A DNA stretch of 64,000 nucleotides from Labrys okinawensis (GTDB taxonomy: Bacteria; Pseudomonadota; Alphaproteobacteria; Rhizobiales; Labraceae): the NCBI RefSeq assembly GCF_002982075.1, contig NZ_PUEJ01000004.1, forward strand, positions 62,001 to 126,000, in the 5' to 3' direction. Positions 1 through 64,000 of the stretch are shown here, in pieces. Each line of letters begins with the position of its first letter. Within the stretch, counting starts at the first letter, position 1. The position numbers and the translations under genes were made by a program. Under the pieces are notes generated by a model that made no database searches, was not told the origin of the DNA, and saw only the letters and a program-made list of their open reading frames with translations.

Positions 1-382
1 GCCAGTCGACAAGGCCGAGGGCATTGAGCGGCTGCTTGCCGAGATAGACATTCTCGGCGACGGTGAGATCGGGAACGATGCTGAGTTCCTGATGCACCAT
101 CGAGATGCCGGCGGCGAGGGAATCATGGGCGGAGCGGAAATGCACCAGCCTGCCATCGATCTCCAGGCTGCCCTGATATTCGGTATGCACGCCGGCGATG
201 ATCTTCATCATCGTCGACTTGCCCGCTCCGTTCTCGCCGACCAGGCCGTGAATCTCGCCGGCCCGCAAGGTGAAATCCACCCCCTTGAGAGCAGCCACGC
301 CGCCGAAGGATTTGGAGATGTCGGTCATCCTCAGGCGCGGAGGCGCATCGGCCGTCGATTGCTTGTCGTCTACCGCCATCAT
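1..382 (-). CDS. Sugar ABC transporter ATP-binding protein (N-terminal part; gene runs off the window)
   Basis: Cytoplasmic ATPase of a carbohydrate ABC importer of the RbsA/MglA type. Reading leftwards from an ATG ATG pair at 382/379, the protein has the usual N-terminal order: a lead-in 'LRMTDISKSFGGVAAL', the Walker A motif GENGAGKST near residue 47, and the Q-loop-like segment 'SMVHQELSIVPDLTVAENVYLG'. The rest of the first cassette and the second cassette are cut off by the window edge. It lies downstream of the sugar-binding protein gene on the same strand, so the two probably belong to one transport operon even though a repeat-rich 378-base gap separates them. The sugar cannot be told from this fragment. 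The family is clear; the choice between the two ATGs is not. Confidence 0.85.
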   Translation of the reverse strand, partial: MMAVDDKQSTADAPPRLRMTDISKSFGGVAALKGVDFTLRAGEIHGLVGENGAGKSTMMKIIAGVHTEYQGSLEIDGRLVHFRSAHDSLAAGISMVHQELSIVPDLTVAENVYLGKQPLNALGLVDW

Positions 383-760
383 GCCTCTCGGAACGCGAAA
401 TAGGGTGCCGGTGTTCGGGCACCCCCTTCAAGGAATCTGGGACCAACCGGGGGAAGCTGCGATAGGGCGGCGTGCCCCCTTATCCGGCGCTTCGCGCCAC
501 CCAAGGCACTTCCAGAGGAAGTGCCAGGTCCCGCAAGGGGAGAAGGCGATAGGCGAGCCCTGCGCCCAGCAAAAGCAGACTCCTTCTCCTCTTGCGGGAG
601 AAGGTGCCGGCAAGCGGATGAGGGGTGGCACCGTCCTATCAGGACCTTCAAACTTCAACACCTTGAAAAGGGCAGTCTTCACACCGGCACGATTTCTTGA
701 TGAGCTGCCGGTCTTCCTCCATCGGCAGGCCGATCGCTTGGAGAGACCGGCACACCGATC
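383..760. repeat. Intergenic region with inverted copies of a 'CTTCTCCCCTTGCGGGAGAAGG' class repeat
   Basis: No gene is seen. Around 535-548 there is CCCGCAAGGGGAGAAGG and around 580-628 the opposite orientation (CTCCTTCTCCTCTTGCGGG, then AGAAGGTGCCGGCAAGCGG and ATGAGGGGTGG). The same composite element recurs on both sides of the aminopeptidase P gene (45.1 and 47.1-47.3 kb). A truncated relative of the GATCT/AGATC palindrome lies at 740-770 (CACCGATCTCAGATCAG). The elements sit between the ABC binding-protein gene and its ATPase gene and may affect relative expression by transcript folding; that is inference. Confidence 0.6.
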
Positions 761-1798
761 TCAGATCAGATAGTGCTTTTCCATCCAGAGCATGCCGGCG
801 GCATTATCCTTGGTGACCACGGGCCCGTCGGTGACGACATGCTTGGGAATGCCGCCTTCGCCGCTCTTTTCGCCGCCGACCACGGCCGCGACGCCGGCCA
901 CGATCGCCCCGCCATGGATGCGGCAGGACGGATTGCGCACCGTGGCGAACATGCGGCCGTCCGCGACCGCCGAAATGGCGGGCGGCATCGCGTCGACGCC
1001 GCCGATCTTGATGTCGGTACGGTTGCGGGCCTTCATGATGTTGTAGGCGGCAAGCGCCATGTCGTCATTGTGGAAGAAGGCCGCGTCGATCTGCGGATAT
1101 TTGGTCAGGTAGGTCTCCCACAGGCGGGCCGCCTTGGTGACGTCCCAATCGGCCGGCTGCGTGTCCAGCACCTCGATATTGGGGAACTGCTTCACCACGC
1201 TCTCGAAGCCCTTGGCCCGGCCCTGCGCGCCGGTGTGGCCGAGGGCGCCCTGCGTCATGATGATCTTGCCCTTGCCGCCGATGGCATTGCACAGGGCCTG
1301 CGTGACCGACGCGCCCATGAACTCGTTGTTGGGCGCCAGGAAGCTGTGCACGTTGATCTTGTCGAGCGGCGCGATCAACGTATCCATGTCGATCACGGGA
1401 ATGCCGGCATCGATCATCTTCTGCACCGGCTGGGTCAAGGTGCCGATGCCGAAAGCCTGGATGGCGACGAAATCCCATTTCTGGGAGGCCATGTTGTCGA
1501 TGGCGGCCCGTTGCTTGACCGCATCGAGCTGGCCGTCGAACCAGGTCACCTCGACATTGAAGAGCTTGCCCCAATATTCGGCCGCTTCCTTGCCCTGGGC
1601 ACACCAGGTCGCCTGCAGTCCGGCATTGGAGAAGGCCGCCTTGAGCGGCTTTTCGGAGCGACCGGCCACTTTCGCGGCTTCGGCGGCGAAAGCCGGATCG
1701 AGGCCGAATCCCCCCAACAGGGCTGCGGCAGCGCCGGCGGAAAACGAGGCAGAACGAATAAAATCGCGCCGCGTATGCGGCGTCCTGTCCTTAGGCAT
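761..1798 (-). CDS. Sugar ABC transporter periplasmic substrate-binding protein
   Basis: Binding protein of the Peripla_BP_4 (ribose/LacI-like) family, 345 residues. I start at ATG 1798 because GGAGG stands six bases upstream. The N-terminus then reads as a twin-arginine-like export signal (TRRDFIRSASF followed by a hydrophobic Ala/Gly stretch ending PAFA), whereas a longer open frame upstream looks like non-coding sequence. The mature part carries 'WCAQGKEAAEYWGKLFNVEVTWFDG' and later 'AAFFHNDDMALAAYNIMKA' and 'GVDAMPPAISAVADGRMFATV', typical of the fold. It delivers a sugar or sugar derivative to the membrane permease; the ATPase gene follows downstream on the same strand. The substrate is unknown. 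Export by Tat rather than Sec is inferred from the RR motif. Confidence 0.85.
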   Translation of the reverse strand: MPKDRTPHTRRDFIRSASFSAGAAAALLGGFGLDPAFAAEAAKVAGRSEKPLKAAFSNAGLQATWCAQGKEAAEYWGKLFNVEVTWFDGQLDAVKQRAAIDNMASQKWDFVAIQAFGIGTLTQPVQKMIDAGIPVIDMDTLIAPLDKINVHSFLAPNNEFMGASVTQALCNAIGGKGKIIMTQGALGHTGAQGRAKGFESVVKQFPNIEVLDTQPADWDVTKAARLWETYLTKYPQIDAAFFHNDDMALAAYNIMKARNRTDIKIGGVDAMPPAISAVADGRMFATVRNPSCRIHGGAIVAGVAAVVGGEKSGEGGIPKHVVTDGPVVTKDNAAGMLWMEKHYLI

Positions 1799-2119
1799 CC
1801 ATTTCCTCCCTCGAGCAAAACGCGTTCTGAACGCCCGTTTGCTCTCACCCTTTGTTTCGGCGCGTCCTTGCGATTCCCGGCGATACCGCCAAATCGCAAA
1901 GCACTCCGGCATGTTGCTTTCGGTGTGCAGTACCGATGCGGCTCTTTGTGAGCCTGGCGCAGACGGTTGAATCCGCTGCGCTGACACCATCTTATGTTTG
2001 TTCCGACAATTGACAACCGCTATTCTTTTGCGGGGATCGTTTCTTCAAACGGACATGCGCTGTGGACCAGTACGAGACCCGAGTGGCGAGACCCTGCGGG
2101 TCACGGTAGCGTCACCGGC
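1799..2119. other. Divergent intergenic region between the sugar-binding protein and FAD monooxygenase genes
   Basis: This 321-base stretch separates two genes that point away from each other, so it should hold both promoters. TTGACA is present at 2010-2015, but no -10 box stands at the right distance on the plus strand. A longer reading of each flanking gene enters this region, but the longer N-termini have no family likeness and no ribosome-binding site. No RNA gene or clear repeat is seen. Confidence 0.4.
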
Positions 2120-3346
2120 ATGGTCAAGCTTTCCATTGCCATCGTCGGCGCGGGGGTCGCCGGCCTGGCGGTCGCCTCCTGCCTTGCCGATGCAGGCCAT
2201 CGCGTGGTGGTGTTCGAGCGCTTCGAGCAGGCCAAACCGGTGGGCGCTGGGCTTTTGCTGCAGCCGACGGGCCTGGCGGTGCTCGACCGCCTCGGCCTGC
2301 GCGAGGGCGCCGCCACCCTGGGCAGCCGGATCGAGCGCCTGTACGGGCGTTGTGGTCCGACGGGCCCGCTGATCTTCGATCGGCGTTATGACGAGCTTCT
2401 GCCCGGGCTGCACGGTGTCGGCATTCACAGGGCGAGCCTGTTCCACCTGCTGATGACGGCAGCCGAAACGCGCGGCATCGCCCTGGAGCAGGCCGCCGAT
2501 ATCACCGGCATCGAGAACATCGAGAACCGGCCCGTGCTGGGGGACTCAGCCGGACGGCACCATGGTCCCTTCGATCTGGTGGTCGATGCCGGCGGTGCGC
2601 GCTCGAGTCTCCGCGACAGGCTCGGCGCCTTGCAGCGGCGGCCTTATCGGCATGGCGCGGTCTGGGGCGTGGCCGCGGATACGGGCTTTGGCCGCGATGC
2701 CCTGCAGCAGCGTTACCGAACGGCGCGTTTCATGATCGGCGTGCTGCCGGTGGGACACCTGCCTCATGACCCCACGCCGCTCGATGCCTTCTTCTGGAGC
2801 ATGCCGGTCGAGGATCTCGATCGCTGGACCGAGGCCGACCTTGCGGCCTGGCGGGCCGAGGTCGCGGCAATCTGGCCGGAGACGGCGGCACTGACGCGGC
2901 AATTCACTCGGCATGAGCAATTGACGCCGGCCCGTTACGCTCAGTTGACCGTTGCCGATCCGATAAAAGGACGCCTCGTCCTGATCGGCGATGCCTGGCA
3001 CCAGACCAGCCCGCAACTCGGCCAGGGCGCCAACATGGCCTTGCTCGACGCCGCCGCCCTGGCGGATGCGCTCGCCCTGCATGCGGATGTCAGCACCGCC
3101 CTGCCCGCTTTCGCGGCGCAGCGCCGCGGTCACATCCGCTTCTATCAGATGGCGAGCACTGTGCTGACCCAGTTCTTCCAGTCGCATTCGCGGCTGACCG
3201 GACCGGTGCGGAACCTTGCCTTCGGCCCGATGGGCCGGCTGCCCTGGCTGCGCACGGAGATGGTCAAGACGCTGGCCGGCCTGAAGACCGGCCCGTTTTC
3301 GTGGCGAAAACCGGAAGAGCTCGCCGGGCTGGTTTCTCCGACCTGA
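2120..3346 (+). CDS. FAD-dependent monooxygenase (PF01494 type)
   Basis: Flavoprotein hydroxylase-type protein of 408 residues. The start at ATG 2120 puts the FAD-binding Rossmann motif at the very N-terminus (VGAGVAGLAVASCLADAG, residues 8-25), as is usual. A second FAD motif, LVLIGDAWHQTSPQLGQGANMALLDAAALADAL, lies near residues 290-320 and matches the GD(A/S)...P..GQG..A..DA signature of aromatic hydroxylases and of 3-hydroxybenzoate or salicylate monooxygenases. Such enzymes use NAD(P)H and O2 to hydroxylate aromatic or related substrates. No neighbouring catabolic genes give a clue to the substrate. A longer frame to 1994 exists but adds sequence without family similarity. Only a weak ribosome-binding site is visible. 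Confidence 0.85.
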   Translation: MVKLSIAIVGAGVAGLAVASCLADAGHRVVVFERFEQAKPVGAGLLLQPTGLAVLDRLGLREGAATLGSRIERLYGRCGPTGPLIFDRRYDELLPGLHGVGIHRASLFHLLMTAAETRGIALEQAADITGIENIENRPVLGDSAGRHHGPFDLVVDAGGARSSLRDRLGALQRRPYRHGAVWGVAADTGFGRDALQQRYRTARFMIGVLPVGHLPHDPTPLDAFFWSMPVEDLDRWTEADLAAWRAEVAAIWPETAALTRQFTRHEQLTPARYAQLTVADPIKGRLVLIGDAWHQTSPQLGQGANMALLDAAALADALALHADVSTALPAFAAQRRGHIRFYQMASTVLTQFFQSHSRLTGPVRNLAFGPMGRLPWLRTEMVKTLAGLKTGPFSWRKPEELAGLVSPT

Positions 3347-3385
3347 CCGGCCCGCCAGGTATCGACAAGCAAATGAAGCGCCGTC

Positions 3386-3484
3386 TTTGTCATGTCCGGG
3401 CCTGACCCGGGCATCCAGCGGTCCCGACTTCAATGCCCGCAAGGAAGGCTGGATTTGCCGGACCAAGCCCGGCAATGACAAAGG
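3386..3484. repeat. Imperfect intergenic palindrome (GTCATN...CCGGGC type)
   Basis: The left half reads TTTGTCATGTCCGGGCCTGA then CCCGGGCATCCAGC, and the right half is its near reverse complement (GCTGGATTTGCCGG, then CAAGCCCGGCAATGACAAA). This class of palindrome, around GTCATTGCCGGGCTTG, is widespread between genes in Hyphomicrobiales. It lies between the convergent monooxygenase and cyclopropane-synthase genes and could stop transcription from either side by folding, though no T-tract is present. Confidence 0.6.
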
Positions 3485-3520
3485 TCGAGTCAATCCGCTT
3501 CGTCTATTGTGGACGATCCC

Positions 3521-4828
3521 TCAGCGGTAGAGATCCTCGCGCGTCGGCGGCAGGCCGGAAGGTCCCTTGGCCTTGCGCGAGGCAAGCGTCTGAAAGATGC
3601 CGACAGCAGATCGCTCGAAGGCCAGCGAGCAGCCGGCAAGATAAAGCAGCCAGATCCTGGTCTTGGCCTCGCCGACTTCAGCCGCTGCCTGGTCGCGCCT
3701 TGCATAGAGATTTTCGGCCCAGGCCTTGGTTGTGCGCGCATAATGTTCGCGCCAGGCCTCGATGTCATGCACTTCGAAGCCATTGCCCTCCAGGCCGTTG
3801 GCCGACATGCCGATGGTGTCGAGTTCGCCGCCGGGGAAGATGTAGCGGGTGAGAGCAGCGAATTCCGGCCGCTTCTTGCGGAACTTCTTCATGTCGCGCT
3901 TGGCCGGCCTGGCGATGGCGTGGTGCAGGTAGAGCCCCCGCGGCCGCAGCAGGCTGTGGATCTTCTTGAAATAGGCCTCGTGATTGTCGAGCCCGACATG
4001 TTCGAACATGCCGATGGAGGCGACCTTGTCATAGCTGCCGGTCAGGTCGCGGTAATCCTTGAGCTCGACGGTGACGCGATCCTGGAGGCCGAGGCGGGCA
4101 ATGCGTTCCTGGGCGAAATCGAACTGCTCCTGCGCCAGGGTGACGCCATGGGCGGTAACGCCATAATGCTGGGCGGCATGGCAGATCAGCCCGGCCCAAC
4201 CCGAGCCGATGTCGAGGAAGCGGTCGCCCGGCTGCAGCCGCAGCTTGCGGCAGATCATGTCGAACTTCGCCGTCTGCGCTTCGTCGAGCGTGGTTTCCGG
4301 CTTCGGCCAATAGGCACAGGTATAGGCCATGGTCGGCCCAAGGAAGAGGCCGTAGAAATCGTTCGACAGGTCGTAGTGGAACTGGACGAGCGGCTTGTCG
4401 TCGCGTCCCTTTTCGACCTTGTCCTCGATCTTGCCCGCAAAGTCGTGCTTCTCGCCAGCGCCCTGTTTGGGCAACGAGCGGGTGACGAAGGGCCAAAGGC
4501 CGCGGGCGAGCTGCAGCTTGCTCAGGCGCTTGAACAGGCCCTTCGTGTTCATGCTGCCGCGTCGCTCTGCCACGTCGAGCAGCGTACCCCCCTCGATGGT
4601 GAGGCTGCCATCCGCGAGGAGCTGGATGAGCTGGTCGAACAGCGCATGTGGCCGCCGCACCAGCCGGGTGATCGCATCGGCATCGGCGATCTTCAGGCGC
4701 AGATCCGTGCGGGCGTTCGGGCCGAGCGGCACGACCTCGCCGTTCCACAATTCGACAGCAAGGTCGGCCTGCAGCTGATCGGCCAGATGCGAAATCAGCC
4801 GCTTGGCGGCATTGATATATTTGTCCAC
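3521..4828 (-). CDS. Cyclopropane-fatty-acyl-phospholipid synthase family SAM methyltransferase
   Basis: Enzyme of 435 residues that by family transfers a methylene group from S-adenosylmethionine to unsaturated acyl chains of membrane phospholipids. Visible family marks are the N-terminal lipid-binding region, 'LVQFHYDLSNDFYGLFLG' in mid-protein, the SAM-binding loop 'FLDIGSGWAGL', the active-site segment 'IGMFEHVG', and 'GGELDTIGMS' in the C-terminal part. The start is a GTG with GGAGG four to five bases upstream. The length fits CFA synthases (about 380-430). Related family members make other changes to acyl chains, so the exact product is not proven. It stands alone, followed by a palindrome. 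Confidence 0.88.
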   Translation of the reverse strand: MDKYINAAKRLISHLADQLQADLAVELWNGEVVPLGPNARTDLRLKIADADAITRLVRRPHALFDQLIQLLADGSLTIEGGTLLDVAERRGSMNTKGLFKRLSKLQLARGLWPFVTRSLPKQGAGEKHDFAGKIEDKVEKGRDDKPLVQFHYDLSNDFYGLFLGPTMAYTCAYWPKPETTLDEAQTAKFDMICRKLRLQPGDRFLDIGSGWAGLICHAAQHYGVTAHGVTLAQEQFDFAQERIARLGLQDRVTVELKDYRDLTGSYDKVASIGMFEHVGLDNHEAYFKKIHSLLRPRGLYLHHAIARPAKRDMKKFRKKRPEFAALTRYIFPGGELDTIGMSANGLEGNGFEVHDIEAWREHYARTTKAWAENLYARRDQAAAEVGEAKTRIWLLYLAGCSLAFERSAVGIFQTLASRKAKGPSGLPPTREDLYR

Positions 4829-4885
4829 GGGGCCTCCGCACGATTGCGAGGCGTTATACCGTGATTTGCAAGCAGCGCCAGCGTC

Positions 4886-5155
4886 TCAATGGATGCGGAA
4901 CTCCTGCCCGATCGCACGCAATTCTGCAGGCTTGATCAGGCCGCTATGTGACACGGTCACCGAATGCAGAGCGCCTTCGATCTTGTCGTGCCAGAATGCC
5001 AGGAACCTGTGCAATTCCGGAAAGGCAGGAGCCAGATCATAGTCCTGCCAGACATAGGCCTGCAGCAACGCCGGATGATCCGGCAGACGATAGAGAATAT
5101 TGGCCGTGGTGAGGCCGTACCCTTCCAACTGACGCCGAAACGCAACAGACACCAT
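4886..5155 (-). CDS. usg: Usg family protein
   Basis: Small soluble protein of 89 residues belonging to the Usg family, known from alphaproteobacteria and first noticed beside tryptophan genes; its function is not known. Characteristic segments are 'LEGYGLTTANILYRLPDHP' and 'LLQAYVWQDYDLAPAFPELHRFLAFW'. I choose ATG 5155 because GGAGGTGA stands five bases upstream; the frame is open to 5188 but that start would put the ribosome-binding site inside the gene. No trp genes lie nearby here. The sequence gives no hint of catalytic residues. Confidence 0.85.
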   Translation of the reverse strand: MVSVAFRRQLEGYGLTTANILYRLPDHPALLQAYVWQDYDLAPAFPELHRFLAFWHDKIEGALHSVTVSHSGLIKPAELRAIGQEFRIH

Positions 5156-5460
5156 TTCTGTCACCTCCATGGTGATTGGAGACAACACGATTGCACCGCA
5201 ACCTTAAGGAAATGGCAACAGGAATTTCAAATTAACCCATAAGAATCAATATCTTATCACTCACTGGGCACGAGTGCTGCTAAAGCCTCGAAATGACGGC
5301 GAGCTCCACTCGCCGAGGCTGTCAGGCCTGCCGATCTTCCGGTCGGCACTTTGCCTCTCGGAAAGGCACATCGCCCTATCCGAAGATCGGCCCACCCAAG
5401 GCGCTGTGTTCTCGTTCGAAATTGCTGCCGGAGCGACCAAAAACTCCGGCACTGGGCCCA
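5156..5460. repeat. Intergenic region with palindromes (TGCCGATCTTCCGGTCGGCA)
   Basis: No gene is supported in these 305 bases. At 5329-5348 lies the palindrome TGCCGATCTTCCGGTCGGCA, a member of the window's GATCT-type palindromes, and at 5379-5392 a partial second copy (CCGAAGATCGGCCC). A short GGCGAG/CTCGCC hairpin lies near 5299-5315. The AT-rich part at 5215-5265 may hold the usg promoter, but I cannot pick -35 and -10 boxes with confidence. Confidence 0.5.
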
Positions 5461-6756
5461 TCAATCGATCGCCTGCCCCGTGCGGTCGCGCATGGCAGAC
5501 AGGGTCAGAACGCTGACGAGCGCCGCCGCGGCCACATAGAAGGAAGGCGCGATGGTAAGCCCGGTCCTCTCGATCAGCAGCGTCACGATCAAGGCGGCAA
5601 AGCCGCCGAACAGTGCCACGGCGAAATTATAGGCAAGCGACAGGCCGGTCGAACGCAAGGCGGCCGGGAACTGCTCGGCCAGCAGCGCCGGCGCAGGGCC
5701 GGTGAAGGCGGCAAGCAGGAGGCCGAGCACGACCTGCACCGCGATGAGCACCGGCAACGTCGGATTGGCGTTGAGCCAGGCAAACAGCGGTATCACCACA
5801 ATGCCGATGGCAATGGCGGCCGTGAGCAGGAGGGTCTTGCGGCCGATCCGGTCCGACAGCCTGCCGGCGACAGGACAGCCCAGCATCAGCACGATGCCGC
5901 CCAGCGTGGTGGAAATGAAGGCATCCTTGGCCGGAATTTTCAGGAACTTCTCGACATAGAGCGGCATGTAGAACAGCAGCACATAGGTGCAGACCGTCCA
6001 CAGGATGGTGACGCCGAAACCGGAGGCGACGCCGCGGCCATGGGCGCTCAGCGTCTCGAACAAAGGGCTCGCACTCTTTCGGGTGGTCTCCGCCGAGAAG
6101 ACCGGCGTCTCGTCGAGGCGGGCTCGGATATAGAGCCCCACCGGCCCGATAAGCAGGCCGAACCAGAACGGCACCCGCCAGCCCCAGCTTTCCACCGCTT
6201 CCTGCGGCAGGAACTGGGTGATGGCGACGCCGCACAAACCGCCCAGGACCACCGCGAGCGCCTGGCTGGTCTGCTGCCAGCTCGCCGCCAGGCCCCGCTC
6301 GGCGGGCCTGGCATATTCGACCAGATAGGAGGTGGCGCTACCCACTTCCCCGCCCGCCGAAAAACCCTGGATCAAGCGGGCAAGCATCAGCACCACCGCT
6401 CCGAACACGCCGGCCTGGGCATAGGTCGGCGCGAAGCCGAGCAAGGCTGTGCCGAGCGCCATTGTCAGGATGGTTATCGTGAGCGCCGCCTTGCGGCCAT
6501 GGCGGTCGGCGTAGACCCCAAGGACGATGGCGCCCACCGGGCGCATGCAGAAACCCACGCCATAGACCGTGACGGTCAGAAGGATGGCTGTCAGCGGGTC
6601 TTCCTTGGGAAAGAACTGCCGCGAGATCAGGGCTGCGAAGAAACCGTAGACGGTGAAGTCGAACCATTCCAGGCCGTTGCCGATGGTCGCCGCGACAATG
6701 GCGTGCCGTCGCTTGCGATCGGAAACGGGCATTCCGGCGGATGATTCGACTGTCAT
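5461..6756 (-). CDS. MFS transporter, metabolite:H+ symporter (MHS) family
   Basis: Inner-membrane symporter of 431 residues with about twelve hydrophobic segments. Family marks are the opening 'ATIGNGLEWFDFTVYGFFAALI' (the GNxLEWYDF signature of the MHS branch), the loop 2-3 motif 'GVYADRHGRKAAL', 'RLIQGFSAGGEVGSA' in helix 4-5 and 'GRLSDRIGRKTLLL' in the second half. MHS members import citrate, 2-oxoglutarate, proline, betaine, shikimate and similar acids with protons; the substrate here is not evident. The start codon lies inside a perfect inverted repeat that also encloses the ribosome-binding site, suggesting operator or RNA-level control. Confidence 0.9.
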   Translation of the reverse strand: MTVESSAGMPVSDRKRRHAIVAATIGNGLEWFDFTVYGFFAALISRQFFPKEDPLTAILLTVTVYGVGFCMRPVGAIVLGVYADRHGRKAALTITILTMALGTALLGFAPTYAQAGVFGAVVLMLARLIQGFSAGGEVGSATSYLVEYARPAERGLAASWQQTSQALAVVLGGLCGVAITQFLPQEAVESWGWRVPFWFGLLIGPVGLYIRARLDETPVFSAETTRKSASPLFETLSAHGRGVASGFGVTILWTVCTYVLLFYMPLYVEKFLKIPAKDAFISTTLGGIVLMLGCPVAGRLSDRIGRKTLLLTAAIAIGIVVIPLFAWLNANPTLPVLIAVQVVLGLLLAAFTGPAPALLAEQFPAALRSTGLSLAYNFAVALFGGFAALIVTLLIERTGLTIAPSFYVAAAALVSVLTLSAMRDRTGQAID

Positions 6757-6791
6757 ACCAAATATCTCCGTTTAAGCGGTTTGGTATGACA
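6751..6791 (-). promoter_or_regulatory. Perfect 12-bp inverted repeat enclosing the SD and start codon of the MFS gene
   Basis: TGTCATACCAAA (6751-6762) and TTTGGTATGACA (6780-6791) are exact reverse complements separated by 17 bases. On the mRNA the loop holds the Shine-Dalgarno sequence (CGGAGA) and the 3' arm holds the ATG of the transporter (6756-6754). It may be a DNA operator of GntR-like form (TTGGTATGAC half-sites) or an RNA hairpin that hides the start codon. Which of these applies cannot be told from sequence. Confidence 0.6.
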
Positions 6792-6827
6792 TTTGACAGT
6801 GTGATGACGGGGCTGTCCAGTATGCCC

Positions 6828-6963
6828 ATCATCCCGGACAAGGCACGGCACGCAGTGCCGCGCCGCAGATCCGGGACCGCGCGAGGAGAAAGGCGCCTCA
6901 CGCGGCTTGCGGTCCCGCATCTGCACCGCAACGCTTCGCGTTGCAGTGCGTGCGGGATGACCG
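6828..6963. repeat. Long intergenic repeat, copy 1 (inverse copy at 39.71-39.84 kb)
   Basis: The reverse complement of this stretch begins GTCATCCCGCACGCACTGCA and continues with TGCGGTGCAGATGCGGGACC. The stretch at 39714-39840 begins GTCATCCCGCACGCATTGCA and continues with TGCGATGCAGATGCAGGACC. The two are clearly copies of one element in opposite orientation. Both carry internal palindromes and lie just downstream of a gene end (ilvC here). No open frame is conserved between them, so this is probably a non-coding repeat. Confidence 0.65.
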
Positions 6964-6969
6964 TTTTTC

Positions 6970-8675
<1,706 letters not shown>

Positions 8676-8703
8676 TTGATATTCCTGGAGCTCGGACATC
8701 TCA

Positions 8704-8723
8704 GCGACATGCTTGCATGTCGC
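8704..8723 (-). repeat. Perfect 9-bp palindrome between ilvB and ilvN
   Basis: GCGACATGC, two T, GCATGTCGC. It lies in the ilvB-ilvN spacer immediately before the upstream candidate start of ilvN. A small hairpin in the polycistronic message is likely; it might tune the large/small subunit ratio, but nothing in the sequence proves it. Confidence 0.4.
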
Positions 8724-8792
8724 GATGTCCGCATCGTCGAAGCGGTGAGCAAGAAAGGGAGAGCGGGCGAGACGCCCGCGCGCCCGGGGACT

Positions 8793-10556
8793 TCACACCA
8801 GTTGCTTGCCCTTGGCGTCGATCACGCTGCCGATGTCGACGGCCGCGTCGCCCAGGATCATCTCGTTATGCGCCTTGCCCGAGGGGATCATCGGGAAGCA
8901 GTTCTCGGACTTGTCGACATGGCAGTCGAAAATGACCGGATGCGGCGTATCGATCATTTCCTTGATCGCCGCATCGAGATCACCCGGCTTGCTGCACCGG
9001 ATGCCGACAGCACCATAGGCTTCCGCCAGCTTGACGAAATCGGGCAAGGCCGCTGAATAGCTTTCCGAATAGCGTCCGCCATGCAGGAGTTCCTGCCACT
9101 GGCGCACCATGCCCATATATTCGTTGTTGAGGATGAAGATCTTCACCGGCAGGCGATACTGCACCGCCGTCGACATCTCCTGCAGCATCATCTGGATCGA
9201 GGCTTCGCCGGCAATGTCGATCACCAGTGCGTCGGGATGCGCCAGTTGCACGCCGATCGCCGCCGGAAAGCCATAGCCCATGGTGCCCAGGCCCCCCGAG
9301 GTCATCCAGCGGTTGGGATCCTGGAAGTGGAAATGCTGGGCCGCCCACATCTGGTGCTGCCCCACCTCGGTGGTGACATAGACGTCGCGGTCCTTGGTGA
9401 GCTGGTAGAGGCGCTCGATCGCATATTGAGGCTTGATCGTCTCGTCGGAGGCCCGATAGGCGAGCGACTTGCGGGCTCGCCATCCGGCGATCTCGTCCCA
9501 CCAGCTCTTGAGGGCCGCCTTGTCGATTTCCGGCTTGGCCTCGCGCCAGGCCGCCAGCATCTGCTCCAGCACATGGGCGCTGTCGCCGACGATGCCGATA
9601 TCGACCTTGACGTTCTTGTTGATCGAGGAGGGATCGATATCCACGTGGATCTTGCGGCTATGCGGCGAGAACGCATCGATACGCCCAGTGATGCGGTCGT
9701 CGAAGCGGGCACCGATATTGATCAGCACGTCGCAATCATGCATCGCCAGGTTGGCCTCGTAGGTGCCGTGCATGCCCAGCATGCCGAGCCATTGCGGATC
9801 CGCCGCCGGGAAGGCGCCCAGGCCCATCAGGGTCGAGGTCACGGGATAGCCGGTGAGCTTGGCGAACTCGCGCAGCAGCGCCGTAGCCCGCGGGCCGGCA
9901 TTGACCACGCCGCCACCGGTGTAGAACACCGGCTTCTTGGCGCCGGCGATCAGGGCCACCGCTGCCTTGATCTTGTCCTGGTCGCCCTCCAGGCGCGGGC
10001 GATAGGTCTTGTGGATGTTGTCGGTCGGCTTGAAATACTCGCCCACCTTGAACTGCACGTCCTTGGGGATGTCGATCAGCACCGGGCCGGGACGGCCGGA
10101 TGCGGCGATCAGGAAGGCCTCGTGCAGGATACGCGGCAAGTCCTCGATGCGCTTCACCAGGTAATTATGCTTGGTGCAATGACGCGTGATGCCGATCGTA
10201 TCAGCCTCCTGGAAGGCATCCGAGCCGATCAGATGGGTCGGCACCTGGCCGGTGATGCACACCAGCGGGATCGAGTCCATCAAAGCGTCGGTCAGGCCGG
10301 TCACGGCATTGGTGGCGCCGGGACCGGATGTCACCAGCACGCAGCCCACCTTGCCGGTGGAACGCGCATAGCCTTCGGCGGCATGGACGGCGGCCTGCTC
10401 GTGCCGGACGAGGATGTGACGAAGCTGCTCCTGCTGGAAGATTGCGTCATAAATCGGCAGGACCGCACCGCCGGGATAGCCGAACAGGGTGTCCACACCC
10501 TGGTCGATCATGGCTTGCACCACCATTTCCGCGCCGGTCATTTGCTTCGTCGACAT
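8793..10556 (-). CDS. ilvB: Acetolactate synthase large (catalytic) subunit
   Basis: Thiamine-diphosphate enzyme joining two pyruvates (or pyruvate and 2-oxobutyrate) as the first step of branched-chain amino acid synthesis; 587 residues. The start at ATG 10556 follows AAGGAAAAAGG and gives 'MSTKQMTGAEMVVQAM', typical of the family. Visible marks are 'GYPGGAVLPIYDAI', the catalytic-glutamate segment 'VRHEQAAVHAAEGYARSTG', the FAD region 'NIGARFDDRITG' and the ThDP/Mg motif 'IAGEASIQMMLQEM' ending in 'FILNNEYMGMVRQWQ'. It is the first gene of the ilvB-ilvN-ilvC series and is preceded by a leader peptide and an intrinsic terminator, so it is probably attenuated by branched-chain aminoacyl-tRNA supply. 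Confidence 0.97.
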   Translation of the reverse strand: MSTKQMTGAEMVVQAMIDQGVDTLFGYPGGAVLPIYDAIFQQEQLRHILVRHEQAAVHAAEGYARSTGKVGCVLVTSGPGATNAVTGLTDALMDSIPLVCITGQVPTHLIGSDAFQEADTIGITRHCTKHNYLVKRIEDLPRILHEAFLIAASGRPGPVLIDIPKDVQFKVGEYFKPTDNIHKTYRPRLEGDQDKIKAAVALIAGAKKPVFYTGGGVVNAGPRATALLREFAKLTGYPVTSTLMGLGAFPAADPQWLGMLGMHGTYEANLAMHDCDVLINIGARFDDRITGRIDAFSPHSRKIHVDIDPSSINKNVKVDIGIVGDSAHVLEQMLAAWREAKPEIDKAALKSWWDEIAGWRARKSLAYRASDETIKPQYAIERLYQLTKDRDVYVTTEVGQHQMWAAQHFHFQDPNRWMTSGGLGTMGYGFPAAIGVQLAHPDALVIDIAGEASIQMMLQEMSTAVQYRLPVKIFILNNEYMGMVRQWQELLHGGRYSESYSAALPDFVKLAEAYGAVGIRCSKPGDLDAAIKEMIDTPHPVIFDCHVDKSENCFPMIPSGKAHNEMILGDAAVDIGSVIDAKGKQLV

Positions 10557-10614
10557 CGCCTTTTTCCTTGGCTTTTTCGAGCTTCGAATATCGTTCGCTT
10601 GTGTTTCGGGCAAT

Positions 10615-10636
10615 AAAAAAGGCCCTCGAGGGGCCC
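10615..10636 (-). terminator. Intrinsic terminator (attenuator) in the ilvB leader
   Basis: On the minus strand the sequence is GGGCCCCTCGAGGGCC followed by six T and then ATT. The GGCCC/GGGCC stem with loop CTCGA plus a U-tract is a standard intrinsic terminator. It lies about 60 bases before the ilvB start and downstream of the leader peptide, as required for attenuation. Confidence 0.8.
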
Positions 10637-10645
10637 ATGTGCGTC

Positions 10646-10698
10646 ATCGTAGGAGATTCGGGCTAACCCCGCTCCACCGACAACGCCAAACCTACGAT
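10646..10698 (-). promoter_or_regulatory. ilvB attenuator pairing arms (ATCGTAGG / CCTACGAT)
   Basis: On the transcript ATCGTAGG (10698-10691), which overlaps the Ile-Val control codons of the leader peptide, is exactly complementary to CCTACGAT (10653-10646) downstream of the leader stop codon. A ribosome stalled on the Ile/Val codons would block this pairing, which would change the fold ahead of the terminator. The antiterminator itself is not identified with certainty. Confidence 0.6.
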
Positions 10699-10713
10699 AA
10701 GGATGTTGCGCAA
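10663..10713 (-). CDS. ilvB leader peptide (16 residues, rich in Ile/Leu/Val)
   Basis: A short frame too small for usual gene finders: MRNILIVGLALSVERG, starting at a TTG (10713) with GGAG seven bases upstream and ending at TAG 10663. Seven of 16 residues are Ile, Leu or Val, with a consecutive Ile-Leu-Ile-Val run, the hallmark of leader peptides controlling branched-chain amino acid operons. It lies between a promoter match (10745-10773) and the terminator (10615-10636) in front of ilvB. Ribosome stalling at these codons when charged tRNA is scarce would allow read-through. The TTG start is an inference; no ATG or GTG exists in this frame. Confidence 0.75.
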   Translation of the reverse strand: MRNILIVGLALSVERG

Positions 10714-10744
10714 GATCGCGCTCCCATTTTTCGAAAGTTACCGG

Positions 10745-10773
10745 GTTGTAAGGGTTGAAAAACAGGCGGTCAA
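10745..10773 (-). promoter_or_regulatory. Probable ilvB promoter (TTGACC-N17-TACAAC)
   Basis: On the minus strand TTGACC (10773-10768) and TACAAC (10750-10745) are separated by exactly 17 bases. Transcription would begin near 10738, about 25 bases before the leader-peptide start. Spacing and position fit the attenuator model. Confidence 0.55.
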
Positions 10774-10834
10774 GCGCTGATTTGCGGAAAATGATGAAAT
10801 CCGCGGCCAGTCTGAAGATCGGTACACCGAAATC

Positions 10835-11344
10835 TCACACCCGTTCCCAGGCCACCACCTCGAAACTGGCGTCGTCCCCCTCCCCCCGGGGGTGGGGGGT
10901 GCGCGACACCTCACGCCATTCTCCGGCCGGCAAAGCGGGGAAGACGGCGTCGCCCTCGGCTTCCAGCTCGAGTTCCGTGAGCAGCAGGCGGCTCGCCCGC
11001 GGCAGGGCCTGGGCATAGATGGCGGCCCCGCCCGCAATGACGACCTCGTCGGCCTTCATCTCGGTGGCGACGGCCTGCCCGCGCTCGAGAGCGGCCTCCA
11101 GGCTGGTGGCCACCTCCACGCCCTCGGCGTGAAATGCGGGGTCGCGTGTCACCACGATGGTGCGCCGCCCCGGCAAGGGACGCCCGATCGACTGGTAGGT
11201 CTTGCGCCCCATGATCAGGGGCTTGCCCATGGTGGCGGCCCTGAATTGCTTGAGATCCGAGCGCATATGCCACGGCAGCCCATTGTCGACACCGATGACG
11301 CGGTTGCGGGCCATCGCGGCAACCATGATGACGGGAACAGGCAT
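10835..11344 (-). CDS. folA: Dihydrofolate reductase
   Basis: NADPH-dependent reduction of dihydrofolate to tetrahydrofolate; 169 residues. The start at ATG 11344 has AGGAG five bases upstream. Family marks are 'MVAAMARNRVIGVDNGLPWHMRSDLKQFRAATMGKPLIMGRKTYQSIGRPLPGRRTIVVTRDP' region (Met20 loop, substrate-site acidic residue, NADPH-binding GRKT) and 'VIAGGAAIYAQALPRASRLLLTELE'. It follows thyA by 30 bases on the same strand; thymidylate synthase produces the dihydrofolate that this enzyme recycles, a common pairing. Confidence 0.96.
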   Translation of the reverse strand: MPVPVIMVAAMARNRVIGVDNGLPWHMRSDLKQFRAATMGKPLIMGRKTYQSIGRPLPGRRTIVVTRDPAFHAEGVEVATSLEAALERGQAVATEMKADEVVIAGGAAIYAQALPRASRLLLTELELEAEGDAVFPALPAGEWREVSRTPHPRGEGDDASFEVVAWERV

Positions 11345-11374
11345 AACTACTCCTGGGAACGCCGACCTCACGGG

Positions 11375-12328
11375 CTAAACTGCGATCGGTGCGGAGATCG
11401 CCGGATGGGCCTGGTAGCCTTCCACGATGAAATCCTCGAACTTGTAGTCGAGAATCGAGGCAGGCTTGCGGGCAAAGCGCAGCTTGGGCCAGGGCAGCGG
11501 CGTGCGGCTCAACTGCTCGGCGACGAGATCGCCATGGTTCTGGTAGACGTGGACGTCGCCGCCGAACCAGACGAACTCGCCGGGCTCGAGGTCGCATTGC
11601 TGGGCCAGCATGCGGATCAGCAGCGAGGCCGTCACCAGATTATAGGGCACACCCAGGCCTACATCGCAGGAACGCTGGTGCAACAGGCCGGACAGCCGGC
11701 CCTCGGCGACGAAATATTGATAGGTGGTATGGCAGGGAGGCAGCGCCATGCCGTCGAGTTCGGCCACGTTCCAGCCGGTGAAGATCAGGCGCCGCGAGGT
11801 CGGGTTGTGCCTGATGTCATGCACCAGCCGAGCGATCTGGTCGATTCCCTGGGGGTCCCGGCGATAGAGCTTCTCCTCGCCCTCGGCATCCGTTGGCACG
11901 AAAAGCGGCCAATGGCGCCATTGCGCCCCATAGACAGGTCCGAGATCGCCCCACTGCTCGGCGAAGGCCTCGTCGGCCACGATCCGAGCCTCGAAATCCT
12001 CCTGGCTGATCTGCTCGCCGGTTACCTTGCGATATTTGGCGAGCGGCCAATCAGTCCAGATCGTCACCTTGTTCTGGAGCAGCGGCCTGATATTGGTGCC
12101 GCCTTCCAGGAACCACAGCAGCTCGCGCACGATCGTCTTCCAGGACACCCGCTTGGTGGTGAGCAGCGGCAGCGTGCCGTCGGAAAGATCGATACGCAGG
12201 CTCTGCCCGAACAGCGCGCGCGTGCCGACGCCGGTGCGGTCGACCCGCGGCGTGCCCTCGCGCCAGACGCGGTCGAGGAGGTCGAGATAGCCCTGTTCGG
12301 GATGCGGCTTATGGGTGCGGTCGAGCAT
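11375..12328 (-). CDS. thyA: Thymidylate synthase
   Basis: Converts dUMP to dTMP with methylenetetrahydrofolate as one-carbon donor and reductant, releasing dihydrofolate. It has 317 residues, somewhat longer than the 264-residue E. coli form because of an insert in the first half (around 'ISQEDFEARIVADEAFAEQWGDLGPVYGAQWRHW'). The catalytic cysteine is in 'ALPPCHTTYQYFV', followed by 'QRSCDVGLGVPYNL' and 'GDVHVYQNH', all diagnostic of ThyA rather than ThyX. It is upstream of folA and forms a two-gene unit with it. Confidence 0.96.
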   Translation of the reverse strand: MLDRTHKPHPEQGYLDLLDRVWREGTPRVDRTGVGTRALFGQSLRIDLSDGTLPLLTTKRVSWKTIVRELLWFLEGGTNIRPLLQNKVTIWTDWPLAKYRKVTGEQISQEDFEARIVADEAFAEQWGDLGPVYGAQWRHWPLFVPTDAEGEEKLYRRDPQGIDQIARLVHDIRHNPTSRRLIFTGWNVAELDGMALPPCHTTYQYFVAEGRLSGLLHQRSCDVGLGVPYNLVTASLLIRMLAQQCDLEPGEFVWFGGDVHVYQNHGDLVAEQLSRTPLPWPKLRFARKPASILDYKFEDFIVEGYQAHPAISAPIAV

Positions 12329-12468
12329 GGCCTGATCTTAGCCGCGGCATGCGATTCCGCGACTCCCAAAAAAAGATTGTGCACCAGTCTTTGAAAGCCT
12401 AACGCGGATTTCCTGCCAAACCATGACGGAGATGGTGCTCCGGCCTCGGTATTCGGCCACTCACCGGA

Positions 12469-13017
12469 TCACACCTTCAAACGTCCTCGAAATCCCCGAA
12501 CGGCATAATAGGAGGATGCGCCGTTGTGATAGGTAAAGACATGGTCGTAGCGGCGATCACAAAACAGGGCACCACCCCTTTTTCTGATTTCGGCCGGTGT
12601 CTTCACCCAGCTCGAGGTTTTCAGGTCGAATTCGCCGAGTTCCTGCAGCGCGCGATATTGTTCTTCCGTCAAAAGCTCGATGCCGATGGCGGCGGCCGCA
12701 TCGACCGCGCTGCCCTCCGGCTTGTGCTCCTTGCGCTCATCGAGGGCCTGCCGGTCATAGCAGAGGCTCCGGCGGCCCTTGGGCGTTTCCGCCGAGCAGT
12801 CGCAGAAGATAATTTCACTCGTCGCTGCATCCTGGCCGATCACGTCCGGTTCGCCGCCCGTCCGTTCCATTTCGCCGAGGGCACGCAATTTTTCCGGGTT
12901 TGCTTCCAGGCGCGCCTGCACCTTGGCCCATTCGAGGCCCTTGTGGCGCTTCATATTGGCTTCGAAGCGAGCCTTCAGCACTTCCAACAAGCCCTGGTTG
13001 GCGTCCTTGCTCATCAT
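12469..13017 (-). CDS. DUF4256 domain-containing protein
   Basis: Soluble protein of 182 residues covering the whole DUF4256 family (PF14066), whose function is not known. Recognisable segments are 'RHKGLEWAKVQARLEANPEKLRALGEMERTGGEPDV', 'IIFCDCSAETPKGRRSLCYDRQALDERKE', 'LLTEEQYRALQELGEFDLKTSSWVKTPAEIRKRGGALFCDRRYDHVFTYHNGA' and a C-terminal 'YYAVRGFRG'. The conserved Cys, Asp and His residues suggest a metal site or an enzyme, but this is only a guess. I start at the first of two tandem ATGs (13017), which has CAGGA six bases before it. It lies between serB and thyA on the same strand. Confidence 0.85.
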   Translation of the reverse strand: MMSKDANQGLLEVLKARFEANMKRHKGLEWAKVQARLEANPEKLRALGEMERTGGEPDVIGQDAATSEIIFCDCSAETPKGRRSLCYDRQALDERKEHKPEGSAVDAAAAIGIELLTEEQYRALQELGEFDLKTSSWVKTPAEIRKRGGALFCDRRYDHVFTYHNGASSYYAVRGFRGRLKV

Positions 13018-13066
13018 GGCGGTCCTGCTTCCCCTCGAGGTATGGCCTCGTCCTGGCGCCGGATAT

Positions 13067-13957
13067 CTAACGCACGAAATCCTGGCTGCGATATCCCTGC
13101 GCATAGAGCAGCGCGGTCAGATCGCCGTGCTCCACGCGCATCCGCGCCGCGGCGGCGACAGCCGGCTTGGCGCGGTAGGCGACGCCGAGGCCCGCTTCGC
13201 CCAGCATGGCCAGATCATTGGCGCCATCGCCCACCGCCATGGTGTCGGAAGCCGCCAGCCCCCTCGCCTGCCTCAGACGTTCGAGATTGGCTCGCTTGGC
13301 CTCCTTGCCGAGAATCGGCTCGGCGACCTCGCCGGTGAGATAGCCATCCTTGACCACCAGGAGATTGGAATGATGCTCGTCAAAGCCGACCATCGCGCCG
13401 ATCTTGGCGGTAAACAAGGTGAAGCCACCGGAAACCAGCGCCGTATAGGCCCCGTTCGCCCTGATGGTGCGCACCAGTTCGGGTCCGCCGGAGGTAAGTG
13501 TCAGGCGTTCCCGGATGACCTCGTCGGCGATGCTCTCCGGCAGTCCCTTCAGCAGGGCCACGCGCTCGCGCAGAGCGGGTTCGAAGGCGATCTCGCCGCG
13601 CATGGCACGCTCGGTAATTTCGGCCACCATCGCCTTGGCGCCGACGAAATCGGCCAGTTCGTCGATGCATTCCTGGCCGATCATGGTGGAGTCCATGTCG
13701 GCGAGGAAAAGATGCTTGCGTCGTCCCGCCGCTTCCTGCACCACCAGATCGACGACGATCCCCGCCAGGGCCTCGCGCAGGCGAGCCTCGATCTCGACGA
13801 TCGGCGCGTCGGCGGCGCAGGCGATGTCGACGGCCACGTCGGCGGCCAGCACCGTAGGGGTACCGGGCGAGGCCAGCGCCTCGGCCGCGCGCGACAGGGC
13901 GTCGCCGTCGACGGCGGGGTGGTCCGGATGGGAGATCAGCGTGGCAACGAGGGACAT
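13067..13957 (-). CDS. serB: Phosphoserine phosphatase
   Basis: Last step of serine synthesis: hydrolysis of O-phosphoserine by a HAD-superfamily phosphatase, 296 residues. The nucleophile motif DMDST is at residues 87-91, followed by 'IGQECIDELADFVGAKAMVAEITERAMRGEI' (cap), the second HAD motif 'VSGGFT' and the metal-binding 'AVGDGANDLAMLGEAGLGVAYRAKP'. The N-terminal 85 residues form the variable domain seen in alphaproteobacterial SerB. Its start codon lies only 17 bases from the oppositely oriented miaA start, so the promoter must overlap miaA coding sequence or the tiny spacer. Confidence 0.95.
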   Translation of the reverse strand: MSLVATLISHPDHPAVDGDALSRAAEALASPGTPTVLAADVAVDIACAADAPIVEIEARLREALAGIVVDLVVQEAAGRRKHLFLADMDSTMIGQECIDELADFVGAKAMVAEITERAMRGEIAFEPALRERVALLKGLPESIADEVIRERLTLTSGGPELVRTIRANGAYTALVSGGFTLFTAKIGAMVGFDEHHSNLLVVKDGYLTGEVAEPILGKEAKRANLERLRQARGLAASDTMAVGDGANDLAMLGEAGLGVAYRAKPAVAAAARMRVEHGDLTALLYAQGYRSQDFVR

Positions 13958-13974
13958 GAGGACGGATATCCGGA

Positions 13975-14907
13975 GTGACGACCATTCGATATGACGCCGT
14001 GCTTCTCGCAGGTCCGACGGCGAGCGGCAAGTCGGCTCTGGCCCTGGCGCTCGCCGAGCGCTTCGCCGGCAGCGTCATCAATGCCGATTCCATGCAGGTC
14101 TATCGCGACCTTCATATACTCAGCGCCCGCCCCGACGCCGGTGAGACGGCGCGTGCGCCCCATTTGCTCTATGGCCATGTCGATGGCGCCATCAACTATT
14201 CGGTGGGGCGCTGGCGCGAGGACGCAGCCGCCGCGCTGGACGGCGTCCGGAGGCAGGAGCGCCTGCCCATCGTGATCGGCGGCACCGGTCTCTATTTCAA
14301 GGCGCTGGAGCGGGGGCTGGCCGAGATGCCGGCCGTTCCCGACCACATCCGCGACGCCGTACGCGGCAAGGCCGAAGGCATGGAAACCGAGGCCCTGCAT
14401 GCCTGGCTGAACCAGAAGGATCCGGCCATGGCGAATCGCCTGCGGCCCAGCGATCGCCAGCGCCTGATCCGCGCCCTCGAAATTTTCGAGGCAACCGGCC
14501 GCTCACTGTCAGAATGGCAGAGCGAGCCGCACACGCCGCCCCTGTTCGATGCCGGCAAATGCCTGCGCCTCTTTCTCAGCCCGGAGCGTACCGAACTCTA
14601 CGCCAGGATCGATCGCCGCTTCGACCTGATGGTCGGGCATGGTGCGATGGAAGAGGTTCGCGCGCTCGCCCAGCGCGGGCTCGATCCGGCCCTGCCCGTG
14701 ATGCGCGCCCATGGCGTGCCGGGGCTCTGCCGCTATCTTGCCGGCGAGATCAGCCTCGATGAAGCCATTGCCGGTGCCAAGGCCGACACGCGCCATTACG
14801 CCAAGCGGCAATTCACCTGGTTCCGTCACCAGATGCCGGGCTGGCGCTTCGTCGAGCCTGCTCAGGCACTTGCGATTGCTTCTGACGCGCTGATGAACGA
14901 AATTTAA
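13975..14907 (+). CDS. miaA: tRNA dimethylallyltransferase
   Basis: Transfers a dimethylallyl group to A37 of tRNAs that read codons starting with U; 310 residues. The P-loop GPTASGKS is at residues 13-20, followed by '[20 protein letters not shown]', '[17 protein letters not shown]' and '[27 protein letters not shown]'; the C-terminal part ends with '[20 protein letters not shown]'. The start is GTG 13975, which places the P-loop at the usual distance. It is head-to-head with serB with 17 bases between the start codons. hfq, which often follows miaA, is not here. Confidence 0.95.
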
Positions 14908-15177
14908 CACGTGCCGCCGCAATCTTCGCCCGCCCCAGCCCGGCACCGGGTTTACATAGGAATTTCAAGGGGCTGCATATGAGCTTCCGCAGCCTGGCCA
15001 TGTGAAAACGGCTTCGTTGGAACACCGCTCCGGTGATTTAGAGGCTTGTTTTCAAACATGGTTTCGGATTGATCGGGGGGGTTGCATTCCTATATGCAGC
15101 TTCTCTCCAGCTTATTCCGTTCTCTGGAATGGGCTTTCGTCCTGCTTTGGGCAGACGAACAATCAAAGGACCAAGAC

Positions 15178-16308
15178 ATGCCTTGGAGTAACCAGAGCGG
15201 CGGTGGTGGCCCCTGGGGTAGCGGTGGCGGCAACAGCGGGGGCGGGCGTCCGGGGGGCGGCGGCCCCTGGGGTGGTGGTCCATCCGGCGGTTCGCAGCCC
15301 CCCGATCTCGAAGACTGGCTTCGCCGCAGCAAGGACGGCCTCAAAAATCTCCAGGGCGGCGGTGGCTTCACGCCGCGCAACATCGCCATCGGCGCGGTGG
15401 CGCTGATCGGCCTTTGGCTCCTCACCGGTTTCTATCGCGTGCAGCCCAACGAGGTCGGCCTCAATCTCGTCTTCGGCAAATATGTTTCGTTGAGCCCGCC
15501 GGGCCTGCGCTACAACGTGCCCTATCCGATCGGCACGGTCGAAAAGCCCACCGTGACCAATGTCGAGACGATCAATATCGGCACGCGCGGCGACAGCGAC
15601 AGCGCCAATGAAATGCTGACCGGCGACGAGAACCTCGTCAATATCGGCTTCACCGTGCAGTGGCAGATCAACCCGGCTGCCCCGCAGGATTACGCCTTCA
15701 ACCTGTCCAACCCCCGCGGCACGATCCGCGCCGTGGCGGAGAGCGCCATGCGCGAAGCCATCGGCCAGCGCAACATCACGCCGATCCTGACCGGCGATCG
15801 CCAGGCGATCGAGCAGCAGGTGCAGAGCGAGATGCAGCGGGCCCTCGACAGCTACAGGGCCGGCGTACTGGTTCGCCTGGTGCAGTTGCAGAATGTCGAT
15901 CCGCCGCCCCAGGTGATCGATGCCTTCCGTGACGTCCAGGCCGCACGCGCCGACCAGGAAAACACCATCAACCAGGCGCAGGTCTATGCCAACAAGGTGA
16001 TCCCGGAAGCAGGCGGTGAAGCCGCCCGTATCACCCAGGCTGCCGAAGCCTATCGTGCGCGCACTGTCGCCGAAGCCACCGGTGAGGCATCACGCTTCAA
16101 CGAAGTCTACAGTGCCTATCAGAAGGCTCCTGTGGTCACCCGCGAACGCATGTATCTGGAAGCCATGACCTCCATCCTCACCGATACGAACAAGGTGATC
16201 TTGGACAGCAAGACGCAAGGCCAGGGTGTGGTGCCCTATCTGCCGCTCGACCGCCTGCTCAATCGGCCGACCGGCACGGCACAACCCCAGCAGGGAGCGC
16301 CGCAATGA
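15178..16308 (+). CDS. hflK: FtsH protease modulator HflK
   Basis: Membrane-anchored SPFH/band-7 protein that with HflC surrounds FtsH and restrains its proteolysis of membrane proteins; 376 residues. The start ATG 15178 has AAAGGA seven bases upstream. The first 60 residues are very rich in Gly, Pro and Ser (GGGGPWGSGGG...), as in HflK. One transmembrane segment follows (about 65-85, 'IAIGAVALIGLWLLTGF'), then the band-7 domain with 'PNEVGLNLVFGKY' and a coiled-coil C-terminal region ('ADQENTINQAQVYANKVIPEAGGEAARI'). Its stop overlaps the hflC start (ATGA), which fits coupled translation. Confidence 0.95.
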   Translation: MPWSNQSGGGGPWGSGGGNSGGGRPGGGGPWGGGPSGGSQPPDLEDWLRRSKDGLKNLQGGGGFTPRNIAIGAVALIGLWLLTGFYRVQPNEVGLNLVFGKYVSLSPPGLRYNVPYPIGTVEKPTVTNVETINIGTRGDSDSANEMLTGDENLVNIGFTVQWQINPAAPQDYAFNLSNPRGTIRAVAESAMREAIGQRNITPILTGDRQAIEQQVQSEMQRALDSYRAGVLVRLVQLQNVDPPPQVIDAFRDVQAARADQENTINQAQVYANKVIPEAGGEAARITQAAEAYRARTVAEATGEASRFNEVYSAYQKAPVVTRERMYLEAMTSILTDTNKVILDSKTQGQGVVPYLPLDRLLNRPTGTAQPQQGAPQ

Positions 16309-17225
16309 GATCTCCGCTTGGAACCATTGCCCTGATCGCGACCGGCGTCGTCCTGGTCCTGGTCTATCTGTCGGCCTATACGGTGACGCCGCGCGACTAC
16401 GCCCTGCCCCTGCGCTTCGGCGAGCCGCAGCCGGCCAAGACCCAGCCCGGTCTTTACTGGAAGTGGCCCTTCATCGAGAACGTCGAGTACATCAACAAGC
16501 AGGTACTCGACCTCGACAGCCTGCCGCAGGAAGTCATCGCCAGCGATCAGAAGCGCCTGAAGGTCGATGCCTTCGCCCGCTATCGCGTCTCGGACCCTCT
16601 GCGCTTCTTCCAGACTTCGCGTTCGGAGAAGGGGGCGGAGCTGCAGCTTTCCTCGATCCTGTCCTCGGCGGTCCGCCGGGTTCTCGGCCAGTCGACCTTC
16701 GCCGCCGTCGTGCGTGACCAGCGTACCGCGCTGATGGAGAAGATCCGTGCCGAAGTGAATCGTGAAGCTGCCGGCCTCGGCATCGAGGTGGTCGACGTGC
16801 GCATCCGCGGCGCCGACCTGCCGCAGGCCAACTCCGAAGCCGTCTACAAGCGCATGCAGTCGCAGCGCCAGACGGAGGCGCAGCAGATTCGCTCGCAGGG
16901 CACGCAGCAGGCGCAGGTCATCCGCTCCGACGCCGACCGTCAGGTCGCCAAGATCCTCGGCGAGGCGCGCGGCAAGGCGGCGGAGACGACCGGCCAGGCC
17001 GACTCGGCCCGTATCAAGATCCTGGCCGACGCCTACAACAAGGATCCGGAATTCTTCCAGTTCTACCTGTCGATGCGGAACTATGTCGACGCGATGAAGC
17101 CTGACAACACACAGGTCTTCATCAGCCCGGACTGGGATTACTTCCGTTATCTGCGTTCGCCGGCGGCCCCTACGGGAACACCGGCGTCTCCGGCCCCGGC
17201 TCCTCAGGCGCCTCCGGCGCAATAG
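16305..17225 (+). CDS. hflC: FtsH protease modulator HflC
   Basis: Partner of HflK in the HflKC assembly around FtsH; 306 residues. One N-terminal membrane segment (residues 7-25) is followed by a band-7 domain ('TVTPRDYALPLRFGEPQ', 'DQKRLKVDAFARYRVSDPLRFFQT') and a helical region rich in Gln, Arg and Ala ('KRMQSQRQTEAQQIRSQGTQQAQ') that packs in the cage. The last residues are a Pro/Ala tail. The start overlaps the hflK stop by four bases, and an intrinsic terminator 33 bases beyond the stop probably ends the hflKC message. Confidence 0.95.
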   Translation: MRSPLGTIALIATGVVLVLVYLSAYTVTPRDYALPLRFGEPQPAKTQPGLYWKWPFIENVEYINKQVLDLDSLPQEVIASDQKRLKVDAFARYRVSDPLRFFQTSRSEKGAELQLSSILSSAVRRVLGQSTFAAVVRDQRTALMEKIRAEVNREAAGLGIEVVDVRIRGADLPQANSEAVYKRMQSQRQTEAQQIRSQGTQQAQVIRSDADRQVAKILGEARGKAAETTGQADSARIKILADAYNKDPEFFQFYLSMRNYVDAMKPDNTQVFISPDWDYFRYLRSPAAPTGTPASPAPAPQAPPAQ

Positions 17226-17257
17226 GCTTGACGCCGGCTCCATATAAAGCTCCATTG

Positions 17258-17287
17258 CGCCGGCCGCTTCGTTGCGGCCGGCGTTTT
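17258..17287 (+). terminator. Intrinsic terminator after hflC
   Basis: CGCCGGCCGC, loop TTCGTT, GCGGCCGGCG, then TTTT. The stem is a perfect 10 bp. It separates hflKC from the DUF2065 and degP genes, although some read-through is possible. Confidence 0.85.
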
Positions 17288-17380
17288 CATAGGACCGCCG
17301 CGAGCCTTCACCGGCCGGCTTTGCCCAGGATCGCAAACCGTCGGAGGGTTCGGGGGCGGTTCACATAATGTGTGGGGCGG

Positions 17381-17584
17381 ATGGATAGTTTCTCTTTCGG
17401 TGATTTCATCACGGCGCTCGGACTGGCCTTTGCGATCGAAGGGTTGTTCTTCCTGGCCTTTCCCGATCCGGTACGGCGCATGATGGTCTCGGTCGCCAAC
17501 TCTCCCAACGCGCAGCTCCGCCTCGCCGGTTTCATTTCCGCCATCATAGGTATCATCATCATCTGGGCCGTCAGAGGCATGTGA
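17381..17584 (+). CDS. DUF2065 family small membrane protein
   Basis: Small inner-membrane protein of 67 residues with two hydrophobic helices ('FITALGLAFAIEGLFFLAF' and 'LAGFISAIIGIIIIWAVRG') flanking a short basic loop with 'PDPVRRMMVSV'. This pattern is the DUF2065 family, often found in the hflC-degP interval; function is unknown, but the position suggests a role in membrane protein quality control. The ATG at 17381 is preferred; an in-frame GTG at 17372 would add three residues. No strong ribosome-binding site is seen. Confidence 0.8.
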   Translation: MDSFSFGDFITALGLAFAIEGLFFLAFPDPVRRMMVSVANSPNAQLRLAGFISAIIGIIIIWAVRGM

Positions 17585-17709
17585 ACGTGCCGGCTTGGTA
17601 GCGGGACACCATGGCGCCCAAAGCACGGCCCATCCTGTTGCAGACGAAACTGACAAGCCCCAACGTTGTGCGAACTTGCGAGTACGTCACGCTCACGCCG
17701 CATTCCGCG

Positions 17710-17739
17710 CTTGAAATTCAACCCGACCGCGCCCCACAT
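17710..17739 (+). promoter_or_regulatory. Probable heat-shock sigma (RpoH) promoter of degP
   Basis: CTTGAAA (17710-17716), 15 bases, then CCCCACAT (17732-17739). This matches the sigma-32 consensus (CTTGAAA, CCCCATnT) closely. It lies 33 bases before the degP ATG, a suitable distance, and DegP is a known envelope/heat-stress protease. Confidence 0.55.
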
Positions 17740-17772
17740 CAACACCGATGCGGGTGACCATCCGAGGACTTG

Positions 17773-19278
17773 ATGCCGATTCAACTCAACACCCTGATGC
17801 GCCGCAGCGGCGCCGTTGCCATCGCCGCACTCATTGCCGCCAGCCCGGCTACCTTGGTGGCGCCGCCGGCCATGGCCGCGGCAGGACCGCCCTCCGTTGC
17901 CGACCTCTCGGCCGAGTTGATCGATGCCGTGGTCAACATCTCGACGTCGCAGACGGTGGCCTCCGGCAACAATGACGAGGAAGGCGAGGACGAGCCGCGG
18001 GCACCGATGCCGAAGCTGCCGCCGGGATCGCCTTTCGAGGAGTTCTTCAACCAGTTCTTCAACAACAAGGACGGCAGGGGCCCTCAGCGTCCGAGAAAGA
18101 CCGAGGCGCTCGGCTCGGGCTTCGTCATCGACCCCAGCGGTATCATCGTCACCAACAACCACGTCATCGACGATGCCGACGACATCGAGGTCAATTTCAA
18201 CGACGGCTCCAAGCTCAAAGCCAAGCTGCTCGGACGCGACAAGAAGGTCGATGTGGCCGTGCTCAAGGTCGACCCGCCCAAGCCGCTGAAGGCGGTAAAG
18301 TTCGCCGATAGCGACAAGGTCCGCGTCGGCGACTGGGCCATGGCGATCGGCAATCCCTTCGGCCTGTCGAGCACGGTGACGCTGGGCATCATCTCGGCCC
18401 GCAACCGCGATATCAATTCAGGCCCTTACGACAATTACCTGCAGACGGACGCTGCCATCAACAAGGGTAACTCCGGCGGGCCGCTCTTCGACATGGATGG
18501 CGGGGTCATCGGCATCAACACCGCCATCATTTCGCCGACGGGCGGCTCGATCGGCCTCGGCTTCTCCATGCCGTCGGCGACGGTGCAGCCGGTGATCGAG
18601 CAGCTTCGGCTCTATGGCGAGACGCGGCGCGGCTGGCTGGGCGTGCGCATCCAGGCCGTGAGCGACGACATTGCCGAAAGTCTCGGCATGCAGAAGGCCC
18701 AGGGTGCGTTGATCGCCGGCGTCGACGACAAGGGACCGGCCAAGCCGGCCGGTATCGAGCCAGGTGACGTGATCCTGAAATTCGACGGCCACGACATCAA
18801 GGAAATGCGGGACCTGCCCCGTCTCGTCGCCGACACGCCGGTGGACAAGAAGGTCGAGGTGGTGATCCTGCGCAAGGGCCAGACCCTGACCAAGACCGTG
18901 ACCGTCGCCCGCCTCGACGAGAGCGATACGGCCATCAAGGCGTCCACCCGCGGCACCGAAACGCCCGAAAAGCCGAAGATCACCAAGGCCCTCGGCCTCG
19001 AAATGTCCGGCATCACCAAGGAGCTGCGCGACAAATACAAGCTTGCCAACGACGCCAAGGGCGTGGTGGTGACCAAAGTGGAGAATGGCTCTTCGGCCGA
19101 GGACAAGCAGGTCAGGGTCGGCGACGTCATCCTGCAGGTCGGTCAGCAGGCCGTCTCCAACCCCGAGGATGTGAGCAAGCGCATCGAGGAGTTGAAGAAA
19201 TCCGGCACCAAGCAGGCTCTGCTGCTGCTGTCGAATGCCCAGGGCGAACTGCGCTTCGTGGCACTGGCGCTGAACTGA
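17773..19278 (+). CDS. degP: Periplasmic Do/DegP-family serine protease
   Basis: Trypsin-like protease and chaperone for misfolded periplasmic proteins; 501 residues. A signal peptide covers about residues 1-36 (cleavage after AMA). The catalytic triad is visible: His130 in 'TNNHVID', Asp160 in 'KVDVAVLK' and Ser234 in 'NKGNSGGPLFD'. Two PDZ domains follow: 'GWLGVRIQAVSDDIAESLGM...PGDVILKFDG' and 'KGVVVTKVENGSSAEDKQVRVGDVILQVG'. The long acidic, Pro-rich LA-loop region (residues 65-110) is typical. The ATG at 17773 has GAGG before it. A sigma-32-like promoter lies upstream and a bidirectional terminator 22 bases after the stop. Confidence 0.95.
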   Translation: MPIQLNTLMRRSGAVAIAALIAASPATLVAPPAMAAAGPPSVADLSAELIDAVVNISTSQTVASGNNDEEGEDEPRAPMPKLPPGSPFEEFFNQFFNNKDGRGPQRPRKTEALGSGFVIDPSGIIVTNNHVIDDADDIEVNFNDGSKLKAKLLGRDKKVDVAVLKVDPPKPLKAVKFADSDKVRVGDWAMAIGNPFGLSSTVTLGIISARNRDINSGPYDNYLQTDAAINKGNSGGPLFDMDGGVIGINTAIISPTGGSIGLGFSMPSATVQPVIEQLRLYGETRRGWLGVRIQAVSDDIAESLGMQKAQGALIAGVDDKGPAKPAGIEPGDVILKFDGHDIKEMRDLPRLVADTPVDKKVEVVILRKGQTLTKTVTVARLDESDTAIKASTRGTETPEKPKITKALGLEMSGITKELRDKYKLANDAKGVVVTKVENGSSAEDKQVRVGDVILQVGQQAVSNPEDVSKRIEELKKSGTKQALLLLSNAQGELRFVALALN

Positions 19279-19300
19279 GCCGATTCACCTCGGCGAAAGT

Positions 19301-19331
19301 AAAAGGGTCCTCCGCTCGGAAGGACCCTTTT
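19301..19331 (+). terminator. Intrinsic terminator after degP
   Basis: AAAAGGGTCCT, loop, AGGACCCTTTT. The symmetrical A- and T-tracts let it work in both directions, between degP and the oppositely oriented sspB. Confidence 0.85.
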
Positions 19332-19495
19332 CTCATTCGAAGGCCGGCTGGGCGCCAAGGCCATTGAGCCGCCGCGCCTCGCCCGCTTTCAATACAGAAC
19401 TTGGGGCAACACGAAAGTGGGCTGGGCCGCAGTCCCAGCCGACAGCAAGCCTGGGGCGATGCGGAGCCAAAGTGCAGCCGCCCTCGCCGCGCCGC

Positions 19496-20110
19496 CTACT
19501 TTTTCTTGCGGAAATGATCGAGGCTGATGATCTTCTCGCTTTCGGCGGGGCGTTCGTCCTCGCCGCCCGCGTCTGCCGTCGCCGGCTCCTCCGCGGGAGG
19601 GCTGGCCTTCTTGCGGGAAGGCTTGGCCGCAGCTTCTTTGGTTCCCGTCTCCTTGGCCGGCGCACCCTTGCTCGCCTCGCCCTCGTCACCACGCGGAACC
19701 GCGCGGATCGCAGCCGGTGCCGATGCGGGTGCAACTTCCTCTTCCGCCTCGCCCTCGTCGACCTCGAACTTAACGCCGAAATCCACCGACGGATCGAAGA
19801 AGGCCGTCATGGCGGCGAAAGGCACGACCAGCCGCTCGGGAGCGTTGCCGAAAGACAGCCCCACCTCGAAGCCGTAGTCACTGACGGTCAAGTCCCAGAA
19901 CTGGTGCTGGAGAACAATGGTGATCTCCTCCGGAAACTTTTCCGCCAGGCGGGCCGGAATGCTGACACCGGGGAACTGGGTCTTGAAGGAGATGAAGAAA
20001 TGATGGTCGCCCGGCAGTCCGACGCGCGCAGCATCGGCCAATACGCGGCGAACCATGCCGCGCAGCGCATCCTGAGTGAGAAGATCATAACGGATATGGT
20101 CAATACTCAT
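19496..20110 (-). CDS. sspB: SspB-family ClpXP adaptor (alphaproteobacterial type)
   Basis: Adaptor that delivers ssrA-tagged proteins to the ClpXP protease; 204 residues. The N-terminal substrate-binding domain (about 1-115) begins 'MSIDHIRYDLLTQDALRGMVRRVLADAARVGLPGDHHFFISFKTQFPGV' region and ends near 'FFDPSVDFGVKFE'. A long acidic and Ala/Lys/Pro-rich linker leads to the C-terminal ClpX-docking tail (SEKIISLDHFRKKK). It lies directly beside the tmRNA gene whose tag it would recognise (ANDNYAPVAVAA), on the same strand and about 100 bases downstream of it, a sensible functional pairing. Confidence 0.92.
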   Translation of the reverse strand: MSIDHIRYDLLTQDALRGMVRRVLADAARVGLPGDHHFFISFKTQFPGVSIPARLAEKFPEEITIVLQHQFWDLTVSDYGFEVGLSFGNAPERLVVPFAAMTAFFDPSVDFGVKFEVDEGEAEEEVAPASAPAAIRAVPRGDEGEASKGAPAKETGTKEAAAKPSRKKASPPAEEPATADAGGEDERPAESEKIISLDHFRKKK

Positions 20111-20209
20111 CGCGCAATTTCTTACCAGGCCAGCTCTATTACGTCAGCCCGCTGGCACATGCACACCCCGCAGACCGCATCTTCGGATGGCCTGCAGGCA
20201 GACCGGAAT

Positions 20210-20515
20210 GAAGTGGAGGCTTCTGTTGCCAGGTGCCTCCGGACCCCGCCTGCCGGTGCTACCCGTCAGGACTTGATTTCGGTCTAGTTACCGCTTACGC
20301 GGCAACCGCAACCGGAGCATAGTTGTCGTTGGCAACTATTGAAACGGCCCGATATCGGCGGAACCATGCCGAGCGAAAGCACACCCTTTACACCCTCGTC
20401 GATCCTGTTTCGCCCCCGCCGCAGCCCGCCCTGACGGGCTCTGGTGGAGGCGCCGGGTACTGCCCCCGGGTCCGATAGGTTTATTACGATGACCATTTAT
20501 CGCCATAGCCGGCGC
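20210..20515 (-). ncRNA. ssrA: tmRNA, circularly permuted two-piece form (tag ANDNYAPVAVAA)
   Basis: Rescues stalled ribosomes and tags their products for degradation. The gene is permuted, as in other alphaproteobacteria. On the minus strand the acceptor piece comes first (from about 20515) and ends CGGCGCCTCCACCA with the CCA at 20444-20442. A 24-base spacer (20441-20418) follows, then the coding piece starts GGGGGCGAAACAGGATCGAC at 20417. GGGGGCG pairs with CGCCTCC of the acceptor piece to form the 7-bp acceptor stem. The tag frame is 20333-20295 (resume codon GCC, stop TAA) and encodes ANDNYAPVAVAA. A GGAGGC/GCCTCC hairpin at 20240-20215 closes the coding piece. Outer ends are estimates. 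Confidence 0.93.
20295..20333 (-). other. tmRNA proteolysis-tag reading frame
   Basis: GCC AAC GAC AAC TAT GCT, then CCG GTT GCG GTT GCC GCG TAA, encodes ANDNYAPVAVAA. The terminal AA and the AND start are the usual ClpX/SspB determinants in alphaproteobacteria. The adjacent sspB gene encodes the matching adaptor. Confidence 0.93.
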
Positions 20516-20759
20516 GAGCCGGCAAAGTGAATATAGGCTGCCTGTTCGGCAGAAAAAAGAGGCGATTGCGGTTTGACGGAGCTTTCCTCAGGCTTGGCAT
20601 GCCTTATTTGAAGGAGAAGGGCATCTCGCCCTGCCGTTGCCGTCCATGTCCAGCGCGTCACTGCGGCCATGGACGGCCAATCGAAATGCCGAGTACGCAC
20701 CGCCATGCGCGCCCCGAATCGAGGGCCTGATCGCATGAGGCCAGTCGCAGGAGACCATC

Positions 20760-22166
20760 ATGACCGAAGCTGCCCCCACCCGCCAGGAGAGCGACTCCTT
20801 CGGGCCGATCGACGTTCCCGCCGCGCATTACTGGGGCGCCCAGACCCAGCGTTCGCTCGAGAATTTCCGCATCGGTGCCGAAAAGATGCCGCGCCCCCTG
20901 ATCCATGCCCTCGGGCTGATCAAACTGGCGGCGGCTCGCGCCAACCGCGACCTCGGTGTGCTTGATTCCGCTCTGGCCGAGGCCATCGAGCGGGCCGCCC
21001 GCGAGGTGGCCGACGGCAAGCTGGACGATGAATTTCCCCTGATCGTCTGGCAGACGGGCTCCGGCACGCAGACCAACATGAACGCCAATGAGGTGATCTC
21101 GAACCGCGCCATCGAAATGCTCGGCGGCACCATGGGCTCCAAGAAGCCCGTGCATCCGAATGACCACGTCAATCGCGGCCAGTCTTCCAACGACACCTTT
21201 CCCACCGCCATGCATGTGGCCGCCGCCCGCGAGATCCATGACCGCCTGCTGCCGGCACTGCGTCATCTTGCCTCCGCCCTTGAGCAGAAGGCCGAGGCCT
21301 TCAAGGACATCATCAAGATCGGGCGGACCCATCTGCAGGACGCGACCCCGCTCTCGCTCGGCCAGGAATTCTCGGGCTATGCCACGCAATTGCAGCACGG
21401 CATCCGGCGGGTCGAGGCAGGCCTGGCGGAGTTGATGCCCCTGGCACAGGGAGGTACCGCAGTCGGTACCGGCCTCAACACCCGCGAGGGCTTCGCCGAA
21501 CGGATCGCGGAAGAGCTTGCCGCCCTAACGGGCCTGCCCTTCGTTACCGCTCCCAACAAGTTCGAGGCCCTCGCCACGCATGACGCCCTGGTCTCGGCCC
21601 ATGGCGCCCTGAATACCGTTGCGGTCAGCCTATTCAAGATCGCCAGCGACATCCGCCTGCTCGGCTCGGGCCCCAGGGCCGGCCTCGGCGAATTGATTCT
21701 GCCCGAAAACGAGCCGGGCTCCTCCATCATGCCGGGCAAGGTCAACCCCACACAATGCGAGGCGATGACCATGGTCTGCACCCGGGTGTTCGGCAATCAG
21801 AGCACCGTCACCTTTGCGGGCAGCCAGGGACATCTGGAACTGAACGTATTCAAGCCGGTGATTGCCGACGCCGTGCTGCAATCGATCCGGTTGCTTGCCG
21901 ACGCGGCCAACAGCTTTACCGATCACTGCGTCAGCGGGATCGAAGCCGACACCTCCCGAATCAGCGATCTCGTGGCGCGTTCCCTGATGCTGGTGACCGC
22001 GCTAACGCCTGTCATCGGTTACGACAAGGCAGCTTATATTGCCAAAGCGGCGCACCGTAACGGTACCACTCTACTTCAGGAAATATTAGCCGCAAAAATA
22101 ATGGACGAAAGAGCTTTTGAAAGTGCGATGAGCCTTGCACGGATGATAGCGCCCGATAAAGAATGA
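20760..22166 (+). CDS. fumC: Fumarate hydratase class II
   Basis: Iron-independent fumarase of the TCA cycle, interconverting fumarate and malate; 468 residues, the usual length. Diagnostic segments are '[23 protein letters not shown]', '[17 protein letters not shown]', '[23 protein letters not shown]', '[18 protein letters not shown]' and the superfamily signature '[20 protein letters not shown]' with the active-site serine loop. It is oriented away from ssrA and followed by a small two-gene unit. Confidence 0.96.
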
Positions 22167-22277
22167 CGGGACGTTGTTTTCTAATCAACGTATATGTCTT
22201 ACAAGATGCGCCTCAATCGAGCTTCAAGTCGATATTGAAGTTGTTCACTTGAGAGAATGTTCCTTTCCGGTAAGCTG

Positions 22278-22466
22278 ATGGCTGAGATCGTGAATTTGAG
22301 GAGAGTACGCAAGGCTCGGGCCAAGGCCGAAGCCGAGCAGGAAGCTGCTCGGAAACGCTCGATCCATGGCCTCTCGCGCATCGATAGAAAAAGGCTGCAG
22401 GCGGACAAGCAGGAGGCCGAAAGGCACCTCGACAGACACCGCCTGGAGCCCAATAATGTAGAGTGA
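22278..22466 (+). CDS. DUF4169 family protein
   Basis: Small basic/acidic helical protein of 62 residues, 'MAEIVNLRRVRKARAKAEAE' at the N-terminus and 'LDRHRLEP' at the C-terminus, matching DUF4169, whose function is unknown. In many Hyphomicrobiales this gene stands directly before a ribbon-helix-helix gene, as here (nine bases apart). An upstream ATG at 22257 would add seven residues; I prefer 22278 because family members begin M-x-E-I-V-N-L. Confidence 0.8.
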   Translation: MAEIVNLRRVRKARAKAEAEQEAARKRSIHGLSRIDRKRLQADKQEAERHLDRHRLEPNNVE

Positions 22467-22475
22467 TGGGCTGTC

Positions 22476-22691
22476 ATGAAAAGCAAAGTCGTTAAACGTT
22501 CGATCGTCATTGCCGGCCACAAGACGAGCGTGTCCCTTGAGGATGCCTTTTGGGAAACGTTGAAGGAACTGGCCGCCAAGCGCGATCTCACGCTTTCGGA
22601 CGTCGTTGCCGAAATCGATGCCACGCGCGCCCAGGGAAATCTGTCTTCCGCAATTCGGCTCTTCGTCCTGGAAAATGTTCGCCGAGGATGA
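22476..22691 (+). CDS. Ribbon-helix-helix domain protein (RHH_4 type)
   Basis: Protein of 71 residues with the RHH_4 pattern: a beta strand 'VKRSIVIAGHKTSVSLEDAFWETLKELAAKRDLTLSDVVAEID' region followed by 'NLSSAIRLFVLENVRRG'. RHH proteins bind DNA as dimers through the N-terminal strand, but members of this branch have no settled function and are not known toxin partners. It forms an operon with the DUF4169 gene. The hairpin 80-135 bases downstream could end the message. Confidence 0.85.
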   Translation: MKSKVVKRSIVIAGHKTSVSLEDAFWETLKELAAKRDLTLSDVVAEIDATRAQGNLSSAIRLFVLENVRRG

Positions 22692-22998
22692 GGAGCGACT
22701 TGATTTAATACGCCCTGCGATCGTTTCCGCTCGATTGCGCGGGAAGCATGGATATTCGCCGGGATCGGCTTAACCCCTGCCCGATGCTTATCATCTCGGT
22801 GTAAGGGGCGGTCCTTACGGCAGGGGCGTCTTTCCTTTCAAACAAGAGAACGAGGGCCTTTTCGGGGCTCGGCCGTCATCGTGGCCGGATCAGCCGTCTT
22901 ATTCATACTCGGCAACTATCGGTGTTATCGTACCTCTACTGATGTTGGAGCGTCCGTCGCAACCCGGCCTGCTGGGAAGACGGGCCTTCAGCCTCGTC
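22692..22998. other. Intergenic region between RHH gene and AsmA-like gene
   Basis: These 307 bases separate convergent genes. The main structure is the nested hairpin at 22774-22826 (listed separately). No gene or known RNA is recognised in the rest. Confidence 0.4.
22774..22826 (+). terminator. Nested hairpin, possible terminator or structured RNA
   Basis: Outer arms CCCCTGCC (22774-22781) and GGCAGGGG (22819-22826) are exact complements. Inside them lies a perfect hairpin GTAAGG-GGCGGT-CCTTAC (22801-22818). A T-rich run (CGTCTTTCCTTTC) follows on the plus strand. The two-level structure is more elaborate than a simple terminator. Confidence 0.45.
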
Positions 22999-25900
22999 TC
23001 AGGGACTCACGGGCGGTGACACGACGGGTGGCTGCGGCAGAGCCGGCCCGGCATTTGGCAGAAGCGGGGCCGGTACCACGGTGGTATGCCCGGGCGTCAG
23101 CGGCGAGGCCGGCAGGTTTTCCAGCGAAGGCAGTTTCACCGGCGGCACGCCGGGAAGGCCGGACGACGGCGCGAGCGGCATCCCCGCCCCGCCAGGTGCC
23201 GGCGTGACCGGCCCCAATTGCAGGGGCGGCAGGGTCTTTCGGCGGGCCTCCTCGATTGCCTTCTGCATCTTCAGGGCTTCCGCGCGTCGCGCGTCCTCCT
23301 GCGCCTTCTCCTCGATCCGCCGCTGCGCCTCCAATGCTTCGAGTTTGCGGGCCTGCTGCTCGACGCCGCGAATGCTGAGCCAGGCGACGAGGCTCGAAAC
23401 GTCTACCTGCTTTCGCAACGCATCGAGGGTGCCGCGCAATTGCACCGGGATGGTTGGAGCCGGGCCGCCGAAGCCATCGGCGGGATTGGCGGGTGAAAGG
23501 GCGATATCGGCCTTCATCGTCAGATCCGAGAGATCCAGCAGGCCGGACAGGCTGACGCTGCCCTGGGCCGAAGTCGCCCTCGTCGAAGAGAGACGGAGGA
23601 CGCCCCCTGCGAGCGTGAGATTGCCGGTGATCGTTCCTGTCTTCAGCGGGGCTTCGTCCAGACTGCGTTCGAAGGTCTCCCGAACGTGGCCGGCATCGCC
23701 GGAGAGCCCGCCATCCACCGCCGCCACCGTTTGACCGAAAGCATTTTCGGAGAGTCCAGCCAGCGATGCCTGGGCGATCTCGACAGTTCCCCCACCGGTC
23801 AGTGAGGACATCACGGCGTCGGGCGAACGGCCATTGCCTTGAAATTCGACGCCCATGGCCAGCTCACCAGAGAGCTGCCGCCCCTGCAGCGCGACCTTGC
23901 GCAGCGAGAAACGCCCGCTCGCGGCGGTATCGAGGGCTGCGTGGGAAAGCTGGAGGGCGCCGGTGACGTCGCCGCCGGCGAGTTTTGCTGCAAAATCGTC
24001 TACGGCAACCTTGCCATTGCCGAAATTCACCACCGCGCGCGCATCATCGAGGTCGGGCAGGCGCCGCGACAGACGCAGCGTCTTGGCCGAAACCGAGAGC
24101 CGGCCGGCCAGGGCATCGAAGGTTCCCGCGCCAAAGGCCTCGTCGGAAAAAGCATTGCCATTGGCGTTCCCGGCGCTCAGATCCGCTCCCGAGAACAGCG
24201 AACCGAGCAATTGCCCGTCTGCCTTGAGAAAATTCAGCCGCCCGTCGAGGCGTGCCGGCATGCCGGCATTGAGGGTGAGAGCGCCGCTGACCGGCATGCC
24301 GAGCACCGTTCCCGTCAGATCGTCGAAGACGTAGCGCCCTGCCCTGGCCCGAAAGCCGGTGTCGAGCGTGGCGCTCTGGGAGGGGACCACACCCGGAAGC
24401 GGCAGGTTCACCAGCTGGGCCGGCACCAGCGCATCGTCGGTGCTGGCGGTCAGGCGTCCGTCAAAGGCCGGTGCCTCGAAAGAGCCGGTCATCTTGCCGG
24501 TGCCGGACAGCTGTAGCCCAGCTCCTTCGAAACTGGCGTTCCAGCGCATCGCGCCATTGAGCGGCCCCGAAAGGGCCATCTCCAGCGAGGCGCGCCCCGG
24601 CACGGAACCCACCGTATAGTCGAGCCCGGCCTGGCGCATCAGCGTGGCAACGTCGAGACTGTCCGCCTTCACCCGGATATCGGCACTCTCTCCCGCCCCC
24701 TTGCCCGCGAATTGCGTATCGAGTTGCAGGACGCTGCCGCCGAATTTGCCGTCGACCGAATAACGCCGGGCCGCCCCGAAGGCGATGGAAAGGCTGGCAT
24801 TGGCCGGTGAAAGCGCGGCCGCGCGGGCCGCGAAGGCATTGACCCAGAAAGCCGGCAGCGTGCTGCGCTTGAGCGTGGTCGCCAGGCCCGACAGGTCCTT
24901 GCCGTTCAGGACGATGCGGATCTCGCCCTGCGGCTCGGCGCCGATATTGTCGATGCGGCCATTGGCGGTGAGATTGGCGCCGCCGAGATCGCTGACGACC
25001 ACGTCTTCCAATGCGATCAGCTTGCCGCCGGCCTTGATATGTCCGCTGACCGATTTGGCCTCGATTCCGGAGAGAGCCAAAGCCTCGGCCTTCAGGCGGA
25101 TATCGGCTTCGCTGAACAGGTCGCTGCTACCGGGTAGAAGAGCGGCCACAGAGGGCAGCACGTCGAGATCGATGCGTTGGGCGGCGAGATTGGCTTCCAC
25201 CCGGCCGGCGGAACGGCCATGCGCCAGACGGTTCCAGGCCAGCCTGCCCTTGACCGCGGCATCGTCGATGGCAAGCGTCAGCTGCGAAAAATCCACCTTG
25301 TCGGCGTCGGCGTCGAGGGCCGCCTTCAGGGATAGTTTGCGCGCGGCATCCGGCCGCCCCAGCACGGGCTGACCCTGCAGCCAGCCGATCAGGCCGGTGG
25401 CCCGATCCGATTTGAGGTCGAGATTGCCCCTGAAGCCGCCATCTTCGTCATTGACGTCACCAGCCAGCAAGAGATGGCTGCTGCCCGGCAGGTCCGCCTC
25501 GAGCCGATCGACCTGCAACTTCCCCTCGGTCACCCGGATGCTGGCCCGGGCCTTCTGGGTCAACTCGCCGCCCAGCATGAGGCCATCGGCGGCAAGATCG
25601 ATCTGCGCGTTGGTGGCAGCTCCGGCAAGCGCCGGCATCGCCTTGGCGAGCCTGGCCAGCACGGCGGCCGGCGGCTGGCGTTTGTCGGGGCCGATACCGA
25701 CGAAACGATCGAGTTCGAGCTGCTTGCCGGTCAAATTCGCTTCCAGGACCGGGGTGGCGCCGAAAGCCAGGTTGACGCTGCCGGCAAGCTTGAGGGCGCG
25801 CTCGTCCGGCCCAAGCTGGATCGCCACCTTGTCGGAGACCACGCCGGCCGGCGTTGCCGTTACCGGCCCCGACAAGCTCCAGGCCAGTTGCTCGCCGCTC

Positions 25901-26664
25901 GCCGGATCATCGGCGGCCCCCTCTCCTCCCGCCCGCGCCGAGAAAGTCGGACGCAACAGCGTTGCCATGCCGACAAAGGTCGGCTTGCCGCCCTGAAGCT
26001 TGACCTGACCATCGAGATCAAGCGTTACCGGCTTGTCCGCCGGCACGGCCGTGATACGCAGATTGAGGCTGCCCTTTTCGGCAACACCCGTGGCGATTTT
26101 CACCGTATGGGGCACGCCGGCGATCTTGATCCCGCCCTCGGCCTTGTAGGGACCGAGCACCGAGCCGGATTCACCGACCAGATTGATGCCTGTGAGGCTG
26201 ATGTCCTGACCGTCGACCTTGTTGACATAGTGAAGCGAGCCGCCGCTGACCTCGAAGCTCTCGACCGCCGCCCCGAGCGACACCGGATATTTCGAGAGAG
26301 GCGCAATGGTTCCCTCATCGTCGGCCGTCACGGACAAGGCGGGATTGCGCACCACGACATTGGAAAGATCGACATCGCCCCGCAGCAGGCCACCCAGGCT
26401 GACATCACCGTCGATGCGGGCAACGTTCAGCTTGGTGGTGCCATAGGGGTCGCCGATGCTGACATCCGAGAGAGACAGCCAGGGCTGGGGCAGGAGGCGC
26501 GCCTCGATCGGACCCCGAATGATCACGGGCGTGCCGAAATGCTGCGTAAGGCGATTTCCGATGTCCTCGCGCCAGGCATTCCAGTCGACGTAGAGGGGCG
26601 CGGTGAACACGGCCGCGAACGCCACGATCAACAAAAAACCAATAACGGTGAGCGCCTCGCGCAC
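22999..26664 (-). CDS. AsmA family protein
   Basis: Large envelope protein of 1221 residues. The N-terminus is a membrane anchor ('ALTVIGFLLIVAFAAVFTAPLYVDWNAWREDIGNRLTQHFG', residues 4-45), then the AsmA opening 'GTPVIIRGPIEARLLPQPWLSLSDVSIGDP'. Long beta-rich repeats of 'xGNLDLKSDRATG / LxxDGLMLGGELT' kind follow, and a second AsmA_2 region sits near residues 930-1060 ('GFRVRKVALQGRQLSGELAMGVEFQGNGRSPDAVMSSLTGGGTVEI'-like). The C-terminal 150 residues are a helical 'RIEEKAQEDARRAEALKMQ' segment and a Pro-rich tail. AsmA-like proteins are thought to bridge the periplasm and move phospholipids to the outer membrane; the role of this one is inferred only from the family. Confidence 0.85.
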   Translation of the reverse strand: MREALTVIGFLLIVAFAAVFTAPLYVDWNAWREDIGNRLTQHFGTPVIIRGPIEARLLPQPWLSLSDVSIGDPYGTTKLNVARIDGDVSLGGLLRGDVDLSNVVVRNPALSVTADDEGTIAPLSKYPVSLGAAVESFEVSGGSLHYVNKVDGQDISLTGINLVGESGSVLGPYKAEGGIKIAGVPHTVKIATGVAEKGSLNLRITAVPADKPVTLDLDGQVKLQGGKPTFVGMATLLRPTFSARAGGEGAADDPASGEQLAWSLSGPVTATPAGVVSDKVAIQLGPDERALKLAGSVNLAFGATPVLEANLTGKQLELDRFVGIGPDKRQPPAAVLARLAKAMPALAGAATNAQIDLAADGLMLGGELTQKARASIRVTEGKLQVDRLEADLPGSSHLLLAGDVNDEDGGFRGNLDLKSDRATGLIGWLQGQPVLGRPDAARKLSLKAALDADADKVDFSQLTLAIDDAAVKGRLAWNRLAHGRSAGRVEANLAAQRIDLDVLPSVAALLPGSSDLFSEADIRLKAEALALSGIEAKSVSGHIKAGGKLIALEDVVVSDLGGANLTANGRIDNIGAEPQGEIRIVLNGKDLSGLATTLKRSTLPAFWVNAFAARAAALSPANASLSIAFGAARRYSVDGKFGGSVLQLDTQFAGKGAGESADIRVKADSLDVATLMRQAGLDYTVGSVPGRASLEMALSGPLNGAMRWNASFEGAGLQLSGTGKMTGSFEAPAFDGRLTASTDDALVPAQLVNLPLPGVVPSQSATLDTGFRARAGRYVFDDLTGTVLGMPVSGALTLNAGMPARLDGRLNFLKADGQLLGSLFSGADLSAGNANGNAFSDEAFGAGTFDALAGRLSVSAKTLRLSRRLPDLDDARAVVNFGNGKVAVDDFAAKLAGGDVTGALQLSHAALDTAASGRFSLRKVALQGRQLSGELAMGVEFQGNGRSPDAVMSSLTGGGTVEIAQASLAGLSENAFGQTVAAVDGGLSGDAGHVRETFERSLDEAPLKTGTITGNLTLAGGVLRLSSTRATSAQGSVSLSGLLDLSDLTMKADIALSPANPADGFGGPAPTIPVQLRGTLDALRKQVDVSSLVAWLSIRGVEQQARKLEALEAQRRIEEKAQEDARRAEALKMQKAIEEARRKTLPPLQLGPVTPAPGGAGMPLAPSSGLPGVPPVKLPSLENLPASPLTPGHTTVVPAPLLPNAGPALPQPPVVSPPVSP

Positions 26665-27256
26665 GCCGCACGTCCTTTCCTACGCTTTTTGCGATCGGCC
26701 CTATCGTCGAGCATCGCAAAAATGCTTCCAAACAAGTGTTCGAGCAAATGTGTTCTCTCAGAACACGCCTTGCTCCCGAGCCGGAAACCCATCTCGTCCT
26801 AGCCGTCGGTCAGGTAATTCCGGTTTCGAGGCCCCTCCCCCACCAATCTCCGACCATACGCGAAAACCAAGGCGAGACGAAACCGGGAACGGGGAGAAAC
26901 TATGGTCCCAGGTCACCGCGCGAGGCAGCAAACGGGCGGTCGCCGAGGCAGGATTCATGCCTACAAAATCTGAATATGAGCGGATTCGCGGGCAATTGTC
27001 TTACGAACGACTCGGCGTGTTCACATTTTCACCATTTCTTTAGATTTCATTAAGACCCGTACGAAATGTGTGATATGACATCCTCCGCCGGGATAAATGC
27101 GAAAGCATGAGCCGGTTGTGCTGTGCCTGGATGCTCCCCATACAAAAGAATGAGCAGCAGGCAAAAAGAGGGCGGTCGAATTCCTGGCCGTTCGTCACAA
27201 CAGCGTCGCGTCAATAGAGGAACGGTATCTCTCGCTTTCAGTGAGGTGGGTACACA
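26665..27256. other. 592-base intergenic region between AsmA-like gene and small secreted protein
   Basis: It should contain divergent promoters. Several small frames exist on the plus strand but have no family likeness and no ribosome-binding sites. A stretch near 26690-26760 (GCGATCGG...ATCGCAAAAATGC...) resembles the AAAGCG...GATCGCAAAG repeat seen at 27.6, 29.5 and 62.4 kb. The part 27000-27075 is AT-rich (CACATTTTCACCATTTCTTT) and may hold a promoter, but no clear boxes can be chosen. Confidence 0.35.
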
Positions 27257-27556
27257 ATGTTACGCTTGATCAGCTCCGTCGGAGTCGTATTGGCGTTAGG
27301 TGTCTTCGGCGCAGGCTTCTATACGGTTGGGACGAGTACGGGGCAGTCTCCGTTGGCCCGTAGCGAACCGACGAGCCGTGTAGCAGCCGCGAACATGCTG
27401 GTATTTCTTTCGGTGGACAAGCAAACACAGCAGGCAGGCTATCTCGACGGCCGGCCCGTCCCTTCCGGTTTGACGATGCCGATCATCGTCCGTGTCAAAC
27501 CCAAGGACGCTACTGAAGGAAAGGCCGCTGGTCAGCCGGTGGTGGTGACGCCATAG
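27257..27556 (+). CDS. Small hypothetical exported protein
   Basis: Protein of 99 residues that I do not recognise. The first 22 residues are a hydrophobic signal or anchor (MLRLISSVGVVLALGVFGAG). The rest is hydrophilic, with 'VAAANMLVFLSVDKQTQQAGYLDGRPVPSGLTMPIIVRVKPKD' at the centre. There is no cysteine for a lipobox. GAGGTGGG lies nine bases before the ATG and a strong bidirectional terminator is found 225 bases after the stop, which supports an expressed monocistronic gene. Probably periplasmic or membrane-tethered. Confidence 0.6.
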   Translation: MLRLISSVGVVLALGVFGAGFYTVGTSTGQSPLARSEPTSRVAAANMLVFLSVDKQTQQAGYLDGRPVPSGLTMPIIVRVKPKDATEGKAAGQPVVVTP

Positions 27557-27876
27557 GAGAGGATGGGTTTCACGGCTAAAGCGCTTTGCGATTGGACGGG
27601 ATTGCCAAGAATCGCAAAGACGCGCTGAAACAGGAGCCAGAGCAGGAAAGCGTTCAACCATGAACGCACTTTGCTCAGGGAGGGACCCGGGCCGGAACCG
27701 TCTTCGAGCAACAGAGCTTGGCCTGATCGCAGGCAAGGCTCGACAGGCCCCCAAGCGGGTGCCCAAGATGAATGAAAACGACAGGCGGATGTTTCCAGAA
27801 GAAGCATCCGCCTGTTGCTTTTTGCAGCGGCGACCGGAGCCCACGGCTCGAAGGGGCATCCGGCTTCGTCATGCGC
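27557..27876. repeat. Intergenic region with AAAGCGCTTTGCGAT-type repeat
   Basis: From 27579 the sequence reads AAAGCGCTTTGCGATTGG, then AGAATCGCAAAGACGCGCTG. Related stretches are at 29484-29590 and 62410-62475 (ATCGCAAAGCGCTTTCGA; GTGCAAAGACGCGTTGAACC), each ending near AGAGTTAGA or GAGTTAGAAGC. This is a dispersed non-coding repeat. The rest of the gap holds the bidirectional terminator at 27781-27823. Confidence 0.5.
27781..27823 (+). terminator. Bidirectional intrinsic terminator
   Basis: ACAGGCGGATG (27781-27791) and CATCCGCCTGT (27805-27815) form a perfect 11-bp stem with a 13-base loop. TGCTTTTTG follows on the plus strand and CGTTTTC on the minus strand. It serves both the small secreted-protein gene (plus) and the D-lactate dehydrogenase gene (minus). 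Confidence 0.85.
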
Positions 27877-29289
27877 TCAATCCGGAAAGATCTTGCCTGG
27901 ATTCATGATGCCGGCCGGGTCCAAGGCCCGCTTGATCGCCTGCATCGCCGCCAGAGCTGGAGCACCATGTTCGGCTTTGAGATATTTGCGCTTGCCCTGC
28001 CCCACGCCATGTTCGCCGGTACAGGTGCCTTCCATGGCAAGCGCCCGCTCCACCAGCCGTTCAAGGAAGCCCTCGCAGGCGGCGATCTCACTGGGATCGC
28101 TCATGTCGATCATCGGCTGCACGTGGAAATTGCCATCGCCGACATGGCCGACGATCGGGGCGATCAGGCCGGTGGCATCGATGTCCAGGCGGGTTTGCGC
28201 CACGCATTCGGCCAACCGCGACAGCGGCACGCAGACATCGGTGGCGACGATCTCGGCGCCTTGCCACATGGACTTGACCGCCCAATAGGCATTGTGACGC
28301 GCGGCCCAGAGCTTGGTTCGTTCCTCCGGCTTGGTGGCCCAGGTGAAGGGTCCGCCTCCGAACTCGGCCGCAATTTCCCCGAAGCGCTCGGCCTGCTCGG
28401 CCACGCCGGCGTCGCTGCCGTGGAACTCCAGGAACAGCATCGGCGTCTCGGGCAGGCCGAGGCCGGAATAGGCATTGGCCGCCTTCACCATCAAAGTATC
28501 GAGCAGTTCGATGCGCGCCACGGCAAGGCCGGACTGGATGGTGGCGATCACCGCATCGCAGGCGGCCTTCTCGCTGCCGAAGGGGCAGACGCCCGCGCTG
28601 ATGGCCTCGGGTATGCCGTGCAGGCGCAGGGTCACTTCGGTGATGACGCCGAGCGTTCCCTCCGAACCGACGAGCAGGCGCGTGAGGTCATAGCCGGCCG
28701 AGCTCTTCTTGGCGCGGCTTGCGGTCGAGATGATCTCGCCATTGGCCAGCACCGCGCGCAGCGAAAGAACATTGTCTTTCATGGTGCCGTAGCGCACGGC
28801 GTTGGTGCCCGAAGCGCGCGTCGCCGCCATGCCGCCCAGCGAAGCGTCGGCGCCGGGATCGATGGGAAAGAACAGCCCCTGGTCGCGCAGATAGTCGTTG
28901 AGCTGCTTGCGCGTCACCCCCGGCTGCACCACGGCATCGAGGTCCTCGGCATGCACGGCGACGATGGCGTTCATGCGGCTGGTGTCGACGGAGATGCCGC
29001 CTTCCGGCGCATTGACATGTCCCTCCAAGCCCGTGCCGGTGCCATAGGGAATGATGGGCACGCCATGACGGGCACACAGCCGCACGATATCGGCCACTTC
29101 GCCTTCATTCTCCGGAAAGACCACGGCATCCGGCGCCTGGGCAGGCAGCCAGGTCAGCGTGCTCGCATGCTGGTCGCGCAGGGCCTGGCCCGCCGAAAAG
29201 CGCGGACCGAATTGGCTGGCGAGGGCATCGCAGACGGCAGCGAGGTCTTCGGGCTGGTAGCGCCGGGAATTTGCGCCGGAATTGACCAT
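27877..29289 (-). CDS. FAD-linked D-lactate dehydrogenase (cytochrome) family oxidoreductase
   Basis: Flavoenzyme of 470 residues in the GlcD/LDHD family, oxidising D-2-hydroxy acids such as D-lactate and passing electrons to the respiratory chain. The PCMH-type FAD domain is in the first half ('VVFPENEGEVADIVRLCARHGVPIIPYGTGTGLEGH', 'DPGADASLGGMAATRASGTNAVRYGTMKDNV', 'LTRLLVGSEGTLGVITEVTLRLH'). The C-terminal cap contains 'GHVGDGNFHV' and ends 'EHGVGQGKRKYL...ALDPAGIMNPGKIF', the family hallmark. No glcE or glcF lies nearby, favouring a single-subunit D-lactate dehydrogenase over glycolate oxidase. The substrate is inferred from the family. Confidence 0.87.
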   Translation of the reverse strand: MVNSGANSRRYQPEDLAAVCDALASQFGPRFSAGQALRDQHASTLTWLPAQAPDAVVFPENEGEVADIVRLCARHGVPIIPYGTGTGLEGHVNAPEGGISVDTSRMNAIVAVHAEDLDAVVQPGVTRKQLNDYLRDQGLFFPIDPGADASLGGMAATRASGTNAVRYGTMKDNVLSLRAVLANGEIISTASRAKKSSAGYDLTRLLVGSEGTLGVITEVTLRLHGIPEAISAGVCPFGSEKAACDAVIATIQSGLAVARIELLDTLMVKAANAYSGLGLPETPMLFLEFHGSDAGVAEQAERFGEIAAEFGGGPFTWATKPEERTKLWAARHNAYWAVKSMWQGAEIVATDVCVPLSRLAECVAQTRLDIDATGLIAPIVGHVGDGNFHVQPMIDMSDPSEIAACEGFLERLVERALAMEGTCTGEHGVGQGKRKYLKAEHGAPALAAMQAIKRALDPAGIMNPGKIFPD

Positions 29290-29602
29290 AATATGCTACT
29301 TTTTCTTGAGGTATGAGCCATTTGGCATACACTGACTGGGAAGGCCTGCGCCAGAGGGTATCGCGATCGTGATCGATCGCGCCCCGTATTCGGCGCGGAC
29401 CGACCTGAAACGAAGCTGAATATCCGAGCCTGCCCAACAGGTTCGGATATTCAGTTTGAAGTGGGTGAGAGGAAACAAGATCTAAAGCGTTTGCGGCTAG
29501 AAGGAAGCCTGAAGGATCGCAAAGCGCTTTCGAAACAAGGAGTTAGAAGCCAAGGCGCGTTTTCGTCATGACGCGCTTTGCTCTAGTGGCGTGGGAGTGG
29601 AG
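29290..29602. repeat. Intergenic region with a 20-bp imperfect inverted repeat and dispersed repeat
   Basis: This 313-base gap lies between divergent genes. At 29413-29432 and 29438-29457 are 20-base arms (AAGCTGAATATCCGAGCCTG and its near complement, 18 of 20 matching) around a five-base loop. A second element at 29484-29590 is a copy of the AAAGCG...ATCGCAAAGCG repeat. Near 29360 is the palindromic GCGATCGTGATCGATCGCG. No gene is supported. Confidence 0.5.
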
Positions 29603-30121
29603 ATGTTTGACACCAGCAAATTGCCGGCATTGTTCTTCGCGCCCTTCGTGTCCTCGCCGATGCGCATCGAACCGCATTGGATCGACTATAACGGCCATCT
29701 GAACATGGCCTATTATCACGTGCTGTTCGACAATGCCCTCGGCGAAGCCTTGTCGCTCGTCGGCCTGGGAGAGGACTACATTCGCGAGCGCGGCATGTCG
29801 TTCTTTACCGGCGAAGTGCACGTCATCTACAAGCGTGAACTTCATCTCGACGACCCCGTGCGGGTACGCCTGCAGCTGGTCGGCTATGACGAAAAGCGCC
29901 TGCACATCTATGAAGAACTCTGCCACGCCACCGAGGGCTGGGTGTCGGCGACCTGCGAACTGATCTCCCTCAACGTCGACATGGCGACCCGGCGGGTGGC
30001 CCCCTTCCCGTGCGATATCATCGACAATCTCGCCGAGATGCGTTCCTCGCACGGCTATCTGCCCACGCCGGAAATCGTCGGCCGGGCGATCCGCACCCCT
30101 GCCCCGGTCAGCCGGCAATAG
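29603..30121 (+). CDS. Thioesterase (hotdog fold, 4HBT type)
   Basis: Acyl-CoA thioesterase-like protein of 172 residues. The hotdog signature is 'HWIDYNGHLNMAYYHVLFDNALGEAL', with the conserved Asp/Asn and aromatic residues, followed by 'YKRELHLDDPVRVRLQLVGYDEKRLHIYEEL' and 'ATCELISLNVDMATRRVAPFP'. The form is close to the thioesterases found with carnitine or betainyl-CoA metabolism, but no such genes adjoin. I use ATG 29603 with GGAG five bases upstream; a GTG at 29591 would add four residues. Its last 14 bases overlap the convergent DUF817 gene. Confidence 0.85.
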   Translation: MFDTSKLPALFFAPFVSSPMRIEPHWIDYNGHLNMAYYHVLFDNALGEALSLVGLGEDYIRERGMSFFTGEVHVIYKRELHLDDPVRVRLQLVGYDEKRLHIYEELCHATEGWVSATCELISLNVDMATRRVAPFPCDIIDNLAEMRSSHGYLPTPEIVGRAIRTPAPVSRQ

Positions 30122-30920
30122 GCGCCGGGCGGCCAGGACTGCGCACCAGCAGCACCGGCCGATGCACCAGCGACACCAGCACGAAGCTGACGATCATCAG
30201 CAAATACCAGGCCCCGAGCTTGCCGGCGGACACCAGGGCAAAGCCGTGGCGCTGATTGGGGTAGATCCAGACCTGGCCGAAGCTGCCGATGTTCTCGGCG
30301 ATCCAGATAAAGAAAGCCACGAGGAGGAAACCGAGCAGCAGCGGCATGGAACGCGGCTCGCGGTCCACCGTGAAATAGATCTGCGTGCGCCGGAACAGGA
30401 CGGCGATGGCGGCAAACAGGCCGAGGCGGATGTCCGGCAGGAAATGGTGGGTAAAGAAATTCACATAGATCAGCGCGGCCAATAGGATGGTCCAGCGCAT
30501 GCGCGGGTAGGAATTGTAGCGGAAATCGAACAGGCGGGCCGCGCGGGCGATGTAGCTGCCGACGGCTGAATACATGAAGCCTGAGAACAGCGGTACCTCA
30601 CCGATCCTGAGCAGGCTCGGCTCGGGATAGGCCCAGGAACCGGCCTGCGTCTTGTAGATCTCCATGATGGTGCCGACGACATGAAAGACCGCGATCACGG
30701 CGGCCTCTTCCCAGGTCTCGAGCTTGAGCGCGAGCAACAGGCCTTGGATGCCCAACGCCGCAAAGCAGAGGAAATCGTAGCGGCTGAGCCAGGCGCCCTC
30801 GGGATAATACAGGCGGGTCGCCAGGATCAGGGCGAGAAAGGATCCGCCGAATAGGCAGGCCCAGGCCTGCTTGAGGCCGAAGAGCCAGAATTCGCGAAGG
30901 AAGAGCCTGAGCATTGCCAT
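30108..30920 (-). CDS. DUF817 family integral membrane protein
   Basis: Membrane protein of 270 residues with about seven or eight hydrophobic helices, fitting DUF817 (PF05675). Recognisable stretches are 'ALKLETWEEAAVIAVFHVVGTIMEIYKTQAGSWAYPEPSLLRIGEVPLFSGFMYSAVGSYIARAARLFDFRY' region and 'RHGFALVSAGKLGAWYLLMIVSFVLVSLVHRP'. Function is unknown; the conserved Glu, His, Trp and Tyr residues in the first half suggest a transport or enzyme role. The ATG at 30920 has AGGA six bases before it. Its 3' end overlaps the thioesterase gene by 14 bases. Confidence 0.88.
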   Translation of the reverse strand: MAMLRLFLREFWLFGLKQAWACLFGGSFLALILATRLYYPEGAWLSRYDFLCFAALGIQGLLLALKLETWEEAAVIAVFHVVGTIMEIYKTQAGSWAYPEPSLLRIGEVPLFSGFMYSAVGSYIARAARLFDFRYNSYPRMRWTILLAALIYVNFFTHHFLPDIRLGLFAAIAVLFRRTQIYFTVDREPRSMPLLLGFLLVAFFIWIAENIGSFGQVWIYPNQRHGFALVSAGKLGAWYLLMIVSFVLVSLVHRPVLLVRSPGRPAPIAG

Positions 30921-31238
30921 GGCCGATCCTTACATGGCTGTTTGCAGCCGCGATGCAGGCGCATTGATGCCCGCGTGAAATCGAGGTGCAGGATCGGCTG
31001 CTGCCGGGAGGAAATGGTATGCCGCCGCGCCGCCTTTTCCAGCAAAACGCCCAAATAATCACCACCAACGCCTTGAAACATAACCAATATTCTTGGCACG
31101 AAAATAACTTGCCTAAGGGCTTTGTCTGGGCGACACTTCCGGGATCGGCATTGGCGACAGACCTTGGGCGACAAGCCTCGCCCCCATAAAAGGCATAAGC
31201 GCCGGCCGGCCATTCAGAGAGACGGAAGGGTGCCAATC
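30921..31238. other. Intergenic region between DUF817 and betaine-type binding protein genes
   Basis: This 318-base divergent gap should hold promoters for both genes. The part 31040-31110 is AT-rich (AATAATCACC, ATAACCAATATTC). Several short frames cross it without ribosome-binding sites or family likeness. No clear operator, hairpin or RNA is identified. Confidence 0.35.
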
Positions 31239-32210
31239 ATGGACTGCCTGAAAGTATTTCAACGCGGCGGCCTTGCGGCCGCGGCGTTTGCTTTGCTCGT
31301 GGGAACCGCACCGGCTTCGGCGGCTCCACCGGAATCCTCGGATCCCATCAAGATCGCCCTGTTCGACTGGACCAGCGTCAATCTCAACGCCAAGATCCTG
31401 GGCGGCATCCTCGAGAAGCTCGGATACACCGTCGAATATCCGACTGCCGACTATCTCTCCAGCCTGACCACCGGCCTCACCAATGGAGACCTGACGCTCG
31501 GCGTCGAATTCTGGGACACTACGGCCGGCGAGGCCATGAAGGCCTCGGATGCCACCAAGCAGACCGAGCGGCTGGGCAAGCTCGGCCCCAAGGCCAAGGA
31601 GGAGTGGTGGTACCCGCTCTACATGAAGGAGAAATGCCCCGGCCTGCCCGACTGGAAGGCCCTGCTGGACCCCAAATGCGCCGAAGCCTTCTCCACGCCC
31701 GACACGGCTCCGAAGGGCCGCTATCTCGGCGGCCCTGTGACCTGGGAAGGCTTCGATGACGAGCGTGTCGCGGCCCTGAAGCTGCCCTTCACCGTCATTC
31801 ATGCCGGCACCGATGGCGCCATGTTCGCCGAACTCGATTCCGCCTATCAGCGCAAGGCGCCGATCATGCTGTGGATCTATTCGCCGCATTGGGCCACGGC
31901 GAAATACCAGGGCGAATGGGTGAAATTTCCCGAATACGAACCTGCCTGCTACTCGGACCCGAAATGGGGCAGCAATCCGGATGCCAAATATGATTGCGGC
32001 AAGCCGCATGGCGAGATCTGGAAATATGCCTGGGCCGGCATGAAGGACAAATGGCCCGTGGCCTACAAGGTCGCCAAGGCCTACGCGATCGAAACCGACG
32101 AGCTCAACAAGCTGAGCGGCCAGGTGGATCTCGAAGGCAAGAGCCTTGACGAGGTCGCCGCCAAGTGGGTCACCGATCACGAGGCGACCTGGAAGGCCTG
32201 GGCGCAGTGA
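31239..32210 (+). CDS. Glycine betaine/proline-type ABC transporter substrate-binding protein
   Basis: Periplasmic binding protein (OpuAC/ProX domain), 323 residues, with a signal peptide to about residue 29 (GTAPASAA). The domain begins 'PIKIALFDWTSVNLNAKILGGILEKLGYTVEYPTAD'. The later 'WWYPLYMKEKCPGLPDWKAL', 'PVTWEGFDDERVAALKLPFTVIHAGTDGAMFAELDSAYQRKAPIMLWIYSPHWATAKYQGEWVKFPEYEPACY' region is rich in Trp and Tyr, as needed for cation-pi binding of quaternary amines. The start at ATG 31239 has AAGGG nine bases upstream. It is first in a three-gene importer operon (binding protein, ATPase, fused permease). The ligand may be betaine, choline, proline or a relative. Confidence 0.88.
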   Translation: MDCLKVFQRGGLAAAAFALLVGTAPASAAPPESSDPIKIALFDWTSVNLNAKILGGILEKLGYTVEYPTADYLSSLTTGLTNGDLTLGVEFWDTTAGEAMKASDATKQTERLGKLGPKAKEEWWYPLYMKEKCPGLPDWKALLDPKCAEAFSTPDTAPKGRYLGGPVTWEGFDDERVAALKLPFTVIHAGTDGAMFAELDSAYQRKAPIMLWIYSPHWATAKYQGEWVKFPEYEPACYSDPKWGSNPDAKYDCGKPHGEIWKYAWAGMKDKWPVAYKVAKAYAIETDELNKLSGQVDLEGKSLDEVAAKWVTDHEATWKAWAQ

Positions 32211-32272
32211 ATCCCGTGGGCGGGCGGTGACGGACCTGCCGTGCCATGCCGCGCCGCTGCCGCCGTCTTTGC

Positions 32273-32294
32273 GGGCGGATCCGAAGATCCGCCC
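32273..32294. repeat. REP-like palindrome GGGCGGATC-CGAA-GATCCGCCC
   Basis: Perfect 9-bp arms with a four-base loop in the 115-base gap between the binding-protein and ATPase genes of the betaine-type importer. It belongs to the GATC-centred palindromes also seen at 44.0, 52.1 and 63.7 kb. In the message it would form a stable hairpin that could protect the upstream binding-protein mRNA. Confidence 0.65.
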
Positions 32295-32325
32295 GTCGGC
32301 CACCCGATGCATTCAAGAGGTATCG

Positions 32326-33402
32326 ATGCAAGGCGCGACCCCTTCGCCGGGCTCGGACGCCGCCACGCGAGCCGTGAAGCTCGCCTGCCGTGACGTCTGG
32401 AAGGTCTTCGGCCCCAATGCCGCCCGTGAGTTGGCACGGCACGGCCACCGACCGACGGATGAGGACCTCGCCAAGGCGAGCCTGGTCGCCGCCGTGCGCG
32501 AGGCCAGCCTGACCGTGCATGAGGGGGAGATCTTCATCATCATGGGATTGTCCGGCTCGGGCAAATCCACATTGCTGCGCTGCCTGGCCCGGTTGATCGA
32601 GCCGACCGCCGGCACGGTCGAGTTCGATGGCAGGGACCTGCTCAAGGCCAGCGAAGCGGAGATGATCGAGCTTCGCCGCCACAAGATGGGGATGGTGTTC
32701 CAGAACTTCGCGCTGCTGCCGCATCTGAGCGTGATCGAGAACGTCGCCTTCCCCCTTGCGGTCCAGGGCATTGCCAAGGCCGAGCGGCTGAAACGGGCCC
32801 AGGACATGGTGGACCTCGTCGGCCTGCGCGGCCGCGAAGGCTTCTATCCGCGCGAGCTCTCGGGCGGCCAGCAGCAGCGTGTCGGCATCGCCCGCAGCCT
32901 CGCCACCAAGCCCGAACTCTGGTTCCTCGATGAACCCTTTTCCGCGCTCGACCCGCTGATCCGCCGGGAGATGCAGGACGAACTCGTCCGGCTGCAGAAG
33001 GTGCTGCACAAGACCATCGTCTTCATCACGCACGACTTCGACGAGGCGATCCGCCTCGCCGATCGCGTCGCCATCATGAAGGATGGCGCCATCATCCAGA
33101 CCGGCACCCCGGAGGAACTCGTCACCCGGCCGGCAACCGATTATGTGGCCGAGTTCACCCGCGACGTCCAACGGGCGAAAGTGGTCTCGGCGCGTGGCCT
33201 CATGCGGCCGCCCCGGCAGGGCTCCGCCTATGCCGGTCATCTCGCCCCGACGGACAAGGTTTCCTCTTTCGCCGCCGACGTCATCGCTGCCGCTGCTCCC
33301 TTCGCAGTCCGCGATCCCGCGGGCGTCCTGCTCGGCGAGGTCATGCCCGATGCCGTGCTCGACATCCTGACCGGTAACGACCAGCGCAGGAACGCCGCTT
33401 GA
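32326..33402 (+). CDS. Glycine betaine/proline-type ABC transporter ATP-binding protein
   Basis: ATPase of the importer, ProV/OpuAA family, 358 residues. The N-terminal extension with 'VWKVFGPN' and 'LVAAVREASLTVHEGEIFIIMGLSGSGKSTLLRCLARLIEPTAGTVEFDGRDL' region is typical of ProV (Walker A GLSGSGKST). The signature 'ELSGGQQQRVGIARSLA', Walker B 'LWFLDEPFSALDPLIR' and switch histidine 'FITHDFDEAI' are all present. The C-terminal region after residue 275 is a shortened regulatory tail rather than a full CBS pair. The ATG 32326 follows AAGAGG. Its TGA stop overlaps the TTG start of the permease. Confidence 0.92.
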   Translation: MQGATPSPGSDAATRAVKLACRDVWKVFGPNAARELARHGHRPTDEDLAKASLVAAVREASLTVHEGEIFIIMGLSGSGKSTLLRCLARLIEPTAGTVEFDGRDLLKASEAEMIELRRHKMGMVFQNFALLPHLSVIENVAFPLAVQGIAKAERLKRAQDMVDLVGLRGREGFYPRELSGGQQQRVGIARSLATKPELWFLDEPFSALDPLIRREMQDELVRLQKVLHKTIVFITHDFDEAIRLADRVAIMKDGAIIQTGTPEELVTRPATDYVAEFTRDVQRAKVVSARGLMRPPRQGSAYAGHLAPTDKVSSFAADVIAAAAPFAVRDPAGVLLGEVMPDAVLDILTGNDQRRNAA

Positions 33403-35378
33403 GCAAGCCAGCCCCCCTTTCCCTCGCTCAGCCGCAGGCATCGCCCGGCGGCTGGGTAACGGCCTGGGCCGCGATCTGGGGTCTCGGCTTCCTGTTCGCC
33501 ATCACGCTGTATCTCACGAGGTCGGGTACCGGCTGGCTCGCCGCCTGGCCGGACGACTGGATCGTGCCCTTCGCGAGCTGGATGTCGGCCCTCATGGCCT
33601 GGATGAAAGGCAATCTGAGTTGGCTGACGCGGGCAATCGCCTCCATCCTCGACCTTCCTCTCCAGATCGCTTTCGGATTGCTGGCCAAGCCTTTGAAACT
33701 GTGGGGGATACCGCTACCGACACTGTCCTGGCTCGGTGTGATTTCGGCCGCGATCCTTGCCGGCCATGCAGCGGGAGGATTTCGGCTCGCGGCGCTGATG
33801 GCCGCCTGCTTTGGCTATATCGCCCTGTTCGGGCAATGGCAGGGAGCCATGCTCACCCTCGCCTTGATCCTGATTTCCGTGCCGCTCTGCGTGCTGACGG
33901 GCCTGCTTCTGGGCATCGCTGCCTGGCGTTTTCCGAAGCTGGAGAAACTGGCTGTTACGCCGGCGCTCGATCTGATGCAGACGATCCCGACCTTCGCCTA
34001 TCTCATCCCCATGCTGATCCTGTTCGGCAACAGCCCGGTCTCGGCGATGATCGCCACCTCGATCTTCGCTACGCCGCCGATGGTGCGGGCCACCATGGTG
34101 GCCCTGTCGCGGATCCCGCCCGAAATCGCCGATTTTGCCGTAATGGCAGGCTGTACGCCGCGCCAGAAGCTCTGGCGCGTGTTGATCCCCACGGCGCGTC
34201 CCCTGCTGATGGTCGGCGTGAACCAGGTGATCATGCTGGCGCTCAACATGGTGATCATCTCCTCGATGATCGGCGCGGGCGGGCTCGGCTATGACGTGCT
34301 GCTGGCCCTGCGTGCCCTCAAGATCGGCCAGGGCATGGAGGCGGGCTTCGCCATCGTGGTGCTGGCCATCGCTCTCGACCGCCTTTCGCAGGCCTTCGCC
34401 CATCGTGGCGGACGGCCCGTGCATCATGAGGGCAGCGGGTTCGTCGCCCGCCATTCCCATCTCATCCTTGCCCTGGCGTTGCTGGCGGCAACCACGCTGG
34501 CGAGCCTCGTCCTGCCCGCTCTCGCCAAGATTCCGGCGAGCTGGACCTTGTCGACCGCGCCCTGGTGGAAGGCCGGCGTCGACTGGATCACCGTGCATTT
34601 CTTCGACGTGATCGAGACCCTGCGCGTCGGGCTGCTGGTCTATGTGCTCAACCCTGTCAGGGCCTTCTGCGAAGCCATTCCCTGGCTCGCCGCGCTGGTG
34701 CTGCTGGTGCTCGGCGGATACCGCCTGGCAGGCTGGCGCCTCGCCCTCCTCATCGGGGTGCTCATATTGTTCTGCGCCTCGTCCGGCCTGTGGCAGAAGA
34801 CGATGTCGACCGTCTATCTCTGCGGGGTCTCGGCCATCCTCGCCATGCTGATCGGCATGCCGATCGGCGTCTGGGCCTCGCGCAGCGATCGGGTGTATCG
34901 CATCATCGAACCTGTCGTCGACACCCTGCAGACCCTGCCGTCCTTCTGCTTCATCATCCCGATCGTCATGCTGTTCCGGGTCGGCGATGTCACCGCCCTG
35001 ATCGCAACGGTCTCCTTCGCCATCGTGCCGGCCATCCGCTATACCAATCACGGCCTGCGCCAGGTACCGCCCACCCTGATCGAGGCAGCCAAGACGGCCG
35101 GCTGCACGCGCTGGCAGACCTTCCGCCTGGTGCAATTGCCGATGGCGCTGCCGGAGATCATGCTCGGCATCAACCAGACCATCCTGCTCTCGCTCAGCAT
35201 GATCATCATCTGCGCGATGATCGGCACCCGCGATCTCGGCCAGGAGGTCTTCATCGCCCTCGCCAAGGCGGATGCCGGTCGCGGCATCGTCGCGGGCCTC
35301 GCCATCGCCTTCATCGGCATCGTCGCCGACCGCCTGATCGGCGGCGCCAGCGCCAAGGCCCGCCAGCGCCTGGGGTGA
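33399..35378 (+). CDS. Glycine betaine/proline-type ABC permease, two permease domains fused
   Basis: Inner-membrane protein of 659 residues with two BPD_transp_1 permease domains in one chain. Each half has the EAA-like cytoplasmic loop: 'MAGCTPRQKLWRVLIPTARPLLMVGVNQVIMLALNMVIISSMIGAGGLG' in the first and 'TAGCTRWQTFRLVQLPMALPEIMLGINQTILLSLSMIIICAMIGTRDLG' in the second. Both also contain 'LQT(I/L)P(T/S)F..(L/I)IP' in a membrane helix. ProW is normally a homodimer, so here one gene supplies both halves, which can diverge. The start is TTG 33399, overlapping the ATPase stop, with AGGA seven bases before it; no ATG suits the N-terminus. Confidence 0.9.
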   Translation: MSKPAPLSLAQPQASPGGWVTAWAAIWGLGFLFAITLYLTRSGTGWLAAWPDDWIVPFASWMSALMAWMKGNLSWLTRAIASILDLPLQIAFGLLAKPLKLWGIPLPTLSWLGVISAAILAGHAAGGFRLAALMAACFGYIALFGQWQGAMLTLALILISVPLCVLTGLLLGIAAWRFPKLEKLAVTPALDLMQTIPTFAYLIPMLILFGNSPVSAMIATSIFATPPMVRATMVALSRIPPEIADFAVMAGCTPRQKLWRVLIPTARPLLMVGVNQVIMLALNMVIISSMIGAGGLGYDVLLALRALKIGQGMEAGFAIVVLAIALDRLSQAFAHRGGRPVHHEGSGFVARHSHLILALALLAATTLASLVLPALAKIPASWTLSTAPWWKAGVDWITVHFFDVIETLRVGLLVYVLNPVRAFCEAIPWLAALVLLVLGGYRLAGWRLALLIGVLILFCASSGLWQKTMSTVYLCGVSAILAMLIGMPIGVWASRSDRVYRIIEPVVDTLQTLPSFCFIIPIVMLFRVGDVTALIATVSFAIVPAIRYTNHGLRQVPPTLIEAAKTAGCTRWQTFRLVQLPMALPEIMLGINQTILLSLSMIIICAMIGTRDLGQEVFIALAKADAGRGIVAGLAIAFIGIVADRLIGGASAKARQRLG

Positions 35379-35418
35379 TGCTGCTGCCGCGATTGGGACT
35401 TCGATAAACGAGTGGCGC

Positions 35419-35549
35419 TGTCATCCCCGGCCGAGCGGCTTACGAGCATGGCGAGGAAGAGCGAGGGGAAGGGGATCCAGGGGATATAGCTCGAGGATTT
35501 GTCCCTGGATCCCCTTCCCTCGCCCCTGCGTGGCTCGCCGGGGATGACA
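35419..35549. repeat. Long intergenic palindrome (TGTCATCCCCGGC...GCCGGGGATGACA)
   Basis: The left half runs TGTCATCCCCGGCCGAGC, then GGGGAAGGGGATCCAGG; the right half is CCTGGATCCCCTTCCCTCG, then GCTCGCCGGGGATGACA, its near reverse complement. This large stem lies between the convergent betaine-permease and LysE genes and is probably a transcription barrier or a repeat element common in the order. No open frame is supported. Confidence 0.65.
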
Positions 35550-35584
35550 ACCCCATAGCGATTTACCTGCTCCTCAGGGTCTTC

Positions 35585-36226
35585 TTACCCACGTGCGGAA
35601 CTCGCCAGGCCCCGCGCGCCGTCGAGCAGCGATTTCAGGCCGAAGCCGATGAAGACGACGCCGACGATCCTGGTCACCCACAGGCCATAACGCGCAAAGA
35701 AGGCCCGGACCGGCCCGAGGCCGATGGCGACATAGAGGATGAAGTCCGCCGCCACGAAGCCGAGAAAGGCGGCAGCGATCAGGCCTGGCGTCGCGGCCCA
35801 GGTGATGTGATCGCCATAGGGCGCCACCAGCGCCCCGAAGGTGGCGAGCGCCACCGGATAGGATTTCGGATTGGTGATGCCGAAGATCACGCCGTTGACC
35901 AGAGGCCGGTCGGCCCCGATCACGGCCGCCTTGCCGTCCCGGCGGGTCATCACGGCCCTTGCGCCCATATAGATCAGATAGAGCCCGCAGCAGATGCCGA
36001 GGATGTCGAACAGGGTCGGGCCGATCTGGCTCACGCCGACGATCGCCGCCAGAGCCGCCACCGACCACAGGATGTCGCCGACGAGATGCCCGGTCATGAA
36101 CCAGGCGCCGGGCGTCCGGCCCTTGGCGGCGCCGAGCGCAAACAAAGCGAGGAAGGCCGGCCCGGGCGAAATCGTGTAGAGGAAGCCGGCAAAAAAGGTT
36201 GCGGCGAGCAGGGGAACATCGAACAT
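35585..36226 (-). CDS. LysE/RhtB-family amino acid exporter
   Basis: Inner-membrane exporter of 213 residues with six hydrophobic segments. The family start 'AATFFAGFLYTISPGPAFLALFALGAAKGRTPGAWFMTGHLVGDILWSVAALAAIVGVS' region carries the conserved SPGP turn and GHLxGD. 'GVIFGITNPKSYPVALATFGALV' matches the NPK motif. Substrates in the family include lysine, threonine, homoserine lactone and others; this one is unknown. It is divergent from the DMT-type transporter gene next door, with 104 bases between starts. Confidence 0.9.
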   Translation of the reverse strand: MFDVPLLAATFFAGFLYTISPGPAFLALFALGAAKGRTPGAWFMTGHLVGDILWSVAALAAIVGVSQIGPTLFDILGICCGLYLIYMGARAVMTRRDGKAAVIGADRPLVNGVIFGITNPKSYPVALATFGALVAPYGDHITWAATPGLIAAAFLGFVAADFILYVAIGLGPVRAFFARYGLWVTRIVGVVFIGFGLKSLLDGARGLASSARG

Positions 36227-36330
36227 GGGAATCGGCCTGGCGGGCTATAGGATTTGCCATTGCTGCACGGCCTGCGTCCCGGCGCAAGCGGCATGCGTTC
36301 CGTTCCCATCAAGCCCGCACAAGCCCCGTC

Positions 36331-37224
36331 ATGTCCGCTTCCAACACCTCGGCACCTGTCTTTCTCCTCCTCGCGACCGGCACCTTTCTCGGCCTCTATT
36401 TTCCGCTCGGAAAATTATCCGGCGCAGCAGGAATACCGCCGGCCGTATGGACGCTGCTGATTTCAGCGGGCAGCGCCCTGGTCATCGGCGCCGTGCTGGC
36501 ACTGCGCCGCGAGGCCCTGCCCCTGACGCCGCCCTTTCTGCGCTTCTACGCGATAGGCGGCATCATTTCCTACGCCCTGCCCAATTTCCTGGTCTATCTG
36601 ATCATTCCGCATCTGGGCTCGGGCTACACGTCGATCATGTACACGCTGTCGCCGATCATCACCACGATCCTGGCGACGGCCCTGAATGCACGGCGCCCCA
36701 ATCTGCTCGGCGTCTGCGGCATCCTGATCGGCTTCATCGGCGCCATGCTGATCGTGCTGGGCAAGGGCCGGGTGGGCGAAGTCAATGTCCTCTGGATCGG
36801 CATAGGTTTCCTCATCCCGCTGACGCTCGCCAGCGGCAATGTCTACCGCACTCTGGATTGGCCGCGGGGTGCCCGGCCCCTGGCCCTCGCAGCGGGCAGC
36901 AACCTCGCCGCCGCTTTGGTGATGTCGGCCGCCTTGCTCGCCACCAGCGGAGAGCTTGGCCTCGGCACGCTTGCCAACGCCCCGCTGGTCAGCCTGGCTC
37001 AGGTCGCGGTGAGTGCCGCCATGCTTGCCTTCTTCTTCCGGCTGCAGATGGCGGGCGGGCCGGTCTATCTCTCCCAGATCGGCTATGTCGCCGCCGCCCT
37101 GGGCCTCGGTGTCGGAACCTTCCTCCTGGGAGAACATTACGATTGGCTGACCTGGCTCGGTGCCGTGGTGATCACCGCCGGCGTGATCATCACCACCATC
37201 GCCCAGCGTGCTCCGGGGCAATGA
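36331..37224 (+). CDS. DMT superfamily transporter (EamA type)
   Basis: Integral membrane protein of 297 residues with about ten hydrophobic helices in two EamA-like repeats; the first repeat ends near 'SPIITTILATALNARRPNLLGVCGILIGFIGAMLIVLGKG' and the second near 'QIGYVAAALGLGVGTFLLGEHYDWLTWLGAVVITAGVIITT'. Members export amino acids or metabolites. ATG 36331 places the first helix at the N-terminus; the frame is open farther upstream, but that sequence overlaps the LysE gene. No strong ribosome-binding site is visible. Confidence 0.85.
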   Translation: MSASNTSAPVFLLLATGTFLGLYFPLGKLSGAAGIPPAVWTLLISAGSALVIGAVLALRREALPLTPPFLRFYAIGGIISYALPNFLVYLIIPHLGSGYTSIMYTLSPIITTILATALNARRPNLLGVCGILIGFIGAMLIVLGKGRVGEVNVLWIGIGFLIPLTLASGNVYRTLDWPRGARPLALAAGSNLAAALVMSAALLATSGELGLGTLANAPLVSLAQVAVSAAMLAFFFRLQMAGGPVYLSQIGYVAAALGLGVGTFLLGEHYDWLTWLGAVVITAGVIITTIAQRAPGQ

Positions 37225-37342
37225 GGGCCGCGACCGGATGGCCTCGCCTGTTGACGCAAAGCGCCGCGGACCGCTCGCAATCTCGACGCGGCTCCCCATC
37301 TAAGCCATTATCCGGCAATCCAGAATCACGCGAAAGCCCGAC

Positions 37343-39703
37343 TTGTCCGATCCACGCCCCCCTTCCCTGGCCCATCAGCCGGCCGCCGGCGGCATTGCCG
37401 CGCGCGCCATGGCGGCAGCAAGGCCTGCCGCCTATCTCACCGGCCTGAATCCGGAACAACGCGCTGCAGTGGAAACGCTGGACGGCCCCGTGCTCGTACT
37501 GGCGGGCGCCGGAACCGGCAAGACGCGTGTGCTGACCACCCGCATCGCCCATATTCTCGCCACCGGCCGCGCCGCCCCCCACCAGATCCTCGCCGTCACC
37601 TTCACCAACAAGGCGGCGCGGGAGATGCGCGAGCGCATCGGCGTGCTGATCGGGCAGAGCGTGGAAGGCATGCCCTGGCTCGGCACCTTCCATGCCATCG
37701 GCGTGAAGATCCTGCGCCGCCATGCCGAACTGGTCGACCTCAAATCCAATTTCACCATTCTCGACACCGACGACCAGATCCGCCTGATGAAGCAGGTGAT
37801 CGAGGCGGCGGGAATCGATGAAAAGCGCTGGCCCGCGCGCCAGCTCGCCAATGCCATCGACGGCTGGAAGAACCGCGGCCTGACACCGGCGCAGGTGCCT
37901 TCCGGCGAGGCCATGTCCTTCGCCAATGGCAAGGGCGGCGAGCTCTATGCCGCCTACCAGGCCCGCCTCAAGACCCTGAACGCCGCCGATTTCGGCGATC
38001 TCCTGCTCGAAACCATTCGCCTGTTCCGCGAGAATCCGGGCGTCCTGGCCGAATATCATCGCCGCTTCCGCTTCATGCTGGTGGACGAGTATCAAGATAC
38101 CAATGTCGCCCAATATCTGTGGCTGCGTCTGCTGGCCCAGACACCGGCCGGCGAAAAGCCGAATTTGTGCTGCGTCGGCGACGACGACCAGTCGATCTAT
38201 GGCTGGCGCGGCGCGGAGGTCGACAACATCCTGCGCTTCGAGAAGGATTTTCCGGGCGCGACCGTGATCCGGCTCGAGCGCAATTATCGTTCCACCGGAC
38301 ATATTCTCGGCGCAGCCGGCCACCTTATCGCCAACAACGAGGGGCGGCTCGGCAAGACCCTGTTCACCGACGACGAGGAAGGCGAGCGGGTCACCGTGGC
38401 CGGCGCCTGGGATTCCGGCGAGGAAGCCCGCGCCATCGGCGACGAGATCGAAGCGCTGCAGCACAAGGGCCACGCCCTCAACGACATCGCCATCCTGGTG
38501 CGCGCCTCCTTCCAGATGCGCGAATTCGAGGATCGCTTCGTCACGCTCGGCCTGCCCTATCGCGTCATCGGCGGTCCACGCTTCTATGAGCGCGCCGAGA
38601 TCCGCGACGCCCTCGCTTATTTCCGCGCCACCATGCAGCCGGCGGACGATCTTGCCTTCGAGCGCATCGTCAACGTGCCCAAGCGCGGCCTCGGCGATGC
38701 CACCGTACAGATCCTGCACGACTATGCCCGCCACAACGGCGTGCCGATGATGCAGGCCGCGCGGGTGCTGGTGGAGACCGAAGAGCTCAAGCCCAAGCCG
38801 CGCCAGACGCTCGGCGCGCTGATGGCCTCCTTCTCGCGCTGGGCCGCCCAGAGCGAGGTGCTCGGGCACCAGGAGCTGGCGGAACTGATCCTGGAGGAAT
38901 CCGGCTACACCGACATGTGGCAGAAGGATCGCACAGCCGAGGCCGCGGGCCGGCTGGAAAACCTCAAGGAACTCGTGCGCTCGATGGAAGGCTTCGAGAA
39001 CATGGCCGGCTTCCTCGAGCACATCTCGCTGGTGATGGATGCCAGCGAGGAAGGCGCCAGCGAGGACAAGGTCTCGATCCTGACGCTCCACGGCGCCAAG
39101 GGCCTTGAATACGAAACCGTGTTCCTGCCCGGCTGGGAGGAAGGCCTGTTCCCGCACCAGCGCTCGCTCGACGAGAATGGCCGTGCCGGCCTGGAGGAGG
39201 AACGGCGCCTCGCTTATGTCGGCCTGACCCGCGCCCGTCGCCGCGCCAAGGTGTGGTTCGCCTCCAACCGCCGCATCCACGGCCTGTGGCAGTCGACCAT
39301 GCCGTCGCGTTTCGTCGACGAACTTCCGGCCGCCCATGTCGACGTGGTGGAGGCTTCCAATTCCTATGGCTCCGGCGGCTCGCTCGGCATGAGCCGCTTC
39401 GACAAGGCCCAGCCCTTCGCCGGCTCGAACTATTCGACGCCAGGCTGGCAGCGCGCCCAGAGCAACATGGCCTCGGGATTCAGAACCACCCAGGCCCCGC
39501 TCCGCCGCGAGCCCCTGACCATCGAAGGCGAACTGGTGGCCCGCTCCACCGGCACGGCCTCGGCCTACAAGGTCGGCGCTCGGGTCTTCCACCTGAAGTT
39601 CGGCTATGGCGAAGTGGCCGAAGTCGACGGCAACAAGCTCACCGTCGATTTCGACAAGGCCGGCCGCAAGCGCGTGGTCGACAGCTTCGTCGAGGCGGCT
39701 TGA
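37343..39703 (+). CDS. uvrD: UvrD/PcrA-family ATP-dependent DNA helicase
   Basis: Superfamily 1 3'-5' helicase for nucleotide excision and mismatch repair; 786 residues if started at TTG 37343. Motifs in order: Walker A 'GAGTGKTRVLTTRIAHIL' (from residue 55), Ia 'FTNKAAREMRERI', motif II 'MLVDEYQDTN', motif III 'GDDDQSIYGWRGAE', motif IV 'LERNYRST', motif V 'LHGAKGLEYETVFLPGWEEGLFPHQRS' and motif VI 'YVGLTRARRRA'. The C-terminal tail has the RNA-polymerase/UvrB-interaction-like 'GARVFHLKFGYGEVAEVDGNKLTVDFDKAGRKRVVDSFVE'. The TTG start is uncertain; an ATG at 37409 would remove 22 poorly conserved residues. Confidence 0.93.
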   Translation: MSDPRPPSLAHQPAAGGIAARAMAAARPAAYLTGLNPEQRAAVETLDGPVLVLAGAGTGKTRVLTTRIAHILATGRAAPHQILAVTFTNKAAREMRERIGVLIGQSVEGMPWLGTFHAIGVKILRRHAELVDLKSNFTILDTDDQIRLMKQVIEAAGIDEKRWPARQLANAIDGWKNRGLTPAQVPSGEAMSFANGKGGELYAAYQARLKTLNAADFGDLLLETIRLFRENPGVLAEYHRRFRFMLVDEYQDTNVAQYLWLRLLAQTPAGEKPNLCCVGDDDQSIYGWRGAEVDNILRFEKDFPGATVIRLERNYRSTGHILGAAGHLIANNEGRLGKTLFTDDEEGERVTVAGAWDSGEEARAIGDEIEALQHKGHALNDIAILVRASFQMREFEDRFVTLGLPYRVIGGPRFYERAEIRDALAYFRATMQPADDLAFERIVNVPKRGLGDATVQILHDYARHNGVPMMQAARVLVETEELKPKPRQTLGALMASFSRWAAQSEVLGHQELAELILEESGYTDMWQKDRTAEAAGRLENLKELVRSMEGFENMAGFLEHISLVMDASEEGASEDKVSILTLHGAKGLEYETVFLPGWEEGLFPHQRSLDENGRAGLEEERRLAYVGLTRARRRAKVWFASNRRIHGLWQSTMPSRFVDELPAAHVDVVEASNSYGSGGSLGMSRFDKAQPFAGSNYSTPGWQRAQSNMASGFRTTQAPLRREPLTIEGELVARSTGTASAYKVGARVFHLKFGYGEVAEVDGNKLTVDFDKAGRKRVVDSFVEAA

Positions 39704-39713
39704 GGTCGAGGTC

Positions 39714-39840
39714 ATCCCGCACGCATTGCAGCACGAAGTGATGCGATGCAGATGCAGGACCGCGTGCCAGTTGCTACGCCTTTTCCATCCTGCGGTCCCG
39801 TGTCTGCGAGGCAGCATTGCATGCTGCATCACGCACTCGC
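39714..39840. repeat. Long intergenic repeat, copy 2 (inverse copy at 6.83-6.96 kb)
   Basis: Begins GTCATCCCGCACGCATTGCA and continues TGCGATGCAGATGCAGGACC. It is clearly related to the reverse complement of the stretch after ilvC. It lies between the convergent uvrD and symporter genes and contains internal palindromes (GCAGCATTGCATGCTGC). Confidence 0.65.
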
Positions 39841-39865
39841 CACGACTTACAATGTAAGTCGTGGC
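39839..39865. terminator. Perfect 13-bp hairpin between uvrD and the symporter gene
   Basis: GCCACGACTTACA, one base, TGTAAGTCGTGGC. There is no T-tract, so it may act as a mRNA 3'-end stabiliser or weak terminator for both convergent genes. It adjoins copy 2 of the long repeat. Confidence 0.5.
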
Positions 39866-39881
39866 TGAAGATGACCGGAGT

Positions 39882-41243
39882 TTACCCCTTGGCGGGGACG
39901 CCGGCGTCGAGATTGTCGATGCCGCCGGCCTGGTTGTAGCGGGCTTCGTCCAGGATGCCCTGGCGCTTGGAGACCAGCAGCGGCACCAGCGCCTGGCCGG
40001 CGACGTTGACCGCCGTGCGGCCCATGTCGAGGATCGGATCAATGGCGAGCAGCAGGCCGACGCCGGAGAGCGGCAGGCCTAGGGTCGACAGTGTCAGGGT
40101 CAGCATCACGGTGGCACCGGTGAGGCCGGCGGTGGCAGCCGAGCCGATCACCGAGACGAACACGATCAGGGCGTAATGCTCGATGCCGAGCGGTATCTGG
40201 TAGAACTGGGCCACGAAGATCGCCGAAATGGCCGGATAGATCGCCGCGCAGCCATCCATCTTGGTGGTCGATCCCAGGGGCACGGCGAAAGCCGCATATT
40301 CCCGAGGCACGCCGAGGCTGCGCTCCGTCACCGCCTCGGTCACCGGCATGGTGCCGACCGAGGAGCGTGAGACGAAGGCGAGCTGGATCGCCGGCCAGGC
40401 GCCAGCAAAAAAGCGGGCGGGGCTCAGTCCATGCAGGACCAGGAGCAGCGGGTATACGACGAGCAGAACGATGGCGAGGCCGATATAAATGGCGAGGGCA
40501 TACCAGGAAAGCTGCCCCAGCGTCTGCCAGCCATATTGCGCCACGGCCTTGCCGAGCAGGCCGATCGTGCCGATCGGGGTCAGCCGGATGACCCACCACA
40601 GGATCTTGCGCACGATTGATAGCAGCGACTCGTTGAAGGTGAGGAAGGGGTTGGCCCGCTCGCCGACACTCAACGCAGCCACGCCGACCGCAATGGCGAT
40701 CACCAGGATCTGCAGCACGTTGAATTGCAGCGAGGTCGAGGCGGCACCATCGGTAAGCTTGGTCGAGGCCTGGATGCCGAAGACATTGGCGGGTACCAGG
40801 CCCTTGAGGAAATCGAGCCAGGAGCCGGTGGTGGCCGGCGCCTTGGCGGTCTCGGCCAGCACGGTCGAATGCAGGCCCGGCTGGATGACCAGCCCGAGGG
40901 CGATGCCGATCAGCACGGCAATCAAGGCGGTGATCGCGAACCACTGCAGCGTCTGCCAGACCAGAGCGGCCGCATTCGACAATTTGCGCAGATTGCCGAT
41001 CGAGGCGACGATGGCGGTAAAGACCAAAGGCGGCACCAAGGCGTAAAGCAGTTGGACGAAGATCGAGGCGATCGTCGTCAGCGTCTGCACCAGCCAATTG
41101 GGGTTGCCTGCCGCGTCCGGCCCGAGCGAGCGGGCATAAAGGCCGAGCATCAGACCCACCACCATGGCGGCGAGCACCTGGAAACCGAAGGAGGCATAGA
41201 AGGGCTTGGCTGCCGCCGCTTGAGGGCCGGAGGGAGTTGCCAT
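39882..41243 (-). CDS. Dicarboxylate/amino acid:cation symporter (DAACS family)
   Basis: Secondary transporter of 453 residues with about eight helices and re-entrant loops. Family marks: 'FVQLLYALVPPLVFTAIVASIGNL', 'FVSRSSVGTMPVTEAV' (serine-rich re-entrant loop HP1), 'AVPLGSTTKMDGCAAIYPAISAIFVAQ' (the TxnMDG substrate/Na region) and 'LAIDPILDMGRTAVNVAGQAL' (the D..R.. binding site in helix 8). The arrangement resembles TcyP-type cystine or GltP-type glutamate/C4-dicarboxylate carriers; the ligand is not resolved. ATG 41243 has GGAAG nine bases upstream. An inverted repeat TATAACA/TGTTATA lies just before the gene. Confidence 0.9.
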   Translation of the reverse strand: MATPSGPQAAAAKPFYASFGFQVLAAMVVGLMLGLYARSLGPDAAGNPNWLVQTLTTIASIFVQLLYALVPPLVFTAIVASIGNLRKLSNAAALVWQTLQWFAITALIAVLIGIALGLVIQPGLHSTVLAETAKAPATTGSWLDFLKGLVPANVFGIQASTKLTDGAASTSLQFNVLQILVIAIAVGVAALSVGERANPFLTFNESLLSIVRKILWWVIRLTPIGTIGLLGKAVAQYGWQTLGQLSWYALAIYIGLAIVLLVVYPLLLVLHGLSPARFFAGAWPAIQLAFVSRSSVGTMPVTEAVTERSLGVPREYAAFAVPLGSTTKMDGCAAIYPAISAIFVAQFYQIPLGIEHYALIVFVSVIGSAATAGLTGATVMLTLTLSTLGLPLSGVGLLLAIDPILDMGRTAVNVAGQALVPLLVSKRQGILDEARYNQAGGIDNLDAGVPAKG

Positions 41244-41272
41244 GTTAATTTCTTCCGCTGCGCCGACGACAA

Positions 41273-41295
41273 TATAACACAAAATGAATGTTATA
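41273..41295 (-). promoter_or_regulatory. Possible operator TATAACA-N9-TGTTATA upstream of the symporter gene
   Basis: Exact 7-bp arms at 41273-41279 and 41289-41295, 30 bases before the start codon in an unusually AT-rich stretch. On the minus strand TTGAAA lies upstream and TTATAT could serve as a -10 box, so the repeat would overlap the promoter. No regulator gene is adjacent. Confidence 0.4.
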
Positions 41296-41387
41296 CATTT
41301 TCAATATCCATAACATGGGCGGATTTGAAAGAGAACCACAGCAAAGACAAGGCAGGGACGCCACTCGTGCAGGGCTTGCCCCCGGAT

Positions 41388-41465
41388 GCACGGGCATCTT
41401 GCCCGTTCCGACCTGCCAGGAACGCCGCGCATCAGGAAAGGAAGATACGAGCAAGATGCCCGTGC
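41388..41465. repeat. Inverted repeat GCACGGGCATCTTGC ... GCAAGATGCCCGTGC
   Basis: Perfect 15-base arms at 41388-41402 and 41451-41465 with a 48-base spacer, lying in the 230-base gap between the P450 stop and the symporter start (both genes on the minus strand). It may form a long stem in the transcript. No coding potential is seen inside. Confidence 0.55.
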
Positions 41466-41473
41466 GCCTGGAA

Positions 41474-42709
41474 TTACCAACGCAAATCCAGCGTCTTCAG
41501 CCCGTGGAAATGGTAGGTATCGGCATAAACCGGCGTTCCTTCCAACCGCAGGCTAGGCATCCGTTCGAACAGGATCGGCACGGCGACTTCCAGTTCCAGC
41601 CGCGCGAGGGGGGCGCCGACACAGAAATGGATGCCGCCGCCGAAACTGACATGGGGCGGGCGTTGCCGCGTCATCAGGAAACGCTCCGGCTCCTCGAAAC
41701 GATGCGGATCGTGGTTGGCGGCGCCGAGCAGCAGGCCGATCTGGTCGCCCTTGCGGAAGGTCGCCGGCCCCAGCGTGACGTCTTCCAGCGCATAGCGCTT
41801 GAACATGTGGAGCGGCGGGTCGAAGCGCAGCATTTCCTCAACCAGCGCCTCGCCCCCCGCCACCACTTCGTCACGGCCGAGGCCTGCCTGCAGCACCGAC
41901 TTCACGCCATTGCCGATGGCGTGCACCGTCGCCTCGTGACCGGCATTGAGCAGGAGGATGCAGGTGGAGATCAGTTCCTCCTCGCTGAGCCGGTCGCCTT
42001 CGGCTTCGACGGCGATGAGATGGCTGATGAGGTCGTCGCGCGGCTCGGCCCGACGCCGCTCGACATAACCTCGCAGGAAGTGGGAGAAATCCTGAGCAGC
42101 CGCAACGGCTTGGTCCTCGATGCTGCGGCTTCGGCTGAACTGATACATCGCCACCATGCGATGCGACCAGTCGAGCAGTTGCGGGGCCATCTCGACCGGC
42201 ACGCCCAGGAGTTCGGCGATCAGGATCACCGGGATGGGCGTGGCGAAAGCCTCGATCAGATCGACCCCGCCCTGCCCCTCGAAACCGTCGATCAGTTCGT
42301 TGGCGAGCGCCGCGATCCGCGGCCTCAGACGCTCGACCTGCCGGGTGACGAAGGCGCGATTGACCAGGGTGCGCAGCCTCGTATGAACCGGCGGCTCGCG
42401 CTCCAGCATGGAATGGGCATCGACCGCATCGAAGGGCGCCAGATGGGCCTGCGGCTCCGGCCAGCCGAGTTCGGCGCGGCTGGCCACATGCAGCACCTCG
42501 CGCCCGAAGCGCCTGTCGCGGAAGAGGTCGAACACGGTCTGATGCGAAGCCGCGCACCAGCAGCCATACTCCTCCCAGAAGAACAGCGGGCAGGCTTCGC
42601 GGATGGCCCGATAGGCAGGATAAGGATGCTGCACGAAGACGGCATCGGTGGGGCTGAGCGACACGGCCGCGCGGGCGGCATCGATCCTGAGGCTTGACGG
42701 CAGGGACAT
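41474..42709 (-). CDS. Cytochrome P450
   Basis: Soluble bacterial P450 of 411 residues. The I-helix oxygen-binding motif is 'LNAGHEATVHAIG', the K-helix ExxR is in 'VEEMLRFDPP', and the heme-binding loop FGGGIHFCVG near the C-terminus has its ligand Cys at about residue 363. The whole chain matches class I bacterial forms that need a separate ferredoxin and reductase, neither of which lies in the window. The start at ATG 42709 gives the usual length; an in-frame ATG at 42793 would add 28 unmatched residues. The gene is divergent from an aminotransferase gene 94 bases away. Substrate unknown. Confidence 0.92.
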   Translation of the reverse strand: MSLPSSLRIDAARAAVSLSPTDAVFVQHPYPAYRAIREACPLFFWEEYGCWCAASHQTVFDLFRDRRFGREVLHVASRAELGWPEPQAHLAPFDAVDAHSMLEREPPVHTRLRTLVNRAFVTRQVERLRPRIAALANELIDGFEGQGGVDLIEAFATPIPVILIAELLGVPVEMAPQLLDWSHRMVAMYQFSRSRSIEDQAVAAAQDFSHFLRGYVERRRAEPRDDLISHLIAVEAEGDRLSEEELISTCILLLNAGHEATVHAIGNGVKSVLQAGLGRDEVVAGGEALVEEMLRFDPPLHMFKRYALEDVTLGPATFRKGDQIGLLLGAANHDPHRFEEPERFLMTRQRPPHVSFGGGIHFCVGAPLARLELEVAVPILFERMPSLRLEGTPVYADTYHFHGLKTLDLRW

Positions 42710-42803
42710 GTCAAAGGGGTAGGAGATTCCTGCGACAATGTCATCGCCGCGACGGCCGGAAATCCCCTTGTCAGAGCAGGATGCCACAGGCATTTAGGAC
42801 CGC

Positions 42804-43973
42804 ATGAGCACCCTGCCCGCCATCAATCCCAATCTCCTCGATACCGCCACCCCGCCGATTCCGGAGGCGCAGGGCTGGGCACGCGCCTATGACGGCGCGG
42901 CCGGCCCGCTGATCGATCTTTCCCAGGCGGTCCCGGGCTATCCGCCGCATGCGGAGCTGCTGGAGCGGCTCAGCCGCAATGCCGGCGCGGCGGCGAGCGC
43001 CAGCTATGGCCCGATCGAGGGTGACACGGTGCTGCGCCAAGCCTATGCCGCGCATGTTTCCAGCCTCTATGGCGGAGAAGTCGACTGGCAGACCGTCTCG
43101 ATCACCACCGGCTGCAACCAGGCCTTTTTCGTCGCAGCCCTGGCCGTGGCCAAGGCCGGCGACTCCATCCTGCTGCCGAGCCCCTGGTACTTCAATCACA
43201 AGATGACGCTCGATATGCTCGGTATCGAGGCGCGGGCGCTCTCCTGCCCGCCCGAGAACGGCTTCGTGCCGGATGTCGAGAGCGCCGCCGAACTGATCGA
43301 TCCCACCACGCGGGCGATCCTGCTCGTCACGCCCAACAACCCGACGGGCGCCGTCTACCCGCCCGAGACCATCGAAGCCTTCGCCCGACTTTGCCGGGAA
43401 CGCGGCCTGTTCCTCATCCTCGATGAGACCTATCGCGACTTCGTCGCCGGCCGGCCGCACGGACTCATCGCTTCAGGCGAGTTCGCCAACACCTTGATCT
43501 ATCTCTATTCCTTCTCGAAGAGCTACTGCATCCCGGGCCATCGCCTGGGTGCGCTGATTGCCGCTCCCGCCGTGGCAGCCGAGGTCGGCAAGGTTCTCGA
43601 CACGCTGCAGATCTGCGCCCCCCGCGCCGCCCAGGCTCCCGTCGCCTGGGCCATCGAGGGGCTGACCGCGTGGCGCGAAGCCAACCGCCTGGAGATCGAC
43701 AGGCGCGCCGCCAGCTTCCGTGCAGCCTTCGAAGGGATCAATGGCTGGCGGATCGACGCGATGGGCGCCTATTTCGCCTTCCTGCATCATCCCTTCCACG
43801 GCCATACCGCCGCGAGCGTCGTCAAGGACCTGGTGGAGAAGGCCGGCGTGCTCTGCCTGCCCGGCCCCTATTTCGGCCCGGGCCTCGAAGGGCATATGCG
43901 CGTCGCCTTCGCCAATGCCGGCGTGGAACAGTTGCAGGCCCTGCGCGAACGCTTCCAGCGTTTCGGCGGGTAG
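42804..43973 (+). CDS. PLP-dependent aminotransferase (class I/II)
   Basis: Fold-type I aminotransferase of 389 residues. The PLP lysine is Lys239 in 'YSFSKSYCIPGHRLGAL'; 'VTPNNPTGAVYP' (178-186) and 'ILDETYRDF' with Asp207 are the cofactor-binding motifs; an Arg near the C-terminus ('MRVAFANAG') should bind the substrate carboxylate. The first 40 residues contain 'LIDLSQAVPGYPPH', usual in aspartate/aromatic-type family members. The specific amino donor is not evident. It is divergent from the P450 gene and upstream of prmA. Confidence 0.9.
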   Translation: MSTLPAINPNLLDTATPPIPEAQGWARAYDGAAGPLIDLSQAVPGYPPHAELLERLSRNAGAAASASYGPIEGDTVLRQAYAAHVSSLYGGEVDWQTVSITTGCNQAFFVAALAVAKAGDSILLPSPWYFNHKMTLDMLGIEARALSCPPENGFVPDVESAAELIDPTTRAILLVTPNNPTGAVYPPETIEAFARLCRERGLFLILDETYRDFVAGRPHGLIASGEFANTLIYLYSFSKSYCIPGHRLGALIAAPAVAAEVGKVLDTLQICAPRAAQAPVAWAIEGLTAWREANRLEIDRRAASFRAAFEGINGWRIDAMGAYFAFLHHPFHGHTAASVVKDLVEKAGVLCLPGPYFGPGLEGHMRVAFANAGVEQLQALRERFQRFGG

Positions 43974-43991
43974 AGCTCGCAGGAGTTGGAG

Positions 43992-44011
43992 GGTCGATCT
44001 TCAGATCGACC
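43992..44011. repeat. REP-like palindrome GGTCGATCT-TC-AGATCGACC
   Basis: Perfect 9-bp arms with a two-base centre, 18 bases after the aminotransferase stop. Its centre GATCTTCAGATC is the same as the palindromes that flank the RAYT gene at 52 kb, apart from the outer stem bases. Confidence 0.7.
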
Positions 44012-44137
44012 ACCTTCGCTCGCTATGGCGCTCAACGTCTCGGGAAGAACAGACTGGCAGCCGGCGATCCAGCAAACAACGTCGCGATTATCGCGATTTC
44101 CGTTGCCCTCCGGCGGCTGGCGCGATAGCCAAGCGAC

Positions 44138-45061
44138 ATGCTCGAAGGTCTTCATCCCAACAATCCCACCCATGTCGCGCGTATCGTCACCGACGAGATG
44201 CGCGCGCGTCGCATCGCCGATTTGCTCGGCGAGAGCTTCGATCCCACGGAAACGGCGATCGCCGCCTTCGAGAAGGAAGACGGCACGGCGAAGCCGCCTT
44301 GGCTGGTCGAGGTCTATTTCCGTACCGAACCGGACGAGGCTTCCGTCCGGGACCTGATCGCTCTGGCGGCCGGCCCCGATATCGAGGTGGTCTTCGACAG
44401 CTTCGGCGACAAGGACTGGGTAGCTGCCTCGCTGGAGGGCCTGGCGCCGGTGCGGGCGGGCCGCTTCACCGTCCATGGCAGCCATGATCGCCAGCATGTC
44501 CCGGCCAATACCATCGGCATCGAGATCGAGGCGGCGCTCGCCTTCGGCACCGGCCATCACGGCACCACGCGGGGCTGCCTCCTCGCTTTGGACGATCTCC
44601 TCAAGCGCAGGCGCCCCAACCGTCCGCTCGACATCGGCACCGGCACCGGCGTGCTCGCCATTGCGGCCGCGCGCGCCCTGCGCCTGCGCGTGCTGGCCTC
44701 CGACATCGATCCGATCGCCATCGCCACCGCGCGCAACAACATCCGCTTCAACAAGGCCGGGGCCTATGTCGAGAGCTTCGTGGCACGCGGCACCACCGCA
44801 CGCGCCATGCAGACCAACAAGCCGTTCGACCTCGTCTTCGCCAATATCCTGATGGCCCCCCTGGTTCGCCTCGCGGCGCCGATGAGCCGCCTGCTGGCGC
44901 CCGGCGCCACGGTGATCCTTTCCGGCCTGCTACACGCCCATGCCAATGCGGCGCTGGCGGCCTATCGCGCCCAGGGCCTCCATCTCATCCGTCAGATCAA
45001 GATCGACGAGTGGACGACGCTGGTGCTGTCCTATGGCGGCGGCAAGCCGCGGAAACTGTAA
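44138..45061 (+). CDS. prmA: Ribosomal protein L11 methyltransferase
   Basis: SAM-dependent enzyme that methylates ribosomal protein L11; 307 residues. The SAM site is 'PLDIGTGTGVLAIAAARAL' (residues 163-181) with 'ASDIDPIAIATARNN' following; the PrmA-specific 'LAFGTGHHGTTRGCL' precedes it (residues 134-148) and 'FDLVFANILMAPLVRLA' is the catalytic NxPxx-like region. The N-terminal L11-recognition domain (1-100) is diverged, as in other alphaproteobacteria. It starts at ATG 44138 without a strong ribosome-binding site. It is upstream of the aminopeptidase P gene, an arrangement common in this order. Confidence 0.92.
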   Translation: MLEGLHPNNPTHVARIVTDEMRARRIADLLGESFDPTETAIAAFEKEDGTAKPPWLVEVYFRTEPDEASVRDLIALAAGPDIEVVFDSFGDKDWVAASLEGLAPVRAGRFTVHGSHDRQHVPANTIGIEIEAALAFGTGHHGTTRGCLLALDDLLKRRRPNRPLDIGTGTGVLAIAAARALRLRVLASDIDPIAIATARNNIRFNKAGAYVESFVARGTTARAMQTNKPFDLVFANILMAPLVRLAAPMSRLLAPGATVILSGLLHAHANAALAAYRAQGLHLIRQIKIDEWTTLVLSYGGGKPRKL

Positions 45062-45069
45062 ACGAGCAA

Positions 45070-45237
45070 AATCATTCCCTTCTCCCCTTGCGGGAGAAGG
45101 TGGCGGCAGCCGGATGAGGGGTGCTGGCGCTAAACCTGCAAGAGGCACGTTTCTCCCCTCATCCCCCCTGCCGGGACCTCTAGTCAACTCAAGAGAGTTG
45201 ACGACACCCCCAAGGGGAGAAGGCAACTATATTTCAA
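45070..45237. repeat. Composite repeat upstream of aminopeptidase P (inverse of 47.13-47.29 kb)
   Basis: Contains CTTCTCCCCTTGCGGGAGAAGG, GGATGAGGGGTG, and at 45167-45204 a 38-base stretch (CCTGCCGGGACCTCTAGTCA ... GAGAGTTGACGA) whose exact reverse complement is at 47237-47274. The internal palindrome GTCAACTC-AAGA-GAGTTGAC is perfect. No gene is present. Confidence 0.75.
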
Positions 45238-45247
45238 GGGTGATCAA

Positions 45248-47059
45248 ATGGCTTTTCAGTCCTTCGACGAAATTTCCCAGCCCAGCCTCGGCCCGGCCCG
45301 CGCGGCGGCGTTGCGCAGCAAGCTCGCCGACCTGGGGCTCGACGGCTTCGTGGTCCCCCGCTCGGACGAGCACCAGAACGAATATTGCCCCCCCTCGGAG
45401 GAACGCCTTTCCTGGCTCACCGGCTTTGCCGGATCGGCGGGCATCGCCGTCGTCCTCAGGGACCAGGCCTCCATCTTCGTCGACGGCCGTTATACCGTGC
45501 AGGTGCGCGAGCAGGTGGACACCGCGACCTATACGCCGCGCCATCTCATCGAGGAGCCGCCGGAGAAATGGCTCGGCACCGTGCTCAAGCCCGGCATGAA
45601 GCTCGGCTACGACCCGCGTCTTCAATCGATGAACGAGGTCGAGCGACTTCGCGCCGCCTGCGAGAAGGCAGGCGCAAGTCTCGTTGCTGTCAGGGAAAAC
45701 CCGGTCGACGCTATCTGGACCGACCGCCCCGCCCCGCCGCTTGCCCAGATCGTCCTGCACGACGTCGCGCTCGCCGGCGAGAGCGTGTCCTCCAAGGTCG
45801 AACGGCTGCAGGCCAAGCTGCGTGAGCAGAAGATCGACGCCGTCTTCACCAACGACGCCCATGCCTCGGCCTGGCTGTTCAATATCCGCGGCGGCGACGT
45901 CTCCCACACGCCCCTGCCGCTCTCCTATGCGCTGGTGCCGGCCGAGGGACAGCCGACGCTGTTCGCCGATGGGCGCAAATTCTCCAATGCCGTCCGCGAC
46001 GACCTGGCCCAGCACATGGCGATTGCCGAACCGAGCCAGATCGAGGCCGTGCTGGCCGGAAGCGTGAAGGGCAAGACGGTACGGCTCGATCCCGCCATGG
46101 TGGTCGAGCATTTCGCCACCCTGGTCGAGAAGGCCGGCGGTAGGGTGCAGAAGGGGGGCGATCCCGTCGCCCTGCTGCGTGCCGTCAAGAACGAGGCCGA
46201 GCGCGCTGGCGCCAGGGCTGCCCATATTCGCGACGGCGTTGCCTTCGTGAACTTCCTCGCCTGGTTCGAGCGCACCGTACCGGACGGCAAGGAAACCGAG
46301 ATCTCGGTAGCCGAGGCCCTGGAGCGCTTCCGCGAGGGCACGGGCGTGCTCAAGGATCTCTCCTTCCCCTCGATCTCCTCGGCCGGGCCGAACGCCGCCT
46401 TGCCGCATTACCGTGTCAGCCATGCCAGCAACCGGCCGGTGACGCCGGGCTTCTTCCTGATCGACTCCGGCGCGCAATATGTCGACGGCACGACCGACAT
46501 CACCCGCACCATCGCGGTGGGCGAGGTCTCTCCCGAGATGAAGGACCGCTATACCCGCGTGCTCAAGGGCCATATCGCCATCGCCCTGGCGCGCTTTCCC
46601 AAGGGTGTTTCCGGTGCCCAGCTCGACAGCTTCGCCCGCGCCGCGTTGTGGGAGATCGGCACCGATTTCGACCACGGCACCGGCCATGGCGTCGGCTCCT
46701 ATCTCTCCGTCCATGAGGGCCCGCAGCGCATCTCCAAGCTCGGCACCACGCCGCTGGAGCCGGGCATGCTTCTCTCCAACGAGCCCGGCTATTACCGCAC
46801 CGGCGCCTTCGGCATCCGCATCGAGAACCTCATCCTGGTCGAACCCATCACGATCGAGGGTGCCGAACGCGAGATGTACGGCTTCGAGACGCTGACGCTG
46901 GCACCTATCGATGTGAGGCCGATCGAACTGTCGCTGCTCACCACCCGCGAGATCGACTGGCTCAACGCCTACCACGCCCAGGTGCGCGAGACGCTGGGCC
47001 CGCTGTTGGACGAACCGGAACGGGTATGGCTGGAGCAGGTGACGCAGGCGATCGGGTGA
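45248..47059 (+). CDS. Aminopeptidase P family Xaa-Pro peptidase
   Basis: M24B metallopeptidase removing N-terminal residues before proline; 603 residues, the long three-domain form. Two creatinase-like N-terminal domains (1-300) precede the catalytic pita-bread domain. Metal ligands are visible in 'FFLIDSGAQYVDGTTDITRTIAVG' (two Asp), 'FDHGTGHGVGSYLSVHEGPQ' (His), 'LSNEPGYYRTGAFGIRIEN' (Glu) and the later Glu in 'GFETLTLAPID'. An unusual setting: the gene is bracketed by inverted copies of the same composite repeat. The start ATG 45248 is preceded by AAGGG. Confidence 0.93.
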   Translation: MAFQSFDEISQPSLGPARAAALRSKLADLGLDGFVVPRSDEHQNEYCPPSEERLSWLTGFAGSAGIAVVLRDQASIFVDGRYTVQVREQVDTATYTPRHLIEEPPEKWLGTVLKPGMKLGYDPRLQSMNEVERLRAACEKAGASLVAVRENPVDAIWTDRPAPPLAQIVLHDVALAGESVSSKVERLQAKLREQKIDAVFTNDAHASAWLFNIRGGDVSHTPLPLSYALVPAEGQPTLFADGRKFSNAVRDDLAQHMAIAEPSQIEAVLAGSVKGKTVRLDPAMVVEHFATLVEKAGGRVQKGGDPVALLRAVKNEAERAGARAAHIRDGVAFVNFLAWFERTVPDGKETEISVAEALERFREGTGVLKDLSFPSISSAGPNAALPHYRVSHASNRPVTPGFFLIDSGAQYVDGTTDITRTIAVGEVSPEMKDRYTRVLKGHIAIALARFPKGVSGAQLDSFARAALWEIGTDFDHGTGHGVGSYLSVHEGPQRISKLGTTPLEPGMLLSNEPGYYRTGAFGIRIENLILVEPITIEGAEREMYGFETLTLAPIDVRPIELSLLTTREIDWLNAYHAQVRETLGPLLDEPERVWLEQVTQAIG

Positions 47060-47126
47060 TTGGAGGTTGGTCTGAGGCTGGCGTTTTCAAGATCTTTCGA
47101 ACAGCCCGAGAAAAAGGCAGCGATGG

Positions 47127-47290
47127 GGCGGTGCAACCCCTCATCCGCCCCTTCGGGGCACCTTCTCCCGCAAGGGGAGAAGGAGATTAGCCAGCGCTAT
47201 GCCCACAAGAAAGATTCCCTTCTCCCCTTGCGGGTATCGTCAACTCTCTTGAGTTGACTAGAGGTCCCGGCAGGGAGATGAGGGGTCGAG
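47127..47290. repeat. Composite repeat downstream of aminopeptidase P (inverse of 45.07-45.24 kb)
   Basis: Contains CCCCTCATCCGCCCC, CTTCTCCCGCAAGGGGAGAAGG, CTTCTCCCCTTGCGGG and the 38-base stretch 47237-47274 that is the exact reverse complement of 45167-45204. Fragments of the same element also occur at 0.5-0.63 kb. No gene is present. Confidence 0.75.
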
Positions 47291-47325
47291 ATAACCCATC
47301 CCAGCTTTTCCCACACTACCCGCCG

Positions 47326-47628
47326 TCACCCCATCATCATTCTCAGCAGCACCACGCTCACCACGCCAACCACGATGGTCACCAGCAGCGGCATGCGCGT
47401 GGCCGAAACCACGGTGACGCCGGCGGCGATGGTTTCGGCCGGTCCGGTCGCGAGCGCGACCGGTGCGATCACCGAGACCAGAACAGCCGCCGGAATGGCG
47501 TCGAAGGCGGCCTTGGTCCGGCCGGTCAGGGCGAGGCGGCCGTCGAGGAAGATGCCGGCCACGCGGGTGGCATAGGTCACCAGGGCCATGGTCAGGATCG
47601 CTGCTACCGTGTGGGGATCAAACGACAT
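47326..47628 (-). CDS. azlD: AzlD family branched-chain amino acid exporter small subunit
   Basis: Small membrane partner of AzlC, 100 residues with about four hydrophobic helices: 'TVAAILTMALVTYATRVAGIFLDGRLALTGRTKAAFDAIPAAVLVSVIAPVALATGPAETIAAGVTVVSATRMPLLVTIVVGVVSVVLLRMMMG' pattern. AzlCD pairs export branched-chain amino acids or their analogues. The start at ATG 47628 has a strong AAGGAGG six bases upstream and overlaps the azlC stop by 11 bases, so translation is coupled. Confidence 0.9.
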   Translation of the reverse strand: MSFDPHTVAAILTMALVTYATRVAGIFLDGRLALTGRTKAAFDAIPAAVLVSVIAPVALATGPAETIAAGVTVVSATRMPLLVTIVVGVVSVVLLRMMMG

Positions 47629-48337
47629 CGACGGCCTCCTTGACATCGAGCTTGCTGCGGCCGGGATGGCCGGTGAGGAAAGCGGCGAAAATGCCGGCCA
47701 GCGCCCCGGCGGGCACATGCCAGGGCGCCCCGATCTTGAGATAGACCAGGGCCGCCACCACGGCGCTGGTGACGATCGCCGCCGCCGAGCTGCGGCCTTC
47801 CCAGAAACCCGCGATCAGGCCGATGAACAGGGCGGTGAAAGCGAAATCGGCGCCATAGCGCGCGGGATCGCCCAGGAGCTGGCCAACGAAGCCGCCCGCC
47901 GTGCTCCACAGCACCCAGTTGAGATAGAAGAACACCGACATGGCGAAATAATAGGTCGGCGTCAGCTCGGCCTGGCCGGCCCGGCGCTCCGACATCGCCC
48001 AATTCTCGTCGGCCATCATGAAGAAGCCGAGAAAGCGCTGGGCGGGCGAGAAGAGCCGCGTCTTGGGGGTGAGCGAGGCCCCCATCAGGATATGGCGGCA
48101 ATTGATCAGCAAGGTGCCGAAAGCCAGGGCCAGGATCGAGACCGGCTGCACCCATTGCTCGAGGGCGGCGAATTGCGCGCTGCCGGCGAACACGGTGATC
48201 GACATCAGGGCCGTCTCGAAAGGCGACAACCCCTTGGAGACGGCGATGGCGCCGAACAGGAAACCGATCGGCACCGCCGCCAGGGCTGGCGGGGCAATGT
48301 CGATCAACGCGGAACGGATTTCGGAACGGGCAGACAA
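47618..48337 (-). CDS. azlC: AzlC family branched-chain amino acid exporter large subunit
   Basis: Membrane protein of 239 residues with about eight helices. Recognisable marks: 'APPALAAVPIGFLFGAIAVSKGLSPFETALMSITVFAGSAQFAALE' (the AGSAQF motif) and 'LLINCRHILMGASLTPKTRLFSPAQRFLGFFMMADENWAMSE' region. It starts at a TTG (48337) with AGGAG seven bases upstream; no ATG suits. It lies between azlD and the AraC-type regulator on the same strand; a 19-base element before it is repeated in front of the regulator gene, so it is probably controlled by that protein. Confidence 0.9.
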   Translation of the reverse strand: MSARSEIRSALIDIAPPALAAVPIGFLFGAIAVSKGLSPFETALMSITVFAGSAQFAALEQWVQPVSILALAFGTLLINCRHILMGASLTPKTRLFSPAQRFLGFFMMADENWAMSERRAGQAELTPTYYFAMSVFFYLNWVLWSTAGGFVGQLLGDPARYGADFAFTALFIGLIAGFWEGRSSAAAIVTSAVVAALVYLKIGAPWHVPAGALAGIFAAFLTGHPGRSKLDVKEAVDVV

Positions 48338-48387
48338 GCGAGAGCTCCTGATGGAGCCGTCTCAATAGGCGCTGCACGACCGCCGGT

Positions 48388-48406
48388 CTTGGATAAAAGT
48401 TGCGTC
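48388..48406 (-). promoter_or_regulatory. Probable AraC-type operator upstream of azlC (CTTGGATAAAAGTTGCGTC)
   Basis: This 19-base element matches CTTGGATGAAAGTTGCATC at 49346-49364 in 17 of 19 positions, in the same orientation. It lies 51 bases before the azlC start and between the regulator gene and azlC. Such spacing and length fit an AraC-family binding site. Confidence 0.6.
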
Positions 48407-48413
48407 GGGAGGG

Positions 48414-49313
48414 TCAGCCCATGGCTGACATTTGTCGGCCGGAGGCCGACACTCCATCACCCCGGAAGGCGCCCGGCGTCACGCCCATGCGGGCCTTGAA
48501 CACCCGATTGAGGTGGCTCTGGTCGCAGAAGCCGCAGGCTGCCGCCACTTCCGCCGGCCCTTCGCCGGCCGCCAGCAGGCGCCGCGCCGCGCGGTAGCGC
48601 CGGTCGATGAGATAGGCATGCGGCGTGGTACCCATGGCCTTGCGGAAGGAACGCACGAGGTGGCTGCGGTTGAGCCCTGCTACCACGGCAAGCTCGTCGA
48701 GGCCGACATCGCGCTCGAAATGCTGGTCCAGATAGGCCCGGGCCTTGGCGAGCGGCCCGCTCTCGTCGCCGAGCCTGATCGGCTCGCCATGGCCGCCCCA
48801 GCGCCCGAGCAAGATCGAAAAGAAACGGCTGAGCCTGGCATCGCGTTCGAGCAGGGTCACGGCGGGGTCGCCGAGCGCGATCTGCAGTTTCACCAAATCG
48901 GCCGCCAGGGCAGGATCCTCGATGACCGAACGGTCGAACCAGAGCGTGCCGGCGGCCGGCCGGCCGAACGTATCCTCGGCGACCGAACGCATCAGATCGA
49001 CGGTGGGATAGAGCACGCGGTAGACGAAACCCTCGCCTGCCGGCTCTCCATCATGCAGCTCGTCCGGGCAGACCATCGCGAAACTTCCCGGCGAGGCGTA
49101 ATGCCTGACACCACGATGCGAGAAGGCCTCGCAGCCGTCGAGCACGGCGGCGATGGCATAGGTCTCATGGGTATGCGGCACATAGCGGTGCCGGCGAAAG
49201 ATCGCGCTCAGGCATTCCAATCCGTCATAGCGCTGCTCGCGCCAGAACCGGACGGCATCGCCCCGCTCGGCGGCATCCTCGAGTGTCGTGAAGGCAGTGG
49301 AGTGCGACGGCAT
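48414..49313 (-). CDS. AraC family transcriptional regulator (probable controller of azlCD)
   Basis: DNA-binding protein of 299 residues. The N-terminal cupin-type sensing domain (about 20-160) has 'YVPHTHETYAIAAVLDG' and 'FAMVCPDELHDGEP'. The two C-terminal helix-turn-helix motifs are in 'RDVGLDELAVVAGLNRSHLVRSFRKAMGTTPHAYLIDRRYRAARRLLAAGEGPAEVAAACGFCDQSHLNRVFKARMGVTPGAFRG' region, with the AraC signature at the end. AraC-azlC-azlD is a frequent gene trio. The start ATG 49313 lies 33 bases after a 19-base element also found before azlC, so it likely regulates both itself and azlCD. The inducer is probably an amino acid; this is inference. Confidence 0.9.
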   Translation of the reverse strand: MPSHSTAFTTLEDAAERGDAVRFWREQRYDGLECLSAIFRRHRYVPHTHETYAIAAVLDGCEAFSHRGVRHYASPGSFAMVCPDELHDGEPAGEGFVYRVLYPTVDLMRSVAEDTFGRPAAGTLWFDRSVIEDPALAADLVKLQIALGDPAVTLLERDARLSRFFSILLGRWGGHGEPIRLGDESGPLAKARAYLDQHFERDVGLDELAVVAGLNRSHLVRSFRKAMGTTPHAYLIDRRYRAARRLLAAGEGPAEVAAACGFCDQSHLNRVFKARMGVTPGAFRGDGVSASGRQMSAMG

Positions 49314-49345
49314 GGCGTCAAGATAGTGCCTTTGTCGGCAAATTG

Positions 49346-49364
49346 CTTGGATGAAAGTTGCATC
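49346..49364 (-). promoter_or_regulatory. Probable autoregulatory operator of the AraC gene (CTTGGATGAAAGTTGCATC)
   Basis: Second copy of the element at 48388-48406, 17 of 19 bases identical, same orientation. Its near edge is 33 bases before the regulator's start codon. Confidence 0.6.
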
Positions 49365-49380
49365 CCCGCAGCGGCCGCCG

Positions 49381-52021
<2,641 letters not shown>

Positions 52022-52065
52022 TTAACACAACCATTCCAATCGGGGCAGAGGGGACGGCACGGGTT

Positions 52066-52089
52066 GGGGGGCGGGTCTTCAGACCCGCC
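52066..52089. repeat. REP palindrome 1 (GGGGGGCGGGTCTTCAGACCCGCC-type)
   Basis: A 24-base element, GGGGGGCGGG then TCTTCAGACCCGCC, immediately after the RAYT stop codon. It is the inverse of the element at 52116-52139 (22 of 24 matching), forming a REP pair. Confidence 0.8.
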
Positions 52090-52090
52090 A

Positions 52091-52723
52091 CTATTGCTCA
52101 GCAATGAAGTCAGATGCCGGGTCTGAAGATCCGCCCCCCAATTTTCGGCGCGCGCTCGACCATCGCCATTCAGTGCTATAAGTGCAAAGGCCTGCCTTAA
52201 CCGGATTGCGCTCGATATAGTCAATCGTTCGAGCCATTTGATCTTCGCTACGCATGTAACGGTCGAAATAATCGGCCTGCCAGAAAACGGCCTGCCGCCC
52301 CAGAATTCGATTGGCATGTGCGGCGGTGTAAGATTTCAACGACTTGACCACATCCGCCAGGCGCCAGCCATCCTTCAAGTCGAAAAGGCAGTGCACGTGG
52401 TTGGGCATGATGCACCAAGACCACAGCCGGTAGCGCTGCATGTGGAAAGCAAGCAACGCACTCTCGACCAGCAAAGCAATGTCTACATTCGCCAACCAAC
52501 AAGCCCCCATCCCCTCGTCGAGCTTCCTTTCCACACGCCGTCGCATCTCCACTGATGTTTCGCGGCGATCTTCAACCCAGGCGGGGAGGCTATCCGCTAG
52601 ACGAAACGTGACGAATTGAACGATTTCAGGCGTATCGAAATGTGGCAAACCGTGCGGCTGGTGCCAGCCGCGGTGGTTCTTAGCGTCGGAAGACGAGTTG
52701 TCAGCGCCGGTTCCTTGTTCCAA
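52091..52723 (-). CDS. REP-associated tyrosine transposase (RAYT)
   Basis: Y1-type single-strand nuclease/transposase related to IS200/IS605 TnpA; 210 residues from TTG 52723, which has GGGAGG seven bases upstream. The HUH metal motif is 'IMPNHVHCLFDL' (residues 106-117), and the signature 'FWQADYFDRYMRSEDQMARTIDYIERNPVKAGL' (148-179) contains the presumed catalytic tyrosines, typical of RAYTs. It is bracketed by REP palindromes (52066-52139 and 52744-52767). Its C-terminal 15 residues (GGGSSDPASDFIAEQ) are encoded by the downstream REP, and its start overlaps the recN end by 23 bases. RAYTs are domesticated and may process REPs; an upstream ATG at 52798 would place the REP inside the coding region. 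Confidence 0.85.
   Translation of the reverse strand: MEQGTGADNSSSDAKNHRGWHQPHGLPHFDTPEIVQFVTFRLADSLPAWVEDRRETSVEMRRRVERKLDEGMGACWLANVDIALLVESALLAFHMQRYRLWSWCIMPNHVHCLFDLKDGWRLADVVKSLKSYTAAHANRILGRQAVFWQADYFDRYMRSEDQMARTIDYIERNPVKAGLCTYSTEWRWSSARRKLGGGSSDPASDFIAEQ
52116..52139. repeat. REP palindrome 2 (inverse of REP 1)
   Basis: GCCGGGTCTGAAGATCCGCCCC followed by CC, the inverse of REP 1, encoding the end of the RAYT protein. The two together resemble a BIME-like paired unit. Confidence 0.8.
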
Positions 52724-54419
52724 TCTCTGCCCTCCCGGCGCTGGCCGGGTCTGAAGCCCCGCCCCCCAGCAGCCTGTCCGCCGCCGCTCTCGCCTCATCG
52801 GTCACATGGGCACCGGCGAGCATGCGGGCGATTTCCTCACGCCGTTTGTCGGTGTCCAGGGGGGAGACCCGGGTGGCGACCCTGTCCTTGCCTTCCGCCT
52901 GCTTGGCGATGAGGAAATGAGTGGAAGCGCGCGCCGCGACCTGCGGCGCATGGGTGACGTTGATCACCTGGACCCTGCCCGCCAGCCGCGCCAGGCGCTG
53001 GCCGATGGCATCGGCGACGGCGCCGCCCACGCCGGAATCGATCTCGTCGAAGACCAGGGTCGGCGCCGAACCGCGATCGGCCAACGCCACTTTCAGCGCC
53101 AGCATGAAACGCGAGAGTTCGCCGCCCGACGCCACTTTCATCATCGGCCCCGGGCGGGTGCCGGGATTGGTCTGGACCCAGAACTCCACCCTGTCGAAAC
53201 CATCGGGAGAGGCCAGGGTCTTGTCGCTCTCCACCGAGGTGGTGAACTTCGCCCTGTCGAGCTTCAAGGGCGGCAATTCGCCGTTCACCGCGGCATCGAG
53301 CTGGCCGGCGGTGGCCCGGCGTTTGTCGGACAGCACCGCAGCCCGCGCCTCATAGGCGAGACGGGAGGCGCGATCGGCCTGTTCCAGGGCCTGGAGCTGC
53401 CCCTCCCCTTCGTCCAGGGCCGCCAGATCCGCCGTGTAGCGCTCGGCCAGTGCCGGCAGGTCCTCCACGGAGACATCGTATTTGCGGCTTGCCGCACGCA
53501 AGGCGAACAGGCGCTCTTCCAGGCGCTCCAGTTCGGCCGGATCGAAATCGGCCTCGTCCAAGGCCGTCTGCAGCGCGATACGGGCTTCTTCCAGGGCGTT
53601 GAGTGCCTGGTCCAGCGCGGCGATGGCCGGCTCGACCAGCCGAGGCGCCTGGGCTCCCCGCCGCTCGAGACGCCGAATGATGGCCGCCAGAGATGGCGTG
53701 GGAGAGCCGTTGCCGCCGACCCCCTCATAAGCCTCCTTGAGATCGACGGCGATCTTCTCGGCCTGCATCATATGGGTGCGCCGCTCGGCCAGGGCTTCTT
53801 CCTCGCCGGGCTGGACATCGAGCTTGCCGAGTTCGTCGACGGAATGGCGCAGCCAGTCGCCCTCGGCCCGCGCCTTTTCCAGCCGCGCTCGGTGCTGTGC
53901 AAGAGACTGCGTCGCCTTGCGCCAGGCCGCGTGCTTGCCGGCCACATCGGCTGCCAGATCCTCAAGCCCTCCGAAGGCATCGAGAAGCGCGCGGTGGGAA
54001 GCCGGATCGGTCAGGGCACGATCGTCATGCTGGCCATGGATCTCGACCAGGGCAGATCCCGTGGCGCGCAGCACCTGCACGCTCACCGGCTGGTCGTTGA
54101 TGAAGGCTCGGGTTCGGCCGTCCGCCATCTGCACACGCCGCAGGATCAGGTCGCCATCATCGGATATGTCGTTCGCCTTCAGCACGGCACGGGCGGCATG
54201 ATCGGCCGGGACGTCGAAGACGGCACTGACCTGTCCCTGGCTCGCGCCATGACGTACCAGGGAACCATCGCCGCGTCCGCCCAACGCCAAGGCGAAGGCG
54301 TCGAGCAGGATCGACTTACCGGCGCCGGTCTCGCCGGTCAGAACGGACAGGCCGGCGACGAATTCGAGGTCGAGCCGGTCGATCAGGACGATATCGCGGA
54401 TGGCCAGTTGAACGAGCAT
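52701..54419 (-). CDS. recN: DNA repair protein RecN
   Basis: SMC-like ATPase for double-strand-break repair; 572 residues from ATG 54419. Walker A is 'LTGETGAGKSILLDAFALALGGR' (residues 28-50), and after the coiled-coil region come the ABC signature 'VASGGELSRFMLALKVAL' and Walker B 'TLVFDEIDSGVGG'. The family end would be around 'DEARAAADRLL'; here about 21 extra residues of unrelated sequence follow (GGGASDPASAGRAEIGTRNRR), read from a REP element and the RAYT leader. No strong ribosome-binding site is seen. The gene follows bamD on the same strand. Confidence 0.94.
   Translation of the reverse strand: MLVQLAIRDIVLIDRLDLEFVAGLSVLTGETGAGKSILLDAFALALGGRGDGSLVRHGASQGQVSAVFDVPADHAARAVLKANDISDDGDLILRRVQMADGRTRAFINDQPVSVQVLRATGSALVEIHGQHDDRALTDPASHRALLDAFGGLEDLAADVAGKHAAWRKATQSLAQHRARLEKARAEGDWLRHSVDELGKLDVQPGEEEALAERRTHMMQAEKIAVDLKEAYEGVGGNGSPTPSLAAIIRRLERRGAQAPRLVEPAIAALDQALNALEEARIALQTALDEADFDPAELERLEERLFALRAASRKYDVSVEDLPALAERYTADLAALDEGEGQLQALEQADRASRLAYEARAAVLSDKRRATAGQLDAAVNGELPPLKLDRAKFTTSVESDKTLASPDGFDRVEFWVQTNPGTRPGPMMKVASGGELSRFMLALKVALADRGSAPTLVFDEIDSGVGGAVADAIGQRLARLAGRVQVINVTHAPQVAARASTHFLIAKQAEGKDRVATRVSPLDTDKRREEIARMLAGAHVTDEARAAADRLLGGGASDPASAGRAEIGTRNRR
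52744..52767. repeat. REP palindrome 3, inside the recN 3' end
   Basis: GCCGGGTCTGAAGCCCCGCCCC followed by CC, same orientation as REP 2. The last 21 codons of recN (GGGASDPASAGRAEIGTRNRR) begin exactly at this element, so it was inserted at the original end of recN. Confidence 0.8.
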
Positions 54420-54534
54420 GACAGTTCTATACCGGGCTTGCGCCTGCGCTGCATGACAAAACATCGGGCTACGCACAAACAAAGGGCCGATCTTGCGACC
54501 GGCCCCCTGGAAATTCGATGGTCTGCGCCGCGCC

Positions 54535-55401
54535 TCAGAGCGTAATCGCGTTGCGGAACGTCCGGCTCAGCCAGGAATCGGTATCCTCGCGCGGCTCCAG
54601 GCCATGCGACTTCACCAACGTATAGGCATCCTTGTACCATTGGCTGTTGGGGTAGTTGTGGCCGAGAATGGCGGCAGCCGTCTGCGCCTCGCTGGAAAGG
54701 CCGAGCGCCATGTAGCATTCCGTCAAACGGCTCAGCGCCTCTTCGATCTGGCGGGTCTGGGCATAGTCCTTCACCACGGCCTTATAGCGATTGACCGCCG
54801 CGGCATAATTCTGCTGCTTCTGATAGAAGCGGCCGATTTCCATTTCCTTGCCGGCGAGCTGGTCGCGCACAACCTGGATCTTGAACTTGGAATCGCTGAC
54901 ATATTCCGACTTGGGATAGTCGGTGACGACTTTCTCGAAGCCGGCAAGCGCCTGGCTGGCGCGATCCTGGTCGCGGGTGATGTCAGGAATCTGCTTATAC
55001 TGGGAGTTGGCCCAGATATAAGTCATATAGGCTGCGTCCTTGTCGGTCGGCCACAAGGTCACGTAGCGGCGCGACGAGGTGATGGCATCGTCGTAATTGC
55101 CGGAGGTGTAATTGGAATAGGCCATCATCAGGATGGCTTTCTTCTGCCACTCCGTCTGCGGATATTGCTTGTCGAGCGCTTCGAAACGCTTGGACGCCTT
55201 GGAATAGTCGCCGCCCTTCATGGCGACGAGACCCTGATTGTAGAGAAGATCCGGCGGATCGGTCGCTTGGGTCTGATAGCCCGGATCGTCATCCCAGAAA
55301 CCGCAGGCGGCCAGCGGCGAGGCCATCAGCGCAATGGCGACGGCACGGACCGCGAGCCGCGTCGCGACGGCGCGGGAAGACGAGAGGGAACGCAGCGGCA
55401 T
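54535..55401 (-). CDS. bamD: Outer membrane assembly lipoprotein BamD (ComL type)
   Basis: Lipoprotein of the BAM complex that inserts beta-barrel proteins; 288 residues. The signal peptide ends with lipobox LAAC (Cys around residue 33). The rest is TPR-like: 'LLYNQGLVAMKGGDYSKASKRFEALDKQYPQTEWQKKAILMMAYSNYTSGNYDDAITSSRRYVTLWP' is the characteristic start. The ATG 55401 follows GAGG. A promoter match lies about 210-240 bases upstream (55611-55641), giving a long leader. It is in the ftsZ-lpxC-bamD-recN series. Confidence 0.93.
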   Translation of the reverse strand: MPLRSLSSSRAVATRLAVRAVAIALMASPLAACGFWDDDPGYQTQATDPPDLLYNQGLVAMKGGDYSKASKRFEALDKQYPQTEWQKKAILMMAYSNYTSGNYDDAITSSRRYVTLWPTDKDAAYMTYIWANSQYKQIPDITRDQDRASQALAGFEKVVTDYPKSEYVSDSKFKIQVVRDQLAGKEMEIGRFYQKQQNYAAAVNRYKAVVKDYAQTRQIEEALSRLTECYMALGLSSEAQTAAAILGHNYPNSQWYKDAYTLVKSHGLEPREDTDSWLSRTFRNAITL

Positions 55402-55610
55402 CACTCAGACCTCTACTTCGACTAGTACCGGCATTGTCGCGCGCTTCCGGCGGATGAAACCATCCATCAGCTTCGCACCACAACGTTAAGACTTCGTGGT
55501 TCGACATTCACGACCGACACCCGCCCGTCCGGATGGATAGGTGTTACGCCGGCAGCAATGCAGGGGCCCTTGTAGCCGATTGTCCGGCCAAGCGCCACCG
55601 CCTCTACAAA

Positions 55611-55641
55611 ATTGTACAATGCTTTGCGGCGGCGCTGTCAA
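55611..55641 (-). promoter_or_regulatory. Possible bamD promoter (TTGACA / TACAAT, 19-base spacing)
   Basis: Minus strand TTGACA (55641-55636) and TACAAT (55616-55611). Both boxes are excellent, but the 19-base spacer is long; a TGTACA at 17 bases is an alternative. It lies immediately after the lpxC stop (55663) and would allow bamD transcription independent of lpxC. Confidence 0.45.
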
Positions 55642-55662
55642 GCGAGGCAAAAGCCTTCGCAC

Positions 55663-56622
55663 TCAATTGGTATCAGGCGCGAAGGCCGCTGCGGCCAAGC
55701 CGCTGGAGAGCTCGGCATGGCCGCTCTCGCGACGTACCGGTGCATCGACCATGGTCCAGGCGCTGTCATCGGCGAACAGGGCCTGAAGCGTCATGTAATT
55801 GACGCGATGTCCGCCGCAATAAGAGCGGAACTGACCGATCAGCGGCGCACCGGCGAGAGCCAGGTCACCCACCGCATCGAGCATCTTGTGACGCACGAAT
55901 TCGTCGGCGTAGCGGAGGCCTTCCGGATTGAGGATGCGGTCCTCGCTCAGGGCAACCGAGTTCTCCAGGGACGAGCCGAGTGCCAGTCCCCGTTCCCACA
56001 GCTGTTCGACATCCTTGACGAAACCGAAGGTACGGGCGCGCGACAATTCACGACGGAAGTTGTCGGGCGTCAGGTCGAGCACGCGGCGCTGCCGGCCGAT
56101 CAGGGGCGAGTCGAAATCGATCTCGACATCCATGCGGAAACCGGTGTTGCCGGCCTTGTCCCAGGGCGTCAGCTCGGCCCACGCCCGGCCCATCTCGACG
56201 CGGACCGGCTTGAGCACCTTGATCTGCCGGCGGCGTGCCCGCAGCGTGGCGATACCGACCTGGTCGATCGCCGCAATATAGGGAGCGGACGACCCATCCA
56301 TGACCGGGATTTCCGGCCCGTCGACCTCGACCGTCACATTGTCGATGCCAAGACCGCGCAAGGCAGCCATCAGATGCTCGATGGTAGCAACCGAGGCGCG
56401 CGTGGCATCGCCGACGACCGTGCACAGGCGCGTATCGATGACATTGTGATAATGAGCAAGGATCTCCCGCTCGCGCCCGTTCTCGAGATGCGTGCGCAGG
56501 AAGATGATGCCGCTGTCGGCCTCGCTCGGATGCAAGGTGATGGAGACAGGCTTGCCAGAATGGACACCGATCCCTTCGAGGGATACCCGGTCATTCAAAG
56601 TCGTCTGGAAACCAGATTTCAT
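55663..56622 (-). CDS. lpxC: UDP-3-O-acyl-N-acetylglucosamine deacetylase
   Basis: Zinc enzyme for the committed step of lipid A synthesis; 319 residues from ATG 56622. The start gives 'MKSGFQTTLNDRVSLEGIGVHSGKPVSITLHPSEADSGIIF' region, the family beginning. Zinc ligands are in 'ATIEHLMAAL' and in 'FVRHKMLDAVGDLALAG' (His and Asp), and the acid/base and acyl-site residues in 'YCGGHRVNYMTLQAL' are present. The segment 'LGIDNVTVEVDGPEIPVMDGSSAPYI' is diagnostic. A longer frame to 56664 lacks similarity. It follows ftsZ. Confidence 0.95.
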   Translation of the reverse strand: MKSGFQTTLNDRVSLEGIGVHSGKPVSITLHPSEADSGIIFLRTHLENGREREILAHYHNVIDTRLCTVVGDATRASVATIEHLMAALRGLGIDNVTVEVDGPEIPVMDGSSAPYIAAIDQVGIATLRARRRQIKVLKPVRVEMGRAWAELTPWDKAGNTGFRMDVEIDFDSPLIGRQRRVLDLTPDNFRRELSRARTFGFVKDVEQLWERGLALGSSLENSVALSEDRILNPEGLRYADEFVRHKMLDAVGDLALAGAPLIGQFRSYCGGHRVNYMTLQALFADDSAWTMVDAPVRRESGHAELSSGLAAAAFAPDTN

Positions 56623-56864
56623 GTGCGTATTCCACAAGCCGTCCGCCAGGGTGGCGGTACCCAACCGAAACTAGACCGGCCTGCTTTCTGTTTGACCCTT
56701 TGGTCCTATCATTCTCTGTCACGAGGACAGGGACTCGGACCTTTCTTCGAAAATACGTAAAGCAAAAACCAAAGGTTTAGCCAAATCACGCTTTCTTACG
56801 GTCTGTAACACAAGCTCGCCAAGTTCCGGCCAGTGAGCCTAGTTTTAAAATCCTTAATCATTTC

Positions 56865-56899
56865 AAAAAATTACGGCCCGGGTGCACTACCCGGGCCGT
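56865..56899 (-). terminator. Intrinsic terminator after ftsZ
   Basis: ACGGCCCGGG, loop of seven, CCCGGGCCGT; on the minus strand followed by AATTTTTTG. It ends the ftsZ message, so lpxC needs its own promoter in the 56623-56864 gap or read-through. Confidence 0.85.
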
Positions 56900-56948
56900 C
56901 ATTGATCCGTGCTATGGTTACGATTTCGTCACAAGGCCGAAATCGGCC

Positions 56949-58607
56949 TCAATTCGAGTGACGGCGCAGGAAGGCCGGAATTTCGAGCTGGTCGTCCTCG
57001 ATCGAACGGGACGGCTGCGGGGCCGGACGCGGGGCCGGCGGACGACGCTGGGCTTCCGGCGGACGCTGCGGAGCCGGACGCGGCTCCGGCTGGCGGGCGA
57101 CCGGCGCCGGCTCGTGCTCGGCCTCTTCGGCCTCGGGCCGGCCAAGGCCGACCGCAGCCAGGCGCTGGAGCAGCGTCATACGCTTCTTATCGCCGGCCTG
57201 GGGCGCATCCGGGCCACGCTGAGCGGCGATCTGGGCCTGAGCCGGCATCGGCAGGTCCTCGATGCGCGGCATGCGCGGCGGGCGAACGACGGCCCTTTCC
57301 GGTGCCGGCGGCACGAAATGCTCGGGCTCGGGATGATGCTCGGGCGCGCGCGGCGCTTCTTCGACCACCGGCTCGCGGAACAGGGTCGGCTTGGGGGCCA
57401 GCGGGCGCAGCGTCACGTCGTTGGCGGCAGCCACCGGCTCCACGGGAGCTGCAGGCACGGGCTGGGCGATTTCCTGCTGGATCGGGGCGGGCTCGACCGC
57501 CACCGGGGCGGCCGGCGCGACATTGCGCGGTGCGGCGACACGGGCGGCCTGAGCCGCCTGTGCCGCAGCCTGGTCACGCACGCGCTGGGTCATTTCCGCC
57601 AGGCGAATGTCATCCTTGGAGGGCGAAGCCTGAGGCAGGATGGCCGAGTCAATGCCGGTGGCGACCACCGACACGCGCATCGTGCCTTCCAGCGACGGAT
57701 CCTGGGTCGCGCCCAGAATGATGTTGGCTTCCGGATCAACCTCTTCACGAATACGGGTCGCCGCCTCGTCGAGCTCGTAGAGCATCATGTCGGGGCCGCC
57801 GGTGATCGAGATCAGGAGGCCGCGGGCGCCCTTCATCGAGACGTCGTCGAGCAGCGGGTTGGCGATCGCCGCTTCGGCGGCCAGGATGGCGCGACGTTCA
57901 CCCGACGCCTCGCCTGTGCCCATCATCGCCTTGCCCATCTCGCGCATCACGGCGCGCACGTCGGCGAAGTCGAGATTGATCAGGCCGGGCTTGACCATGA
58001 GGTCGGTGATCGAGGCGACACCGGAATAGAGCACCTGGTCGGCCATGGCGAAGGCGTCGGCGAAGGTGGTCTTGTCGTTGGCGACCCGGAACAGATTCTG
58101 GTTCGGGATGACGATCAGCGTGTCGACGCTCTTCTGCAGCTCGGCAATGCCGGACTCGGCCAGGCGCATGCGGCGCAGGCCTTCGAAATGGAAAGGCTTG
58201 GTGACGACGCCGACGGTGAGGATGCCGACCTCGCGGGCGACGCGGGCGATCACCGGGGCAGCGCCGGTACCCGTACCGCCACCCATGCCGGCCGTGACGA
58301 ACACCATGTGGACGCCGTTGAGGTGATCCCGGATCTCGTCGATCACTTCCTCGGCGGCGGCACGGCCGACCTCAGGCTGCGAACCGGCGCCAAGTCCCTC
58401 GGTAACCTGGATGCCCATCTGCACGATGCGATCGGCCTTCGAAAGGGTCAGGGCCTGCGCGTCCGTATTGGCGACGACGAAGTCGACGCCCTCCAATCCG
58501 GCTTCGATCATGTTGTTGACGGCGTTACCGCCAGCCCCACCAACGCCGAACACGGTGATACGCGGCTTCAACTCCCGGATATCCGGCATTTTGAGGTTGA
58601 TCGTCAT
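56949..58607 (-). CDS. ftsZ: Cell division protein FtsZ
   Basis: Tubulin-like GTPase forming the Z ring; 552 residues from ATG 58607. The GTP site [13 protein letters not shown] is at residues 107-119 and '[53 protein letters not shown]' is the N-terminus; the T7 loop '[14 protein letters not shown]' carries the catalytic Asp. A long Pro/Ala-rich linker (about residues 320-530) leads to the C-terminal peptide '[15 protein letters not shown]' for FtsA/ZipA-like partners. The long linker is typical of Hyphomicrobiales FtsZ. It follows ftsA by 240 bases. Confidence 0.97.
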
Positions 58608-58847
58608 GGTTCGCCTCTTTTGCAAGACGCGTCGCCGCGCCCCTTAAATTGACCTTCATCAAGGCCTTACGACCCCTTCCTGCCCTTTGAATCAGAAAGT
58701 TACTGATTTGCGAAGCAGGCATTTGTGTAATCCGGCTAAATTTGACCGGAAAAATTAGTCAAAATGGCCTTGAAAAACCGGCCATTCTTCGCGTCTCAAC
58801 GTTACCTTTGCGATTCGAAACTCGATTTCCCTTTTGCAAATCGAAGT

Positions 58848-60173
58848 TTAGAAACTGTGTTTCAACCAACGTCCGACCCGACCGAAATAACCGTCTGTTC
58901 CGGTGGCTTGCGCCCGCGTCCGGACCTGCGGCTCGAAGTGCTCCACGCCCGCAATCTGCGGATAGACCAGGAGGCCGGCTGCCGTGGCGAAAGGCGGTCC
59001 CTTGGCCGCTTCGGGCATGCCGGCAATACCGAGCGGACGCCCGATGCGGACCTGCCGATCCAAGATCTTGCGGGCCAGCTCCACCGTGCCCGTCAGTTGG
59101 CAGGCGCCGCCGGTCAGCACGACGCGGCGGCCCGCCTCGGCCCAGGCGCCCGAACCCCGCAGGCGGTCGCGCACCATTTCGAGGATCTCCTCGATGCGCG
59201 GCCGGATGATGCGGACCAGGCGCGAACGCGGCACGTGATGAATGCCGTCGCCCTGGTCATCCCCGACGGGGGGGACGGCGATGGTCTCGCGGTCGTCCGA
59301 GGGGCTGGCGATGGTAGCGCCGTAGAGAACCTTGAGGCGCTCGGCCTCCGACAGCTTGGTCGACAGGCCCCGCGCCACGTCGGTCGTGACATGCGCCCCG
59401 CCCACCGGCAGGCTGTCGGCGTGCACGAAGGCGCGGTTGGCGAAGACGGCGACCGAGGTAGTGCCGGCGCCCATGTCGATCAGGGTTACCCCCATCTCCG
59501 TCTCGTCGTCGACGAGAGCCGACAGGCCAGCGGCGTAGGGCGTCGCGACCATCGCCTCGACGTGAAGATGGCAGCGCTCGATGGCGAGCATCAAATTCTT
59601 GGCCGGCGTGGATTCGGCCGTCACCACATGCATGTCGACGCCGAGTTGACGTCCCAGCATGCCCCTGGGATCGGAGATCCCGCCGACGCCGTCGAGCATA
59701 TGGCCGATCGGCAGCGAGTGCAGCACGGCGCGCCCGTCCCGTACGGAATGGCTGGCGCCGGCATCCAGAACGCGGTGAATGTCGAGATCGCAGACCTGAT
59801 GGCCGCCGACCTCTACCGTGGCCGAATAGTGCTCGCTCGCCAACCGCCCGCAGGAAATGTTGACGATCACAGAATCCACCCGCACCCCGGCCATGCGCTC
59901 AGCGGCATCGACCGCATGGCGGATCGCCTGCTCGGCGGCCTCCATATCGACGACGGCGCCGGACTTCAGCCCGCGCGAGCGTTGATGGCCGATGCCCAGG
60001 ATCTGGGCCTGGTGGCTGCGGCCCGGCAGGAGGTCGGCTCCTTCGAGCGGACGCAGCCGCGCGATGAGGCAGACGATCTTGTTGGTGCCGACGTCGAGCA
60101 CCGACATCACCGTGGTGCGGCGCGGCGCCAGCGGCTTGAGCTTAGGGGTCAGGCCATTCTCGAAGGGGCTCAT
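58848..60173 (-). CDS. ftsA: Cell division protein FtsA
   Basis: Actin-like protein that tethers FtsZ to the membrane and recruits later division proteins; 441 residues. Phosphate-binding motifs: 'SVLDVGTNKIVCLIARL' (residues 24-40), 'MGVTLIDMGAGTTSVAVFANRAF' and 'RRVVLTGGACQLTGTVELARKILD'. The 1C domain lies between 'AVVDMEAAEQAIRHAVDAAE' and 'VVTAE'. The C-terminal 'YFGRVGRWLKHSF' is the amphipathic membrane helix. The start overlaps the ftsQ stop by four bases (ATGA), so translation is coupled. Confidence 0.95.
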   Translation of the reverse strand: MSPFENGLTPKLKPLAPRRTTVMSVLDVGTNKIVCLIARLRPLEGADLLPGRSHQAQILGIGHQRSRGLKSGAVVDMEAAEQAIRHAVDAAERMAGVRVDSVIVNISCGRLASEHYSATVEVGGHQVCDLDIHRVLDAGASHSVRDGRAVLHSLPIGHMLDGVGGISDPRGMLGRQLGVDMHVVTAESTPAKNLMLAIERCHLHVEAMVATPYAAGLSALVDDETEMGVTLIDMGAGTTSVAVFANRAFVHADSLPVGGAHVTTDVARGLSTKLSEAERLKVLYGATIASPSDDRETIAVPPVGDDQGDGIHHVPRSRLVRIIRPRIEEILEMVRDRLRGSGAWAEAGRRVVLTGGACQLTGTVELARKILDRQVRIGRPLGIAGMPEAAKGPPFATAAGLLVYPQIAGVEHFEPQVRTRAQATGTDGYFGRVGRWLKHSF

Positions 60174-61066
60174 GCTTTGCCCCCCTTTGCCTTCTTCTTG
60201 GACAGCGCGTCGGCCCGGGCAGCCGCGGCCTGCTCACTCAAACGAAAGGTAGCGCGATCGGGCATACGCATGTCGACTGCCAGAATATCCTTTTCCAAAA
60301 CCTTGGCCTTCCGCTCGAGGCCAGCCAGACTCTTCAGGGCCTGATCCGGGTTATCCTCGGGAAGGCGAACGACCACGCCATTATCGAGCGTGAGATTCCA
60401 GCGGCGCTGGGAGACGAGCGTGGCCCCCTTGACCCGGCCGCTCAGTTCGGGCGTGGCGGCGACCGCCGCGACGATTTCGCTGGCCCGCTTGTCGGCTCCC
60501 TCGCCCACCACCAGCGGCAGATCGGCAAAGCGAGCCTCGACATGGTCCTCCAGGACCACGCCGTCTTCGGCAATCACCTTGACCGAGCCGTCGCGCTGCC
60601 ACAGGGCATAGGGGGCACGCTCCTCGATGGTGACCGAGAGCGTCGAAGGAAACAGCTTGCGAACCTGGGCCGATTTCACCAGCGGCAGCTTCTCGAGCCC
60701 CTCCCGGGCCGCCTCGGCATCGAGAAACAACAGGGAGGAGGTATTGGTGACCCCGGCTGCGGCGAAGATCTTCTGATCGGTCAGTTCGCGCTGGCCGGTG
60801 ACGGCGACGGTCTCGACCCGGAAACCGAACAGGTTGGCCGCCATGTCGAGCGGCGCGCCATATTGAACCTTCATCTGCGGCCAGACCGGTCCGGTCTGGG
60901 CGCCATAGACGATGGTTCCCACCAGAAATCCGGCCGACAGCATGAGCCCCAGTCCGCGCGGGGGCTTTGCCAGCAGACGCTGCAGCCGCGACGAGCGCTG
61001 ATCCACGAACGTCCTGGTCGTGAATCCGGCTTGGCGCAGGGAGGACAGATTGAACAAACGCAGCAT
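60170..61066 (-). CDS. ftsQ: Cell division protein FtsQ
   Basis: Single-pass inner-membrane protein linking early and late division complexes; 298 residues. A transmembrane helix (about 36-55, 'PPRGLGLMLSAGFLVGTIVYG') is followed by the periplasmic POTRA domain ('FRVETVAVTGQRELTDQKIFAAAGVTNTSSLLFLDAEAAREGLEKLPLVKSAQVRKLFPSTLSVTIEERAPYALWQ' region). Ends in a Lys/Ala-rich tail. It is the first gene of the ftsQ-ftsA(-ftsZ) group; ddl, which usually precedes it, is absent. Only a weak ribosome-binding site is visible. Confidence 0.93.
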   Translation of the reverse strand: MLRLFNLSSLRQAGFTTRTFVDQRSSRLQRLLAKPPRGLGLMLSAGFLVGTIVYGAQTGPVWPQMKVQYGAPLDMAANLFGFRVETVAVTGQRELTDQKIFAAAGVTNTSSLLFLDAEAAREGLEKLPLVKSAQVRKLFPSTLSVTIEERAPYALWQRDGSVKVIAEDGVVLEDHVEARFADLPLVVGEGADKRASEIVAAVAATPELSGRVKGATLVSQRRWNLTLDNGVVVRLPEDNPDQALKSLAGLERKAKVLEKDILAVDMRMPDRATFRLSEQAAAARADALSKKKAKGGKA

Positions 61067-61291
61067 ATGCTCGAAGCCAACGCTCTTGAGGAACCACCCG
61101 TTAGGACGGTCTTTTGAAGGGCGATCTCAGGAGCTGACCACCCCCCTCAAGCGGGAAATGCTTCATGCCCCATTAAGGTTAGCTTTCGGACAAATCAGTA
61201 AACAATCGGTTAGCGGCGCTTCAGCTTTGCCGCTTTAGGCCCTGGCATGGCTGATAAATCGACACCCCATCCGGCCTGGCATGCCGCAAGG

Positions 61292-62209
61292 TCAAGCCGC
61301 CAGCCCCACGCGCTTGATTTCCCATTCGAGTTCGATGCCCGAATGTTTCAGCACGCGCTCGCGAACGGTCTCGCCCAGCGCCTCGATGTCGGCGGAAGAG
61401 GCCGTGCCGAGATTGACCAGGAAATTGGTATGCATCGGCGAGACCTGGGCGCCGCCGACGGTCAAGCCGCGGCAACCGGCTTCGTCGACCAGCTTCCAGG
61501 CGGAATGGCCGGGCGGGTTCTTGAAGGTCGAGCCGCCGGTGCGGGTATTGACCGGCTGGGACGAGGAGCGGGCCTCGGTGATCTTCTGCATCTCCGCCAT
61601 GATCGCCTCGCGATCGCCCGGCTCACCGCGGAACGTCGCCTGGGTGAATACGACATCGGCCGGTACGCTGCAGCGCCGATAGCTGAAGCCCATGGCGGCA
61701 GCATCGTAGACGGCGATGGAGCCATCCCGGCGGATGGCGCGCGCCGAGACGAAGACATCCTTGGTCTCGCCGCCATAGGCGCCGCCATTCATGCGCAGTG
61801 CCCCGCCGATCGCGCCGGGAATGCCGCGCAGGAAGGACAGGCCCCGGATGCCTGCTTCCGCCGCCGCGCGAGCCACCTTGACATCCGGCGCTCCTGCGCC
61901 GGCCGTAATGGTCAGGCCATCGAGGGCAATGCCGCCAAAGCCCCGGCCGAGACGGATGACCACGCCCTCGACGCCGCCGTCACGCACCAGAAGATTGGAG
62001 CCGAGCCCCACCACCATCCAGGATATCCGCGCCGGCAGTCCGGCCATGAACAGCGCCAGATCCTCCTCGTCCACCGGCGTGAACAGCAGCTGCGCCGGGC
62101 CGCCGGTACGAAACCACGAGAGCGGCGCCATCGGTGCATTGGCTTCCAGCGTACCGCGCAATCCCGGCATCGACGGGCGCAGCGAGGGAATGAGGTCGGG
62201 AAAGGTCAT
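61292..62209 (-). CDS. murB: UDP-N-acetylenolpyruvoylglucosamine reductase
   Basis: FAD/NADPH enzyme completing UDP-MurNAc for peptidoglycan; 305 residues from ATG 62209. The FAD domain has 'APLSWFRTGGPAQLLFTPVDEEDLALFMAGL' and 'MVVGLGSNLLVRDGGVEGVVIRLGRGF' (GSNLLV loop). The catalytic serine/glutamate region is in 'RTGGSTFKNPPGHSAWKLVDEAGCRGLTVGGAQVSPMHTNFLVNLG', with Ser in GGSTFKNP, and 'GAIGGALRMNGGAYGGETKDV' is diagnostic of the type I enzyme. It is followed by 225 bases without a gene and then ftsQ. Two strong hairpins lie upstream (62231-62343). Confidence 0.95.
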   Translation of the reverse strand: MTFPDLIPSLRPSMPGLRGTLEANAPMAPLSWFRTGGPAQLLFTPVDEEDLALFMAGLPARISWMVVGLGSNLLVRDGGVEGVVIRLGRGFGGIALDGLTITAGAGAPDVKVARAAAEAGIRGLSFLRGIPGAIGGALRMNGGAYGGETKDVFVSARAIRRDGSIAVYDAAAMGFSYRRCSVPADVVFTQATFRGEPGDREAIMAEMQKITEARSSSQPVNTRTGGSTFKNPPGHSAWKLVDEAGCRGLTVGGAQVSPMHTNFLVNLGTASSADIEALGETVRERVLKHSGIELEWEIKRVGLAA

Positions 62210-62230
62210 GGTGTCCGATAAAGATCCAAT

Positions 62231-62280
62231 GCGGAATATCTCGATGTTGCACACGAATGGGCAGCATTGAGATATTCCGC
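62231..62280. repeat. 20-bp inverted repeat upstream of murB
   Basis: GCGGAATATCTCGATGTTGC and GCAGCATTGAGATATTCCGC, 18 of 20 matching, around a ten-base loop. It lies 21 bases before the murB start in the divergent region and resembles the repeat at 29413-29457 in its GAATATC core. Confidence 0.65.
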
Positions 62281-62295
62281 AAGTGTTTAAAATCC

Positions 62296-62343
62296 TGCAG
62301 GGTCCTCTTGATCGACCCATAGGTCGATCAAGAGGACCCTGCA
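62296..62343. repeat. Perfect 22-bp inverted repeat between murB and nucleotidyltransferase gene
   Basis: The arms TGCAGGGTCCTCTTGATCG followed by ACC, and their exact complement, enclose the four-base loop CATA (48 bases in total). There is no T-tract, so it is not a simple terminator; it may be an operator, cruciform or REP-type element. It is 87 bases from the murB start and 142 from the other gene. Confidence 0.75.
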
Positions 62344-62484
62344 TTGCGGCGATCCGGGATTTGGAATGCCGGCCTTATTGCCTACATTCGCGAAGAAGCC
62401 CAGCGATTCCGCCAGGGCGTTCTACGATTTGCGGAGTTGTCGGGAAGTGCAAAGACGCGTTGAACCAAAGAGTTAGAGCGAGCA

Positions 62485-63072
62485 TTGCCGGATCGATCCA
62501 TCTCCCCGGAAGAGCGCCTGCGCATCATCGTCCGTGCGGACGAGAACCTCATGGCCTTCCTCGCCGTCGCCCGCTCCTTGCGCCTGCCGCAATGGCGGCT
62601 GGCTGCCGGCTGCGTCTATCAGACCGTGTGGAACAGTCTGAGCGGGCTCCCCGCCGGCACCGGCGTCAAGGATTACGATCTCATCTATTTCGACGCCGCC
62701 GACGTGAGCTGGGAGGCGGAGGATGCCGTGATCAGGCACGCCGCCCCCCACTTCGACGGCCGATGGCCGGTCGAGATCCGCAATCAGGCCCGGGTCCATC
62801 TGTGGTTCGAGCAGCGCTTCGGCCAGCCCTATCCGCAGCTCCGTTCGGCTGACGAGGCTTTCGGGCACTATGCCGCCATCGTGCATGCGGTCGGCATCCG
62901 GCTGGAGGACGACGACACCATCGACATCGCCGCACCCTTCGGCCTCGACGACCTCTTCGGCATGATCATCCGCCCCAATCCGGGACGCCGCGGCGACAAG
63001 GGCCTGGCCGCCAAGGCGGCACGCGCGAAGGCGATCTGGCCCGAATTGCGCCTGGTGGACCTGCAGCCATGA
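62485..63072 (+). CDS. Nucleotidyltransferase-fold protein (NTP_transf_6/DUF925 type)
   Basis: Protein of 195 residues in the NTP_transf_6 (PF06042) family, related to the polymerase-beta nucleotidyltransferase fold. The active-site-like segment is 'LAAGCVYQTVWNSLSGLPAGTGVKDYDLIYFDAADVSWEAEDAV', with the G-x-x-x-x-x-W and D-Y-D pattern, and the domain ends 'FGLDDLFGMIIRPNP'. The start is TTG 62485; GAGCGAG lies a few bases before. Its stop overlaps the next start (ATGA), so the two are co-translated. Biochemical role unknown. Confidence 0.8.
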   Translation: MPDRSISPEERLRIIVRADENLMAFLAVARSLRLPQWRLAAGCVYQTVWNSLSGLPAGTGVKDYDLIYFDAADVSWEAEDAVIRHAAPHFDGRWPVEIRNQARVHLWFEQRFGQPYPQLRSADEAFGHYAAIVHAVGIRLEDDDTIDIAAPFGLDDLFGMIIRPNPGRRGDKGLAAKAARAKAIWPELRLVDLQP

Positions 63073-63617
63073 CGGCAAGACCGGGCTACACGCAGGCTCT
63101 GCAGGCGACCGGATTGCTCGACCTTTTGCGCGCCTATGATCCGCATGTCGCCGGCACGCCCCCTCTCGGCGTCGATCTGCCCGCCAGCGATATCGACATC
63201 CTCTGTCACGCCCCCGACGCCCTCGCCTTCACCCGAACGATCTGGCAAGCCCTTGTGGGAGCTCCGGCCTTCTCCATCCATCAATGGACCGGCGGCGGGC
63301 GGCCGGTGATCGCCACTTTCACGGCGCAGGGCTGGTGCTTCGAGATCTTCGCCTCCATCCAGCCCGTGGCCGAACAGGCGGGCTGGCGCCATTTCCTGGT
63401 GGAGCGTCGCTTGCTCGCCCTGGGAGGAGAGGCTTTGCGCAGCAGCGTCGTGCAGCATCGCCAGGCAGGCCTGAAGACCGAACCCGCCTTCGCCGCGGCA
63501 CTCGGCCTGAAAGGCGATCCCTATCGGGACTTGCTCGAACTTCACCGGCAAACCGATGGCGACTTGGTAGCGATCCTCGCCGCCGCTGGTTATCTGGCAC
63601 ACTCGGAGCAGAACTGA
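63069..63617 (+). CDS. DUF4269 domain protein (nucleotidyltransferase-like)
   Basis: Protein of 182 residues matching DUF4269. The signature 'VAGTPPLGVDLPASDIDILCHAPD' has the G[ST]-x-x-x-x-D-x-D order of nucleotidyltransferases, followed by 'RPVIATFTAQGWCFEIFASIQPVAEQAGWRHFLVERRLLALGG'. It overlaps the upstream gene by four bases, so both nucleotidyltransferase-like proteins are made together. A T-tailed palindrome follows at 63684-63710 as terminator. Function unknown. Confidence 0.8.
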   Translation: MTARPGYTQALQATGLLDLLRAYDPHVAGTPPLGVDLPASDIDILCHAPDALAFTRTIWQALVGAPAFSIHQWTGGGRPVIATFTAQGWCFEIFASIQPVAEQAGWRHFLVERRLLALGGEALRSSVVQHRQAGLKTEPAFAAALGLKGDPYRDLLELHRQTDGDLVAILAAAGYLAHSEQN

Positions 63618-63678
63618 GAGCCGGCCTCGGAAAGACGGCCACGCGGATAGGCTATCTGGTGAAGATTGGCAGGAAACT

Positions 63679-63759
63679 CGGTGTGCCGATCTCCAGATCG
63701 GCATTTTTTTGGGCAAACGCAGCATTTCGGACCATGCCGATCTGGAGATCGGCACACCG
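63679..63759 (+). repeat. Pair of REP-like palindromes in inverted arrangement; the first with a T-tract
   Basis: CGGTGTGCCGATCTCCAGATCGGCAT is written here in two parts, CGGTGTGCCGATCTCC and AGATCGGCAT (63679-63704). Its exact inverse lies at 63734-63759. Each half is itself the palindrome TGCCGATCT-NN-AGATCGGCA. Seven T follow the first on the plus strand, so that palindrome is an intrinsic terminator for the upstream gene pair. The second might serve the alkylation-repair gene from the other side. Confidence 0.8.
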
Positions 63760-63774
63760 AAACTTCGCCTTCTG

Positions 63775-64000
63775 TCACTTTCCGATGTGCTTCAAGGCCT
63801 CTCGGCGGCTCAGATTGCTGAGTTCGGGGTGTTCGACGACGTAACGAGCGACCTCCTCGGGATCGATGCGTGCATGGTGCCTGAGAGCCCAGCCGATCGC
63901 CTTGCGCAGGAAGAACTCCCTGGAGCCAATCGACGGCGCGATACAGGCGTAGAGGAGCTCGAGATCGGTCTCAGCCTTGGCGCCGAGCTGGCAGAGGATC
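63775..64000 (-). CDS. DNA alkylation repair protein, AlkD type (C-terminal part; gene runs off the window)
   Basis: The last 74 codons of an AlkD-family glycosylase-like HEAT-repeat protein that removes alkylated bases. The visible C-terminus includes 'LYACIAPSIGSREFFLRKAIGWALRHHARIDPEEVARYVVEHPELSNLSRREALKHIGK', with the family segment REFFLRKAIGWALR and the ending LSRREALKHIG. It ends at TGA 63775. The N-terminal two-thirds are outside the window. Confidence 0.85.
   Translation of the reverse strand, partial: ILCQLGAKAETDLELLYACIAPSIGSREFFLRKAIGWALRHHARIDPEEVARYVVEHPELSNLSRREALKHIGK

Follow-up and report, generated by a model that had tools for sequence, protein, structure and literature searches.

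A RAYT gene, a REP doublet and a REP-encoded RecN C-terminus at the recN-ligA junction of Labrys okinawensis

RAYT genes with REPs at their 3' ends and a downstream REP within a REP cluster were described in 2010 (PMC2817692). The canonical REP foot is GT[A/G]G (PMC6006769). A 2013 catalogue lists REPs that provide ORFs, among them ligase, uvrA and recB genes, with stop codons or residues; about 10% of the REPs in or at the ends of ORFs sit at the ORF end (PMC3733652). We analyzed the recN-ligA junction of Labrys okinawensis (G000) in a 64,000-nt stretch of its genome (the window, to which all coordinates refer) and compared it with four congeners (G001 to G004). Like the REPtron (PMC2817692), the locus combines an HUH/Y1 transposase gene, one copy per genome, with cognate inverted REPs; a REP lies at or over the RAYT 3' end and the downstream REP is part of a REP cluster, as in Smal4. 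Unlike the REPtron, it has a GGGG foot (GGAG or GGGA[C/T]C at the other RAYTs of the genus) in place of GT[A/G]G, a modest number of REPs and a host from the alphaproteobacteria, in which such genes are said to be few (PMC6006769).

The recN case is a further example of an already described type of event, REP-encoded protein ends in genes that include repair genes (PMC3733652). It shares with the cases of Di Nocera 2013 the REP-encoded residues and REP-supplied stops in a conserved repair gene, and differs from them in that the RAYT gene itself follows the tail and that a sister species shows the same site without RAYT. recN is not mentioned in the main text of that paper. The doublet resembles a REPIN (Bertels and Rainey 2011, PMC3116915) in being an inverted pair of about 78 bp with a variable loop that forms one long hairpin; unlike a REPIN, at several sites it stands in for other intergenic DNA of the relatives and is not a clean insertion. 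Rickettsia palindromic elements, as they are outlined in PMC3733652, likewise add residues to conserved proteins, but they lie inside ORFs and have no linked transposase, whereas here only a C-terminal tail is added and a RAYT gene is linked.

The recN-RAYT-ligA locus

The features of the locus are as follows.

49853 to 51988, minus strand: ligA, NAD-dependent DNA ligase; no effect on its start or leader, the latter conserved in G001 and G002
52064 to 52090, plus strand: REP2, inverted partner of REP1' (27-nt arms, 93% complementary); the pair is a REP doublet (REPIN)
52091 to 52114, no strand: doublet loop, 24 nt, locus-specific; the same loop is at the same place in G002
52115 to 52141, minus strand: REP1', direct repeat of REP1 at a distance of 628 bp (92% identity); encodes GGGSSDPA of the RAYT tail
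52091 to 52723, minus strand: RAYT gene, 210 codons from TTG, with NHVH, WQ and YIERNP motifs; TAG stop in the loop of the REP doublet
52730 to 52735, minus strand: putative RAYT Shine-Dalgarno sequence GGAGGG, read directly from the sequence, inside the RecN tail codons
52743 to 52768, minus strand: REP1, on the recN side; a family A copy that differs from the core consensus by one change (GGGGC); the same variant is in G002
52704 to 52766, minus strand: 21 RecN tail codons, GGGASDPASAGRAEIGTRNRR, from the sequence and the comparison of RecN loci
52701 to 54419, minus strand: recN, 572 aa; TIGR00634 at 472.8 bits over residues 1-551, last 21 residues extra

The genes follow one another on the minus strand in the order recN (54419-52701), RAYT (52723-52091) and ligA (51988-49853). 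The initial annotation had placed a RAYT gene between recN and ligA, and this identification was confirmed: the protein scores 85.3 bits with NCBIfam REP_Tyr_transpos (NF047646, cut-off 80), also matches Pfam Y1_Tnp, and aligns through MPNHVHCL and DYIERNP with the HxH motif and the catalytic Tyr115 of E. coli TnpArep (4er8). It had also called recN and ligA usual neighbors, in agreement with the 25 of 30 loci in which the ligA start lies within 1.5 kb of recN. RAYT likely starts at the TTG at 52723, which GGAGGG precedes, and not at the ATG at 52798. The end of RecN overlaps the start of RAYT by 23 nt (52701-52723) in different frames, and because of this overlap RAYT translation may be coupled to recN. 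A scan for sigma-70-type promoters found none. For SOS control of a recN-RAYT transcript, the pattern GTTC-N7-GTTC was counted 41 times in the window against 39 expected (chance level) and was not found upstream of recN.

RAYT has a GC content of 0.56 against 0.67 in its flanks, and the other RAYTs of the genus show the same trend. It is a single-copy gene in G000, where the next RAYT is 45% identical and has other flanks. IS200/IS605 elements occur in multiple near-identical copies; no second near-identical RAYT was found in this genome. Searching a genome collection with RAYT gave distant relatives only (at most 52% identity), none of them from this genus. The longer RAYTs of the genus that were examined each have their own flanking palindrome. 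At the other RAYT loci of G000 to G004 (L052-L068) the palindrome foot is GGAG or GGGA[C/T]C, not the canonical form. The nearest congener RAYT (G001, 57% identity) was considered as the source of the family A REPs and rejected, its flanking palindromes being TGTCAGCC and GGCTGACA.

Family A REPs at the locus and in the genus

Three family A REPs lie in the recN-ligA gap, one before RAYT and two after it. The initial annotation was correct in seeing REPs on both sides of RAYT; their number is three and not two. REP1 and REP2 make the inverted outer pair that flanks RAYT. The hairpin of REP1' and REP2 has a predicted RNA fold of -57.2 kcal/mol (z -7.3). REP1' and the loop encode the RAYT tail GGGSSDPASDFIAEQ in the same REP frame as the RecN tail, and both proteins contain GGG-x-SDPA, as had been noted earlier. 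Other apparent GGGSSD tails (L204, L214, L220, L225) have no Pfam match and are therefore probably not genes.

The palindromes had been taken for REPs, and the genome search bears this out: family A is spread through the G000 genome, with 53 matches to the REP core GGGGGCGGGTCTTCAGACCCG against none for the reversed control. Up to three mismatches were allowed and some matches were counted on both strands, so that 53 is a maximum. The same search found 38 matches in G001, 30 in G002, one in G003 and five in G004. Family A agrees with canonical REPs in being a short, mostly extragenic palindrome near gene 3' ends, most copies starting within 9 nt of a stop codon. It departs from them in copy number (at most 53, where canonical REPs usually exceed 100 per genome) and in its 5' foot, GGGG and not GT[A/G]G. 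Inverted doublets with locus-specific loops, the REPIN arrangement, are found at many loci. At the family A sites of G000 and G002 (L190-L227) a REP start 2-9 nt from the stop is usual, and convergent genes often have one next to each stop, a placement also reported for other REP families. At 63680-63758 of the window lies a doublet from a different REP family, GGTGTGCCGATCTCCAGATCGGCA, which has many identical copies in G000 and G002.

RecN ends and the proposed replacement of DNA by REP doublets

RecN residues 1-551 correspond to TIGR00634 model positions 1-561 of 563, a full-length equivalog match. The C-terminus then reads LL-GGGASDPASAGRAEIGTRNRR up to the TGA stop at 52701-52703; the tail begins inside REP1 and extends 21 residues beyond the model end. 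The initial annotation had described 21 unrelated residues that begin at the REP, and we find the same. Its statement that the RecN C-terminus was replaced is valid for the unconserved tail after LL and overstated for the protein, since the family-conserved part is complete. Only the unconserved three to eight residues after the last family-conserved Leu-Leu were lost. None of 28 other RecN loci has the G000 tail, and its first nine residues are found only in G002 among them. Elsewhere only a few residues follow the last conserved ones (14 in G002), and the G000 tail is the longest among 29 RecN loci of the order. RecN of G000 and G002 share 97% aa identity. The dN/dS of recN is about 0.03 against G002 (dN 0.011, dS 0.34) and also against G001. 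The gene is still under strong purifying selection and the REP doublet has not damaged RecN.

G002 has no RAYT at this site. It carries REP1, the same locus-specific loop and REP2, and its RecN ends in GGGASDPASDFIAE followed by a stop, containing GGGASDPAS. G001 RecN ends in LLASGADKLK, followed by one family B-like REP, and no family A doublet is present there. The RecN ends of G004 and G003 are LLHMAK and LLQAR, respectively, and all three congeners retain a native end. Such a short end is ancestral because G001 and G004 share GAAGTAGCG at the recN stop. The G001 tail was also inspected as a possible decayed REP1, and the match of about 10 of 15 bases by eye was not convincing. Since loops are locus-specific elsewhere, the doublets of G000 and G002 are one event, and the REP doublet at recN predates the G000/G002 split. 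As G002 has the doublet and a tail without RAYT, the RecN tail comes from the REP doublet and not from the RAYT gene. The earlier claim that the element supplies the RecN stop and tail can be kept for the REPs and dropped for the RAYT gene or its insertion as the source. The initial annotation had also staked its reading on RAYT-less relatives not carrying the same 21-residue tail; G002 has the first nine residues and then differs, which goes partly against it.

It is quite improbable that homologous recombination between congeners brought in the recN-ligA junction and that the differences in REP, RAYT and tail hence reflect mixing and not local gain or loss. Different REP families at one site across species, as at the amidohydrolase gene described below and at recN, would fit such an import, but no mosaic step is seen in the recN and ligA flanks, which are 94 and 97% identical to G002 and 86 and 84% identical to G001, with ordinary divergence up to the REPs.

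At several sites the family A doublets take the place of other DNA: a terminator-like stretch common to G001 and G002, a 250-270 bp stretch common to G000 and G001, a 14-15 bp gap, or a different REP family. Opposite the lineage-specific doublets (L206, L214, L205, L208 and their orthologues) the relatives have unrelated intergenic DNA or another REP family, and no clean empty site was seen. An amidohydrolase gene (L240, G000:C3:99700-100200, minus strand; L241, L242, L243) has a different REP family at its 3' end in each of three congeners and gives a second REP-tailed protein in G000. After the common ...LDALL, the protein continues with GGGSSDLPASNHP and a stop from a family A REP in G000, with LGSQASSLFFPSN and a stop from another palindrome in G001, and with LDHTKDLVRGPQASGP and a stop in G002, where a family B' doublet follows. 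G003 has a short plain end. The loss of the native recN end fits this replacement pattern of REP gains in the genus. The same pattern could arise from unrelated steps of rapid intergenic turnover, and few sites were compared. As a tentative and rather doubtful generalization, the REP doublets of the genus would displace the DNA at gene ends, for instance through template switching or repair at hairpins, without clean insertion; orthologous 3' ends would receive different REP families in each species, the C-termini of RecN and the amidohydrolase would have been rewritten repeatedly, and recN-ligA in G000 and G002 would represent a RAYT locus collapsing to a bare doublet.

History of the RAYT gene and significance of the RecN tail

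We consider the following account probable as a whole. A family A REP doublet with its RAYT gene would have reached the recN 3' end in the common ancestor of G000 and G002, displacing the native recN stop and the few unconserved codons before it. Translation of recN would now pass through REP1 to the next in-frame stop, giving the 21-residue, near-neutral tail, and the reading of RAYT would likewise continue through REP1' into the loop. By analogy with its family, RAYT most likely acts in trans, cutting single-stranded REP hairpins and moving them; the REP gains that followed the G000/G002 split speak for this indirectly. Recombination between the direct repeats REP1 and REP1', or RAYT excision, would later have removed the intervening 628 bp in G002. 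What remained would be a doublet through which the RecN frame continues into the final codons of the former RAYT gene (SDFIAE).

The junction in G002 looks as expected from a crossover between direct copies, its left part matching the REP1 variant and its right part the REP1' neighbor: the single REP1 is the GGGGC variant of G000, followed by the REP1' side sequence (ATCTGAC). Three family A sites besides recN are common to G000 and G002. G000 and G001 have other DNA in common at a site that holds a family A doublet in G002, and G001 and G002 do so at a site that holds one in G000. These lineage-specific doublets show that family A was mobile in both lineages once they had split. Although G001 and G002 have family A REPs, neither yielded a RAYT with family A flanks. 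Since G002 gained family A REPs after the split and no cognate RAYT was found there, RAYT is probably older and was then lost from G002. Some E. coli strains are known to have lost a REPtron through deletion (PMC3733652), and RAYT loss is expected to leave behind REPs that have no RAYT (PMC3686654). The earlier view that the insertion is recent was not supported: the doublet predates the split, and RAYT was probably deleted from G002. Another RAYT could mobilize family A in trans. The G002 assembly is a draft in 140 contigs, and some of them (C106, C136) break off at family A REPs, so that a gap could hide a RAYT copy.

The direction of the RAYT change is judged on G000 and G002 with G001 as the nearest outgroup, and two species alone cannot fix it; a RAYT gain in G000 is less likely than a loss in G002. 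In the gain scenario, which we think unlikely, the doublet came first and a RAYT unit (RAYT plus one REP copy, 628 bp) was inserted beside REP1 in the G000 lineage only. It gives the same two structures and fits the finding of a family A RAYT in G000 only. According to the literature, however, RAYTs are single-copy genes that pass vertically and do not jump like an IS (PMC2817692; PMC8049555), and the activity of family A in the G002 lineage needs a cognate RAYT there. Loss from G002 is thus the reading we retain.

The RecN tail is probably tolerated and close to selectively neutral. In E. coli a ClpXP signal at the RecN C-terminus is important for function (PMC10714372), so that the tail may affect RecN stability. 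This signal, together with the RAYT start and Shine-Dalgarno sequence within the RecN tail codons, would fit a functional tail, acting for example through altered ClpXP recognition of RecN or through coupling of RAYT translation to recN. We regard a functional tail as very improbable: the REP-tailed RecNs of G000 and G002 diverge after nine residues, native RecN tails vary freely across the order, a C-terminal Flag-tag left the MMC-resistance phenotypes of E. coli RecN unchanged (PMC13235916), and the search upstream of recN found no LexA-type box. According to the summary in PMC12306157, ribosomes in E. coli can be stalled by REPs lying up to 15 nt from a stop codon; any such effect on recN may be altered because the recN stop now lies past REP1.

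The locus shows mobile palindromes adding tails to conserved proteins with the protein core unharmed. It also offers a paired natural comparison at one site, with and without RAYT and with and without the REP doublet. If the replacement of DNA at gene ends is general, it would bear on how REP doublets spread, a mechanism described as poorly understood (PMC8266576).
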